From Burkholderiaceae bacterium (GTDB lineage: Bacteria; Pseudomonadota; Gammaproteobacteria; Burkholderiales; Burkholderiaceae), in the NCBI GenBank assembly GCA_028871175.1, contig JAGWNU010000006.1, forward strand, positions 1 to 48,783: a stretch of DNA of 48,783 nt, read 5' to 3'. The notes beneath the pieces were generated by a model, which made no database searches, was not told where the DNA came from, and saw only the letters and a list, made by a program, of their open reading frames with translations. This document shows, in pieces, positions 1 to 48,783 of this stretch. Numbering within the stretch: position 1 is the first letter of the stretch; every line of letters starts with the position of its first letter. The translations under genes were made by a program, and so were the position numbers.

Positions 1-881
<881 letters not shown>

Positions 882-1102
882 TCTGCTGTTTTCGCTCTTT
901 ACGAGCGGTCGCTCACTCTCAGAATCTGACTTGAACTTTCGTTCAAACCTTACTTCTGTGCGAGCACTTCATTACTTGTAAGCTAACGAACTTGCGTTCG
1001 TCGCATCCAGTATTAAGCGCCCACACTTATCGGCTGTTTGTTTGTTAAAGAACTTCGCGATCAACTTTGTTTATCGCGTCGCTGCGTTGTCTGCAGCAGA
1101 GA
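882..1102 (-). other. rRNA operon leader with boxA-like antitermination site
   Basis: This is the transcribed spacer of about 220 nt between the rRNA promoter start point (near 1102) and the 16S 5' end. On the reverse strand, 1053-1039 reads GTTCTTTAACAAACA, very close to the rrn boxA consensus bound by NusB/NusE for rRNA antitermination. A small perfect hairpin (ACGAAC-TTGC-GTTCGT) lies near 985-1000. No protein gene is supported here. Confidence 0.75.
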
Positions 1103-1108
1103 AACGAG

Positions 1109-1137
1109 ATTATGCAGAGCTTTTTCGTCGCTGTCAA
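1109..1137 (-). promoter_or_regulatory. rRNA operon promoter (P1-like, sigma70)
   Basis: On the reverse strand a perfect -35 TTGACA (1137-1132) is followed after exactly 17 bp by -10 CATAAT (1114-1109). Immediately upstream is an A/T-rich stretch (GAACGAAAAAATTTCTTC, about 1166-1145) in the position of an UP element. The predicted start is near 1102. The layout is that expected of a strong growth-rate-controlled rrn promoter driving the 16S gene. Confidence 0.88.
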
Positions 1138-1441
1138 CAACTTGCTGAAGAAATTTTTTCGTTCAACTCGCTGCTAACTCTACCGCGACATCCTTCCGAT
1201 TTCTTACCACCCAATCGGCTGGAAACCCGCACCACATCTACTTCTCCACCGCCTCAATCACCCCGCCGTCGCTTTCGTTTCGGCGCTGTGTCGTGCAGCG
1301 AGGGGCGAATATTAGGCGGGTTTCCGGAGGTTGGCAACACCTTTGTCGTGACGGATTGATGACCAGGATATGAAGAATGCTCGCAAACCTAGTCTGGGCC
1401 TGGGATTCCAGCCAAAAAATCATGCAAAAGTGGCACCGAAT
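1138..1441. other. Intergenic region upstream of the rRNA promoter
   Basis: Apart from the A/T-rich UP-element-like block next to the promoter, I see no gene, tRNA or clear regulatory motif. Short open frames here lack ribosome binding sites and resemble no family I know. Confidence 0.5.
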
Positions 1442-1466
1442 ATACCCGAGACTATTGCTCGGGTAT
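1442..1466 (-). terminator. Hairpin terminator of the enoyl-CoA hydratase gene
   Basis: This is a perfect 9-bp inverted repeat (ATACCCGAG / CTCGGGTAT, 7-nt loop) beginning about 30 nt past the stop codon of the leftward crotonase gene. The following transcript bases (ATTCGGT) are only weakly U-rich. Intrinsic termination is therefore plausible but not textbook. It would also separate this gene from the rRNA operon that lies ahead in the same direction. Confidence 0.5.
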
Positions 1467-1494
1467 TCCCTGAATCACCCACCGGGACCGCGGC

Positions 1495-2271
1495 CTATCG
1501 ATGGTTGAACCCGGGCCCGCGCTTTTCCAGGAAGGCCCGCATGCCTTCCTTCTGGTCTTCTGTTGCAAAAGTGGCGTGGAATAGTCGCCGTTCCAGATGC
1601 ACCCCCTCACTGAGCGAAGTCTCATAGGCGGCGTTGATCGACTCCTTGATCATCATGACCGCAGGCAGCGAGAAACCGGCAATGGTTTCAGCCGCCTGGA
1701 TGGCTTCTTCAAGCAGCTTGTCAGCGGGGACGACACGCGAGACGAGGCCGGCGCGCTCGGCTTCATCAGCCCCCATCATGCGCGCGGTCAGACAAAGGTC
1801 CATGGCCTTGGCTTTCGAGACCGCGCGCGGCAGGCGCTGAGTCCCCCCGGCACCGGGCATGGTGCCAAGCTTGATTTCGGGCTGCCCGAACTTGGCGGTA
1901 TCGGCGGCAAGGATGATGTCGCACATCATCGCGAGCTCGCAGCCACCGCCCAGTGCGTAGCCCGCCACCGCGGCGATCACCGGCTTGCGGACGCGACGGA
2001 TGGTTTCCCAGTTGCGCGTGATGTATTCGTTCTTATAGACGGTCGCGAAGTCGTACTCGGCCATGGCTCCGATGTCGGCGCCGGCGGCAAATGCCTTTTC
2101 GCTGCCGGTGATCACAATCGCACCAGTATTGGCATCGGCGTCGAAGGCGAGCAGTGCGGCGCCGAGTTCGTCCATGAGTGCATCGTTTAGGGCGTTGAGC
2201 GCCTTCGGACGATTGAGGGTAACAAGACCAACACGACCGCGCGTTTCGACCAGAATGTTTTCGTAGGACAT
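1495..2271 (-). CDS. Enoyl-CoA hydratase/isomerase (crotonase family, PaaF-like)
   Basis: A 258-residue crotonase-fold protein that hydrates 2-enoyl-CoA to 3-hydroxyacyl-CoA in the cytosol. The oxyanion-hole segments (FAAGADI near residue 61 and GYALGGGCE near 104) are present. So are both catalytic glutamates of true hydratases: Glu112 in CELAMMCD and Glu132 in QPEIKLG. Length is normal for the family. It is transcribed away from paaG across a shared operator, which suggests the PaaF step of phenylacetate degradation. A general short-chain hydratase for beta-oxidation is equally compatible with the sequence, so no symbol is assigned. Confidence 0.93.
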
Positions 2272-2298
2272 GGAAGCTCCAGTTGGAATGCATGTAAT

Positions 2299-2324
2299 AT
2301 TAGCCGACCAACCGGTCGGTTAAT
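2299..2324. promoter_or_regulatory. Palindromic operator between the two divergent acyl-CoA genes (TetR-type candidate)
   Basis: A 26-bp imperfect palindrome with arms ATTA-N-CCGACC-N4-GGTCGG-N-TAAT lies in the 83-bp gap between the crotonase gene and paaG. Its size and the ACCGACCGGTCGGT-like core are typical of TetR-family repressors of fatty-acid and phenylacetate catabolism, such as PaaR. A single dimer site here could control both directions. The palindrome is seen directly; the identity of the regulator is inferred, and no TetR gene lies in this window. Confidence 0.6.
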
Positions 2325-2354
2325 CAATGAGCCCGCGACCGAGGAGGAGACAAG

Positions 2355-3143
2355 ATGACAAGCCCGACCATTCTGCTCGACTGGCACGATCATGTGGCAA
2401 CCATCACGCTGAACCGGCCCGATCAGCTCAACAGTTTCACGGCCGGTATGCATCGCGAACTGTGCGACGCGCTGGATAAGGTCGAGCGCCAGCGCGCACG
2501 GGCACTGATTCTGACTGGCGCCGGGCGCGGCTTCTGCGCCGGGCAGGACCTCTCCGAACTCAGCTTCACGCCCGGGCAGATGACGGATCTGGGCACACTC
2601 ATCGACGAGCAGTTCAACCCGCTGGTGCGCCGTCTTCGCGCCTTTCCCCTGCCGGTCATCGCTGCAGTCAATGGCGTGGCCGCAGGAGCCGGCGCCAACC
2701 TGGCGCTGGCGTGCGACATCGTATTGGCGGCGGAAAACGCGTGCTTCCTCCAGGCGTTCGTGAAGATCGGGCTGCTGCCGGATTCGGGCGGCACGTGGTT
2801 CTTGCCGCAACGCATCGGCATGGCGCGCGCGATGGGGCTGGCGATGCTCGGCGAAAAGCTCGACGCCAAGACCGCGCTGGCGTGGGGCCTGATCTGGGGC
2901 GTCTATCACGATGCCAAGATCCTGATGACGGAGGTGCGCGCCATGGCCGATCACCTCGCCAAGCAACCTACCCGGGCGCTGGCCGCCATCAAGCGCGCCA
3001 TGCAGGCGGCGCCCACGCAGTCGCTGGATGCGCAGCTCGACCTGGAGCGCGACCTGCAGCGCGAGCTGGGCCACTCACGTGACTACGCGGAGGGCGTCGA
3101 CGCCTTCCTCCACAAGCGCCCCGCACACTTCACCGGCGAATGA
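2355..3143 (+). CDS. paaG: 2-(1,2-epoxy-1,2-dihydrophenyl)acetyl-CoA isomerase PaaG
   Basis: A 262-residue crotonase-fold isomerase that converts ring-1,2-epoxyphenylacetyl-CoA to the oxepin in aerobic phenylacetate degradation. The first hydratase glutamate is replaced (GAGANLALACD, Asn115). An aspartate stands in GLLPDSGGTW (Asp143), matching the catalytic Asp of PaaG/PaaB isomerases. The CoA/oxyanion segments GRGFCAGQDLSEL and NGVAAGAG are present. Start ATG follows a GAGGAGACAAG ribosome site. It is first in paaG-paaI-paaK, with an 11-bp gap to paaI. The paaABCDE epoxidase and paaZ must lie elsewhere. Confidence 0.93.
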   Translation: MTSPTILLDWHDHVATITLNRPDQLNSFTAGMHRELCDALDKVERQRARALILTGAGRGFCAGQDLSELSFTPGQMTDLGTLIDEQFNPLVRRLRAFPLPVIAAVNGVAAGAGANLALACDIVLAAENACFLQAFVKIGLLPDSGGTWFLPQRIGMARAMGLAMLGEKLDAKTALAWGLIWGVYHDAKILMTEVRAMADHLAKQPTRALAAIKRAMQAAPTQSLDAQLDLERDLQRELGHSRDYAEGVDAFLHKRPAHFTGE

Positions 3144-3153
3144 AGGAGCTTGC

Positions 3154-3615
3154 ATGACCCAGCCCACCCTCCTGGACACACAAACCCTGGCTGAAGCCGC
3201 CTGCAAGAGCATGTATGACGCCGATGCCTGTACGCGCGCGCTCGGCATGCGCGTGGAGGCGGTCGGACCAGGCTACGCTCGCCTGTCGATGACCGTGCGC
3301 CCGGACTTTCTCAACGGACACCGCACGTGCCATGGCGGGCTGATCTTCACGCTGGCCGATTCGGCGTTCGCCTTTGCCTGTAACAGCCGCAACCACAACG
3401 CCGTGGCGGCCGGGTGCAGCATCGAGTTTCTGCGTCCCGCGCACGGCGGCGACGTGCTGACGGCCGAAGCGACCGAACAAATCCTCGCTGGGCGGCACGG
3501 CGTGTACGACGTGCGCGTCTCCAACCAGACCGGCGAGGTCATTGCCCTGTTCCGGGGCAAGTCTGCCCAGATTCGCGGCCATGTCATTCCCGTCCCGGAG
3601 AGCATCGAGCACTAG
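3154..3615 (+). CDS. paaI: Hydroxyphenylacetyl-CoA thioesterase PaaI
   Basis: A 153-residue hot-dog-fold thioesterase of the PaaI family, which hydrolyses dead-end aryl-CoA esters and frees CoA during phenylacetate degradation. The motif around residues 55-77 (NGHRTCHGGLIFTLADSAFA) holds the family's HGG loop and the catalytic Asp69. Start chosen at ATG 3154, with AAGGAG 6 nt upstream; the longer in-frame extension lies inside paaG and is not needed. It is tightly linked to paaG, as in many paa operons. Confidence 0.93.
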   Translation: MTQPTLLDTQTLAEAACKSMYDADACTRALGMRVEAVGPGYARLSMTVRPDFLNGHRTCHGGLIFTLADSAFAFACNSRNHNAVAAGCSIEFLRPAHGGDVLTAEATEQILAGRHGVYDVRVSNQTGEVIALFRGKSAQIRGHVIPVPESIEH

Positions 3616-3694
3616 CTAGTTCGCCGCTCTATGTAGAGCCTTTGCCGCGCCATCACAGGAGGACGCCGCACGACGGCGCCCCGAGGAGACCCGT

Positions 3695-4999
3695 ATGCGC
3701 CCCCGCTCAACCGACCTGCCCCTCGATTCGACCGAAACCGCCAGCCGTGACGCCATCCAGGCGCTGCAGCTCGAGCGGCTGAAGCGCAGCCTTGCCCATG
3801 CCTACGACAACGTCCCCGCATACCGGGCCAAATTCGATGCAGTGGGCGCACATCCCGCAGACTTGCGCTCGCTGGCCGATCTGGCGAAGTTCCCCTTCAC
3901 CACCAAGGCAGACCTGCGCGACAACTATCCTTTTGGCATGTTTGCCGTGCCGCAGGACAGGATTGCGCGGATCCACGCCTCATCGGGCACGACGGGCAAA
4001 CCCACCGTGGTCGGCTACACGCTCGCCGACATCGATACGTGGGCCGGGCTGGTGGCACGCTCGATTCGAGCGGCGGGCGCACGGCGGGGCGACAAAGTTC
4101 ACGTGAGTTACGGTTACGGCCTCTTCACCGGGGGCCTGGGCGCTCACTATGGCGCCGAGCGCGCGGGCCTGACGGTCATTCCATTCGGCGGCGGACAGAC
4201 GGAGCGGCAAGTCCAGCTCATCGCCGATTTCCAGCCACAGATCATCATGGTCACGCCCAGCTACATGCTGGCGATTGCCGATGAGTGCGAGCGCCAAGGC
4301 ATGGACCCTGCCGCATCCAGCCTGCAGATCGGCATCTTCGGCGCAGAACCGTGGACGCCCGAAATGCGCAACGCCATCGAGGCGCGCATGGGGCTATCGG
4401 CTGTCGACATCTATGGACTCTCGGAAGTCATGGGCCCTGGCGTTGCCAGCGAGTGCGCCGAAACCAAGGACGGACCGACCATCTGGGAAGATCACTTCTA
4501 TCCGGAGATCATCGATCCGGACACCGGCGAGGTCCTGCCGGACGGCGAATTCGGCGAACTGGTCTTCACGTCGCTGACCAAGGAGGCCATGCCGGTGGTG
4601 CGCTACCGCACGCGCGACCTGACGCGCCTGCTACCCGGCACGGCGCGACCGGGCATGCGCCGCATGGAAAAGATCACCGGGCGCTGCGATGACATGATGA
4701 TCGTGCGCGGCGTGAACGTCTTCCCATCACAGATCGAGGAGTTGATCCTCAAACATGCGGCGCTTTCACCGCACTATCAGTGCGTCCTCGCCAAGGAGGG
4801 GCCGCTCGACACCTTGACGGTACGGATCGAAGCAGCGCTGGGCGCCCCGGCAGAGACGGCTCAGGCTGCAAGCAGGCGACTGGCGCACGACATCAAGTCG
4901 ATGATCGGCATTTCCGCAGCGATGGAAGTCCTGGCGGCCGGGGGAATTGAACGCTCGGTAGGCAAGGCGCGCCGCGTGGTCGACCTGCGGCGCGCTTAG
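3695..4999 (+). CDS. paaK: Phenylacetate-CoA ligase PaaK
   Basis: A 434-residue acyl-adenylate enzyme that activates phenylacetate with ATP and CoA, the entry step of the pathway. The AMP-binding P-loop is HASSGTTGKPT (residues 94-104), followed by YGLSEVMGPG and the C-terminal hinge region (EKITGRCDDMMIVRGVNVFPS). Length is typical of PaaK. GAGGAGA lies 7 nt before the ATG. The 79-bp gap after paaI contains a small hairpin (GCTCT-ATGT-AGAGC) and no gene. It is the last gene of this paa unit and converges on mltA, leaving 9 bp between the stops. Confidence 0.96.
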   Translation: MRPRSTDLPLDSTETASRDAIQALQLERLKRSLAHAYDNVPAYRAKFDAVGAHPADLRSLADLAKFPFTTKADLRDNYPFGMFAVPQDRIARIHASSGTTGKPTVVGYTLADIDTWAGLVARSIRAAGARRGDKVHVSYGYGLFTGGLGAHYGAERAGLTVIPFGGGQTERQVQLIADFQPQIIMVTPSYMLAIADECERQGMDPAASSLQIGIFGAEPWTPEMRNAIEARMGLSAVDIYGLSEVMGPGVASECAETKDGPTIWEDHFYPEIIDPDTGEVLPDGEFGELVFTSLTKEAMPVVRYRTRDLTRLLPGTARPGMRRMEKITGRCDDMMIVRGVNVFPSQIEELILKHAALSPHYQCVLAKEGPLDTLTVRIEAALGAPAETAQAASRRLAHDIKSMIGISAAMEVLAAGGIERSVGKARRVVDLRRA

Positions 5000-5008
5000 C
5001 GCCTGGCT

Positions 5009-6151
5009 TCAGCGGGAAGCGACCCCGACACTGCCGCCCTTGGGCACCAGCACCCACAGCCGGCCGGCTTGCTTCATGCGTCCGGCCAGATCGCCGGCGG
5101 CATCGCCGTGGCCGAAGTAATAGTCGGCCCGCACGGCGCCACGGATGGCTGAGCCCACGTCCTGCGCGAACACGAGCTTCTGGATCGGATCGGTCGACAA
5201 TGGTTTCGTCGTCGACAGAAAGACGGGGGAGCCGAGCGGAATGTAACTGGGGTCCACCGCAATCGACCGTTCGTCCGTGAGGGGTACGCCCAGCTTGCCG
5301 ATAGGCCCGCCGGTATTGCCAGGGGTCTCGGCGAAGAAGACAAAACGCGGGTTCACGTTGAGCATCTCTTCCACGCGGCCAGGGTTGGCGCGCGCCCAGG
5401 CCTTGATGCCCTGCATGGTCGCCTGCACCGGCGTGATCTCGCCCTGATCGAGCAGCCAGCGCGCGAACGAACGGAAGGGCTGGTTATTGGTGCCGCCCAC
5501 GCCCAGGCGCATGATGCCGCCCTCTTCCAACTGGACTTGCCCCGAGCCCTGAATCTGCAGGAATGCCGCCTCGACCGGGTCGTCCACCCAGACAATTTCC
5601 TGCCCCCGCAACACCGGGCTGTGGATCAACTGCGCACGCGGTGGCAGCGTCTTGCCACGCCATGCCGCGGGCATGCGATACAACGGCGTCTGGTAGATGC
5701 CGTGGCGCGTGCGCGACCCGCGCAGCAGCGGTTCGTAATAGCCGGTGATCAGCCCGCTGTCTGTGCCGTCCTCCTTGACGACACGGTAAGGGGTGAAATT
5801 GTCTTCGAAGAAGACACGCATGGCGATGGGATCGCCGGCATCGACCATCAGGCCGGCCGAGCAGACGCGCGACCAGTCAGCGCGGCGCCTCATCGCCTCG
5901 CAGTTCGATTGCAGCGCGGGCCAGGCGGAGGCGAGATCATCGGCGGTCCAGCCGGCGACGTCCGCCCAGGTCGCGGGGGCCAGATGCCCGCCCAGGGTTG
6001 CCGTAGGCGGTTGCGTCGATTCAACGCGCGGCGGCGGTCCGCTGGTACAGGCGGCAAGCAAGGCGGTGACGAGGGTGGCGACCAGCCCGGCCCAACGGCG
6101 ATGGGCGGCGGTACGAGCCGGTGTCAATGCGTCCAAGGTTGCTGCTGTCAT
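5009..6151 (-). CDS. mltA: Membrane-bound lytic murein transglycosylase A
   Basis: A 380-residue lipoprotein that cleaves the MurNAc-GlcNAc bond of peptidoglycan to 1,6-anhydro products. An N-terminal signal ends in a lipobox LLAAC (Cys35), implying outer-membrane anchoring. The MltA domain follows (GLITGYYEPLLRGS, YRMPAAW, IQGSGQVQL). The C-terminal 3D domain includes QDVGSAIRGAVRADYYFG, where the catalytic Asp of the family resides. The signal peptide is long at the N-terminus (about 20 residues before the hydrophobic core), so a later start is conceivable, but no better start codon is evident. Confidence 0.95.
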   Translation of the reverse strand: MTAATLDALTPARTAAHRRWAGLVATLVTALLAACTSGPPPRVESTQPPTATLGGHLAPATWADVAGWTADDLASAWPALQSNCEAMRRRADWSRVCSAGLMVDAGDPIAMRVFFEDNFTPYRVVKEDGTDSGLITGYYEPLLRGSRTRHGIYQTPLYRMPAAWRGKTLPPRAQLIHSPVLRGQEIVWVDDPVEAAFLQIQGSGQVQLEEGGIMRLGVGGTNNQPFRSFARWLLDQGEITPVQATMQGIKAWARANPGRVEEMLNVNPRFVFFAETPGNTGGPIGKLGVPLTDERSIAVDPSYIPLGSPVFLSTTKPLSTDPIQKLVFAQDVGSAIRGAVRADYYFGHGDAAGDLAGRMKQAGRLWVLVPKGGSVGVASR

Positions 6152-6234
6152 GCCTGTTTCATCCTGTCCGGCGGTTCGATGTGGGCGGCCGGCTTGGCTA
6201 CAATGCCCGGCATCTGCGCTTCTCGCCGTCGATC

Positions 6235-6480
6235 ATGAGCAAATTCTTTGAAAACCATCCAATGATGCTGTTTGGCCTGGAGGCCGGCGTGGCGCTGTTC
6301 CTGCTGCTCTTCGTCGTGGTCTGGACGATGTCCGGCGCCAAGAAGCATCCGCGTCCCCTGCGTGCGCCGCCGGACCATCCGTCGCGCCAGGGGGCGCAGG
6401 ACCCCCAGACCGCCAAGCCCTCGGAGTCGACCGAATCCGCGCCAAAAGATTCGCGTCCGGCCAAGTCCGACACCCACTGA
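6235..6480 (+). CDS. Small single-pass membrane protein of unknown function
   Basis: An 81-residue protein. A short N-terminus (MSKFFENHP) leads into a hydrophobic helix at about residues 10-32 (GLEAGVALFLLLFVVVW). A hydrophilic Pro/Ser/Lys-rich tail follows, probably cytoplasmic or periplasmic and disordered. A TACAAT -10-like hexamer lies at 6199-6204. The gene is divergent from mltA, and its stop abuts the stop of the leftward apaG (no gap, TGATCA junction). I do not recognise the family; the codon use and the clean membrane/tail organisation support a real gene. Confidence 0.65.
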   Translation: MSKFFENHPMMLFGLEAGVALFLLLFVVVWTMSGAKKHPRPLRAPPDHPSRQGAQDPQTAKPSESTESAPKDSRPAKSDTH

Positions 6481-6855
6481 TCAGTGCAGCATGCGCGGCA
6501 TCACCAGCGCAAACTCCGGGATCGGCGCCTCGAAGCGGTGACCGTCTTCCGCCACGCAGAAGTATTCGCCGCGCATGGTGCCGACGGGCGTCTTGATCGT
6601 CGCCCAGCTCGTGTATTCGAAAGACTCGCCCGGCGGCAGCAGCGGCTGATGGCCGACCACACCCAGGCCGCTGACCTCCTGCACCTGCTCGTCGGCGTCG
6701 GTGATCACCCAGTGGCGGGAGATGAGCTGGCTCGACACGTCACCCGTGTTGCGGATGGTGATGGTGTAGGCGAAGGCGTAGCTGCCCTGCTCCGGCTCGG
6801 ATTGCTCCGGCAGATAGCGCGTCCGGACCTGGACGGTGAGTTCGTAGCTCGGCAT
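6481..6855 (-). CDS. apaG: Co2+/Mg2+ efflux-associated protein ApaG
   Basis: A 124-residue single-domain ApaG protein with an FN3-like beta-sandwich. Recognisable blocks are YAFAYTITIRNTG, SRHWVITDADE, VVGHQPLLPPGESFEYTS and GTMRGEYFCV, covering the whole family domain. Start set at ATG 6855, because the usual ApaG N-terminus (MPSYELTVQVRTRYLPEQS) begins there; 22 upstream in-frame codons are unlike the family. ApaG is linked genetically to metal resistance in enterics and its domain occurs in F-box proteins; the biochemical role is not settled. Confidence 0.95.
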   Translation of the reverse strand: MPSYELTVQVRTRYLPEQSEPEQGSYAFAYTITIRNTGDVSSQLISRHWVITDADEQVQEVSGLGVVGHQPLLPPGESFEYTSWATIKTPVGTMRGEYFCVAEDGHRFEAPIPEFALVMPRMLH

Positions 6856-6985
6856 GACGATCCACAATAAGAATGGCGCCCATTGTGCGGCATGGCCGTG
6901 GCAGCGGCAAGGCGCGGCCACGCGGCCGATCCGGCTAAAATAGCGGCCTTCTTCGCGCTTGCGCGCGCCTTACCCGTCTCCCATC

Positions 6986-7714
6986 ATGTCCGCAGCCATC
7001 GACCCGTCCGGTTTCCGCATTGCCCCGTCCATCCTGTCCGCCGACTTTGCCCGCCTGGGCGAAGAGGTGCGCCGCGTACTTGAATCGGGCGCCGACTGGA
7101 TCCACTTTGACGTGATGGATAACCATTACGTCCCGAACCTGACCGTCGGCCCGCTGGTGTGCGAGGCGATACGCCCGCACGCGCAAAAGGACGGCAAGCC
7201 GGTGCCGATCGACGTGCACCTGATGGTCAGCCCCGTCGATCGCATCATTCCGGACTTTGCCAAGGCCGGCGCCGACCTGATCACGTTCCATCCGGAGGCG
7301 TCGGAGCACATCGACCGCTCGCTGGCGCTGATTCGCGACCACGGCTGCAAGGCTGGCCTCGTCTTCAATCCGGCCACGCCGCTGCACTACCTGGACCATG
7401 TGATGGACCGCCTGGATATGGTGCTGATCATGTCGGTCAACCCGGGCTTTGGCGGCCAATCGTTCATTCCGGAAGCGCTGAACAAGCTGCGCGCCGTTCG
7501 CCAGAAGCTCGACGCGTACCAGGACACGACCGGCCGCAAGATCCTGCTGGAGATCGACGGCGGCGTGAAGGCAGATAACATCGCCGAGATTGCCAAAGCC
7601 GGCGCTGACACCTTCGTCGCGGGTTCGGCCGTGTTCGGCAAGCCGGACGCGGACGGCGGTTACCGCGGCACCGTCGGCGCACTGCGCCAGGCCCTGGCCG
7701 GGATCTCGGCATGA
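6986..7714 (+). CDS. rpe: Ribulose-phosphate 3-epimerase
   Basis: A 242-residue TIM-barrel enzyme interconverting ribulose-5-phosphate and xylulose-5-phosphate in the pentose phosphate (and Calvin) pathways. Conserved blocks are [35 protein letters not shown] (metal His/Asp), VDVHLMV-type [17 protein letters not shown] and EIDGGV, followed by the phosphate site [11 protein letters not shown] 6986 gives the normal N-terminus. The stop overlaps the gph start by 4 nt (ATGA), indicating translational coupling. A TAAAAT hexamer at 6936-6941 is a plausible -10. Confidence 0.97.
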
Positions 7715-8439
7715 CGGGCATGCTGCCGGCAGGCGCCGTCCGCGCCGTCATCATCGACCTGGACGGGACGATGGTCGACACGGCAGGCGATTTCCACGCC
7801 GCCATCAACACGATGCTGGAGGCACTTGGCGGCACGCCTGACATGCCTGCCGAGGAAGTCGTCAGCTACGTCGGCAAAGGTTCGGAAAACCTCGTGCGAC
7901 GCGTGCTGGATGCGCGCTTGCCACCGGCCCAGGCAAATAGCCGCTTTGCGGAAGGCCTGGAGGCTTATCAGCGCGCCTACATCGCCATCAACGGGCGACA
8001 CGTGAAAGTCTACGACGGCGTCCGCGAAGGGTTGACCGCACTGCGCGACATGGGCGTCGCCCTCGCGTGTGTGACAAACAAGCCACACGATTTCACGCAG
8101 CCGCTTCTCGCGCAGCTCGGCCTGAACACGTATTTCGACCTCGTCTACCCAGGCGACGCTTTCCCGTATCGCAAGCCCGATCCATACCCCATGCTGCGCG
8201 TGGCGGAGGCGTTTGGCGTGACACCGGCTGAAATCATCGCCATTGGCGACTCGGAAAACGACGCCCGCGCGGCCCGTGCGGCCGGCATGCGCGTGCTGGC
8301 GGTGCCGTATGGCTACAACCACGGCCAGCCTATACAGGCCGCCGGAGCCGATGCTATAGTCGAGACACTTTTTGCGGCAGCCGAACTGATCCGGCCCTAT
8401 GCAGAGCCCCACAATGCAGTCTCTGCCGCTTCCAACTGA
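7711..8439 (+). CDS. gph: Phosphoglycolate phosphatase
   Basis: A 242-residue HAD-superfamily phosphatase that dephosphorylates 2-phosphoglycolate from DNA-end repair or Rubisco oxygenation. HAD motif I is DLDGTMVDT (Asp16 nucleophile, Asp18). A helical cap domain follows, then motif II VTNKP, the lysine in YRKPDP and motif [17 protein letters not shown]. The rpe-gph pair upstream of trpE is a common betaproteobacterial arrangement. The gene ends only 6 nt before the candidate trp leader ORF, so trp transcripts may start within or upstream of gph. Confidence 0.95.
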
Positions 8440-8445
8440 CGATCC

Positions 8446-8532
8446 ATGTTCCTGAATCGCAAACGCGTCGACGCTGGTGGTGACCGGGGGGCTTGGCCCT
8501 GGCGGCCCTGGCACGCCCTCGTCCGGGCGTAA
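8446..8532 (+). CDS. trpL: Candidate trp operon leader peptide (TrpL)
   Basis: A 28-codon ORF (MFLNRKRVDAGGDR…) with Trp codons at positions 17, 19 and 22 (GAWPWRPWH). It lies in the otherwise non-coding 402-bp interval before trpE. Three Trp in six residues directly upstream of the trp operon is the hallmark of a ribosome-mediated attenuation leader. A terminator-like hairpin follows at 8675-8704. Against it: no clear Shine-Dalgarno sequence (GACGATCC before the ATG), and the terminator is about 140 nt from the ORF stop, further than in enterics. Role inferred, not proven. Confidence 0.6.
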   Translation: MFLNRKRVDAGGDRGAWPWRPWHALVRA

Positions 8533-8841
8533 GCGTTTGCACGGCTGCTGATCGTTCTTCCCCGGTTTCGGCACTCTGGCGCGTCACAATCGCGCCGCCC
8601 TAACCACCCTCGCTTCTCCTGCCCCAAACGCTGACCGCCCGCCGGTCTTCCGCTGGCCCGCTATCGGCTGCGGACGACCCTTGCGGGATCGCACGGTCGC
8701 TTTTACGACGTTCGCGCGTTCCCATCCCTGATGTTCTGCTAACGTTCCGACGGCATCATTGACGCTCTTGCGTTTGCCGTGGACCGAACGCATGCCGGTG
8801 GGCGCGCAACCGCCCCGCCTGGCGAATCGACCTGACCGCTC
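8533..8841 (+). other. trpE leader region (putative attenuator RNA)
   Basis: This 309-nt untranslated stretch holds several mutually exclusive pairings. GCGTTTGC (8533-8540) can pair with GCAAACGC inside the leader ORF (8459-8466) or with CAAACGC at 8625-8631. The latter can also pair with GCGTTTG at 8770-8776. A separate perfect hairpin GGCGCG-TCACAAT-CGCGCC lies at 8578-8596. The terminator-like stem at 8675-8704 sits between the competing segments. Any single 7-8-bp match of this kind could occur by chance in 400 nt. Confidence 0.45.
8675..8704 (+). terminator. Terminator-like hairpin of the trp attenuator
   Basis: The stem CGACC/GGTCG (8675-8679 with 8695-8699) carries an inner TGCG-GGAT-CGCA helix separated by a small internal loop. 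It is followed directly by CTTTT (8700-8704). It is the only intrinsic-terminator-like structure with a T tract between the candidate leader peptide and trpE, 137 nt before the trpE start. The T tract is short. Confidence 0.45.
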
Positions 8842-10374
8842 ATGACCGAACTCGAATTCAAATCGCTGGCCGACCAGGGCTACAACCGCATTCCGCTGAT
8901 TGCCGAGGCATTGGCCGACCTGGAGACGCCGCTGTCGCTGTATCTGAAGCTGGCGCAATCGCACGACCGCGGCACGCACACGTTCCTGCTGGAATCGGTG
9001 GTGGGCGGCGAGCGCTTCGGGCGTTACTCGTTCATCGGCCTGCACGCGCACACGCTGCTGCGCTCCAAGGGCAATCGCACGGAAGTCGTGACAGACGGCA
9101 AGGTGGTGGAGACGAACGAAGGCAACCCGCTGGACTTCATCGCTGCGTTCGAGCGCCGCCAGAAAGTGGCGCTCCGCCCGGGCCTGCCGCGCTTCTGCGG
9201 CGGCCTGGCCGGCTACTTCGGCTACGACGCCGTGCGCTTCATCGAGCCGCGCCTGGCCGACACCGCCCCGCCCGACGATCTGCAACTGCCCGACATCCAG
9301 CTCATGCTGTGCGAAGAGCTCGCCGTGATCGACAACCTGTCCGGCAAGCTCTACCTGATCGTCTACGCCGACCCGTCCAAGCCCGAAGCGTATTCACGCG
9401 CCAAGCAGCGCCTGCGCGCGTTGCGCACCAAGCTGCACCAGCCGGTGGACGTCCCGGTGACGTCGGCGTCCGTGCGTACCGACACCATCCGCGAGTTCGA
9501 CAAGGCTGACTACATCACTGCCGTGCTCAAGGCCAAGGAATACATCGCCGCCGGGGACATGATGCAGGTGCAGATCGGTCAGCGCCTGGTCAAGCCGTTC
9601 CGCGACGCGCCGCTGTCGCTGTATCGCGCGCTGCGCTCGCTGAACCCGTCGCCGTACATGTACTTCTACAACTTCGGCGACATGCAGATCGTCGGGGCAT
9701 CGCCGGAAATCCTGGTGCGCCAGGAAGAGCGCCGTGTGCCGGCTGCTGAAAATAACGGCAACGGCGCAGACGAATCCGCCCGCATCGTCACGATCCGCCC
9801 GCTGGCCGGCACGCGCCCGCGCGGCAACACGCCCGAGCGCGACGCAGAACTCGCCACCGAGCTGCTCAACGACCCGAAGGAAATCGCCGAGCACGTCATG
9901 CTGATCGACCTGGCGCGCAACGACATCGGCCGCATTACCGAAATCGGCTCCGTCAAGGTGACGGACCAGATGGTCATCGAGAAGTATTCGCACGTGCAGC
10001 ACATCGTCAGCTCGGTCGAAGGCCGCCTCAAGCCCGGCATGACCAACATGGACGTGCTGCGCGCGACCTTCCCGGCGGGCACGCTGTCGGGCGCGCCCAA
10101 GGTGCGCGCGATGGAGATCATCGACGAGCTGGAACCCGTCAAGCGCGGCATCTACGGCGGCGCGGTGGGCTATCTCTCGTTCTCGGGTGAGATGGATCTG
10201 GCCATTGCCATCCGCACCGGCATCATCAAGGACGGCAATCTCTACGTGCAGGCTGCCGCCGGCGTCGTAGCCGATTCCGACCCGGATGCCGAATGGAGAG
10301 AAACCGAACACAAGGCGCGCGCCGTGCTGCGTGCGGCCGAGCAAGTGCAAGACGGCCTCGACGCCGATTTCTGA
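8842..10374 (+). CDS. trpE: Anthranilate synthase component I
   Basis: A 510-residue chorismate-using aminating lyase that with TrpG makes anthranilate, the first step of tryptophan synthesis. The N-terminal domain has the LLES element (residues 49-52) that binds Trp for feedback inhibition in this family. The C-terminal catalytic domain shows [12 protein letters not shown], the motif [43 protein letters not shown] and [10 protein letters not shown]. It heads trpE-trpG-(LprI-like)-trpD-trpC, with trpG 16 nt downstream. Control by attenuation is suggested by the upstream leader. Confidence 0.97.
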
Positions 10375-10390
10375 GGTTAAGGAGACCACC

Positions 10391-10960
10391 ATGCTGTTGA
10401 TGCTCGATAACTACGACTCCTTTACCTACAACATCGTCCAGTACTTTGGTGAACTCGGCCAGGACGTGCGTACCTATCGCAACGACGAGATCACGATCGA
10501 AGACATCGAACGCCTCAACCCCGAGCGCATCTGCCTGTCGCCCGGCCCGTGCACGCCGACCGAAGCCGGCATCCTGGTCCCGGCGCTCAAGCACTTTGCG
10601 GGGCGCGTGCCCATCCTGGGCGTGTGCCTGGGGCACCAGGCCATTGCCGATGCGTTTGGCGGACGCGTGATCCGTGCCCAGAAGGTGATGCACGGCAAGG
10701 TCAGCACCATCGAAAACACCGGCGTGGGCGTGTTCGCCAACCTGCCGCGGCATTTCAAGGTGACGCGCTATCACTCGCTGGCGATCGAGCGCGAAACGCT
10801 GCCCGATTGCCTGGAAGTGACGGCCTGGACCGAAGACGGCGAGATCATGGGCGTGCGCCACAAGACGCTGCCGGTGGAAGGCGTGCAGTTCCACCCGGAG
10901 TCGATCCTGTCGGAACACGGCCACGCGCTGCTCGGCAACTTCCTGAAGGAACGCGTCTGA
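10391..10960 (+). CDS. trpG: Anthranilate synthase component II (glutamine amidotransferase)
   Basis: A 189-residue class I glutamine amidotransferase supplying ammonia to TrpE; related proteins also serve aminodeoxychorismate synthase (PabA). The catalytic triad is visible as Cys79 in [15 protein letters not shown] and His168/Glu170 in QFHPESI. The N-terminal [14 protein letters not shown] block is typical. Start at ATG 10391, with AAGGAG 6 nt upstream. Its TGA stop overlaps the ATG of the next gene (TGATG), so the following LprI-like protein is likely translated by coupling. Confidence 0.97.
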
Positions 10961-11391
10961 TGCGCGGCGCGTGGGCAGTAGCGCTGGCGATGATGGCAAG
11001 CCTGCCGGCGATGGCCGGTACGCTTGAAGCGTGCCGCGCCGCCCAGCCTGAGGCCGGCAACGTCGCCCAGTGCGTGCAGGCCGCGCGCAAGGCGGCGCAA
11101 ACGGAACTGGCATCTGCCGAATCGACCCGCCGCACCGCGCTGCGCGCCCGCATCGCTGCCAACAAGGGCACGGACCGTGGCGCCTCCATGGCATTCGACC
11201 GCACCGTGCGCGCGCACCAACTCTATCGACAGGCCGAATGCGACCTGCAACGCCGCCTGGCCCGCCACACGCCCGACGCCGACCTGGCCGAAGCCGCGTG
11301 CGAGGCCGATCTGTTGCGCGAGCGCATTGGCGCCCTGCGCGAAGCCGCAGCACCGGCCACCCCGGCAGCGGCGCCAACGGCACCCAACTGA
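10960..11391 (+). CDS. Secreted LprI/DUF1311-like protein within the trp operon
   Basis: A 143-residue protein with a classical signal peptide (hydrophobic core [14 protein letters not shown], predicted cleavage after AMA at about residue 20). The helical, cysteine-containing body has [25 protein letters not shown] and [15 protein letters not shown]. Four cysteines and the late spacing YRxxxC…C…LxxxRxxxL recall the DUF1311/LprI family of periplasmic proteins, some of which inhibit lysozyme. A Pro/Ala tail ends the protein. Its start overlaps the trpG stop and it ends 7 nt before trpD. No tryptophan-related role is known to me; the family match is moderate. Confidence 0.82.
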
Positions 11392-11398
11392 ACACCAA

Positions 11399-12442
11399 AT
11401 GACCATGCCCATCACACCGCAAGAAGCGCTCACCCGCTGTATCGAGCACCGGGAAATCTTCCACGACGAGATGCTGCACCTGATGCGGCTCATCATGCGC
11501 GGCGAAATGTCGCCAGTCATGGCGGCCGCCCTCACCATGGGGCTGCGCGTCAAGAAAGAGACCATCGGCGAAATCGCGGCCGCCGCGACCGTCATGCGCG
11601 AGTTCGCCACCAAGGTCGACGTGCCGACCGAGGTGTCGGATCACTTCGTCGACATCGTCGGCACGGGCGGCGATGGCGCCAACACCTTCAATATCTCCAC
11701 CGCGTCCATGTTCGTGGCGGCGGCGGCCGGCGCGCGCATCGCCAAGCACGGCGGACGCGGCGTCAGCTCCAAGTCCGGCAGCGCCGACGTGCTCGAAGCA
11801 CTGGGCGTGAACATCATGCTCACGCCCGAGCAGGTGGCCGAATCGATCGAGACGGTCGGCATCGGCTTCATGTTCGCGCCCAACCACCACCCCGCCATGA
11901 AGAATGTCGCCCCCATGCGCAAGGAGCTGGGCGTACGCACGATCTTCAACATCCTGGGGCCGCTCACCAACCCGGCGGGTGCGCCCAATATCCTGATGGG
12001 CGTGTTCCATCCGGATTTGGTCGGCATCCAGGTGCGCGTGATGCAGCGCCTGGGCGCCAAGCACGCCGTGGTCGTCTACGGTAAGGACGGCATGGACGAG
12101 GTCTCGCTGGGCGCCGCCACGCTGGTCGGTGAGCTCAAGGACGGCGTCGTCACCGAATACGAAATCCATCCGGAAGACTTCGGGCTGCAGATGGTCTCCA
12201 ACCGCAGCCTGAAAGTGGCCGACGCCGAAGAGTCCAAGGCCATGCTGATCGACGCACTGGAAAACAAGCCCGGCACGCCTCGCGAGATCGTCTCGCTCAA
12301 CGCGGGCGCGGCGCTGTATGCGGCCAACATCGCCGGCTCGATCGGCGACGGCATGAAGCTGGCCCGCGAGGCGATCGCCTCGGGCGCCGCGCGCGCCAAG
12401 CTCGACGAATTCGTGCGCGTCACCAACCAGTTCAAAGCCTGA
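11399..12442 (+). CDS. trpD: Anthranilate phosphoribosyltransferase
   Basis: A 347-residue enzyme transferring phosphoribose from PRPP to anthranilate. The glycine-rich PRPP loop [15 protein letters not shown] (residues 87-101) is present. So are [21 protein letters not shown] and the [21 protein letters not shown] block. Two starts are possible: ATG 11399 (used here) or ATG 11405, giving the [12 protein letters not shown]-terminus common in related species; neither has a strong ribosome site. It is followed after 1 nt by trpC. Confidence 0.96.
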
Positions 12443-12443
12443 T

Positions 12444-13247
12444 ATGTCCGACATCCTGCAGAAGATCCTGGCCGTCAAGGCCGAAGAAGTGGCGGCCGCA
12501 CGCAAGCACCGCGACCTGCCCAGCGTGCGCGCCGAAGCCGAAGCCAACCGAAGCGACAGCGCGCTCGGCCCGCGCGGCTTCGCCAAGGCGATGCGCGAGA
12601 AGATTGCCGCCGGCCACGCCGCGGTCATCGCCGAGGTGAAAAAGGCCTCGCCGTCCAAGGGCGTGCTGCGCCCCGACTTCAAGCCCGCCGACATCGCCCG
12701 CAGCTATGCGGAGCACGGCGCCGCCTGCCTGTCGGTGCTGACCGACGAGCAGTTCTTCCAGGGCCACGCCGATTACCTGCGCGGGGCGCGCGCCGCCTGT
12801 GCACTGCCGGTGCTGCGCAAGGACTTCCTGGTCGATCTGTACCAGGTGTACGAAGCGCGCTCGTGGGGCGCCGACTGCATCCTGCTGATCGTCGCCGCGC
12901 TGGACCAGGGCCTGATGGAAGAACTCGAAGCGTGCGCGCTGGAGCTCGGCATGGACGTGCTCGTGGAAGTGCACGACGGCCGCGAGCTGGACCGTGCGTT
13001 GCGCCTGCAAACGCCGCTGGTGGGCGTGAACAACCGCAACCTGCGCACGTTCGAGACGTCGCTCGACACTACGCTCGGCCTGCTCAAGCACATGCCGGAC
13101 GATCGCATCGTCGTAACGGAATCCGGCATCCTCACGCCGGATGATGTGCGCAAGATGCGCGCGGCGGCCGTCAATGCGTTCCTCGTCGGCGAAGCCTTCA
13201 TGCGCGCCGACGACCCGGGTGCCGAACTGGCCCGCCTGTTTGCCTGA
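12444..13247 (+). CDS. trpC: Indole-3-glycerol-phosphate synthase
   Basis: A 267-residue monofunctional TIM-barrel enzyme closing the indole ring of CdRP. Family signatures include [18 protein letters not shown] (catalytic Lys), [34 protein letters not shown] and [12 protein letters not shown]. It is not fused to TrpF, unlike enteric TrpC. trpF, trpB and trpA are not in this window and are expected in a separate cluster. A CYTH-domain gene begins 12 nt after its stop. Confidence 0.97.
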
Positions 13248-13259
13248 TGCGCCTGGGCG

Positions 13260-13919
13260 ATGGCACGCGAGATTGAACTGAAGCTGGCGGTGCCGGCTGG
13301 CGCGCATGCCGCGCTGATCGACTGGCTGGATGCGCATGCGCAAGCAGCGGGCACGGTCGCGCTGGCCAATGTCTATTACGACACACCCGACCTGGCGCTG
13401 GCGCGCAGCCGCGCCGCGCTGCGCGTGCGCCTGCATGGCAGCCAGTGGTTGCAGACCCTGAAAACCGCAGCAGTGAGTACATCCGGCCTTTCCGCGCGTC
13501 ACGAATGGGAAGTGCCGCTTGCCAGCGACACGCTGTCGGTCGAAGCCTTCGCCGCCCACAACGCGACGGAAGCTGCCGACTATGTCCGCCCACACGCCAG
13601 CGCCCTCGCCCCGCTGTTCCGCACCGACTTCACGCGCCGCCTGTGGCACGTGGCAGCCGATGGCGGCGAGATCGAGATCGCGCTGGATGCCGGCGTCATC
13701 GTCATCCCCGGCATCGATGCGCGCGAGCCGATCGATGAACTCGAACTCGAATGGAAGCCGGCGACGGGCAGCACGCTCAATGAAGCGGCAATCGCCGAAC
13801 GCCTGCACGCCTGGACGCAAATGCTGCGCGTCGCCATACCCGGCCTCACGCCGCTGGATGTCAGCAAGGCACAGCGCGGCTATCAGTTGCGCGCGCAGGC
13901 CAAGGGAGCGCAAGCGTGA
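13260..13919 (+). CDS. CYTH-domain protein (inorganic triphosphatase YgiF-like)
   Basis: A 219-residue protein opening with the CYTH signature REIELKLAV (ExExK). Further conserved acidic and basic strands (YYDTPD, LRVRLHG, LQTLK, RHEWEVPL, EIEIALDAGVI, ELELEWK) form the tunnel that binds triphosphate and divalent metal. Bacterial CYTH proteins are typically tripolyphosphatases or polyphosphate-binding proteins. There is no C-terminal CHAD domain, so it is the short form. The gene is packed behind trpC, and its stop is embedded in the GTG start of ung (GTGA), so expression is probably coupled. The role in this operon is unknown. Confidence 0.9.
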   Translation: MAREIELKLAVPAGAHAALIDWLDAHAQAAGTVALANVYYDTPDLALARSRAALRVRLHGSQWLQTLKTAAVSTSGLSARHEWEVPLASDTLSVEAFAAHNATEAADYVRPHASALAPLFRTDFTRRLWHVAADGGEIEIALDAGVIVIPGIDAREPIDELELEWKPATGSTLNEAAIAERLHAWTQMLRVAIPGLTPLDVSKAQRGYQLRAQAKGAQA

Positions 13920-14707
13920 GGCGCCGCGCTGATCCGGCGCAGGCCGCCCTGTTTGACGCGCCCGCCGCGGAAGCTACCCGTGGCGCTTTTGTTCCCCTCG
14001 CCGAGCAGTTCGACGCCTTGCCCACCGACTGGAAGGCGCTGCTGACGCCCTGCCTCGCGCCATCCAATTGGCCTGCGCTGTGCGCGTTTGTCGACGGCGA
14101 GCGCGCAGCCGGGAAACCGATCTTCCCGACCGATGTGTTCCGCGCGCTGCACCTGACCTCGGTGGACGATGTGCGCGTGGTCATCCTCGGCCAGGACCCG
14201 TATCACGGCACCGGCACTGTCGATGGCCGCGAGCTTCCTCAGGCGCACGGGCTAGCGTTCTCGGTGCCAGCCGGCATTCGCGTGCCACCGAGCCTGCGCA
14301 ATATCTACAAGGAAATCGAAGCAGAGTTCGGCGGCAAGCTGCCCGGCACGTCGGGCAATCTCGAAGGGTGGGCACAGCAGGGCGTCCTGCTGCTCAACAC
14401 GGTGCTGACCGTCGAGCAAGGCCAGGCCGCCAGCCACGCCCGGCGCGGGTGGGAGCGTGTGACCGATTGCTTGCTGGAACACCTGGCACGCGTGGGTCAT
14501 AAGCGCGTGTTCATGCTGTGGGGTAGCCACGCGCAGGCCAAGCGGGCGTTGTTGCCCGAGGGGCATCTCGTGCTGGAGGCGCCGCACCCGTCACCGTTGT
14601 CGGCGCATCGAGGCTTCCTGGGCTGCGGCCACTTCAAGACCGCCAATGGATGGCTTGCCGCGCAGGGCCAACCGACCATCGATTGGCTCAAGCCGCAAGC
14701 GGATTGA
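13916..14707 (+). CDS. ung: Uracil-DNA glycosylase (family 1)
   Basis: A 263-residue base-excision-repair enzyme removing uracil from DNA. The water-activating loop is LGQDPYHG (residues 91-98, Asp94) and the leucine/minor-groove loop is HPSPLSAHRGF with His224. The uracil pocket residues in GLAFSVP and LLLNTVLTVE are also present. Translation most likely starts at GTG 13916, overlapping the preceding TGA by 2 nt. The N-terminus is about 25 residues longer than in E. coli, as in other Burkholderiales. Confidence 0.96.
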   Translation: MRRRADPAQAALFDAPAAEATRGAFVPLAEQFDALPTDWKALLTPCLAPSNWPALCAFVDGERAAGKPIFPTDVFRALHLTSVDDVRVVILGQDPYHGTGTVDGRELPQAHGLAFSVPAGIRVPPSLRNIYKEIEAEFGGKLPGTSGNLEGWAQQGVLLLNTVLTVEQGQAASHARRGWERVTDCLLEHLARVGHKRVFMLWGSHAQAKRALLPEGHLVLEAPHPSPLSAHRGFLGCGHFKTANGWLAAQGQPTIDWLKPQAD

Positions 14708-14732
14708 GGCATGTGCCCAGGTCCGGAGCCGC

Positions 14733-15041
14733 ATGGAGAACGGGGCGAGTGTCGAGTGTGACCCTCGGAAGCTCGACTTCGACCCTCGGAAGCTCGACTT
14801 CGACTCTTTGAGGCTCGATTTCGACCCTCGGAAGCTCGACTTCGACTCCCTGAGGCTCGACTTCGACCCTCGGAAGCTCGACTTCGACTCTCTGAGGCTC
14901 GATTTTGACTCTCAGAGGTTCGGTGTTGACTGTCTGAGCCTCGACCTTGACGCTCCAAGACTCGAATGTGTCCCGTCGAGGTTCAACACCGACGCGTGCA
15001 GACACGTTCGTGATGCCCCGAGGGCCGGTCGCCCTTCCTAG
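14733..15041 (+). CDS. Candidate heptapeptide-repeat protein (new family?)
   Basis: A 102-residue frame starting MENGASVEC, with GGAG 4 nt before the ATG. Most of the protein is a heptad repeat: four DPRKLDF units alternate with three DSLRLDF units, then degenerate units ([35 protein letters not shown]). The three DSLRLDF units differ at four nucleotide positions (TCT/TCC, TTG/CTG, GAT/GAC, TTC/TTT), and every change is silent in this frame but alters residues in the aligned reverse frame. This argues for coding on the forward strand. There is no signal peptide or membrane segment. The stop shares CTAG with the stop of the converging FUSC gene. Function unknown. Confidence 0.5.
14760..14993 (+). 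repeat. 21-bp tandem repeat array (about 11 units, alternating two types)
   Basis: Eleven head-to-tail 21-bp units lie between ung and the FUSC gene. Unit A (CCTCGGAAGCTCGACTTCGA + C) occurs four times with identical sequence (from 14763, 14784, 14826 and 14868). Unit B occurs three times with variation (14805, 14847, 14889). Four increasingly degenerate units follow to 14993. From the second A unit the order is (A-B)x3, suggesting amplification of a 42-bp dimer. The 21-bp period keeps reading frame. No spacers, so this is not a CRISPR. Confidence 0.95.
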
Positions 15042-17254
15042 CCGGCGGAATTGCGCAACGCGCGGCCCAGTGCCCCGCAGCGCAGCGCGATCTTGGCCGT
15101 ATCGGCGCGCAGGGCCTGCAGGCGACGCTCCAGCAGATGCATGGCTGAAAGCGAATCCGATTCGGCTGCGGCCTCCACCATGCGCGACCGTGCGGCCTGA
15201 TCGGCAAAATCCGCGGCGCCCAGTTCCTGGGTATCGCGCGGACGCACACCCCATCCGCCTTCGTGTACTGCCTGGTCGAACCGGTCTTTGGCACGGGTGA
15301 GGCTCTCCAGCGCAGCTTCCACGGTCTGCTCGACCAGGGCGCGGGTGTCGGCCTCGTCCAGCTCCTGCGTGCGCTGGCGCACCAGGATGCGCACCGCCGC
15401 CACATGCGCCGCCACCAGATAGTTCTGCACGATGAAGCGGTTCAGGTTATCGACGGCGCGCTGCCGGCTCTTGGGTTCGTCAAGCATGCGCCCGAAGGCC
15501 GAAATCAAGCCCGTGAGCGACTCCATGAACTGCTTGCGCTGCACGCGGTAGGCAAAGTCATCCTTGAGCGTGCCGAGCAGCAGGTCGCGCGCGGCTTCGA
15601 TGAAGCGGCGGTTGGTGCGCAGCACGTCGTCCACCAGCTTGGGCAGGTTGCGGTATTCCCAGCTCGGCAGCACATAGCTGAAGGCCGTGGCGATAGCCGC
15701 TCCGATGAGGGTGTCGATGAGCCGCTCGCCGATCGCGCCCTTGCTGCCCGGCAGCAGCAGGTTGATCTGGATGAGCACCTGCACGCAGGCGGCAATGGCG
15801 GTGTAGCGATAGCGGACGGTGACGAACGCTGCGCTGGCCGCGGTGGACACATACAGCACGCCCATCAGGATCCAGGTCGAATGGACGTAGCGCAGGATCA
15901 CGGCCGCAATCACGCAGCCAATCAGCGTGCCGAGGACACGGTCGACATTACGCTGGCGCGTCATGCTGAACGTCGGCTTGAGGATCACGACGATGGTCAG
16001 CAGCACCCAGTAGCCGTGAGACGCATACGGAAGATGGCCGGCGATCCACAACCCTGCGGCGACCGCCATCGAGATGCGCAGCGCGAAGCGCAGCACCGGT
16101 GAGCGCCACGTCAACGCTTCCAGCACCTGACGCAACTCGTATTTCTGGCGCGTGAGGAACGGCGTCATGTCGGGCCGCAGCAGCACTTGCGAAGGTTCAA
16201 CCTGCGTGGCCGTGGCGGCGTGCAACTGGGCCATCAGCCGGATGGCGCCGCGCACGGTGGCGACGGACTCCTCCACCGCGGCAATCGCTTCGATCGGCAC
16301 GCCGTGGTGGTTGTGCTGCAACTCCTGCAATGCCGCCTCGATGGCGGCCATTTCCTGGTCGTAGGACATCGGCGTGGGCGATGGCCGGTCGCGCCCGACG
16401 GCGTACGCCACCCCTTCGATGTCCTGCCGCATGCGATCGATCACTTCGCGCAGCAAGCGCATGATCTCGGCATCGGCCAGCCACTGGCGCAACAAGGGAT
16501 AGTCGGTGTTGGACGACAGCAGATACTCATAGATGTCGAGCATCCGCATATGGATCTGCACGAGGCGCCCGTCGCTGGCGGTGCGGTTGTCACGGAAGAC
16601 AAAGTCGCGTGCCACCTGCTGCTTATCGGCCACGGAAATCTGCTGGCGCACCAATGCGTCGAACTGGTTCTCGAAGTCCCTGGAGGCGTCGTAGAAGCCA
16701 GCCTTGCACTCGACGTACACGGCCAGTTCGTACAGGCATTCGGCCAGCACCTGTTCCTTGATGCGACGACGCTGGCCCCACGCCACAGCCATCGCAAACG
16801 CCATGTAGCCGATGGCCCCGAGGAAGAATTGCACGGTGTGTTCCACCGCCTCGCGCAGGGCGAACTCCTCGGTAAAGGTGAGCGTCATGACGAACAGCGC
16901 CGCAAACTGCAGCGGCATCGTCTTGTTGCCGTACGCCACCATCAGCCCCGCGAGAAACGCCACCGCCACGATCACCACCGGCAGGATCGCGTACGGCGTG
17001 ACGGCCGCCACGATGAAGGTGACGGCCGTCGTCAGCAGCACGCAGGCCAGCATCTCGTTGAACTTGTGCCGCAGCGGGCTGGGCAAGTCCATGAGGCTGG
17101 TGCACAGCGCGCCGATCGACACCACCATTGCGCCCTGCAGGTCCACGACCAGCAGCGCGAGCAGCGTCAGGCCGATCACGCCGGTGGCAGTACGGATGCC
17201 GCGCGAGACGTAATGGCTGTAGAGAAAGGTGCGTGGATCGTGGACGTAGTCCAT
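15038..17254 (-). CDS. FUSC-family inner-membrane protein (YccS-like transporter)
   Basis: A 738-residue membrane protein with two clusters of transmembrane helices: residues about 20-160 (ATGVIGLTLLALLVVDL…) and about 400-530 (LRFALRISMAVAAGLWIAG…). Long soluble helical regions follow each cluster. The second cluster carries the FUSC-type segment YWVLLTIVVILKPTFSMTRQRNVDRVLGTLIG. This layout is that of YccS/AaeB-like putative efflux proteins for aromatic acids or related solutes. It starts 11 nt after the M61 peptidase stop, so both are probably co-transcribed. Substrate unknown. Confidence 0.92.
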   Translation of the reverse strand: MDYVHDPRTFLYSHYVSRGIRTATGVIGLTLLALLVVDLQGAMVVSIGALCTSLMDLPSPLRHKFNEMLACVLLTTAVTFIVAAVTPYAILPVVIVAVAFLAGLMVAYGNKTMPLQFAALFVMTLTFTEEFALREAVEHTVQFFLGAIGYMAFAMAVAWGQRRRIKEQVLAECLYELAVYVECKAGFYDASRDFENQFDALVRQQISVADKQQVARDFVFRDNRTASDGRLVQIHMRMLDIYEYLLSSNTDYPLLRQWLADAEIMRLLREVIDRMRQDIEGVAYAVGRDRPSPTPMSYDQEMAAIEAALQELQHNHHGVPIEAIAAVEESVATVRGAIRLMAQLHAATATQVEPSQVLLRPDMTPFLTRQKYELRQVLEALTWRSPVLRFALRISMAVAAGLWIAGHLPYASHGYWVLLTIVVILKPTFSMTRQRNVDRVLGTLIGCVIAAVILRYVHSTWILMGVLYVSTAASAAFVTVRYRYTAIAACVQVLIQINLLLPGSKGAIGERLIDTLIGAAIATAFSYVLPSWEYRNLPKLVDDVLRTNRRFIEAARDLLLGTLKDDFAYRVQRKQFMESLTGLISAFGRMLDEPKSRQRAVDNLNRFIVQNYLVAAHVAAVRILVRQRTQELDEADTRALVEQTVEAALESLTRAKDRFDQAVHEGGWGVRPRDTQELGAADFADQAARSRMVEAAAESDSLSAMHLLERRLQALRADTAKIALRCGALGRALRNSAG

Positions 17255-17265
17255 CGGCTGCGCGT

Positions 17266-19128
17266 TCAGGCCGACTTGCCGCGCGCCGTGCGCGTGCCGC
17301 GCGCCGCAGCGCGTTTGCCCAGCCAGGCCGAGCGCAATGGCGACGGATCGGAAGCAAGCGCCAGCGTGAACTGCGGCGTGGCATCCGTGGCGAGCGTCAC
17401 GTCCAGCTGCATCAGTTCGTCGCGGCGGAATACGTGTACGGGGACGACGTCGCCGGCCCGGTAGCGCGCCAGGGCCTTATCCAGCTGACCGGCCGGCACG
17501 CGCAGGCCATCCACGGCAACAACCAGGTCGCCTGCGGACAAGCCGCCACGCTGCGCCGGGCCATCGTCGAACACCTGTTGCAGCTTGACGAAGCCATTCT
17601 CGGCGGCAGCCTTTACGCCCAGGGCCAGTGCCGTCTCGGCGGCCTTGCGTGTTGCGCTCACCCCGATCGCCTTGAGGAGCGCCGGCAGCGGCAGATCATC
17701 ACGGCCTTCGGTCAGTTGACGCAGCAGCGTGCGCAGGCGCAGGCCGGTCGTGTCTTCCATCAGCACGATCAGTTCGGCCTCGGTCACGCCGCGCTGCGTG
17801 TGGCCGGGCGCGTAGAAGTCCCGGCCGTAGGCGGCCCACAGGGCGCGCATCACGTCGTCGAGGGAGCGCTCGCCGTTGCTTTGCGTCCGGATGGTCAAGT
17901 CCAGCGCCAGTGCCACGAGCGAGCCCTTCGTGTAGTAGCTCACGATGGCGTTGGGCGCGTTCTCGTCCTGGCGGTAGTACTTCGTCCACGCGTCGAACGA
18001 GCTTTCCGCCACGCTCTGCTTCAAGCGGCCGCTGCCGCGCAGCACGCCATTCCACGTCTTGGCGATCATCTCCAGATACTGCGCCTCGGAGATCAACCCT
18101 GAGCGCACCAGCATCAAATCGTCGTAATAGCTCGTGAAACCCTCGAAGAGCCATAGCAGCGGCGTGTGCACCTCACGGTCAAGCGCGTATGGCACGAAAG
18201 CCGCCGGCTTGATGCGCTTGACGTTCCAGGTGTGGAAATACTCATGACTGACAAGGCCGAGGAAGGTGCGGTAGCCCTCGGTCGTCTCGTCTCGCCCGGT
18301 AACCGGCAGGTCATTGCGTGCGCACATCAGCGCCGTGCTCGCACGGTGCTCGAGGCCGCCGTAGCCGTCGGCGGTGACCATCGTCATGAAGACGTAGCGG
18401 CGGTTGCTGTCGAGGAAGGGCGCCGTGGCGGTGTGCGGCTCGAACAGGCGGATCTGCGCTTCGCAGATGCGCTTGAAGTCGCGGGCGATGCGTTCCAGGT
18501 CGAGGTTGGGCACGCGGCCGGTGAAGACGGCGTCGTGCTGCGCGCCGCAGGCCTCGAACGAGACCATGGCGAAGGTGCCCAGCTCGACCGGGTGGTCGAT
18601 CAACTCGTCGTAGTCGGCCGCTTCGTACCAGCCAAAGCCGTATCGCTTGGCGCCTGCCCGGCCCTGCACGCGGCCGCTGGCCTCGCGCAATGCGGTGGCG
18701 ACGCGCCAGCCGCGGTAGGCCTCGCCTGCAGGCGGCTGGATATCGACCAGGCAGCGCAGGTGGTCCGCGCCTTCCACGCGCAGGAACACCGATGTGCCGT
18801 TGAAGAATCCATGCGTGGCATCGAGATGCGCGGCGCGCACGGACAGGTCCCACGCATACACATCGTACGAAACCGTCAGTGGCCCGCTGCACGGCGCGGC
18901 CTGCCACGTGTGCTTGTCGAGCTTGGTGAGTCGCGCCGGCTTGTTACCCGATGCCGCCTCGATGCGCACGATGTTGCGCGCAAACTCGCGGATCATGTAG
19001 CTGCCCGGGATCCACGCCGGCAGCGAGAATCGCTGCCCCTGCGGATCCGGAGAATCGACCGTCACCGTGACGGTGAAAACGTGCGCTTCGGGCGCGGCGG
19101 GAACGATGGTGTAGCGGATCGGCTTCAT
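17266..19128 (-). CDS. M61-family metallopeptidase with PDZ domain
   Basis: A 620-residue peptidase related to glycyl aminopeptidase. An N-terminal beta domain (MKPIRYTIVPAAPEAHVFTV…) precedes the catalytic zinc motif HEYFH (residues 295-299) in SHEYFHTWNVKRIKP, with the third ligand likely Glu329 in LFEGFTSYYDD. A C-terminal PDZ domain (GGLSAGDLVVAVDGLRV) follows. No signal peptide is visible, so a cytosolic location is likely. Start set at the second Met (19128); ATG 19137 adds three residues. It is the middle gene of a leftward run acuI, M61, FUSC. Confidence 0.93.
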   Translation of the reverse strand: MKPIRYTIVPAAPEAHVFTVTVTVDSPDPQGQRFSLPAWIPGSYMIREFARNIVRIEAASGNKPARLTKLDKHTWQAAPCSGPLTVSYDVYAWDLSVRAAHLDATHGFFNGTSVFLRVEGADHLRCLVDIQPPAGEAYRGWRVATALREASGRVQGRAGAKRYGFGWYEAADYDELIDHPVELGTFAMVSFEACGAQHDAVFTGRVPNLDLERIARDFKRICEAQIRLFEPHTATAPFLDSNRRYVFMTMVTADGYGGLEHRASTALMCARNDLPVTGRDETTEGYRTFLGLVSHEYFHTWNVKRIKPAAFVPYALDREVHTPLLWLFEGFTSYYDDLMLVRSGLISEAQYLEMIAKTWNGVLRGSGRLKQSVAESSFDAWTKYYRQDENAPNAIVSYYTKGSLVALALDLTIRTQSNGERSLDDVMRALWAAYGRDFYAPGHTQRGVTEAELIVLMEDTTGLRLRTLLRQLTEGRDDLPLPALLKAIGVSATRKAAETALALGVKAAAENGFVKLQQVFDDGPAQRGGLSAGDLVVAVDGLRVPAGQLDKALARYRAGDVVPVHVFRRDELMQLDVTLATDATPQFTLALASDPSPLRSAWLGKRAAARGTRTARGKSA

Positions 19129-19195
19129 GGCGAACATTGTAGCGTCGCCGCCTCACGCTGCCGAAGGCAAATCGTCCGCAGCGCGGCTAGTCAGC

Positions 19196-20212
19196 CTATC
19201 GGTTGACGTCGACGACTACGCGGCCGCGCATCTTGCCCGCCATAATGTCGTGCGCGGCATCGATGGCCTCCGACAGTGTCACCTCGCGCGTGATGGCCTC
19301 CAGCCGGTCGGGCAGCAGATCCACCGCCAGGCGCTGCCACGCAGTCTGGCGCAGCGCGCGCGGCGCCATCACGCTGTCGATACCGTGGAGCGTCACGCCG
19401 CGCAGGATGAAGGGGGCCACCGTCGCCGGAAAATCCATGCCCTGCGCCAGCCCGCATGCGGTAACGACACCACCGTAGCGCACCTGCGCACAGGCATTGG
19501 CCAGCGTATGGGAGCCCACCGAATCCACCACCGCCGCCCAGCGCTCCTTTTGCAGCGGCTTGCCCGGGGCGGACAGTTCGGCGCGATCGATCACGTCTTC
19601 GGCGCCCAATGCGCGAAGGAAATCCGCCTCGTTCGTCTTGCCCGTGGACGCCACGACGCGGTAGCCGAGCTTGCCCAGCAGGGCAATGGCGATCGAGCCC
19701 ACGCCGCCCGACGCGCCCGTCACCAGGACTTGGCCATCCCCCGGCTTGACGCCGGCACGCTCGAGCGCCAGCACCGACAGCATCGCCGTGTAGCCCGCCG
19801 TGCCAATGGCCATGGCCTGCCGCGCGTCCAGCCCTGTCGGCAGCGCGACCAGCCAGTCGCCGGAAAGCCGCGCCTGCTGGGCAAGGCAACCCCAGTGCGT
19901 CTCGCCGACGCCCCACCCGTTGAGCACGACCGCATCGCCGGTCCGCCAATCCGGGTGCGACGAATCGAGCACGACGCCCGCGCCGTCGATACCGGCCACC
20001 ATCGGCCACTTGCGCACGACGGGGCCTTTTCCAGTGATGGCCAGGCCGTCCTTGTAGTTGATCGTCGACCAGTCCACGCGGATCAGCACGTCGCCGGCGG
20101 TCACCTCGTTGGCGAGCGCCTCGGGCGTGGACAGCGCCGCGTCATCAAGGTCAACGATGTGGGCCAGTGGCCCGCCGTCCTGCTTTTCCAGCATCAGGGC
20201 GCGAAACGACAT
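19196..20212 (-). CDS. acuI: Zinc-free medium-chain reductase, AcuI/YhdH type (acrylyl-CoA reductase)
   Basis: A 338-residue MDR-superfamily oxidoreductase of the YhdH/AcuI group, which reduces acryloyl-CoA to propionyl-CoA with NADPH. Conserved segments are VDWSTINYKDGLA, VAGIDGAGVV, NGWGVGETHWGCLAQ, IGTAGYTAMLSV and the dinucleotide motif VTGASGGVGS. There is no structural zinc loop. ATG 20212 follows GGAG at good spacing; the longer TTG reading is unlikely. A terminator stands between dsbC and this gene, so it probably has its own promoter. The exact substrate is inferred from the family. Confidence 0.9.
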   Translation of the reverse strand: MSFRALMLEKQDGGPLAHIVDLDDAALSTPEALANEVTAGDVLIRVDWSTINYKDGLAITGKGPVVRKWPMVAGIDGAGVVLDSSHPDWRTGDAVVLNGWGVGETHWGCLAQQARLSGDWLVALPTGLDARQAMAIGTAGYTAMLSVLALERAGVKPGDGQVLVTGASGGVGSIAIALLGKLGYRVVASTGKTNEADFLRALGAEDVIDRAELSAPGKPLQKERWAAVVDSVGSHTLANACAQVRYGGVVTACGLAQGMDFPATVAPFILRGVTLHGIDSVMAPRALRQTAWQRLAVDLLPDRLEAITREVTLSEAIDAAHDIMAGKMRGRVVVDVNR

Positions 20213-20253
20213 GGAGGTCTCCAATCTTGTTGGTTTGCGGAACGTTCAAAGAC

Positions 20254-20278
20254 AAAGCGCCGGGTGAACCGGCGCTTT
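20254..20278 (-). terminator. Rho-independent terminator of dsbC
   Basis: A perfect 10-bp stem (AAAGCGCCGG / CCGGCGCTTT) with a 5-nt loop lies 11 nt after the dsbC stop on the reverse strand. The transcript ends the stem in UUU and continues GUCUUUG. It separates ubiH-dsbC from acuI. Confidence 0.8.
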
Positions 20279-20289
20279 CAGAAGGGGGC

Positions 20290-21036
20290 TTACGACTTCT
20301 TCAGGGAGGCGAACTTGCGCTCCAGCGTGGCGGCGTCGATCAGGCCGGGGGCCCGCGTGCCGTCCGGGAAGATGATCGCCGGCGTGCCTGTCACGTTGAG
20401 CGACTGGCCGAGTTTCAGGTTCGCCTCGAGCGGCGTGTCGCAGTTGCCGGCGCCGCCCGGGGCGGTCTTGGCCGTCATCCAGTCACGCCAGGCCTTGGCG
20501 CGGTCGGCCGAGCACCAGATCTGCTTGGCCTTGGTGTTCGAGTCTTCCGACAGGATCGGGAACAGGAAGGTGTAGACCGTGATGTTGTCGACCTGCGTGA
20601 GCATCTGCTCGAGCTTGTGGCAATACGGGCAGTTCGGATCCGAGAACACGGCGATCTTGCGCGCGCCGTTGCCCTTCACCCACTTCACCGCACGGTCCAG
20701 CGGCAGATCGGACCACTTGACGCGGTTGAGTTCGGCCAGGCGCTCCTGGGTGAGGTTGGTGGCCGTCTGCGTGTCGAGCAGGTCGCCATTGAGGACGTAG
20801 CGGCCGGTGGCGTCGGTGTACACGACCTGGCTGCCGAGGTTGATTTCATACAGACCGGCCAGCGGCGACCTGGCGACGCCCTTGATCTCGACGTTGGGCC
20901 CCAGCGCCTTCTGCACGGTGGCCTTGACCTTGTCCAGCGCGGGCTCGGCTGCGCCGGCACTCAGCACATATCCGGTGCCGATCGCAGCCACAGCCACCGC
21001 AGAGGCGATGGCCGCCACCCGAATTCGAAACGACAT
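20290..21036 (-). CDS. dsbC: Thiol:disulfide interchange protein DsbC
   Basis: A 248-residue periplasmic disulfide isomerase with an N-terminal signal peptide (hydrophobic to about residue 28, then GAAEPALD). The DsbC dimerisation domain spans about 33-95 (VKATVQKALGPNVEIKGV, LYEINLG). The thioredoxin-fold domain has the CPYC active site (Cys136/Cys139, FSDPNCPYCHKLE) and the cis-Pro loop VTGTPAIIF. Two further cysteines (IWCSAD and GNCDTP) would form the structural disulfide. AGGAG precedes the ATG. It lies 36 nt after the ubiH-like gene and is likely co-transcribed with it. Confidence 0.95.
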   Translation of the reverse strand: MSFRIRVAAIASAVAVAAIGTGYVLSAGAAEPALDKVKATVQKALGPNVEIKGVARSPLAGLYEINLGSQVVYTDATGRYVLNGDLLDTQTATNLTQERLAELNRVKWSDLPLDRAVKWVKGNGARKIAVFSDPNCPYCHKLEQMLTQVDNITVYTFLFPILSEDSNTKAKQIWCSADRAKAWRDWMTAKTAPGGAGNCDTPLEANLKLGQSLNVTGTPAIIFPDGTRAPGLIDAATLERKFASLKKS

Positions 21037-21072
21037 AAATGCTCCTGGAACCCCAAAGGCGCCGATGTGGCC

Positions 21073-22356
21073 TCAGCCCAGCGCGTGCCTGACCAGCAGG
21101 CGTTTAATGAATGGCGTCATGCCCACCATGCGCATCCCCGTATTGCGTAAAGTGCGGGGCAGCGCGCCCGGCAGGGCGAACAGCTTATGCAATCCGTCCG
21201 TGGCGGCCGTCAGCGAGAGGAGGTCTTCGCGGCGGGCACGCTCGTAACGGCGCAGCAACCTCAGATCGCCATGATCGCGCATGGTTTCACGTTCTGCCAT
21301 CACCCGGCCGATTTCCGCCACGTCCCGCAGCCCCAGGTTCATGCCCTGCCCCGCCAGCGGATGAATCACATGAGCGGCATCGCCCACCAGCGCAACGCGC
21401 GGAGCGACCAGCTTGTCGGCGTGCTGCAGGATGAGCGGAAAACCCTGCGCCGGCGTGATGCAGGACAGCCGCCCGAAGCGGGCCGCCACGGCGCCGCCCG
21501 CGGCCGCCTCCACTGCGCGGCAGAGTGCTTCCGGCGACAGGGCAAGCAGCTCAGGCGCGTGCTCTTCGCTGGCGGACCACACCATCGACACACGACGATC
21601 GGGCAGCGGCAGCATCGCCAGGATCTCACCACGCGCCGGAACCGTGTCATTGGAGGCGGCAGCCGTGTCGGCGGAGGTACCGAGGAACCACTGCCATGCC
21701 GTGTCCTGGTGCCCGTGCTCGGCCTGAAAGTTGGCGACCACGCCGAGTTGGCGATAGGGCCGGGCTTCCGCCCGGATGCCGGCCTGCTCGCGCACCCATG
21801 AGTTCTTGCCATCGGCACCGATCACGCACTCGGCGCGCAGCACCTGCCCATCGGCCAGCGTGAGACGCACGGCATCGGCGTCCATTTCGAAACCGGTGGC
21901 GGTGTGCGGGAACGTCTGCACGGTATGGGCGAAGCGCAGCGCGGTTTCCAGCGCACGCTCGACGAGGGACGACTCCGCGATCCAGGCCAGTTGCGGCGTG
22001 CCGGCAGCGTAGGCGGAAAAATGCAGGTCTGCGTGGACATGCTCGCCTCGCGCGGCCGCGTCGTCGCCGAAGACCCGCATGTCATGGACCGGCTGCACCC
22101 GTGACATGTCAAGCGCCGGCCAGATGCGCAATTGGTCCAGCAAGGCCTGCGAACTGGAAGAAAACGCGTAGACGCGCGCGTCCCACGCGTCGGGCGTCGC
22201 CGGTCCGGAGGGTGGCACGGGTGGCGCGATGTGGGCGATGCGCAAACCGAGCTGCGCGAGACGCAGCGCGCATGCGCGCCCGACGATGCCGCCGCCGACC
22301 ACTGCCACGTGGTAAGCCGGCGCTGCCTTGGAGGAGGAAAACGCGGGTGTATTCAT
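21073..22356 (-). CDS. UbiH/UbiF/COQ6-family FAD-dependent monooxygenase
   Basis: A 427-residue flavoprotein hydroxylase of ubiquinone biosynthesis type. The N-terminal Rossmann motif is VAVVGGGIVGRACALRL. The NAD(P)H-linked DG motif is CVIGADGKNSWVRE. The FAD-ribityl motif VALVGDAAHVIHPLAGQGMNLGLRDV is diagnostic of the UbiH family. Which ring position it hydroxylates cannot be read from sequence. Start at ATG 22356 (MNTPAFSSS). A consensus -10 TATAAT lies at 22371-22366, placing the predicted RNA start only 3-4 nt before the ATG, so translation may be leaderless. Confidence 0.93.
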   Translation of the reverse strand: MNTPAFSSSKAAPAYHVAVVGGGIVGRACALRLAQLGLRIAHIAPPVPPSGPATPDAWDARVYAFSSSSQALLDQLRIWPALDMSRVQPVHDMRVFGDDAAARGEHVHADLHFSAYAAGTPQLAWIAESSLVERALETALRFAHTVQTFPHTATGFEMDADAVRLTLADGQVLRAECVIGADGKNSWVREQAGIRAEARPYRQLGVVANFQAEHGHQDTAWQWFLGTSADTAAASNDTVPARGEILAMLPLPDRRVSMVWSASEEHAPELLALSPEALCRAVEAAAGGAVAARFGRLSCITPAQGFPLILQHADKLVAPRVALVGDAAHVIHPLAGQGMNLGLRDVAEIGRVMAERETMRDHGDLRLLRRYERARREDLLSLTAATDGLHKLFALPGALPRTLRNTGMRMVGMTPFIKRLLVRHALG

Positions 22357-22721
22357 GGTGGGCCAATTATAGCGGCGGGGGTGTCCCGGCCGCGCCACCG
22401 CGCAACGGTGTCATGGCGGCTAGGGGCGGCTCCCGCCGCGCGGCTGGTGTTCAACGGCGGCTGCCATGACGCGGGGTGGCGGTGCCACGCCTGGATCGAC
22501 GGATGCCTGCGTCAATGTGTCCTTGGCCACGTGACCGCGGAAGCCGGCATTGGGACGTCAAGGAAGTGCGCGACGCGCCAGCGAGGCAGCGAGGCAGCGC
22601 CGGCAGGACGCCCGGGCATGACATCCTGCCGCCCCGCAGCCGACGAGGATGGACGAACCAGAGGAAATTACGGGCCGACCGCTGAACCGGGTGCGACCAA
22701 GACGCCGAGCCGCGCGGGGCC
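22357..22721. other. Intergenic region between ubiH-like gene and fliT
   Basis: Contains the TATAAT hexamer for the ubiH-like gene (22366-22371 on the reverse strand; no good -35 at 17 bp). An inverted pair GCAGGA…TCCTGC lies near 22612-22638, downstream of fliT, without a U tract. No open frame here has a ribosome site or a recognisable product. Confidence 0.5.
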
Positions 22722-23099
22722 TCAGTAATAGGAGACGGCGGCGTAAGCCTGGCGGGCACCGATGGCGCGCCGCTCGCCGCTGACCAGGCGCATCAGCTCG
22801 TCCTGGCGCGGGCAGACCAGAGCGCGCACGCGGGCGTCATTGGCCAGGATGCGCATCATCAGGTCACGCTTGCGCTGGAGGTCCTCGCGCGATAGCGCCG
22901 GGCGCTGGGCACGGCCCAGGCGCTCCATGTGGGCCGCGCATTCGCGTTCCAGCAGGCTGACCTCATCCCAATCGCCGCGTTCGGCCGCGTCCACCATGTC
23001 TTCAGACAGGCTGGCGATCGCCTCGTAGCAGGCGAACAGTCCGTCGCTGTCAGAAACCGAGCGGATCGGGCGGGCGACATTGACTGCGGTCCAGGACAT
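22722..23099 (-). CDS. fliT: FliT-like flagellar export chaperone (isolated)
   Basis: A 125-residue, almost wholly helical protein. CYEAIASLSEDMVDAAERGDWDEV, followed by LERECAAHMERL and then DLMMRILANDARVRALVCPRQDEL, matches the FliT pattern. FliT proteins chaperone the filament cap FliD and in enterics also bind FlhDC. The AraGDW and ILAxDAxVRxLVxP blocks make the family call good. ATG 23099 gives the normal FliT N-terminus. Oddly, no other flagellar gene is in the window; its neighbours are a ubiquinone hydroxylase and a drug/metabolite transporter. Confidence 0.8.
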   Translation of the reverse strand: MSWTAVNVARPIRSVSDSDGLFACYEAIASLSEDMVDAAERGDWDEVSLLERECAAHMERLGRAQRPALSREDLQRKRDLMMRILANDARVRALVCPRQDELMRLVSGERRAIGARQAYAAVSYY

Positions 23100-23621
23100 G
23101 CTGTGCTCCAAAGCCAGATGGGTTGTTTCCAGGAACACGTTGCAATAGGCATGCCTGGTCTTCTCGCCCGGCAGTCCGCGCGGCTTGCCAACCGGCAAAG
23201 TCCTTGCCCAGCTTGGCTTTGCCAGATTTTCGACCCGCCCGGCCCTGGGCATCGCCGAGCCAAAAATCGCGGTTCCCGCCGGAATTGTTACGGCCGCGAA
23301 ACGTAACGCGTAACAGCCCCGTAACGCCCCTCCAATGCCGCGCCAGCGCGCGCCGCACGGTGCGGAGCATCGTCATGAACCACCGGCACGGCGGTACGCC
23401 GCGCAGCACGATGCATTGAGGCGCGGTGTGCGCGAGGGGCTGGTCTGCGTCGGGTACCGCTGGGTGCCCTTTGATGCTGCCGGCGTACCTGGGCACCGCA
23501 GGCAGCCTGGTTGGCGGCGGATGCTTGCTGCCGCGATGTCGATCGAGAAGAATGTCGCGTGGTGCCGGCCTGCTGCCCGCCGCGCCTGCCCAGAACATCA
23601 CCCAGCCCACGTGAGACCGCC
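23100..23621. other. Long intergenic region with structured fliT leader and CGTAAC repeats
   Basis: No gene seen in 522 bp. In the fliT leader strand, CTTTGCC (about 23200-23194) can pair with any of three GGCAA-type segments (around 23185-23189, 23204-23208 and 23218-23223), giving competing hairpins. A 10-bp palindrome AGGCATGCCT lies at 23147-23156. Three CGTAAC direct copies start at 23302, 23309 and 23320, with an inverted GTTACG at 23287. The part from 23330 to the EamA start shows nothing. Confidence 0.5.
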
Positions 23622-24515
23622 ATGAACCAGGCAAACGACGGCCATATCGCACTGCGTACCGTGCTGCTGACGAGCATCACCATGGTGGCGTTTGCCTTCA
23701 ACTCGTTGCTGTGCCGACTGGCCCTGCAACACGCCAGCATCGATGCGGCCAGCTTCTCCAGCATCCGGCTGGTGTCGGGCGCGGCCGCGCTGGCTCTGCT
23801 CGCGCGTGCGGGCGCGGGGCGCGTCGAACCGGCACGTGCGGACTGGGCGGCCGCCGCCATGCTGTTCGCCTACGTCGCGTTCTTCTCCTTCGCCTATCTC
23901 ACCCTGAGTGCCGGAACGGGTGCGCTGATCCTGTTTGGCGCGGTGCAACTGACCATGCTGGCCGCCGGGCTGCGCGCCGGCGAGCGCTTCGAGCCGCTGG
24001 GCTGGCTGGGTTTCGCTCTGGCACTGGGCGGGCTGATCTACCTCGTGTCACCTGGCGTGACGGCGCCGACGCCACTGGGCGCCGCGCTCATGACCACCGC
24101 CGGAGTGGCCTGGGGCATCTACTCGCTGCGCGGCCGAGGGCTCGACAACCCACTCGCCGCCACCGCCAGCAACTTCCTGCGCGCGGCGCCCATGGCGCTG
24201 GCCCTCAGCGCGCTGCTGGCCAGCCGCATGCATGTGACGCCCACCGGCATCGCACTCGCCGTCGCCTCAGGCGCCGTGACGTCGGGCATCGGCTACGTGC
24301 TCTGGTATGCCGCCCTCAAAGGGCTGCCGGCGATCCGTGCGGCGGCAGTGCAACTGTCGGTGCCGCCCATCGCGGCGGTCGGCGCGGTCCTGTTCCTGGC
24401 CGAGCCGCTGACGCCACGCCTGGTGGCCGCCTCGGCGGCCATCCTCGGCGGGATCGCCCTGGTGCTGGCCAGCCGGACCCAACGCAGACGCACGGAAGCG
24501 GCATCCCGGGGTTAG
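23622..24515 (+). CDS. EamA-family (DMT) inner-membrane transporter
   Basis: A 297-residue protein with about ten hydrophobic helices arranged as two EamA repeats. The first begins TVLLTSITMVAFAFNSLLCRLAL and ends YLVSPGV; the second begins GAALMTTAGVAWGIYSL and ends GGIALVLASR. Members export metabolites or drugs; substrate unknown. Start at ATG 23622, since upstream codons are not hydrophobic or conserved-looking. No strong ribosome site. It runs toward ychF with a 178-bp gap. Confidence 0.88.
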   Translation: MNQANDGHIALRTVLLTSITMVAFAFNSLLCRLALQHASIDAASFSSIRLVSGAAALALLARAGAGRVEPARADWAAAAMLFAYVAFFSFAYLTLSAGTGALILFGAVQLTMLAAGLRAGERFEPLGWLGFALALGGLIYLVSPGVTAPTPLGAALMTTAGVAWGIYSLRGRGLDNPLAATASNFLRAAPMALALSALLASRMHVTPTGIALAVASGAVTSGIGYVLWYAALKGLPAIRAAAVQLSVPPIAAVGAVLFLAEPLTPRLVAASAAILGGIALVLASRTQRRRTEAASRG

Positions 24516-24693
24516 GCAGCCCCCTGGACCGGTTACAATCACGGCTTTCCGTGATCACTGCGCGCAGCACCGCCGGGCAAATTTCCTGGCCGCTGTGTTG
24601 CCGCATCCGCCTGCGGTATCCCGGGCGTACCCGGATCGGCGTCTGCCTCGCCGCAACGCGCACACAACCCCTTGATCTAGAGCCTTTTTCACC

Positions 24694-25788
24694 ATGAGCC
24701 TCCAATGCGGCATCGTCGGTCTGCCGAACGTCGGCAAGTCGACCCTGTTCAATGCCCTGACCAAAGCCGGCATCGCCGCCGAGAACTACCCGTTCTGCAC
24801 GATCGAGCCCAACGTAGGCGTGGTGGAAGTGCCGGACGCCCGCCTGCAAGCACTGGCCGACATCGTCAAGCCCGAGCGGGTGCTGCCGGCGGTGGTCGAG
24901 TTCGTCGACATTGCGGGCCTAGTGGCGGGCGCCTCCAAGGGTGAAGGGCTGGGCAACCAGTTCCTGGCCAATATCCGCGAGACGGATGCCATCACGCACG
25001 TGGTGCGCTGTTTCGAAGATGAAAACGTGATCCACGTCGCCGGCAAGGTCGACCCGATCGCCGACATCGAAGTCATCAATACCGAACTCGCCCTCGCTGA
25101 CCTGGGTACGGTTGAAAAGGCGCTGCAGCGCTACACCAAGGCCGCCAAGTCGGGCAACGACAAGGAAGCCGCCAAGCTGGTCGCCGTGCTCGAAAAGGCG
25201 CAGAAGGTGCTGGACGAAGCCAAGCCGGTGCGTGGCCTGAACCTGACCGACGACGAGTGGGCAACCATCAAGCCGCTGTGCCTGATCACCGCCAAGCCGA
25301 CCATGTACGTGGCCAACGTGCGCGAAGACGGCTTTGAGAACAACCCGCACCTGGACGCCGTGCGCAACTACGCCGCGCAGACGAACTCGCCAGTGGTGGC
25401 CGTGTGCGCCGCCATCGAAGCCGAAATCGCCGATCTGGATGACGCTGACAAGGCCGAATTCCTCGCCGACATCGGCATGGAAGAGCCGGGCCTGAACCGC
25501 GTGATCCGCGCGGCCTTCAAGCTGCTCGGCTTGCAAACGTACTTCACCGCCGGTGTGAAGGAAGTGCGCGCCTGGACGATCCACATCGGCGACACGGCCC
25601 CGCGCGCTGCCGCGGCCATCCACACCGACTTCGAACGCGGCTTCATCCGCGCCCAGACGATCTCGTACGACGATTTCATCCAGTTCAAGGGCGAACAAGG
25701 TGCCAAGGAAGCCGGCAAGATGCGCGCCGAAGGCAAGGAATACATCGTCAAGGACGGCGATGTGCTGCACTTCCTGTTCAACGTGTGA
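24694..25788 (+). CDS. ychF: Ribosome-binding ATPase YchF
   Basis: A 364-residue Obg-related P-loop protein that prefers ATP over GTP and binds ribosomes. G1 is [15 protein letters not shown] (residues 8-22) and G3 is [16 protein letters not shown]. The region after it forms a coiled-coil insertion (residues about 130-190). The C-terminal TGS-like domain ends in [19 protein letters not shown], the invariant YchF terminus. The size equals the family's standard 363-364 residues. It is monocistronic, with a strong terminator 23 nt after its stop. Confidence 0.98.
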
Positions 25789-25810
25789 CCAGACGCCTGC
25801 TTGAGGAAAG

Positions 25811-25832
25811 CCCCGCTCCGGCGGGGTTTTTT
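25811..25832 (+). terminator. Rho-independent terminator of ychF
   Basis: A 6-bp GC stem (CCCCGC / GCGGGG) with a TCCG tetraloop is followed by six T residues (25827-25832). It is preceded by GGAAAG, giving partial bidirectionality. Confidence 0.92.
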
Positions 25833-26064
25833 CATGGCCCGTGCCGATTGCAAAGTTGGGATAACCGGGCATCACGTCTTACACACCGGGTGCCGAGGTC
25901 GACACGCGCGCCATGTCCGGAGGACCCGGCAGTACGGCAAAGGCAACCGTCGGGCACGACGCTTGCTGCGGCAACGACGGATACGCAGACCGACCAGTTG
26001 TTTGGCGCTGCGCTGCCGCCACGGCCGGTACGCCGGCTCGCGTGCGGCTCCTTCGCACCCGACC

Positions 26065-28344
26065 ATGAGCTTGCATTCGCCCCTGATCGCCGACATCGAG
26101 GCCTCGGCAGGCGCCGAGCCCGATGCCACCATCCAGTCGCGCGGCGTGTTGCTGTGCCTGTCCGAGCCTGACCTGCACATCTGCCAGGCGAGCGAAAACC
26201 TGGAAGCTGCACTGGGCACGCCGCTGGCGCGAGCATTGCGCGCGCCCGTCGAACACGTGATCGGCGTCGCGGGCCGCGAGCAGATGGCGCGCGCCGTGGC
26301 CACGCACCAGATCGACGGCGTCCCGTTGTATTTCGGCACGGTGCAAACGCCTCATGGCCTCTTGCTCGAAGCGGTCGTCCATCGGCATCGTGGCGTGCTC
26401 CTCCTGGAGCTTGAACCTGCAACGCGTGCCGCCGACGGTGCATTTGCGTCGATGTATCCGCTGGTGCGCACGTTCGTTGCCAGCCTGCAGGCGGTGGAAA
26501 GTATCCACGCCCTCACGGATCTGGCGGCACGGGAGGTGCGCCGGATGACAGGCTTCGGCCGGGTCGCGATCCATCACTTCGACGCGGGCGACACGGTGCG
26601 CGTGCTGGCGGAGGCCCGAGACCCCGCTTACGACTCGCTGCATGGCGCGCAGTTGCCCGGCACCGACCTGACGCCCGAAATGCGCCGCATGTACGGGCGC
26701 AATCCGCTGCGTCTGGTGGCGGACGTCGACGACGCACCGGTTCGGCTGGTACCGGCCCGGAACCCCATATCGGGGCACGCGACCGATCTGTCCTATGCTG
26801 CGCTGCGGGCCCCCTCCGATGCGCAGCGCGAGCCGATGTGCCAGATGGGGGCGAGGGCTGTCCTCACGCTGACACTCACCGTGCGCGGGCGGCTCTGGGG
26901 CCTGATCGCCTGTCATCACGCCACACCCCACACGCTACCGTTCGAGGTGCGACTGGCGTGCGAGCACCTGGCCCAGATTCTTTCGCTGCAGATTGAAGCC
27001 AAGGAAGACCGGGAAGAGATCGCGCACCGCCTCGAATTGCGCCGCATCCTCGTGCGCCTGCTGGCAGCCATGGCCGATCGCGACAGCTTCCTCGACGGGT
27101 TGCTCGAGCATCCGGCCGACCTGCTGCGTTTTGCCTCGGCCAGCGGGGCGGCCATCGTGCATCAGGACGAATGCGTTCGCGTGGGCGCCGCGCCCGAGGC
27201 CGATAGCATCCTGCAGCTGACCGACTGGCTTGCGACCGCACACCCGCGCGAGGTGTTCCACACCGATCGCCTGTCGACCGTCTACGCGGCCGGCGCGGCC
27301 CTGCTGCCGCACGCCGGGGGCGTGCTCGCTGTCCAGATTTCGCAACTCCATCGTGATTACGTGCTGTGGTTCCGGCCCGAAGCCCCGCAAACGGTGAACT
27401 GGGCCGGTGGCGCGCCGCCCGAGCAGGCCGACGAACACGCCGCGCCAGTGCTTGCCCGCACGCACCACTGGCAGCATCGCATCGCACATACCTCACGCCC
27501 GTGGCGGCCGAGCGAAGTGGAAATCGCGGCGGAATTACGCTACGCCGTGCTCAATATCGTCCTGCGCCGCGCCGAGGAGGCCGCCGAACTGGCTGGCGAA
27601 TTGCGCCGCGCCAATCACGAGCTGGAGGCCTTCTCTTACTCCGTTTCGCACGACTTGCGCGCGCCCCTGCGCCACATCGCCGGCTACGCCGAACTGCTTG
27701 GCGAGATGGAGGGCGACCACGTGTCCGCCCGCGGACGGCACTTCCTGCAGACCATCGCCAGCTCGTCGCGCTTTGCCGGCAAGCTGGTCGACGATCTGCT
27801 GACGTTCTCGCAAATGGGCCGCGGCGCGCTGCGCCCGACGGACGTGAACCTGACGCAGCTCGTGCGCGGCATCGCACGGGACCTGCGGGCCGATACCGGC
27901 GACCGGCACATCGAGTGGGAGATCGCGACGCTGCCCGTGGTGCGCGCCGATCCCGCCTTCCTCCAGCTGGCCGTGCGCAACCTGCTCTCCAATGCCATCA
28001 AGTACACGCGCGACCGCGACCCGGCCCGCATCCGCGTGGATGCCGAGCAACGCCCCGACGAAACCATCGTGCGCATCGCCGACAACGGTGTGGGATTTTC
28101 GATGGAGTACGTGGGCAAGCTGTTCGGCGTCTTTCAGCGGCTGCACCGCATGGAGGAATTCGAGGGCACCGGTATCGGCCTGGCCAACGTGCGGCGCATC
28201 GTCGAGCGCCACGGCGGCCGCACCTGGGCCGAGGGCGCGCTCGATCGCGGCGCCACGTTCTACTTCGCGCTGCCGCGCGTGCCGCCACCCGAGGCGGATT
28301 TCTTACCCGGCACCGCCCGCGCACCAGCGACGCGCGGCGCCTGA
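26065..28344 (+). CDS. Phytochrome-architecture sensor histidine kinase with degenerate chromophore pocket
   Basis: A 759-residue protein with PAS (about 20-115), GAF (about 135-305) and PHY (about 320-490) domains, then HisKA and HATPase_c. The autophosphorylated His is likely His529 (SVSHDLRAPLRH); the N box is NLLSNAIKY. Bacteriophytochrome hallmarks remain in IQSRGVLL, RNPLRLVADVD, LWGLIACHH and the tongue WFRPEAPQTVNW. The biliverdin Cys before the PAS domain is absent (AGAEPDATIQ), PASDIP reads PGTDLT, the SPxHxEYL stretch reads SDAQREPM, and PRxSF reads ARTHHW. Light sensing is therefore doubtful. It starts the cassette with the next two genes. Confidence 0.88.
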   Translation: MSLHSPLIADIEASAGAEPDATIQSRGVLLCLSEPDLHICQASENLEAALGTPLARALRAPVEHVIGVAGREQMARAVATHQIDGVPLYFGTVQTPHGLLLEAVVHRHRGVLLLELEPATRAADGAFASMYPLVRTFVASLQAVESIHALTDLAAREVRRMTGFGRVAIHHFDAGDTVRVLAEARDPAYDSLHGAQLPGTDLTPEMRRMYGRNPLRLVADVDDAPVRLVPARNPISGHATDLSYAALRAPSDAQREPMCQMGARAVLTLTLTVRGRLWGLIACHHATPHTLPFEVRLACEHLAQILSLQIEAKEDREEIAHRLELRRILVRLLAAMADRDSFLDGLLEHPADLLRFASASGAAIVHQDECVRVGAAPEADSILQLTDWLATAHPREVFHTDRLSTVYAAGAALLPHAGGVLAVQISQLHRDYVLWFRPEAPQTVNWAGGAPPEQADEHAAPVLARTHHWQHRIAHTSRPWRPSEVEIAAELRYAVLNIVLRRAEEAAELAGELRRANHELEAFSYSVSHDLRAPLRHIAGYAELLGEMEGDHVSARGRHFLQTIASSSRFAGKLVDDLLTFSQMGRGALRPTDVNLTQLVRGIARDLRADTGDRHIEWEIATLPVVRADPAFLQLAVRNLLSNAIKYTRDRDPARIRVDAEQRPDETIVRIADNGVGFSMEYVGKLFGVFQRLHRMEEFEGTGIGLANVRRIVERHGGRTWAEGALDRGATFYFALPRVPPPEADFLPGTARAPATRGA

Positions 28345-28370
28345 ATGCGTTCTTTTACGTCGAACCTGCC

Positions 28371-28838
28371 ATGCTCAAACCCATCCTGCTCGTTGAAGAC
28401 AACCCGAACGACCTCGAGCTGACCTTGCTGGCGCTGGAGCGCAGCCAGCTCGCCAACGATGTGGTCGTGACCCGTGACGGCGCCGAGGCGCTCGACTACC
28501 TGCACGCGCGCGGCACCTACGCTGGCCGCGCACCTGGCAACCCTGCCGTCGTCCTGCTCGACCTCAAACTGCCCAAGGTCGACGGGCTCGAAGTGCTGGC
28601 CAACATCCGATCCACCCACGCGCTCAAGAGCCTGCCCGTGGTCATGCTCACCTCGTCGCGCGAGGAAATCGACCTGTTGCGCAGCTACGAGCTGGGCGTC
28701 AACGCCTATGTGGTCAAGCCGGTCGAGTTCCGCGCGTTTGTCGATGCGATCGCCGACCTGGGCGTGTTCTGGGCTGTGCTCAATGAGCCGCCACCGGGTT
28801 CGACCCGCACCCGCCGCGCCACGCACGCCGCCGGCTAG
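28371..28838 (+). CDS. Single-domain response regulator (Rcp1-like)
   Basis: A 155-residue stand-alone receiver domain of the type paired with phytochromes (Rcp1 class). The acidic pair is in LLVEDNPND, the phosphoacceptor Asp64 in VLLDLKLPKVDG, the switch Thr in VMLTSS and the conserved Lys116 in VVKPVEF. There is no DNA-binding or output domain, so it probably relays phosphate or acts by protein contact. The gene begins 26 nt after the phytochrome-like kinase and 25 nt before the hybrid kinase, implying one operon. A basic tail (TRTRRATHAAG) ends it. Confidence 0.93.
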   Translation: MLKPILLVEDNPNDLELTLLALERSQLANDVVVTRDGAEALDYLHARGTYAGRAPGNPAVVLLDLKLPKVDGLEVLANIRSTHALKSLPVVMLTSSREEIDLLRSYELGVNAYVVKPVEFRAFVDAIADLGVFWAVLNEPPPGSTRTRRATHAAG

Positions 28839-28863
28839 CCTTCTTTCCGACGCACTCGCCCAT

Positions 28864-30822
28864 ATGCCCAACCTGCAACTGCTGCTGGTCGAAGACAACC
28901 TGCTGGACGCCGAACTGACGCGTGCGCGGCTGGAAACGGCCAATCTGTTGGCGGACACCGTCCTGGTCGACAACGAACCCGACTTTGTCGACCAGCTCAG
29001 CACGCGCACCTTCGACGCCATCCTGGCCGACTACATGCTGCCGCAGTTCACTGGCGCGGAGGCGCTGGACATTGCCCGGCGCATGGCGCCGCAGACACCG
29101 TTCATCTTCGTCTCGGGCGCGCTGGGCGAGGAACACGCGGTCGACATGCTCAAACGCGGGGCGACCGATTACGTGATCAAGCAGCGCCTGCAACGCCTGC
29201 CGGTCGTGCTGCTGCGCGCCCTGGCGGAAGCCGCCGAGCGCCGTCAGCGGATCGCCGCCGAAGCCGCGCTGCGTGAGACGGAAACGCACTTCCGCCTGCT
29301 CGTCAACGCGCTCAAGGAGCACGCCGTGCTCTCACTCGACCCCGACGGCATCGTGCGGACCTGGAATGCTGCGTCGCGCGGCATCCTCGGCTACGGGCGA
29401 GAGGACATCCTCGGCAAATCGGCCGACATCCTGTATCCGCAGGCCGCGCGCGAGGCCGGCGACTTCCAGCGCAAGCTCGACCGCGTGCGCCAGGAAGGCA
29501 GCATCAGCGACGACCGCTGGATGCTGCGCAAGGACGGCACGCCATTCTTCGCGTCCAGCGTGGTCACCGCGATCCACAACGAAATGGGCGAGTTGATCGG
29601 TTTCTCGAAGATCATCCGCGACGCCACGGAAGACCGCATGGCTGCCGACGCGCTGCGCCGCGCGAAGGAGGAGGCCGAAACAGCCAACCACGCAAAAGAT
29701 CACTTTCTCGCGGTGCTCTCGCACGAACTGCGCACTCCCCTCACCCCCATCCTGACCGCCGTGCATCTGCTGGAACTGCGCCGCGATCTGCCTTCGGATG
29801 TGGTTGCGCAGCTGGAAGTCGTACGCCGCAACGCCGAGCTGGAAGCGCGCCTCATCGACGACCTGCTCGACATCACAGGCATTGCGCGCGGCAAGCTGGC
29901 GGTCAGTTTTGCGCCCGTGGATCTCTATCCGCTGCTGGAAAGCACTCTGGAAATGTCGCGCAGCGACATGCAGGAAAAACGCCTGTCGCTCAAGACCCGG
30001 TTCGAAGCCCGGCGCAGCACGCTACATGCCGACGGCGCGCGCATCCAGCAAGTCATTTGGAACCTCGTGCGCAACGCGGTGAAGTTCACGCCACCAGGCG
30101 GGGCCATCGAGGTGCGCACCTGGAATCCGGGAGCAGGCACCGTGGCGGTCGCGGTCAAGGACACCGGCATCGGCATCGAGCCGGAAGCCCTGCCGCGCAT
30201 CTTCTCGGCGTTCGAACAGGCCGACGCCTCGATCACGCAGCGCTTTGGCGGGCTGGGACTGGGGCTGGCGATCGCCCATGCGCTGGTGCAGAAGCACGAC
30301 GGCTCGCTCACCGCAGAAAGCGCGGGCCGGCACCAGGGCGCCACCTTTACGCTCATGTTGCCGGTTGCAGCCGAGCCGACGCAACGCGAGGCAACCCCCG
30401 CTCCGCCCATAGCGCGCGCCCAGCCGACGCGCGGTCTGCATGTTCTTCTGGTGGAAGACAACGCCGACACGGCCGAGGCCATGGGGCAGGTGCTGGCGAT
30501 TCTCGGCCACACCGTCACCGTAGCCAGCGGCGCGCAGACGGCCATGCGCGCGGCCGAATCCGGCCCGTTCGATCTGCTCATCAGCGATATCGGCCTGCCG
30601 GACGGCAGCGGCCTGGACGTGGTGCGGGCGTTTGGCGAGCGGCACGCGGCGCCGTCGATCGCCATCACGGGCTACGGCATGGAAGAGGACATCGCACGCT
30701 GTCACGAAGCTGGCTTTACGGACCACCTGACCAAGCCGGTCGATTTCAAGCGCCTGGAACGGCTGTTGGCGGGGTATCTGGCGGCACGCGATGCAGGTAC
30801 GGCCGACTTGCGCGCACGCTGA
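28864..30822 (+). CDS. Hybrid sensor kinase: REC-PAS-HisKA-HATPase-REC
   Basis: A 652-residue soluble kinase. The N-terminal receiver has Asp56 in AILADYMLPQF. A linker helix leads to a PAS domain (about 140-260, with a PAC tail GFSKIIRDATEDR). HisKA follows with His287 in VLSHELRTPLTP, then HATPase_c (NLVRNAVKFTPPGG; FGGLGLGLAIAHAL). The C-terminal receiver has the acidic pair in LLVEDNADT and Asp575 in LLISDIGLPDGSG. There are no membrane segments. With REC at both ends it can receive and return phosphate, consistent with a relay with the adjacent regulator. Output is unknown. Confidence 0.94.
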   Translation: MPNLQLLLVEDNLLDAELTRARLETANLLADTVLVDNEPDFVDQLSTRTFDAILADYMLPQFTGAEALDIARRMAPQTPFIFVSGALGEEHAVDMLKRGATDYVIKQRLQRLPVVLLRALAEAAERRQRIAAEAALRETETHFRLLVNALKEHAVLSLDPDGIVRTWNAASRGILGYGREDILGKSADILYPQAAREAGDFQRKLDRVRQEGSISDDRWMLRKDGTPFFASSVVTAIHNEMGELIGFSKIIRDATEDRMAADALRRAKEEAETANHAKDHFLAVLSHELRTPLTPILTAVHLLELRRDLPSDVVAQLEVVRRNAELEARLIDDLLDITGIARGKLAVSFAPVDLYPLLESTLEMSRSDMQEKRLSLKTRFEARRSTLHADGARIQQVIWNLVRNAVKFTPPGGAIEVRTWNPGAGTVAVAVKDTGIGIEPEALPRIFSAFEQADASITQRFGGLGLGLAIAHALVQKHDGSLTAESAGRHQGATFTLMLPVAAEPTQREATPAPPIARAQPTRGLHVLLVEDNADTAEAMGQVLAILGHTVTVASGAQTAMRAAESGPFDLLISDIGLPDGSGLDVVRAFGERHAAPSIAITGYGMEEDIARCHEAGFTDHLTKPVDFKRLERLLAGYLAARDAGTADLRAR

Positions 30823-30853
30823 GGCGGCGCGCCGGAACGTCGCACCCGATGTG

Positions 30854-31096
30854 CTATCGGCGCAACAGGCCCCAGACAGCCGGCGCCAGCATGGCGCCTA
30901 CCACGGCGGCCGTCCATGCCAGGATCTGTCCGTCGGCATACAGGTGCGCAAACTGGCCGCCGTAGTAGCCGGCCAGGGCGCCCAGCGCGCCCGCCAGCAA
31001 GGCTGGGCGCCAGCCCAGGCGCTTGCCCGCCGGATGCAGCCAATGCGCCGCACCGCCCACCGCCAGCCCGATCCAAAGCGGCCCCAACCACCCCAT
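30854..31096 (-). CDS. Small membrane protein of the GlsB/YeaQ/YmgE type
   Basis: An 80-residue protein with three hydrophobic helices separated by short loops (GPLWIGLAVGGAAHWL; WRPALLAGALGALAGYYGGQFA; AWTAAVVGAMLAPAVWGLL). The Gly-rich helix pattern and size resemble the transglycosylase-associated/GlsB family linked to stress responses. The start codon at 31096 begins immediately before the first helix. It stands alone, converging on the hybrid kinase gene. The family call is moderate. Confidence 0.7.
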   Translation of the reverse strand: MGWLGPLWIGLAVGGAAHWLHPAGKRLGWRPALLAGALGALAGYYGGQFAHLYADGQILAWTAAVVGAMLAPAVWGLLRR

Positions 31097-31262
31097 CGTT
31101 GTCTCCGTGTTGCCGTGTCCATTCCGTTGGACGCGTACCTTAGCGCAAGGCCGGGCGGAAGGCCACGGCCGGGCGCCCTGCGTACCGTGATGGATACCAC
31201 ACATGTCTCGGGTCAGCCTCATCGTATTTGACCTGCATCCTGTCGAGGCGCAGGGCCGGCGT

Positions 31263-31268
31263 TATAAT
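31263..31268 (+). promoter_or_regulatory. -10 element upstream of hemA
   Basis: A consensus TATAAT lies 47 nt before the hemA ATG. The best 16-bp-spaced -35 is TGTCGA (31241-31246), which is weak; a TTGACC at 31228 is too far away (29 bp). The predicted transcript starts near 31275. Confidence 0.5.
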
Positions 31269-31315
31269 TCACACGGCTCAAAAATTGTGCCGATCTCCCC
31301 AACCGGCCGCCCCAC

Positions 31316-32623
31316 ATGCAGTTGCTGACCCTCGGAATCAACCACCACACGGCGCCGCTTTCCCTGCGCGAGAAGGTGGCGTTTCCGCTCGAGCAGCTCA
31401 AGCCCGCGCTGACCACGCTGCGCGAGCACCTGCCGCACCGCAAGAACACGGCCGAAGCGGCCATCCTGTCCACCTGCAACCGTACCGAGCTCTACTGCGC
31501 CACCGACGGCAACCTGCCCGAAGAGACCGCGCATGAGCACGCGATCCGATGGCTGGCACAGCACCACAACATCGACCCCGGCGAACTCGCGCCCCATGTG
31601 TATTCGCTCGGGCAATCGCTGGCGGTGCGCCACGCCTTTCGCGTGGCCAGCGGCCTCGACTCGATGGTGCTGGGGGAAACGCAGATCCTCGGCCAGATGA
31701 AGGACGCCGTGCGTACCGCCACCGAGGCTGGTGCGCTGGGCACGTACCTGAATCAGCTGTTCCAGCGCACGTTCGCGGTGGCCAAGGAGGTGCGCGGCAC
31801 CACCGAAATCGGCGCGCACTCGGTGTCGATGGCCGCTGCCGCCGTGCGCCTGGCGCAGCGCATCTTTGAGTCGATCGCCGAGCAGCGCGTGCTGTTCATC
31901 GGCGCCGGCGAGATGATCGAGCTATGCGCCACCCACTTCGCCGCGCAGATGCCGCGCGAGGTCGTGATCGCCAACCGCACGCTCGAGCGCGGCGAGAAGC
32001 TGGCCGAGGCGCTGTCTAACCAGGGCCTGAACGCCCGCGCCGTGCGCCTGGCTGAGTTGCCGACCAAGCTGGCCGATTTCGATATCGTTGTGTCGTGTAC
32101 GGCGAGCACGCTGCCCATCATCGGGCTGGGCGCCGTCGAGCGCGCCATCAAGCAGCGCCGCCATCGCCCGATGTTCATGGTCGACCTGGCCGTGCCGCGC
32201 GACATCGAGCCGGAAGTGTCGCGCCTGTCCGATGTCTTTCTCTACACAGTGGACGATCTTGGTGCCATCGTGCGCGAAGGCAATGCGCTGCGGCAGGCCG
32301 CCGTTGCCCAAGCAGAAGCCATCATCGAGACACGCGTGCAGAACTTCATGCACTGGCTGGACGCGCGCAGCGTGGTGCCGATCATCCGCGACCTGCACGC
32401 ACAAGCCGAAACGCTGCGCCAGGGCGAACTCGAACGCGCGCAACGCATGCTTGCGCGTGGTGACGATCCGGCGCTGGTGCTGGAGGCGCTCTCGCAGGCG
32501 CTGACGAAGAAATTCCTCCATGGCCCGACGCACGCGCTCAACCACGCGCAAGGCGAAGGCCGTGAACAACTCATCGACTTGCTGCCGGCACTGTTCCGGC
32601 AGTCCAGCCACTCCGAGCGCTAG
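31316..32623 (+). CDS. hemA: Glutamyl-tRNA reductase
   Basis: A 435-residue enzyme reducing glutamyl-tRNA(Glu) to glutamate-1-semialdehyde with NADPH, the first committed step of C5-pathway heme and tetrapyrrole synthesis. The catalytic Cys54 lies in [26 protein letters not shown] contacts substrate, and the dinucleotide site includes FIGAGEM. The C-terminal dimerisation helices follow ([17 protein letters not shown]). Length and N-terminus ([15 protein letters not shown]) are standard. hemA-prfA-prmC order is conserved in proteobacteria. Confidence 0.97.
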
Positions 32624-32640
32624 CGGCCATTGCGTCGCCT

Positions 32641-32659
32641 GCGTGCCGCCCAGGCACGC
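32641..32659 (+). terminator. Hairpin after hemA
   Basis: A perfect 7-bp stem GCGTGCC-GCCCA-GGCACGC starts 17 nt past the hemA stop, but no T tract follows. It may attenuate or stabilise the hemA transcript before prfA. A TATGAT -10-like hexamer for prfA lies just downstream (32674-32679). Confidence 0.3.
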
Positions 32660-32720
32660 GACTTCCGGCGCGGTATGATGCGCCGCCCTCGCTTCCAGCG
32701 TTTCCTCCGCGACTGCCCGA

Positions 32721-33803
32721 ATGAAGCCCAGCATGCTGTCCAAGCTCGACCAACTGGCCGAGCGCATCGTCGAAATCAACGCGCTGCTTGCGCGTGAAGA
32801 CGCCACCGCCAACCTCGACCAATACCGTAAGCTCACGCGCGAACACGCCGAGCTGGAGCCCGTGGTCGCGCAATTTGCCGCGTGGAAGCAGGCGGAGGAA
32901 GACATCGCCACTGCGCAGGAGCTGGCGGCCGATCCGGACATGAAGGCGTTTGCCGAAGACGAACTTCGCGCGGCCCGCGAGCGCATGGAAACCCTCGAAG
33001 GCGAGCTGCAACGCCTGCTGCTGCCGAAGGACCCAAACGACCATCGCAACATCTTCGTGGAAATCCGCGCCGGCACGGGCGGCGATGAATCCGCGCTCTT
33101 TGCCGGCGACCTGCTGCGCATGTACACGCGCTACGCCGAACGTCAGCGCTGGCAGGTGGAGATCGTGAGCGAATCGCCGTCGGACCTGGGCGGCTACAAG
33201 GAAGTGATTGCGCGGCTGGTCGGCGAAGGTGCGTACTCGCGCCTGAAGTTCGAATCGGGCGGCCACCGCGTGCAGCGCGTGCCGGCCACGGAGGCGCAGG
33301 GACGCATCCACACGTCAGCCTGCACCGTGGCGATCATGCCCGAGGCCGATGCGCTGGCAGACATCCAGATCAATCCGGCCGATCTGCGCATCGATACGTT
33401 CCGCGCGTCGGGGGCGGGCGGCCAGCACATCAACAAGACGGATTCGGCCGTGCGCATCACGCACCTGCCGACCGGCCTGGTGGTGGAGTGCCAGGACGAC
33501 CGCAGCCAGCACCGCAACAAGGACCGCGCCATGCAGGTCCTCGCCGCGCGCCTGAAGGATCGCCAGGAGCGCGAGGCGCAAGCCAAGGAAGCCAGCGCCC
33601 GCAAGAGCCTGATCGGCTCGGGCGACCGCTCCGATCGCATCCGCACGTACAACTTCCCGCAAGGCCGCGTGACCGATCACCGCATCAACCTGACGCTGTA
33701 CAAGATCGACGCGATCATGGACGGCGACCTTGATGAACTGGTCGGCGCGTTGGCCGCTGAGCACCAGGCGGAACAGCTCGCCGCGCTGGGCGAAGACGCC
33801 TGA
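32721..33803 (+). CDS. prfA: Peptide chain release factor 1
   Basis: A 360-residue class I release factor recognising UAA and UAG. The tRNA-mimic tip [18 protein letters not shown] includes the PxT-type element of RF1. The peptidyl-hydrolysis motif [16 protein letters not shown] has GGQ at residues 233-235; its Gln is the substrate of PrmC, encoded two genes downstream. The length is the family norm. No internal stop that would suggest programmed frameshifting (that occurs in RF2). Confidence 0.98.
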
Positions 33804-33890
33804 TCCCCGAATCGTTAAAAAGCGCGCCCTCCGTAACATCCGCTTGCGTTTGATACAGCTTTGCGCGATGGCGCGCCGGTCCTGCGTTCC

Positions 33891-33896
33891 TATAAT
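33891..33896 (+). promoter_or_regulatory. -10 element for the Ala/Lys-rich lipoprotein gene
   Basis: A consensus TATAAT lies 91 nt before the lipoprotein start. No good -35 is seen at 16-18 bp, so the promoter strength is uncertain. It implies that the lipoprotein can be expressed independently of prfA. Confidence 0.45.
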
Positions 33897-33986
33897 CGAT
33901 CTCGATCGCGCCGAGTGCGCCGCCGGTCGCATCCGGCACCCTTTCCCCTAACAGGCGCGACGCCCACCACGATCAGGAGAATCGCA

Positions 33987-34355
33987 ATGCGTAACCCACT
34001 GCTGGCCGTCACGGTCGCCACCACCCTCGCCCTGAGCCTGGCCGCTTGCGGCAAAAAGGACGAAGCGGCCGATCAAGCCGCGAAAAGCGCCATGGAGCAG
34101 TCGAAAGACGCCGCCAAGCAGGCCGTCGACAACGCCGGCACCGCTGTGAGCAAGGCCGCCGACGCTGCCAAGGTGGAGATGTCGCAAGCCGCGTCGAACG
34201 CGCAGGCGGCGGCATCCGATGCGCTGTCCCAGGCCAAGGACGCTGCCAAGGAAGCCGCCGACAAGACGGCCAACGCAGCCAAGACGGCCGCCGATAAGAC
34301 CGCGGACGCAACCAAAGCGGCCGCGGACAAGGTGAAGGACGCGGCCAAGCAGTAA
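33987..34355 (+). CDS. Alanine/lysine-rich LEA-like lipoprotein
   Basis: A 122-residue lipoprotein with signal and lipobox LSLAAC (Cys21). The mature part is almost entirely Ala, Lys, Asp, Glu, Ser and Thr in an amphipathic pattern with a rough 11-residue period (AAKEAADKTANAAKTAADK, TADATKAAADKVKDAAKQ). This resembles late-embryogenesis-abundant group 3 motifs and long surface helices such as Lpp. It may span or coat the periplasm, or protect the envelope under stress. AGGAGA lies 6 nt before the ATG. It sits between prfA and prmC with its own -10 and terminator. Confidence 0.85.
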   Translation: MRNPLLAVTVATTLALSLAACGKKDEAADQAAKSAMEQSKDAAKQAVDNAGTAVSKAADAAKVEMSQAASNAQAAASDALSQAKDAAKEAADKTANAAKTAADKTADATKAAADKVKDAAKQ

Positions 34356-34381
34356 GCGTCGCGCCCTCTTACCGACGTGCT

Positions 34382-34420
34382 CACGGGCTCGCGCCGCACC
34401 GGCCGGGCCCGTGTTATTTT
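34382..34420 (+). terminator. Terminator after the LEA-like lipoprotein gene
   Basis: A CACGGGC / GCCCGTG stem (34382-34388 with 34407-34413), extendable by three further pairs, is followed by TTATTTT. It lies 26 nt beyond the lipoprotein stop and 45 nt before the prmC start, so prmC probably depends on read-through or a further promoter. Confidence 0.6.
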
Positions 34421-34464
34421 GTGCGCCCGATCCTTGCCGTCGCCGTCCCGCCCATCTGCCCGCC

Positions 34465-35367
34465 GTGTCGTCCGTTCCTGCCATTCCGCCCGAAACCCTC
34501 GCCCGCGTCACCGATGCGCTGACTGCGCTCGCCCGGGCTGGCCTGCCCGCACTGGAGGCACGCATGCTGGTCTCGCACGTGACCGGGCTGTCGCGTGTGC
34601 AGCTCATCACGCAGGACACCCGTGCCCTGGATGCCGCCGCGCGCCAGCAGATCAGCGAACTCGCCGCGCGGCGCCTGGCCGGCGAGCCGATGGCCTATCT
34701 GGTGGGCGAGCGCGAGTTCTTCGGCAGGACATTCCAGGTAACGCCCGCGGTGCTGATCCCGCGCCCCGACACCGAACTGCTGGTCGAGCAGGCACTGGAC
34801 CGCATGGAAGCGTTTGACGCCCCCACTGTGCTCGATCTCGGCACCGGCAGCGGCATCATCGCCATCACCATTGCGCTGGCGCGGCGTGACGCGCGCGTTT
34901 GGGCTACCGATGCGTCTGCCGAGGCACTGGCCGTGGCGACCGGCAACGCCCAGGCGCTTGGGGCAACCCAACTGCACACTGCGCTGGGCGATTGGTACGG
35001 CGCACTCGCCAAGACCGACGCGCCGCGCACCTTCGAGCTGATCGTGAGCAACCCGCCCTACATTGCGGCCGCCGATGACCATCTCGGCCAAGGCGATCTG
35101 CGGTTCGAGCCAGCCGGTGCGCTCACCGATCACAGCGATGGCCTGCAGCACCTGCGTGCCATCATCACCGGCGCCCCGGCACACCTGGCATCCGGGGGCT
35201 GGCTGCTGCTGGAACACGGCTACGATCAGGGCGATGCCGTGCGCGCGCTGCTGCTCGATGCCGGTTTTGCCCAGGTCTTCACCTCACAGGACCTCGCCGG
35301 TCAGGACCGCTGCAGCGGTGGACAATGGCGGGATCAAAACGCCGCCGGGCGTTCCTCGCTAAAATAG
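34465..35367 (+). CDS. prmC: Release factor glutamine N5-methyltransferase
   Basis: A 300-residue SAM-dependent methyltransferase that modifies the GGQ glutamine of RF1/RF2. The N-terminal helical substrate domain is followed by the SAM loop VLDLGTGSGIIAITIA and the catalytic motif SNPPYIAA (NPPY). GTG 34465 (VSSVPAIPPETL) is preferred, since the more upstream ATG (34411) lies inside the preceding terminator. The C-terminus is about 10 residues longer than the last conserved segment (DLAGQDRCSGGQ). Confidence 0.93.
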   Translation: MSSVPAIPPETLARVTDALTALARAGLPALEARMLVSHVTGLSRVQLITQDTRALDAAARQQISELAARRLAGEPMAYLVGEREFFGRTFQVTPAVLIPRPDTELLVEQALDRMEAFDAPTVLDLGTGSGIIAITIALARRDARVWATDASAEALAVATGNAQALGATQLHTALGDWYGALAKTDAPRTFELIVSNPPYIAAADDHLGQGDLRFEPAGALTDHSDGLQHLRAIITGAPAHLASGGWLLLEHGYDQGDAVRALLLDAGFAQVFTSQDLAGQDRCSGGQWRDQNAAGRSSLK

Positions 35368-35427
35368 CCAAGTTTTCCAATGCGGACGCGGCGTCCTTGC
35401 CGCTCCCTCAACGAATCGAGTCTCCTC

Positions 35428-35739
35428 ATGAGCACCACGCACGAAAAGATCGACCAGATCGTCAAAGGCCACCCCGTCGTCCTCTTCATGAAGGGCACGG
35501 CGCAGTTCCCGATGTGCGGCTTCTCGGGCCGTGCCATCCAGATCCTGAAGGCATGTGGCGTCGACCAGCCGCACACCGTCAACGTGCTGGAGGACGACGA
35601 AATCCGCCAAGGCATCAAGGAGTACGCAAACTGGCCGACCATTCCGCAGCTTTACGTCAAGGGTGAGTTCATCGGCGGGTCGGACATCATGATGGAGATG
35701 TACCAGAGCGGCGAACTGCAGCCGCTGCTGGCCGCCTGA
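35428..35739 (+). CDS. grxD: Monothiol glutaredoxin, Grx4/GrxD type
   Basis: A 103-residue CGFS-type glutaredoxin (Cys30 in QFPMCGFSGR) that binds [2Fe-2S] clusters with glutathione and delivers them, often with BolA. The glutathione-site blocks WPTIPQLYVKGEFIGGSDI are intact. Start at ATG 35428 gives the usual N-terminus (MSTTHEKIDQIV). A TAAAAT hexamer near 35359, inside the end of prmC, could be its -10. It is followed 20 nt later by ubiX. Confidence 0.97.
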   Translation: MSTTHEKIDQIVKGHPVVLFMKGTAQFPMCGFSGRAIQILKACGVDQPHTVNVLEDDEIRQGIKEYANWPTIPQLYVKGEFIGGSDIMMEMYQSGELQPLLAA

Positions 35740-35759
35740 GCATCGTTGCGGTTTCCAGC

Positions 35760-36395
35760 GTGACCTCGCCTCTGACCAGCGCCGCTCCCGGCTCGACCGA
35801 CACGCAGCGCATGCGACGCATCATCGTGGCCATCACGGGCGCCTCTGGGGCGATCTATGGGGTGCGGCTGCTGCAGGTCCTGCAAGGGTTGCGTGAATCG
35901 GCGGGCGTGGAGTCGCACCTGCTGATGTCCCCTGCCGGGCTGATGAATGTGCAGCATGAACTGCACATGGCACGCGAAGAAGTGGAAGCGCTCGCGCACG
36001 TGGTGCATAACGTGCGCGACATTGGCGCCACGATCGCCAGCGGTTCGTTTGCGGCCGAGTCGATGGTGGTGGCGCCGTGTTCGATGAAAACGCTCGCAGC
36101 TGTCGCACACGGTCTGTCGGACAACCTCATCGCACGCGCAGCGGACGTCACGCTCAAGGAGCGTCGCCGCCTGATCCTGATGGTGCGTGAAACACCGTTG
36201 AATCTTGCGCATCTGCGCAACATGACCGCCGTGACCGAGATGGGCGGCATCGTCTTCCCACCCGTACCCGGTTTTTATCAGCGGCCCAAGACCATCGACG
36301 ACCTGGTCGACCATACGATTGGGCGCGTACTCGACCTCCTGGGCCTGCCGCAGACGCTGGCGCCAGGCTGGCCGGGTCTTCGCTCGGCAGGGTAG
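35760..36395 (+). CDS. ubiX: Flavin prenyltransferase UbiX
   Basis: A 211-residue flavoprotein that prenylates FMN to make the cofactor of UbiD decarboxylase in ubiquinone synthesis. The FMN-binding start IVAITGASGAIYGVRLLQVL, the GSFAAESMVVAPCSMKTLA block and RETPLNLAHLRNMTAVTEMGG are diagnostic. The start is uncertain: GTG 35760 adds 17 residues that vary between species, while ATG 35811 (MRRIIVAITG) gives 194 residues, closer to E. coli. No good ribosome site for either. Confidence 0.95.
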   Translation: MTSPLTSAAPGSTDTQRMRRIIVAITGASGAIYGVRLLQVLQGLRESAGVESHLLMSPAGLMNVQHELHMAREEVEALAHVVHNVRDIGATIASGSFAAESMVVAPCSMKTLAAVAHGLSDNLIARAADVTLKERRRLILMVRETPLNLAHLRNMTAVTEMGGIVFPPVPGFYQRPKTIDDLVDHTIGRVLDLLGLPQTLAPGWPGLRSAG

Positions 36396-36425
36396 CGCGT
36401 CACGCGATCCGCCATCGGCCCATGC

Positions 36426-36596
36426 TCAGCGGTGGTAATAGTTGAAGCGCACCGACGGCCCCCAGTAACCATAACCGCCGTAGTAGGCGGGAGCGGGCGC
36501 CACATAAACCGGCGCGGGCGCGACGGCCACAGGCGCTGGATACACTGCACAGCCCCCTAGCGTCACTGCCATCAGGGCCAGAGCCACGAGTTTCAT
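36426..36596 (-). CDS. Small Pro/Tyr-rich lipoprotein
   Basis: A 56-residue protein with a lipoprotein signal ending in TLGGC (Cys16). A short mature part of repeated Pro-Ala-Pro-Val/Tyr follows (APVAVAPAPVYVAPAPAYYGG) and it ends GPSVRFNYYHR. AAAAGGAC lies 8 nt before the ATG and TATAAC further upstream could be a -10. The composition matches the exported protein at 42055. Such PAPVY/Gly-Tyr-rich lipoproteins are common in Burkholderiaceae, without known function. It converges with ubiX. Confidence 0.75.
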   Translation of the reverse strand: MKLVALALMAVTLGGCAVYPAPVAVAPAPVYVAPAPAYYGGYGYWGPSVRFNYYHR

Positions 36597-36718
36597 GATT
36601 TGCGTCCTTTTAGCCCCTCAAGTGGGGCCGTGGGGACGTTATAAACCGCGCCGGGCGGCGTGCGCGTCATGCGTCTGTAAGCAATGTAACGACACGCTAC
36701 GAACGTGTGTCCGTCAGT

Positions 36719-37441
36719 TCACTGATGTGATGCAGGCTTGGCTGGAGCCGGTTTGCTGGTCGCTGCAGGCGTTGAGGCCGCCACACTGCTCGCCGCCTTA
36801 GGTGCGTCCGGATCGACTTCTGCGCGCATCTGCTCCATCACGGCTCCGGCGCGGGGTGCCCACAGAAATTCCACCGTGCCATTCTGCGGCGCTTCGGGAA
36901 TCGCATACATCGTGACGATCGTCTGGTGACCGGCCCAGCGCGCGCGCAGCGAATCCACCGTCTTGCCCGACTTCAACTTGAGCGGCGCCTTGCCCTCCTG
37001 GGCGGGCTTGCCGTAGCGGTCCGACAGCGCCTGGAAAATACGTTGCTCCGTCTCCACACCGCGCGTGGGCACAAAGAGCCCGGCGACGTTGCCCTCGTCA
37101 ATCAGCAACACCGCCTGCGGGCCATCCATCAACTCCGGCCGCTTGGCAGGAGGCACCCCCAGCGAGCGCGTGCGTCCATGCGACTCAAGCGCGTCGGAGC
37201 AGTATTCGGAGACATCCTTACCGCCGTCGGCCCGTACGTCCTGGCATGAAGGTAACTTGGGCAGGGGCTTGCCGAGCGGGAACGCATCGAGCAGCACCGC
37301 CACATCGCCCGGATCGCGTACCGCGCGCGGCGACGCAGCAGATTTCGGGTCGGCGGGTGCGGCGAACGACACCGATGCGAGCATCGACGTCGAAAAAGCA
37401 AGCGCAGCGAACGTGGCAGCGTGGCGCGTCCAGCGGGTCAT
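36719..37441 (-). CDS. Exported hypothetical protein
   Basis: A 240-residue protein with a signal peptide (RHAATFAALAFSTSMLASVSFA, cleavage before APADP). The globular middle has two cysteines (PSCQDVRAD and EYCSDALE) that could form a disulfide, and the segments PQAVLLIDEGNVAGLFVPT and HQTIVTMYAIPEAPQNGTVEFLW. An Ala/Pro/Lys/Ser-rich flexible C-terminus follows. Start at ATG 37441 with GGAG upstream. I do not recognise the family. It is divergent from opgG; a role in the envelope is likely from the signal only. Confidence 0.78.
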   Translation of the reverse strand: MTRWTRHAATFAALAFSTSMLASVSFAAPADPKSAASPRAVRDPGDVAVLLDAFPLGKPLPKLPSCQDVRADGGKDVSEYCSDALESHGRTRSLGVPPAKRPELMDGPQAVLLIDEGNVAGLFVPTRGVETEQRIFQALSDRYGKPAQEGKAPLKLKSGKTVDSLRARWAGHQTIVTMYAIPEAPQNGTVEFLWAPRAGAVMEQMRAEVDPDAPKAASSVAASTPAATSKPAPAKPASHQ

Positions 37442-37626
37442 GCGAACTCCATGAAAGTAAGCCGAGAGTGTGCCACGAGGCGTGGCGTACGCGGGTCTGA
37501 CCCTCGTCCCTCGTGCGACGTTCCGCCACCCATCTTCCAATGCGCCGCCACCGGAAGGTTTACACACGAATTGACGCAGTTGCCGGCAGCATGACAGCCG
37601 AAAACGTTATCAAAATGTTGCCGGTT

Positions 37627-37656
37627 TTGATCTGGCTAAGGTCGGGCGAGTAGAAT
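37627..37656 (+). promoter_or_regulatory. Promoter of opgGH
   Basis: -35 TTGATC (37627-37632) and -10 TAGAAT (37651-37656) are separated by 18 bp, upstream of the opgG coding region. The predicted start is near 37663. Confidence 0.5.
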
Positions 37657-37703
37657 CTCCGCGGCACAGACGAATGACCGGCAGGCTTTAGGCGTCACTT
37701 TTC

Positions 37704-39326
37704 TTGGGCCAGCCGCATAAACGCGATCTCATTTTGAACACCCCCTACGCTGTTCTTCCCCTGTCCCCCGCCCCGCAGCGGGCCTTGCGCGCGCGTTCGG
37801 TGGCAAATTACGCGCGGCTGGCCATCGGCCTGGTGGCGCTGATCTCAGCCCAGGCTGCGCTCGCCTTCGGCTTCAACGACGTGGCCGTGCGTGCGCGACA
37901 ACTGGCGACCAAGCCTTACCAGGCGCCAGCCGATACCCTGCCGCGCCAGTTGCGCGAACTGCGCTACGACCAGTACCGCGAGATCCGCTTCAAGTCGGAC
38001 CAGGCCTACTGGCGCAAAGACAAGCTGCCGTTCGAACTCGGCTTCTTCCATGAGGGCTCGTACTACGACCAGCCGGTGAAGATCAACGAGGTCTCGCCGG
38101 CCGGTGTGCGTGAAATCCGCTTCGATCCCCGCCTGTTCGACTACGGTCCGGTGAAGCTGGACCCGAAACAGGTCCAGAAGCTGGGCTTTGCCGGGTTCCG
38201 CGTGCACTACGCCATGAACACGCCCAAGTACAAGGACGAAGTCATCGTTTTCCTGGGCGCGTCGTATTTCCGCGCGATTGGCAAGGGACAGGTCTACGGC
38301 CTGTCCGCGCGCGGTCTGGCGATCGACACCGCGCTCAATTCGGGCGAGGAGTTTCCCCGCTTCACGGATTTCTGGATCGAGCGCCCTGCCGCGAATGCGA
38401 AGACGCTGACGATCTACGCCCTGCTCAACTCGCGCCGCGCCACGGGCGCCTATCGCTTCGTCATCAAGCCGGGCACCGATACCGTGGTCGACGTGAAGGC
38501 GCAGGTCTACATGCGCGAAAACGTTAGCAAGCTGGCCGTCGCGCCGCTCACGAGCATGTTCTTCTTCGGCGAGAACCAGCCAGCCGCCGCGCTGGATTTC
38601 CGCCCGGAAGTCCATGACTCGGATGGCCTGTCCGTGCTCTCCGGCACCGGTGAATGGATCTGGCGCCCGCTGACGAACCCGAAGCGCCTGCTGGTCAGCT
38701 CCTTTGCGACCACCAACCCGGGCGGCTTCGGCCTGATGCAACGTGACCGTGCGTTCGCGAGCTATGAAGAGATCGGCGATCGCTACGAGTTGCGGCCAAG
38801 CGCCTGGGTGGAGCCCTTAGGCAAGTGGGGCGCCGGCCGCGTGGAGCTGGTGCAGATCCCCACGCCCGATGAGACCAACGACAACGTCGTCGCGTATTGG
38901 GTACCGCAGACTCCACCAAAGCCACTGCAGCCGTTCAACCTGGAATACCGCCTGCTGTGGCAGAAGGACGGCGACAGGAAGCCCGCGCTGGCCTGGGTCA
39001 CGCAGACACGCCGCTCACACGGCTGGACGACCAAGCGGCCCGACGAGCGCAAGCCAGACGACACCATCGCCTTCGTGGTCGACTTCGAGGGTCCGGCGCT
39101 GAGCAAGCTGCCGCCCAACGCCCCGGTTGAGCCGGTGTTTTCGGCGGATGCCAACGGCAAGATCGAATCGATCTTCGGTCAACCCAACACCGCGACCGGC
39201 GGCTGGCGCGTTACCGTGCGCCTCAAGCGGGTCGACGACGACAAACCCGTCGAGCTGCGCGGCTACCTGCGCAGCGGCGGCAACGGACTTTCAGAGACGT
39301 GGAGCTATCTGCTACCTCCGGGCTAA
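37704..39326 (+). CDS. opgG: Glucans biosynthesis protein G (periplasmic)
   Basis: A 540-residue periplasmic protein required for osmoregulated periplasmic glucan synthesis, probably shaping the glucan backbone. The signal region ends LISAQAALA before FGFNDV. The OpgG/MdoG beta-sandwich domain has the blocks [37 protein letters not shown] and [11 protein letters not shown]. Start uncertain: TTG 37704, TTG 37734 or GTG 37800 ([12 protein letters not shown], the neatest signal peptide) are all possible and none has a good ribosome site. Its 3' end overlaps opgH by 28 nt. Confidence 0.95.
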
Positions 39327-41884
39327 ACGCCCAGACTGGCGACGCCGCTGGCGCCGTCCCCTCCACCCCCCTCGCCACGGCGCGATCCGTGGCCGATCAG
39401 TATCTTGAAGCGCTGCCGCTGGCGCCGGACGCGCGCGCCGCACTGCTGCGCGATGCCGACGTCTCGGCCAGCGACGACGCTGCCGCAGCGCTGGCCAAGC
39501 TGCATCATGCGCTGGCCAAGCTGGACCCGGCGCAGACCGCCTCGCTCGAAGCGAGCGCGCCCACTTATGCATCGGTCGGTGCGCGACTAGATGCCGCGTA
39601 TGGCGCCAAGCACGCCGATGGCGTATCCGCTGAGCCCGCCCCGCCGCTGGAACACGACAGTCACGGCCGCATCCACCTGGATACCGGCCCCGCACCCGCG
39701 CGGCGGTCGATGGTGCCGTGGCCCTGGGTGCTCGGTCCGATCTGGCGCGCGCGCAGGGCCCTCGATCGCTGGATGCACGGCGGCCAGGCACCGGCGCCTT
39801 ACGAAGCGCCTGACTCGCCGGACCCCAAAGGCATCTGGCGCTTTGTCGGATCGCGTCGACGCCTGACGCTGCTGGCGCTGATGATCGCGCAGACCATCGC
39901 CGCGACGTGGGCGATGAGCACGGTGCTGCCGTATCACGGCCGCGACTGGCTCGAGGCCATCATCATCGTGCTGTTTGCGGTGCTGTTCTGCTGGGTGTCG
40001 GCGGGGTTCTGGACCGCCATCACAGGCTTCCTGCTGCTGGCCTTCAAGGGCGACCGCTTCGTCATCTCGCGCCGCGCGGCAACCAATGCGCCGATCCCGT
40101 CCGATACACGCACCGCCATCGTCATGCCGATCTGCAACGAGGATGTGCAGCGCGTGTTCGCCGGGCTGCGCGCGACGTACGAATCGCTGCAGCGTACCGG
40201 GCACCTTGAGCACTTCGATTTCTTCGTGCTGTCGGACTCAGGCGACCCCGACATCCGCACGGCGGAAGCCGACGCCTGGCTGCACATCTGCCGCGCGCTC
40301 GATGGCTTCGGCCGCATCTTCTACCGCTGGCGCCGCCACCGCGTGAAGCGCAAGAGCGGCAACATCGACGATTTCTGCCGGCGCTGGGGCGGCAAATACC
40401 GCTACATGATCGTGCTCGACGCCGATAGCGTGATGAGCGGCGATTGCCTGACGCGCCTCGTGCAATTGATGGAAGGGGCGCCAGGCGCGGGCATCATCCA
40501 GACCGCACCGCGCGCCGCCGGCCGCGACACGCTGTATGCGCGTATCCAGCAGTTCGCCACGCGCGTATACGGGCCGCTGTTCACCGCCGGCCTGCACTAC
40601 TGGCAGCTCGGCGAATCGCACTACTGGGGCCACAACGCCATCATCCGGCTGGCCCCGTTCATCAAGCATTGCGCGCTGGCGCCGATTCCGGGCAAGGGCT
40701 CACTGGCGGGCGAAATCATGTCGCACGACTTTGTCGAAGCCGCGTTGATGCGCCGTGCCGGCTGGGCCGTGTGGATCGCCTACGACCTGGACGGCAGCTA
40801 CGAAGAGATGCCGCCCAACCTGCTCGACGAACTGGGCCGCGATCGCCGCTGGTGCCACGGCAACCTCATGAACTTCCGCCTGTTCGGCGCGCCCGGTTTC
40901 CACCGCGTTCACCGCGCCGTGTTCATCACCGGCGTCATGGCGTACCTGTCGGCACCGCTGTGGTTTCTGTTCCTGTTGCTGTCCACGGCCTTGCTGGCCA
41001 AGCACACGTTGATCGCGCCGGAGTACTTCACCCAGCCGCGCCAACTGTTTCCGATCTGGCCGGAGTGGCATCCCGAGAAGGCCGCCGCGCTATTTTCGGC
41101 AACGGCCACTGTGCTGTTCCTGCCGAAAATCCTGAGTGTGCTGGTGCTGTGGGCACAGGGGCCCAAGCGCTTTGGCGGTGCAGTCCACTTGGCGCTGTCG
41201 ATGGTGATCGAGGCAGCGTTTTCAGTGCTGGCAGCGCCGGTGCGCATGCTGTTCCATACACGCTTCGTGACGGCAGCGTTTCTCGGTTGGAAGGTGCACT
41301 GGAAGTCGCCTCCGCGTGAGGATGCGCAAACGCACTGGAGCGACGCAGTGCGGCGCCACGGTCTGCATACGGTAATCGGCCTCGTCTGGGCGGCTATCGT
41401 CTACTGGCTGAACCCGAGTTTCCTGTGGTGGCTCTCGCCGGTGGTGGGTGCGCTGATCGTCTCCATTCCGCTGTCGGTCCTGTCCAGCCGAGTGAGTCTG
41501 GGTCGGCGCATGCGACGGCTGCGCCTGTTCATGATCCCGGAAGAGGTGCGTCCGCCTCGTGAGCTACGTGCCACCCGCAAGCACTTGCGCAATGCCCCTC
41601 CGATGCCGGATTTCCGGCAGGCGGTGGTCGACCCGGTCACCAATGCACTGATGTGCGCCATCGGCACGACGCGCTTGCCGCATGACCCGGGCCTCGTGGC
41701 CGTGCGTGAAGCCACCGTACGCCACGCGCTGGAAGTCGGCCCCGACCAGCTGACGGGCAAGCAGAAGCTGGTACTGCTGTCCGATCCGCTGGCGCTGTCC
41801 GCGCTGCACCTGGCGGTATGGTCGTCTCCGGAGCAGCGCACAATGTGGCTTCCCGCCGAAGCGGGAAGTGAGCAGGTTGCCTGA
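39299..41884 (+). CDS. opgH: Glucans biosynthesis glucosyltransferase H
   Basis: An 861-residue inner-membrane GT2 glycosyltransferase polymerising beta-1,2-glucan from UDP-glucose. An N-terminal cytoplasmic tail is followed by two helices (about 185-250). The catalytic domain has [14 protein letters not shown], the DxD-type [36 protein letters not shown] and DRRWCHGN. Several further helices then form the export channel. The start is GTG 39299, inside the end of opgG, so translation is likely coupled. The C-terminus runs to [17 protein letters not shown]. Confidence 0.96.
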
Positions 41885-41894
41885 CGCGGCCTGC

Positions 41895-41921
41895 CGCCCG
41901 GCTTTGCGGGCGAAGCGTTTT
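41895..41921 (+). terminator. Weak terminator-like hairpin after opgH
   Basis: CGCCCG-GCTTTG-CGGGCG (41895-41912) lies 10 nt after the opgH stop, followed at a short distance by GTTTTAC. The T tract is displaced by about 5 nt, so termination may be partial. Confidence 0.4.
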
Positions 41922-42054
41922 ACTTTCCGTTACATCGGTAGGAGTTACGTATCACCTGAAGCGCCCGGGCATTCATAGAATGGCTTCAACAACCTGATAC
42001 ATGAAGTCGACACGGCATCCCTGCCCCGGCCTCGTAACCGCAAGGAGAAGCACC

Positions 42055-42372
42055 ATGAAACGCACACTGCTCGCATTCGTTCTGGGTGGCGCCGCGCTGT
42101 GCGCCTCGACGGCGGCGCTGGCGCATGTGGATGTCGGCGTGTCGATCGGCGTACCCGCACCGGTTTATGTGGAGCCCGCGCCGGTCTACGCGCCGCCGCC
42201 GGTGGTGTACCGACCCGCGCCTGTCTATGCGCCGGCGCCCGTGATCTATGGCGGCTACTACGGTGACGACTGGCGTGAACGCGCATGGCGCCGCCACGAA
42301 CGCCGCGAGCACGAATGGCGTGAGCATGAGTGGCGTGAACATGAATGGCGCGAGCGCGGCGGTTGGCGCTGA
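42055..42372 (+). CDS. Exported PAPVY-rich protein with EHEWR tail
   Basis: A 105-residue protein with a signal peptide (LLAFVLGGAALCASTAALA before HVDVG). A Pro/Val/Tyr region follows (VYVEPAPVYAPPPVVYRPAPVY). The very charged C-terminal tail contains three tandem EHEWR units after RRHERR. AAGGAGAAGC lies before the ATG. The PAPVY part matches the small lipoprotein at 36426-36596 in style. The His/Glu-rich tail could bind metals or polyanions. A clear terminator follows. Function unknown. Confidence 0.85.
   Translation: MKRTLLAFVLGGAALCASTAALAHVDVGVSIGVPAPVYVEPAPVYAPPPVVYRPAPVYAPAPVIYGGYYGDDWRERAWRRHERREHEWREHEWREHEWRERGGWR
42307..42351 (+). repeat. 15-bp tandem repeat encoding EHEWR x3
   Basis: Three 15-bp units (GAGCACGAATGGCGT, GAGCATGAGTGGCGT, GAACATGAATGGCGC) encode the same pentapeptide. 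All four variable sites are synonymous, so the peptide sequence has been conserved after duplication. Confidence 0.9.
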
Positions 42373-42398
42373 ATCCTGCTGATACGGCAATGCCCACG

Positions 42399-42433
42399 CG
42401 GGCCGCTCATCGACGAGCGGCCCGTTGCTTTTG
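42399..42433 (+). terminator. Rho-independent terminator of the EHEWR protein gene
   Basis: A perfect 10-bp stem (CGGGCCGCTC / GAGCGGCCCG, loop ATCGAC) is followed by TTGCTTTTG. It lies 27 nt past the stop codon. Confidence 0.85.
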
Positions 42434-42525
42434 TACGCCGTCCGTATGCCCGCGGCAAACCGACCTATGCTGACGTAGCGGCCACCGCAATCCCGCCCCG
42501 GCCGCGAATCGATCGGGAGGACGCC

Positions 42526-43014
42526 ATGTCGATCTCCAGTACCCTCGACGGCTGCCTGCGCAGCAAAGGCTGCCTATACGAGGTGATCCGTCATCCGCAT
42601 ACCCACACCAGCACAGAAACCGCACAGACCGCGCATGTTCCGGGCGACCGCCTGGCCAAGACGCTGCTGCTCGAAGACAAGCTGGGTTATGTCGCCGCCG
42701 TGCTGCCGTCGACGTACCACCTGCATCTAGCGGAGCTGCAACGCGAATCCGGCCGGCAGGATCTCACGCTGGCCGATGAGTCCGAATTGCGGGAGGTCTT
42801 CAGGGACTGCGACGTGGGTGCCGTGCCGCCGGTGGGCATGGCCTACGGCATGCCGACCTACATCGACAGCAGCCTGATGACACACGGCGACATCTACTTC
42901 GAGGCTGGCGATCACGAGAACGTCGTGCACATGGACATGGACCAGTTCATGGCCCTCATGCGCGACGCTAAGCCCGCGCATTTCGCGTACCGGATGCAGG
43001 GCATCCTGTTCTGA
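42526..43014 (+). CDS. YbaK/EbsC-family aminoacyl-tRNA deacylase-like protein
   Basis: A 162-residue protein with the YbaK/ProX fold. Family features are YEVIRHPHTHTSTETAQ (the Thr/Ser-rich strand), the conserved lysine in GDRLAKTLLLEDKLGYVAAVLPS, and the C-terminal GAVPPVGMAYGMPTYIDSSL. These proteins hydrolyse mischarged Cys- or Ala-tRNA; the substrate here cannot be assigned. GGGAGGAC lies before the ATG. A CDGSH gene follows after 30 nt with its own ribosome site, suggesting a two-gene unit. Confidence 0.87.
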   Translation: MSISSTLDGCLRSKGCLYEVIRHPHTHTSTETAQTAHVPGDRLAKTLLLEDKLGYVAAVLPSTYHLHLAELQRESGRQDLTLADESELREVFRDCDVGAVPPVGMAYGMPTYIDSSLMTHGDIYFEAGDHENVVHMDMDQFMALMRDAKPAHFAYRMQGILF

Positions 43015-43044
43015 AAAGCCACTTGACTTGTACCGGAGGCCATC

Positions 43045-43275
43045 ATGGCCAATGACGCGGTCGTCACCATCCGCAATGACGGGCCGTACCACATCAAGGG
43101 GCGCTTTCGCATCGTCACCCAGGGTGGGCGCGAATTCCCCGTCGAAGAGGGACAGGCGTGGCTCTGCCGTTGTGGACATTCACAGAACAAGCCGTTTTGC
43201 GACGGCTCCCACAAGGGCGCGGGGTTCGACAGCAATCTTGACGCGCCGACGGCTGAACCCTCGCCTGAGGCATGA
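43045..43275 (+). CDS. CDGSH iron-sulfur domain protein
   Basis: A 76-residue protein with one CDGSH motif, CRCGHSQNKPFCDGSH. This supplies the 3Cys-1His ligand set (Cys41, Cys43, Cys52, His56) of a redox-active, labile [2Fe-2S] cluster as in mitoNEET. No membrane anchor is present, so it is cytosolic. CGGAGG precedes the ATG. Roles of small bacterial CDGSH proteins (redox, Fe-S transfer) are poorly defined. Confidence 0.93.
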   Translation: MANDAVVTIRNDGPYHIKGRFRIVTQGGREFPVEEGQAWLCRCGHSQNKPFCDGSHKGAGFDSNLDAPTAEPSPEA

Positions 43276-43314
43276 TCGCAAAGGCCGCGGGGAGCGGTTG
43301 AAACCGGTTCGAGA

Positions 43315-43342
43315 GGCGCGCCGTACCTGTGTACCGCGCGCC
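43315..43342. terminator. Strong hairpin between convergent CDGSH and ettA genes
   Basis: 12-nt arms (GGCGCGCCGTAC / GTACCGCGCGCC) pair with one mismatch around a CTGT loop, between two converging stop codons. There is no T tract on either strand, so it may be a bidirectional terminator or mRNA 3'-end stabiliser. Confidence 0.45.
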
Positions 43343-43384
43343 TTGCGCCATCCGATCGGACTGTGCGTTGAGTCCCGAACGGTC

Positions 43385-45052
43385 TTAGCGCACGACCGGC
43401 TTGTAGCGGATGCGCTTGGGCTTCGCACCCTCCTCGCCCAGGCGCTTCTTCTTGTCGGCTTCGTATTCCTGGTAGTTGCCCGGGAAGAATTCGACGTGCG
43501 AGTCGCCCTCGAACGCGATGATGTGCGTGGCGATACGGTCGAGGAACCAGCGATCGTGGGAGATCACCATCACGCAGCCGGCAAACTCGAGCAGTGCATC
43601 TTCGAGCGCACGCAGCGTTTCCACGTCGAGGTCGTTCGACGGTTCATCCAGCAGCAGCACGTTGCCGCCCGAGATGAGCGTCTTGGCCAGATGCAGGCGC
43701 CCACGCTCACCACCCGACAGCGTGCCGACGTGCTTCTGCTGATCGCCACCCTTGAAGTTGAAGCGGCCGATGTAGGCGCGCGAGGGTGTCTCATATCGGC
43801 CCACCGTGAGGATGTCCGAGCCGTTCGAGATTTCTTCGAAGACGGTCTTGTCGGCGGAAAGCGCGTCGCGGCTCTGGTCAACGTAAGCCAGCTTGACGGT
43901 CGGGCCGATCTTGATGGTGCCCGCGTCCGGCTGCTCCTTGCCGGTGATCATGCGGAACAGCGTTGACTTGCCCGCACCGTTCGGGCCAATGATGCCGACG
44001 ATGGCGCCCGGCGGAATCGTGAAGCTCAGGTTGTCGATCAGCAGACGATCGCCGTAGCTTTTGCTGACGTTGGTGAACTCGATGACCTCGTTGCCCAGAC
44101 GCTCGCCGGCCGGGATGAAGATTTCCTGCGTCTCGTTGCGCTTCTGGTATTCCTGGCTGTTCAGCTCGTCAAAGCGGGCCAGGCGCGCCTTCGACTTGGC
44201 CTGGCGGCCCTTCGGGTTCTGACGCACCCATTCGAGTTCTTTCTTCAGCGCCTTCTGGCGGGCCGATTCGGTCGATTCTTCCTGCTTCAGGCGCGTCTCT
44301 TTCTGGTCCAGCCACGAACTGTAATTGCCCTTCCAGGGGATGCCGTGACCGCGGTCGAGTTCGAGAATCCACTCGGCGGCGTTGTCGAGGAAGTAGCGGT
44401 CGTGGGTGACGGCCACCACGGTGCCCGGGAAGCGCGTGAGGAACTGTTCGAGCCAATCCACCGACTCCGCATCGAGGTGGTTGGTCGGTTCGTCGAGCAG
44501 CAGCATGTCGGGGCGGGACAGCAGCAGCTTGCACAGCGCGACGCGGCGCTTTTCACCGCCCGAGAGGTGCTCGATCTTGGCATCCCACGGCGGCAGGCGC
44601 AGTGCATCGGCGGCAATTTCCAGCTGCAGCTCGACGTTGTCGCCAGCGCCCGCGGCGATGATGGCCTCCAGGCGTGCCTGTTCCTCGGCCAGCTTGTCGA
44701 AATCGGCGTCCGGTTCGGCATAGGCCGCATAGATGGCTTCGAGCTGCTTCTGCGCGTCCATCACCTCACCCATGCCGCTTTCCACTTCTTCGCGCACGGT
44801 CTTGGCGGGATCGAGCTGCGGCTCCTGCGGCAGGTAACCGATGTTCAGGTTGGGCATCGGCGTGGCTTCGCCCTCGATGTCCTTGTCGAGGCCGGCCATG
44901 ATCTTGAGCAGCGTCGACTTGCCCGAGCCGTTCAGGCCGAGCACGCCAATCTTGGCGCCCGGGAAGAAGGACAGCGAGATGTCCTTGAGGATCTGGCGCT
45001 TGGGCGGGACGATCTTGCCCACGCGGTTCATGGTGAAAACGTACTGTGACAT
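43385..45052 (-). CDS. ettA: Energy-dependent translational throttle protein EttA (ABC-F)
   Basis: A 555-residue ABC-F ATPase that binds the ribosomal E site and gates entry into elongation according to energy charge. It has two ABC cassettes with Walker [10 protein letters not shown] and GPNGAGKST, signatures LSGGEKRRV and [10 protein letters not shown], and Walker [12 protein letters not shown] and [11 protein letters not shown]. The EttA arm lies in the first cassette ([21 protein letters not shown]). A charged linker ([17 protein letters not shown]) is present. ATG 45052 gives [13 protein letters not shown] and exactly the family's 555 residues. No transmembrane part. Confidence 0.97.
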
Positions 45053-45131
45053 GGCGAAAAAAGCGGGGTAACGCGCGTGAAATTGGGAACCCGCGGAGTG
45101 TAGCAAAGCCAAGGCGCAACGCCGCGCGGGC

Positions 45132-45162
45132 AAAAGAAAAGGCGCCCGCTTGGGGCGCCCTT
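45132..45162 (-). terminator. Rho-independent terminator of the cyo operon
   Basis: On the reverse strand, a GC stem built from AAGGGCGCCC and GGGCGCCTT (one bulged base) is followed by TTTTCTTTTG. It starts 22 nt after the cyoD stop and separates cyo from ettA, which is read in the same direction. Confidence 0.85.
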
Positions 45163-45184
45163 CCGGTGCAGCAAGAGGCAGGCC

Positions 45185-45553
45185 TCAGTGCATCATCATG
45201 TTGGCGTTCATGTTGTGCATGACCCACAGCGAACCGACGATCACGATCGCCAGGATCAGCAGCGTGAACAGGAAGGCCATCACGTTCCAGCGCTGGGCAG
45301 AAGAACCGTCCAGATGCAGGAAGTAGATCAGGTGCACGACGATCTGCACAACGGCGAGCGCCATCACCGTCACCAGCAGCGTCTGGTGCGAGTAGCCGCC
45401 GTCCATCACCATCTTGAACGGGATGACCGTCAGGATCACGGCCAGCACGAAGCCGATCAGGTAACCCTTGACGGTCGCATGACCGGCGCCGCCGGCTGCA
45501 TGGCCGTGCGCGTCATCATGCGCGACGGCGGTCGTTGCATTGGTGTGTTCCAT
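45185..45553 (-). CDS. cyoD: Cytochrome o ubiquinol oxidase subunit IV
   Basis: A 122-residue inner-membrane subunit with three helices (GYLIGFVLAVILTVIPF; TLLVTVMALAVVQIVVHLIYFLHL; FLFTLLILAIVIVGSLWVMHNM), typical of CyoD. It assists CuB binding and assembly of the bo3 oxidase. The N-terminal tail contains several His residues (VAHDDAHGHAAGGAGHATV), echoing CyoC. Its ATG directly abuts the cyoC stop (no gap), so translation is coupled. Confidence 0.96.
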   Translation of the reverse strand: MEHTNATTAVAHDDAHGHAAGGAGHATVKGYLIGFVLAVILTVIPFKMVMDGGYSHQTLLVTVMALAVVQIVVHLIYFLHLDGSSAQRWNVMAFLFTLLILAIVIVGSLWVMHNMNANMMMH

Positions 45554-46195
45554 TTACATCGCTCCCAGCAGATACACGACGGTAAACACGCCGATCCACA
45601 CCACATCCAAGAAGTGCCAGAACAGGCTCAGGCACGACAGACGGGTCGATTGCGTCGGGGTCAGGCCCTTGACGCCAATCTGCCACATCAGGACGGCGAT
45701 CCACAGCAGGCCGCTCGCCACGTGCAGGCCGTGGGTACCGACCAGCACGAAGAACGACGACAGGAATGCGCTGCGGTTCGGGCCGGCGCCTTCGGAAATC
45801 AGGTGGTGGAACTCGTTGATTTCCATGCCGACGAACGCGGCGCCCAGCAGGAAGGTAATGCCGAGCCACAGCATGACCTGATCCTTGCGGCCGTTCTGTA
45901 CGCTGATCATCACCATGCCGTAAGTGATCGACGACACCAGCAGGATGCCGGTTTCGATCGCGACATAGGACAGGTCGAAGAGCTCCTTGCCCGTCGGACC
46001 GCCCGCCGTCGCGCCACGCAGGACGCAGAACGTGGCGAACAGCGACGCGAAGATGATCAAGTCGCTCATCAGGTACACCCAGAAGCCGAAGACCTTGGTG
46101 TCTGCGGCGTCGTGGTGGTGCGCATGGTCATGCGCGTGGTCGTGGCCGTGCGCGTGACCGTGCGCGGCGTGACCGTCTAGAACATTGGAAGCCAT
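45554..46195 (-). CDS. cyoC: Cytochrome o ubiquinol oxidase subunit III with His-rich N-terminus
   Basis: A 213-residue heme-copper oxidase subunit III with five helices ([37 protein letters not shown] and others). Typical blocks are [22 protein letters not shown] and [14 protein letters not shown]. Residues 9-28 contain eleven histidines ([20 protein letters not shown]), an unusual cytoplasmic extension that could bind Cu or other metals. The rest aligns with normal CyoC, and the extension explains the extra length. It begins 3 nt after cyoB. Confidence 0.96.
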
Positions 46196-46198
46196 GGT

Positions 46199-48184
46199 TT
46201 AAGCCTGCGAACCGATACGTTGGAAGTAGGCCGACTCGGTCTCGTGAACCTCGTGAGCGGGCACGTAGTAGTCGATGTCGTCGTTGTTGCTGCGGAGGAT
46301 GAAGCTGCCGATCATGCCGACCAGACCCAGCACGGCCATCCACCAGATGTGCCAGATCAGCGCGAAGCCCATCACGATCGAGAACATGCCGATGAAGAAG
46401 CCGGCGCCGGTATTCTTCGGCATGTGGATCTTCTCGTAGCTCGGTGCGACCTGCGTCAGCACTTCACCGCGCGCCTTCATGTCGGCAAAGGCGTCGATGT
46501 CACGGATGACCGGCACGCGGGCGAAGTTGTAATGCGCCGGCGGCGAGGACGTTGCCCACTCCAGCGTACGGCCACCCCACGGGTCACCCGTCAGATCCGC
46601 CAGCGCATGGCGATTGCGGATGCTGACGAAGATCTGGATGAGCTGCGAAGCGATGCCGCAGGCGACGATCGCAGCGCCGATCACGGCGACGATCAGCCAC
46701 GGCTGCCAGGCCGGGTTGTCGGTATGGTTCAGACGGCGCGTCATGCCCATGAAGCCCAGCACGTACAGCGGCATGAAGGCCATGTAGAAACCGACGAACC
46801 AGCACCAGAAGGCGCGCTTGCCCCACTTCTCGTCCAGCTTGAAGCCGAAGGCCTTCGGGAACCAGTAGGTGATACCTGCCAGGTAACCGAACACCACGCC
46901 ACCGATGATGGTGTTGTGGAAGTGAGCGATCAGGAACAGGCTGTTGTGCAGCAGGAAGTCCGCACCCGGCACGGCCAGCAGCACGCCGGTCATCCCGCCG
47001 ATCACGAAGGTGATCATGAAGCCGATCGTCCACAGCATCATCGAGTTCAGCTCGACGCGGCCGCGATACATCGTGAACAGCCAGTTGAAGATCTTCACGC
47101 CCGTCGGGATCGAGATGATCATCGTCGCGATACCGAAGAACGCGTTGACGTTCGCTCCCGAGCCCATGGTGAAGAAGTGGTGCAGCCACACCAGGAACGA
47201 CAGCACCGTGATGCCGGCGGTCGCCCACACCATCGACGTGTAGCCGAACAGCTTCTTGCGCGAGAACGTCGAGACGATTTCCGAGAACATGCCGAACGCC
47301 GGCAGGATCAGGATGTACACCTCGGGGTGGCCCCAGATCCAGATCAGGTTCACGTACAGCATGGCGTTGCCGCCCAGCTCGTTCGTGAAGAAGTGCATGT
47401 CCAGATAGCGGTCAGCACCCAGCAGCGCCAGCGCCACGGTCAGCACCGGGAAGGCCGCGACGATCAGGATGTTGGCGCACAGGGCGGTCCAGGTGAAGAT
47501 CGGCATGCGCATCAGCTTCATGCCCGGCGCGCGCATCTTGAAGATGGTCGCGACGAAGTTCACCCCAGTCAGCAACGTGCCTAACCCGGATATCTGCAGC
47601 GCCCAGATGTAGTAGTCGACCCCCACGTCAGGGCTGTAGGCCAGTTCCGACAGCGGCGGGTATGCGAGCCAGCCGGTGCGGGCGAAGTTGCCGACACCCA
47701 GCGACACGTTGATCAGCACCACACCTGCGGCGGCCAGCCAGAACGACAGCGTGTTCAGGAACGGGAACGCCACGTCGCGCGCTCCGATCTGCAGCGGCAC
47801 GATCAGGTTGATCAGGCCCGTCATCAGCGGCATGGCCATGAAGAAGATCATGATCACGCCGTGCGCGGTGAAGATCTGGTCATAGTGTTCCGGCGGCAGA
47901 TAGCCGGCACCACCGCCCGAGGCGAGCGCCAGTTGCGAGCGCATCATGACGGCGTCGGCAAAGCCGCGCAGCAGCATCACGATGGCCAGAATGCAGTACA
48001 TCACGCCGATCTTCTTGTGGTCGACCGAGGTGATCCACTCATTCCAGAGATACGACCACTTCTTGAAGTAGGTGATCAGGCCGAATACACCTGCGCCACC
48101 CAGCAGAATGGCCGATACCGTCACGACCACGATGGGCTCGTGCAGCGGAATGGCCTCCAGACTCAACTTGCCAAACATCGTCAA
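46199..48184 (-). CDS. cyoB: Cytochrome o ubiquinol oxidase subunit I
   Basis: A 661-residue, 15-helix catalytic subunit holding low-spin heme b, high-spin heme o and CuB. It reduces O2 to water and pumps protons. Landmarks are [16 protein letters not shown] (heme b His), [19 protein letters not shown] (CuB His and the cross-linked Tyr), [10 protein letters not shown] (two CuB His), the K-channel region and [15 protein letters not shown] (heme ligands). Length matches E. coli CyoB (663). It starts 3 nt after cyoA. Confidence 0.98.
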
Positions 48185-48187
48185 CTC

Positions 48188-48783
48188 CTAGGAATTCTTG
48201 CGCACAGCGGTGGATGCCGGCAGAGCCGACTGCACCGGAGCCGGGTCCGAAATCGTCTCAGCCGTCTCCACGGTGCAAGTCGCGCCACCGAGAGCCTCAT
48301 CGAGCGTCAGGACCTTGTCCGAGTCGCCCATGTATTTGTGCAGGATGCTGTGGTACAGCATCGGGTCCACCGAGGCGTACATCGTCGGCGGCACTTTTTC
48401 GCTCGGCTTGGCCAGCTCGGCGTAGCCTTCCTTCGTCAGGCTTTGCGACGAAGCGCGAACCTGCTTGACCCATGCTTCGAACTCGTCGCTCGTCATGGCC
48501 GTCGCCGTAAACTTCATGCCCGTGAAGCCCGCTCCGCTGTAGTTGGACGAAAAGCCGTCGAACTTGCCGGTCTCGTTGGCAATCAGGTGCAGCTTGGTCT
48601 GCATGCCAGCCATTGCGTAGACCTGGCTACCCAGTTGCGGGATGAAGAACGCGTTCATCACCGTGTCGGACGTGATCTTGAAGTTAACCGGGGTGTTGGC
48701 CGGGAACGCGAGCTGGTTGACCGTGGCGATCTTCAGATCCGGATAGATGAACAGCCACTTCCAGTCGAGCGAAACCGCCTCGA
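48188..48783 (-). CDS. cyoA: Cytochrome o ubiquinol oxidase subunit II, C-terminal part
   Basis: The reading frame is open to the window edge, so the N-terminus (lipoprotein signal and two helices) is missing. What is present is the periplasmic cupredoxin-like domain: SLDWKWLFIYPDLKIATVNQL, VMNAFFIPQLGSQVYAMAGM and GKFDGFSSNYSGAGFTGM. The CuA ligand motif is absent (no Cys-x3-Cys), as expected for a quinol rather than cytochrome c oxidase. The COX-aromatic-rich C-terminal segment follows (FEAWVKQVRASS…). First gene of cyoABCD. Confidence 0.97.
   Translation of the reverse strand, partial: EAVSLDWKWLFIYPDLKIATVNQLAFPANTPVNFKITSDTVMNAFFIPQLGSQVYAMAGMQTKLHLIANETGKFDGFSSNYSGAGFTGMKFTATAMTSDEFEAWVKQVRASSQSLTKEGYAELAKPSEKVPPTMYASVDPMLYHSILHKYMGDSDKVLTLDEALGGATCTVETAETISDPAPVQSALPASTAVRKNS

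What the first reader, a model, noticed from the sequence alone, without database searches (positions are those of the whole stretch)
26065..28344. Phytochrome-architecture kinase that appears to have lost its chromophore pocket
The protein keeps full PAS-GAF-PHY-HisKA-HATPase order, several bacteriophytochrome signatures (LWGLIACHH, WFRPEAPQTVNW, RLVADVD) and an intact kinase. The biliverdin-binding Cys upstream of the PAS domain is missing, PASDIP has become PGTDLT, the SPxHxEYL helix has become SDAQREPM, and PRxSF of the PHY tongue has become ARTHHW. In phytochromes the DIP Asp and the PRxSF Arg contact each other, so both sides of a switch contact are altered together. It may sense something other than light, bind a bilin non-covalently, or use Cys259, which lies a few residues after the canonical GAF cysteine position of plant and cyanobacterial phytochromes. 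This could be a repurposed, blind phytochrome family.
Basis: partly seen in the sequence, partly recalled or inferred. Interest (0 to 1): 0.72.

Follow-up and report, generated by a model that had tools for sequence, protein, structure and literature searches.

The report
Ralstonia phytochrome kinase lacking its bilin site
Most sampled members of one bacterial genus keep a red-light receptor that has lost the attachment site for its light-catching pigment, in genomes where no gene for making that pigment was found, yet selection still preserves the protein, so it probably signals something other than light.

Summary
ORF 26065-28344 (+) encodes PAS-GAF-PHY-HisKA-HATPase. It lacks the biliverdin Cys, and no upstream frame supplies it. 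By DrBphP numbering (recalled), His260 is Gln, Tyr263 is Pro and Pro209 is Thr; the PRxSF motif is gone.

12 of 16 held Ralstonia genomes carry an ortholog; all 12 lack the Cys and have Gln at His260. Most relatives in other genera have a canonical pocket and a heme oxygenase gene, often nearby. Heme oxygenase was found in 0 of 14 Cys-less genomes and 92 of 95 Cys-bearing ones. The phytochrome-response regulator-hybrid kinase order is kept. Sensor dN/dS is 0.155, against 0.242 in canonical Caballeronia-type copies. A second lineage, G170, lost Cys, His260 and tongue motif independently; a third, G532, is uncertain.

Corrections: the window protein keeps the PASDIP Asp and perhaps the tongue Arg. 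Cys259 is Arg in the other 11 Ralstonia.

Best reading: a bilin-independent, light-blind histidine kinase under purifying selection, cue unknown. Blind phytochromes are known elsewhere (A. fumigatus FphB; RpBphP4, recalled): a new variant of a known kind.

The parts
26065..28344 (+). phytochrome-architecture histidine kinase lacking the bilin Cys (759 aa)
   Evidence: orthologs
26065..26145 (+). N-terminal segment (residues 1-27) where canonical relatives have CxxEPIHIPG[GA]IQPHG; here no Cys, ends in IQSRG
   Evidence: alignment; no alternative frame
26128..26421 (+). PAS_2 domain (residues 22-119)
   Evidence: only PAS_2 match found in the genome
26503..26994 (+). GAF domain (residues 147-310), the former bilin pocket
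   Evidence: residue table
26656..26673 (+). PGTDLT in place of PASDIP (residues 198-203; Asp201 kept)
26815..26838 (+). SDAQREPM in place of SPxHxEYM (residues 251-258; Q254 at the DrBphP His260 position)
27040..27573 (+). PHY domain (residues 326-503)
27454..27471 (+). ARTHHW in the PHY tongue where relatives have PRxSF
27625..27822 (+). HisKA with phospho-acceptor H529 (SHDLRAPLRHI), invariant in 12 Ralstonia
27949..28278 (+). HATPase_c with N, G1 and G2 boxes intact
28371..28838 (+). single-domain response regulator (155 aa), 92-94% identical in 5 Ralstonia loci, 77-80% in 4 Caballeronia-type loci
28864..30822 (+). hybrid kinase receiver-PAS-HisKA-HATPase-receiver (652 aa); found in the same 12 of 16 Ralstonia genomes as the phytochrome
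25789..26064 (.). gap upstream of the kinase; in the four Caballeronia-type loci read (L059-L062) a heme oxygenase gene (bphO) lies directly upstream of the phytochrome; none found here

Best explanation
This is a light-blind bacteriophytochrome kept in Ralstonia. Shown: in Ralstonia no bphO was found, the chromophore Cys and several pocket and tongue residues are lost, and the kinase, response regulator and hybrid kinase are kept together. Inferred: an ancestor had an operon of the bphO-bphP-response regulator-hybrid kinase type, as in Caballeronia-type relatives. The PAS-GAF-PHY module now folds as a bilin-free dimeric input module that no longer reads light. It sets the kinase/phosphatase balance of the HisKA-HATPase half in response to another cytoplasmic cue, and passes phosphate to the adjacent single-domain response regulator in a pathway shared with the hybrid kinase. 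The cue is not identified.
For: Cys and His260 are lost in 12 of 12 Ralstonia orthologs. Heme oxygenase PF01126: 0 of 16 held Ralstonia. Two BphO proteins used as queries gave only weak partial hits in 4 of the 16 (E 0.071; 0.0014, 0.0065 and 0.081; the strongest has an internal stop and lies on another contig than the phytochrome). HugZ-type PF10615: 0 of 16. Over 109 genomes, heme oxygenase was found in 0 of 14 Cys-less and 92 of 95 Cys-bearing ones. Gene order is conserved apart from bphO. Phytochrome and hybrid kinase are present or absent together in 16 of 16 Ralstonia. dN/dS of the sensor module is 0.155 among 11 Ralstonia, not above 0.242 in canonical Caballeronia-type copies. Kinase catalytic motifs are invariant. 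Parallel loss in G170, nested inside a canonical clade with SH-aLRT support 100.
Against: No biochemistry. The heme oxygenase-Cys link rests on 3 independent pairs, and a sign test gives p 0.25. Losses are not concentrated at recalled pocket positions beyond other conserved columns (5 of 15 against 11 of 54, Fisher p 0.31). Ralstonia keep Tyr216, Arg222, Arg254, Ser257 and His290, so part of the pocket could still bind a tetrapyrrole. The window genome is about 90% complete. The structure prediction failed (pLDDT 39), so the fold of the pocket is not checked. Some of the 92 heme oxygenase genomes rest on weak matches (G353, G560, G666 at E 0.002-0.004; G530 at E 0.003), as weak as the hits discounted in Ralstonia.
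Confidence: 0.75

Rival explanations
1. The sensor half has no input at all: it is a constitutive dimerisation scaffold, the kinase is always on or acts mainly as a phosphatase, and the PAS domain of the neighbouring hybrid kinase supplies the signal.
For: No candidate ligand is known; the hybrid kinase with its own PAS domain is co-inherited in 12 of 12.
Against: dN/dS in the GAF domain is 0.126 among Ralstonia, lower than in canonical Caballeronia-type copies (0.169), more constraint than a bare scaffold would suggest, though a scaffold is also constrained.
Confidence: 0.25
2. A thiol redox sensor, as reported for the chromophore-less RpBphP4 of Rhodopseudomonas (recalled; title seen only in a reference list).
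For: C31, C299 and C370 are invariant in 12 of 12 Ralstonia; C370 occurs in 3 of 133 Cys-bearing relatives and C31 in 16 of 133. A redox-sensitive partner (LhfE) of R. palustris phytochromes is described in PMC6879726 (passages read).
Against: C299 is common in relatives (88 of 133). No pair is known to be close in space; no usable model.
Confidence: 0.15
3. It still binds biliverdin or another tetrapyrrole non-covalently, acquired from outside, and keeps some light response.
For: Arg222, Arg254, Ser257, Tyr216 and His290 are retained in 12 of 12 Ralstonia. Single losses can be tolerated: SaBphP1 lacks the conserved His of the His290 position yet keeps some photoactivity (PMC6748860, passages read).
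Against: No credible heme oxygenase found in 16 of 16 Ralstonia genomes; Cys, His260, Tyr263, Pro209 and the PRxSF motif are all lost.
Confidence: 0.1
4. A decaying gene on its way out.
For: 4 of 16 Ralstonia genomes lack the gene, one of them only 88% complete; the window protein is much more diverged than its neighbours.
Against: Open in 12 of 12 with no stop; dN/dS 0.155 in the sensor and 0.078 in the kinase.
Confidence: 0.04
5. An annotation artefact: wrong start or frameshift hides a canonical N-terminus.
For: By eye the 18 nt before the ATG hold no clear ribosome-binding site (sequence).
Against: No Cys or EPIHIPG motif in any upstream frame in 9 loci; the same loss is seen in 12 assemblies; the pocket changes are internal.
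Confidence: 0.01

Closest known systems
Canonical bacteriophytochromes with a bphO gene (DrBphP, Agp1; Caballeronia-type bphO-bphP-RR-hybrid kinase operon)
   Same: Domain order, kinase half, response regulator and hybrid kinase partners; 51-53% identity in four Caballeronia-type loci.
   Different: Cys, His260, Tyr263, Pro209 and PRxSF lost; no bphO found.
Aspergillus fumigatus FphB (PMC12607886, passages read)
   Same: A phytochrome lacking the Cys and GAF/PHY motifs; shown there to be photoinactive and without zinc fluorescence, yet its deletion has a phenotype.
   Different: Fungal hybrid kinase beside a photoactive paralog FphA; the 12 Ralstonia genomes have one PHY-domain gene each.
[quoted passage not shown] title seen in a reference list, text not held, content recalled)
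   Same: Bacterial phytochrome-type kinase reported to have lost its chromophore in some strains (recalled).
   Different: There a strain-level change in a phototroph with other phytochromes (recalled); here shared by 12 of 12 Ralstonia orthologs, without bphO.
RpBphP2/P3 of R. palustris (PMC6879726 passages; the 2014 apo-bacteriophytochrome paper not held)
   Same: Needed for a response in which their light-quality sensing is dispensable.
   Different: Those proteins sense red light under other conditions.

Membership tests
Phytochrome superfamily (PAS-GAF-PHY architecture) | PAS_2, GAF and PHY domains in order, above Pfam cut-offs | tested here: met
Bacteriophytochrome photoreceptor (BphP) | Biliverdin-binding Cys N-terminal to the PAS domain | tested here: not met
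Bacteriophytochrome photoreceptor (BphP) | PASDIP and conserved His260 and Tyr263 in the GAF domain | tested here: not met
   PGTDLT, Gln, Pro; the Asp itself is kept
Bacteriophytochrome photoreceptor (BphP) | PRxSF motif in the PHY tongue | tested here: not met
   retention of the Arg alone depends on the alignment
Bacteriophytochrome photoreceptor (BphP) | Heme oxygenase in the genome to supply biliverdin (usual companion) | tested here: not met
   0 of 16 Ralstonia by PF01126, only weak partial hits with BphO queries; window genome 90% complete
Bacteriophytochrome photoreceptor (BphP) | NCBIfam equivalog NF041576 above cut-off | tested here: inconclusive
   184 bits against cut-off 1040, but a canonical relative also fails with 310 bits
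Bacteriophytochrome photoreceptor (BphP) | Red/far-red photochromism | not testable with these tools
   needs purified protein
Two-component histidine kinase | HisKA phospho-acceptor His and HATPase N/G boxes | tested here: met
Chromophore-less phytochrome of the RpBphP4 kind (redox sensor) | Redox-dependent kinase activity | not testable with these tools
   invariant Cys listed only

The most novel reading that the evidence does not exclude
Losing bphO repeatedly converts bacteriophytochromes into bilin-free signalling kinases, with the same His260-to-Gln change in every Cys-less case seen here (Ralstonia, G170, and perhaps G532). In Ralstonia the former bilin pocket, which keeps Arg222, Arg254 and Ser257 (the propionate side, recalled) plus His290, has been taken over by a different small acidic ligand, making a new class of soluble metabolite-sensing kinase on a phytochrome scaffold.
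Probability: 0.25. Interest if true: 0.78.

Novelty: new variant of a known kind. Interest (0 to 1): 0.56.

Why it matters
The role of bacteriophytochromes in vivo remains largely unknown (abstract of PMC6748860, seen), and whether the PAS-GAF-PHY scaffold can signal without bilin is an open question (from my own knowledge). A genus in which pigment supply and attachment site are both gone, yet the sensor stays under purifying selection and beside its old partners, is a natural experiment. Comparing it with intact, bphO-bearing orthologs could show what the scaffold does apart from light.

Tried and rejected
Cys259 as a substitute attachment site: rejected, Arg in the other 11 Ralstonia. Paired Asp-Arg loss: not shown for the window protein. 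Wrong start or frame: rejected. A concentration of losses at pocket positions: tested, not significant (p 0.31; I chose the pocket list, recalled from DrBphP numbering). AlphaFold on 8 sequences: mean pLDDT 39, pTM 0.29, unusable, so no fold search was run. NCBIfam BphP cut-off: does not discriminate. Plasmid collection: 36 records, all below 60% identity; a 16S fragment search there gave Cupriavidus at 94% and did not help. Independent-pairs test of heme oxygenase against Cys: only 3 pairs, p 0.25. The tree is a quick SH-aLRT tree of 83 of 147 rows. My first alignment read 10 minus-strand loci on the wrong strand; one search replaced it.

Rows left out before the 147-row count: broken or partial family hits (G166, G296, G226:C57, G214:C410, G184:C2), and the weaker further hits of genomes already represented plus three genomes with weak hits only (G424, G401, G605). 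Three Cys-bearing rows with odd tongues (G122, G529, and one of G178) were set aside but counted.

Full report
What is there. The ORF at 26065-28344 on the plus strand is intact and encodes 759 aa. Pfam places PAS_2 at residues 22-119, GAF 147-310, PHY 326-503, HisKA 521-586 and HATPase_c 629-738. Solved bacteriophytochromes are its best sequence relatives among solved structures (E 5.5e-104). The window is contig C316 of a 4.06 Mb, 90.4% complete assembly with one PAS_2 match found. The genus is Ralstonia: eight named orthologs of 74-76% best-segment identity came from Ralstonia pickettii (2), R. soli, four Ralstonia sp. and one 'Burkholderiaceae bacterium'.

Pocket state. Sixteen genomes of the genus are held; 12 have a PHY domain, each in an ortholog of this protein, the 11 others at 74-77% identity. 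All 12 lack the Cys. Against 130 canonical rows (DrBphP numbers recalled), all 12 have Gln for His260; Thr (10), Ala or Pro for Tyr263; Thr (11) or Ala for Pro209; and Leu (11) or Trp for Phe203. Asp207 is Gly (10) or Ser (1) but stays Asp in the window protein. Tyr216, Arg222, Arg254, Ser257 and His290 are retained in 12 of 12, and Tyr176 in 11 of 12 (His in the window). The PRxSF motif is lost; an Arg is aligned there in 11 of 12 in one alignment, but the window residue is Leu or Val in two others. The published Asp-Arg salt bridge between PASDIP and PRXSF (SaBphP2, PMC6748860, passages read) is therefore not shown to be broken in the window protein. The changed columns are not enriched for pocket positions over other conserved columns (5 of 15 against 11 of 54, p 0.31). 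I do not claim a wholesale collapse, but a specific set of losses that includes the Cys, His260, Tyr263 and the tongue motif.

Supply of bilin. PF01126 heme oxygenase is absent from 16 of 16 Ralstonia. A Caballeronia-type BphO and a second BphO subtype used as queries gave weak hits in 4 of 16: E 0.071 in G158; 0.0014 in G096, 0.0065 in G137 and 0.081 in G043. These are partial; that in G096 has an internal stop and lies on another contig than the phytochrome, and G158 and G137 have no phytochrome. I discount them. PF10615 is also absent (0 of 16). In relatives, 18 of the 20 wide loci carry a heme oxygenase (L059-L074, L076, L078); the window and 8 Ralstonia loci carry none (0 of 9). Over 109 genomes the count is 0 of 14 for Cys-less and 92 of 95 for Cys-bearing (a tally). 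Four of the 92 rest on weak matches: G353, G560 and G666 (E 0.002-0.004, over the cut-off only with neighbouring pieces) and G530 (E 0.003, a few kb from its phytochrome). The three Cys-bearing exceptions are G122 (shortened tongue), G201 (only fragments of the heme oxygenase near the phytochrome) and G529 (tongue GGSF). The Fisher p of 4e-15 ignores relatedness; only three independent pairs exist and their sign test gives 0.25.

Operon. The four Caballeronia-type loci checked have phytochrome, response regulator and hybrid kinase in the same order as the window (L059-L062), with a heme oxygenase just upstream. The five Ralstonia loci compared have phytochrome, response regulator (92-94% identical to the window's) and hybrid kinase (87-88%), followed by HemA; in four of the five YchF lies upstream (the fifth locus begins at a contig end). 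The names YchF and HemA are recalled from the sequences. The hybrid kinase is found in the same 12 of 16 genomes as the phytochrome. So these two genes are kept or missing together, and bphO is what Ralstonia lacks.

Selection. Nei-Gojobori dN/dS among the 11 other Ralstonia (55 pairs) is 0.155 for the sensor module (GAF 0.126) and 0.078 for the kinase. Among 34 canonical Caballeronia-type copies (458 pairs with dS 0.1-0.9) it is 0.242 (GAF 0.169) and 0.123. In a set of up to 8 other Ralstonia loci the sensor gives 0.167, against 0.044 for YchF, 0.036 for the response regulator, 0.077 for the hybrid kinase and 0.161 for HemA. The sensor is constrained, though less so than most neighbours. Pairwise values average over lineages and cannot exclude relaxed selection on the stem branch; the long Ralstonia stem (0.75 changes per column) is compatible with a burst at the time of loss.

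Independence. Of 147 phytochromes aligned (146 from loci plus the window), 14 lack the Cys: 12 Ralstonia, L077 (G170, another genus of the same family) and L179 (G532, another family). All 14 have Gln at His260; of the other 133, 131 have His and 2 Tyr. In a tree of 83 rows Ralstonia is one clade (support 100) and G170 sits inside a separate 26-row clade (100), so the loss happened at least twice. G532 lies on a very long branch and its place is unsure. Within Ralstonia the window is the first branch and alone keeps Asp207, which suggests that loss of the Cys, His260, Tyr263 and tongue motif came first and Asp207 later (inference).

Mechanism. Shown: kinase motifs and partner genes intact, attachment site and several pocket residues lost, pigment-making enzyme not found. 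Inferred: a bilin-free input module feeding the adjacent response regulator. Candidates for the cue are thiol redox (C31 and C370 invariant in 12 Ralstonia; C370 in 3 of 133 Cys-bearing relatives), a small acidic ligand in the retained half of the pocket, or none.

Prior knowledge. A. fumigatus FphB lacks the Cys and GAF/PHY motifs, shows no red/far-red absorbance and no zinc fluorescence, and its deletion has a phenotype (PMC12607886, passages read). RpBphP4 is recalled as a light-to-redox case; its paper is not held. R. pseudosolanacearum GMI1000 is reported to have a LOV protein as the only photoreceptor detected (PMC8282871, passages read); a later paper on a Ralstonia LOV gene was also seen in passages (PMC12802281). 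Searches for Ralstonia with bacteriophytochrome (18 papers), Ralstonia/phytochrome/histidine kinase/pickettii (47 papers, 15 listed), RpBphP4 (0 papers), and chromophore-less, blind or photoinactive phytochromes listed no description of this Ralstonia family. The library is open-access only, several listings were capped, and I saw listings with abstract starts plus passages of seven papers.

Score. A clean, testable case of a blind phytochrome clade, but the kind is known. Interest 0.56.

Noticed in passing
L077 (G170), minus strand, about 6088-8073: A second, independent Cys-less phytochrome in another genus: RFPGSIQPHG, PASELP, APAAQVAQM, no PRxSF, Arg222 to Gln, and no heme oxygenase found in the genome.
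   Followed up: partly
L179 / L182 (G532): A highly diverged Cys-less phytochrome-like protein from another family of the order, with Gln at the His260 position and, by eye, PAS-like sequence after the PHY domain; no heme oxygenase found.
   Followed up: partly
L181 (G201), about 4150-4281: Only fragments of the usual heme oxygenase were found beside a phytochrome that still has its Cys, possibly an early step of the same loss.
   Followed up: partly
L075 (G122), 6097-8256: A Cys-bearing phytochrome with a shortened PHY tongue and Ser at Tyr263, in a genome where no heme oxygenase was found.
   Followed up: partly
window 1-879 minus strand: The contig starts inside a 16S rRNA gene (Rfam RF00177, cut at the 3' end).
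   Followed up: partly
window 26065-28344: The window phytochrome is only 74-77% identical to the other Ralstonia copies although the neighbouring YchF and HemA are 96-99.7% identical in the loci compared; the window is the earliest branch of the clade.
   Followed up: partly
   Followed up: no
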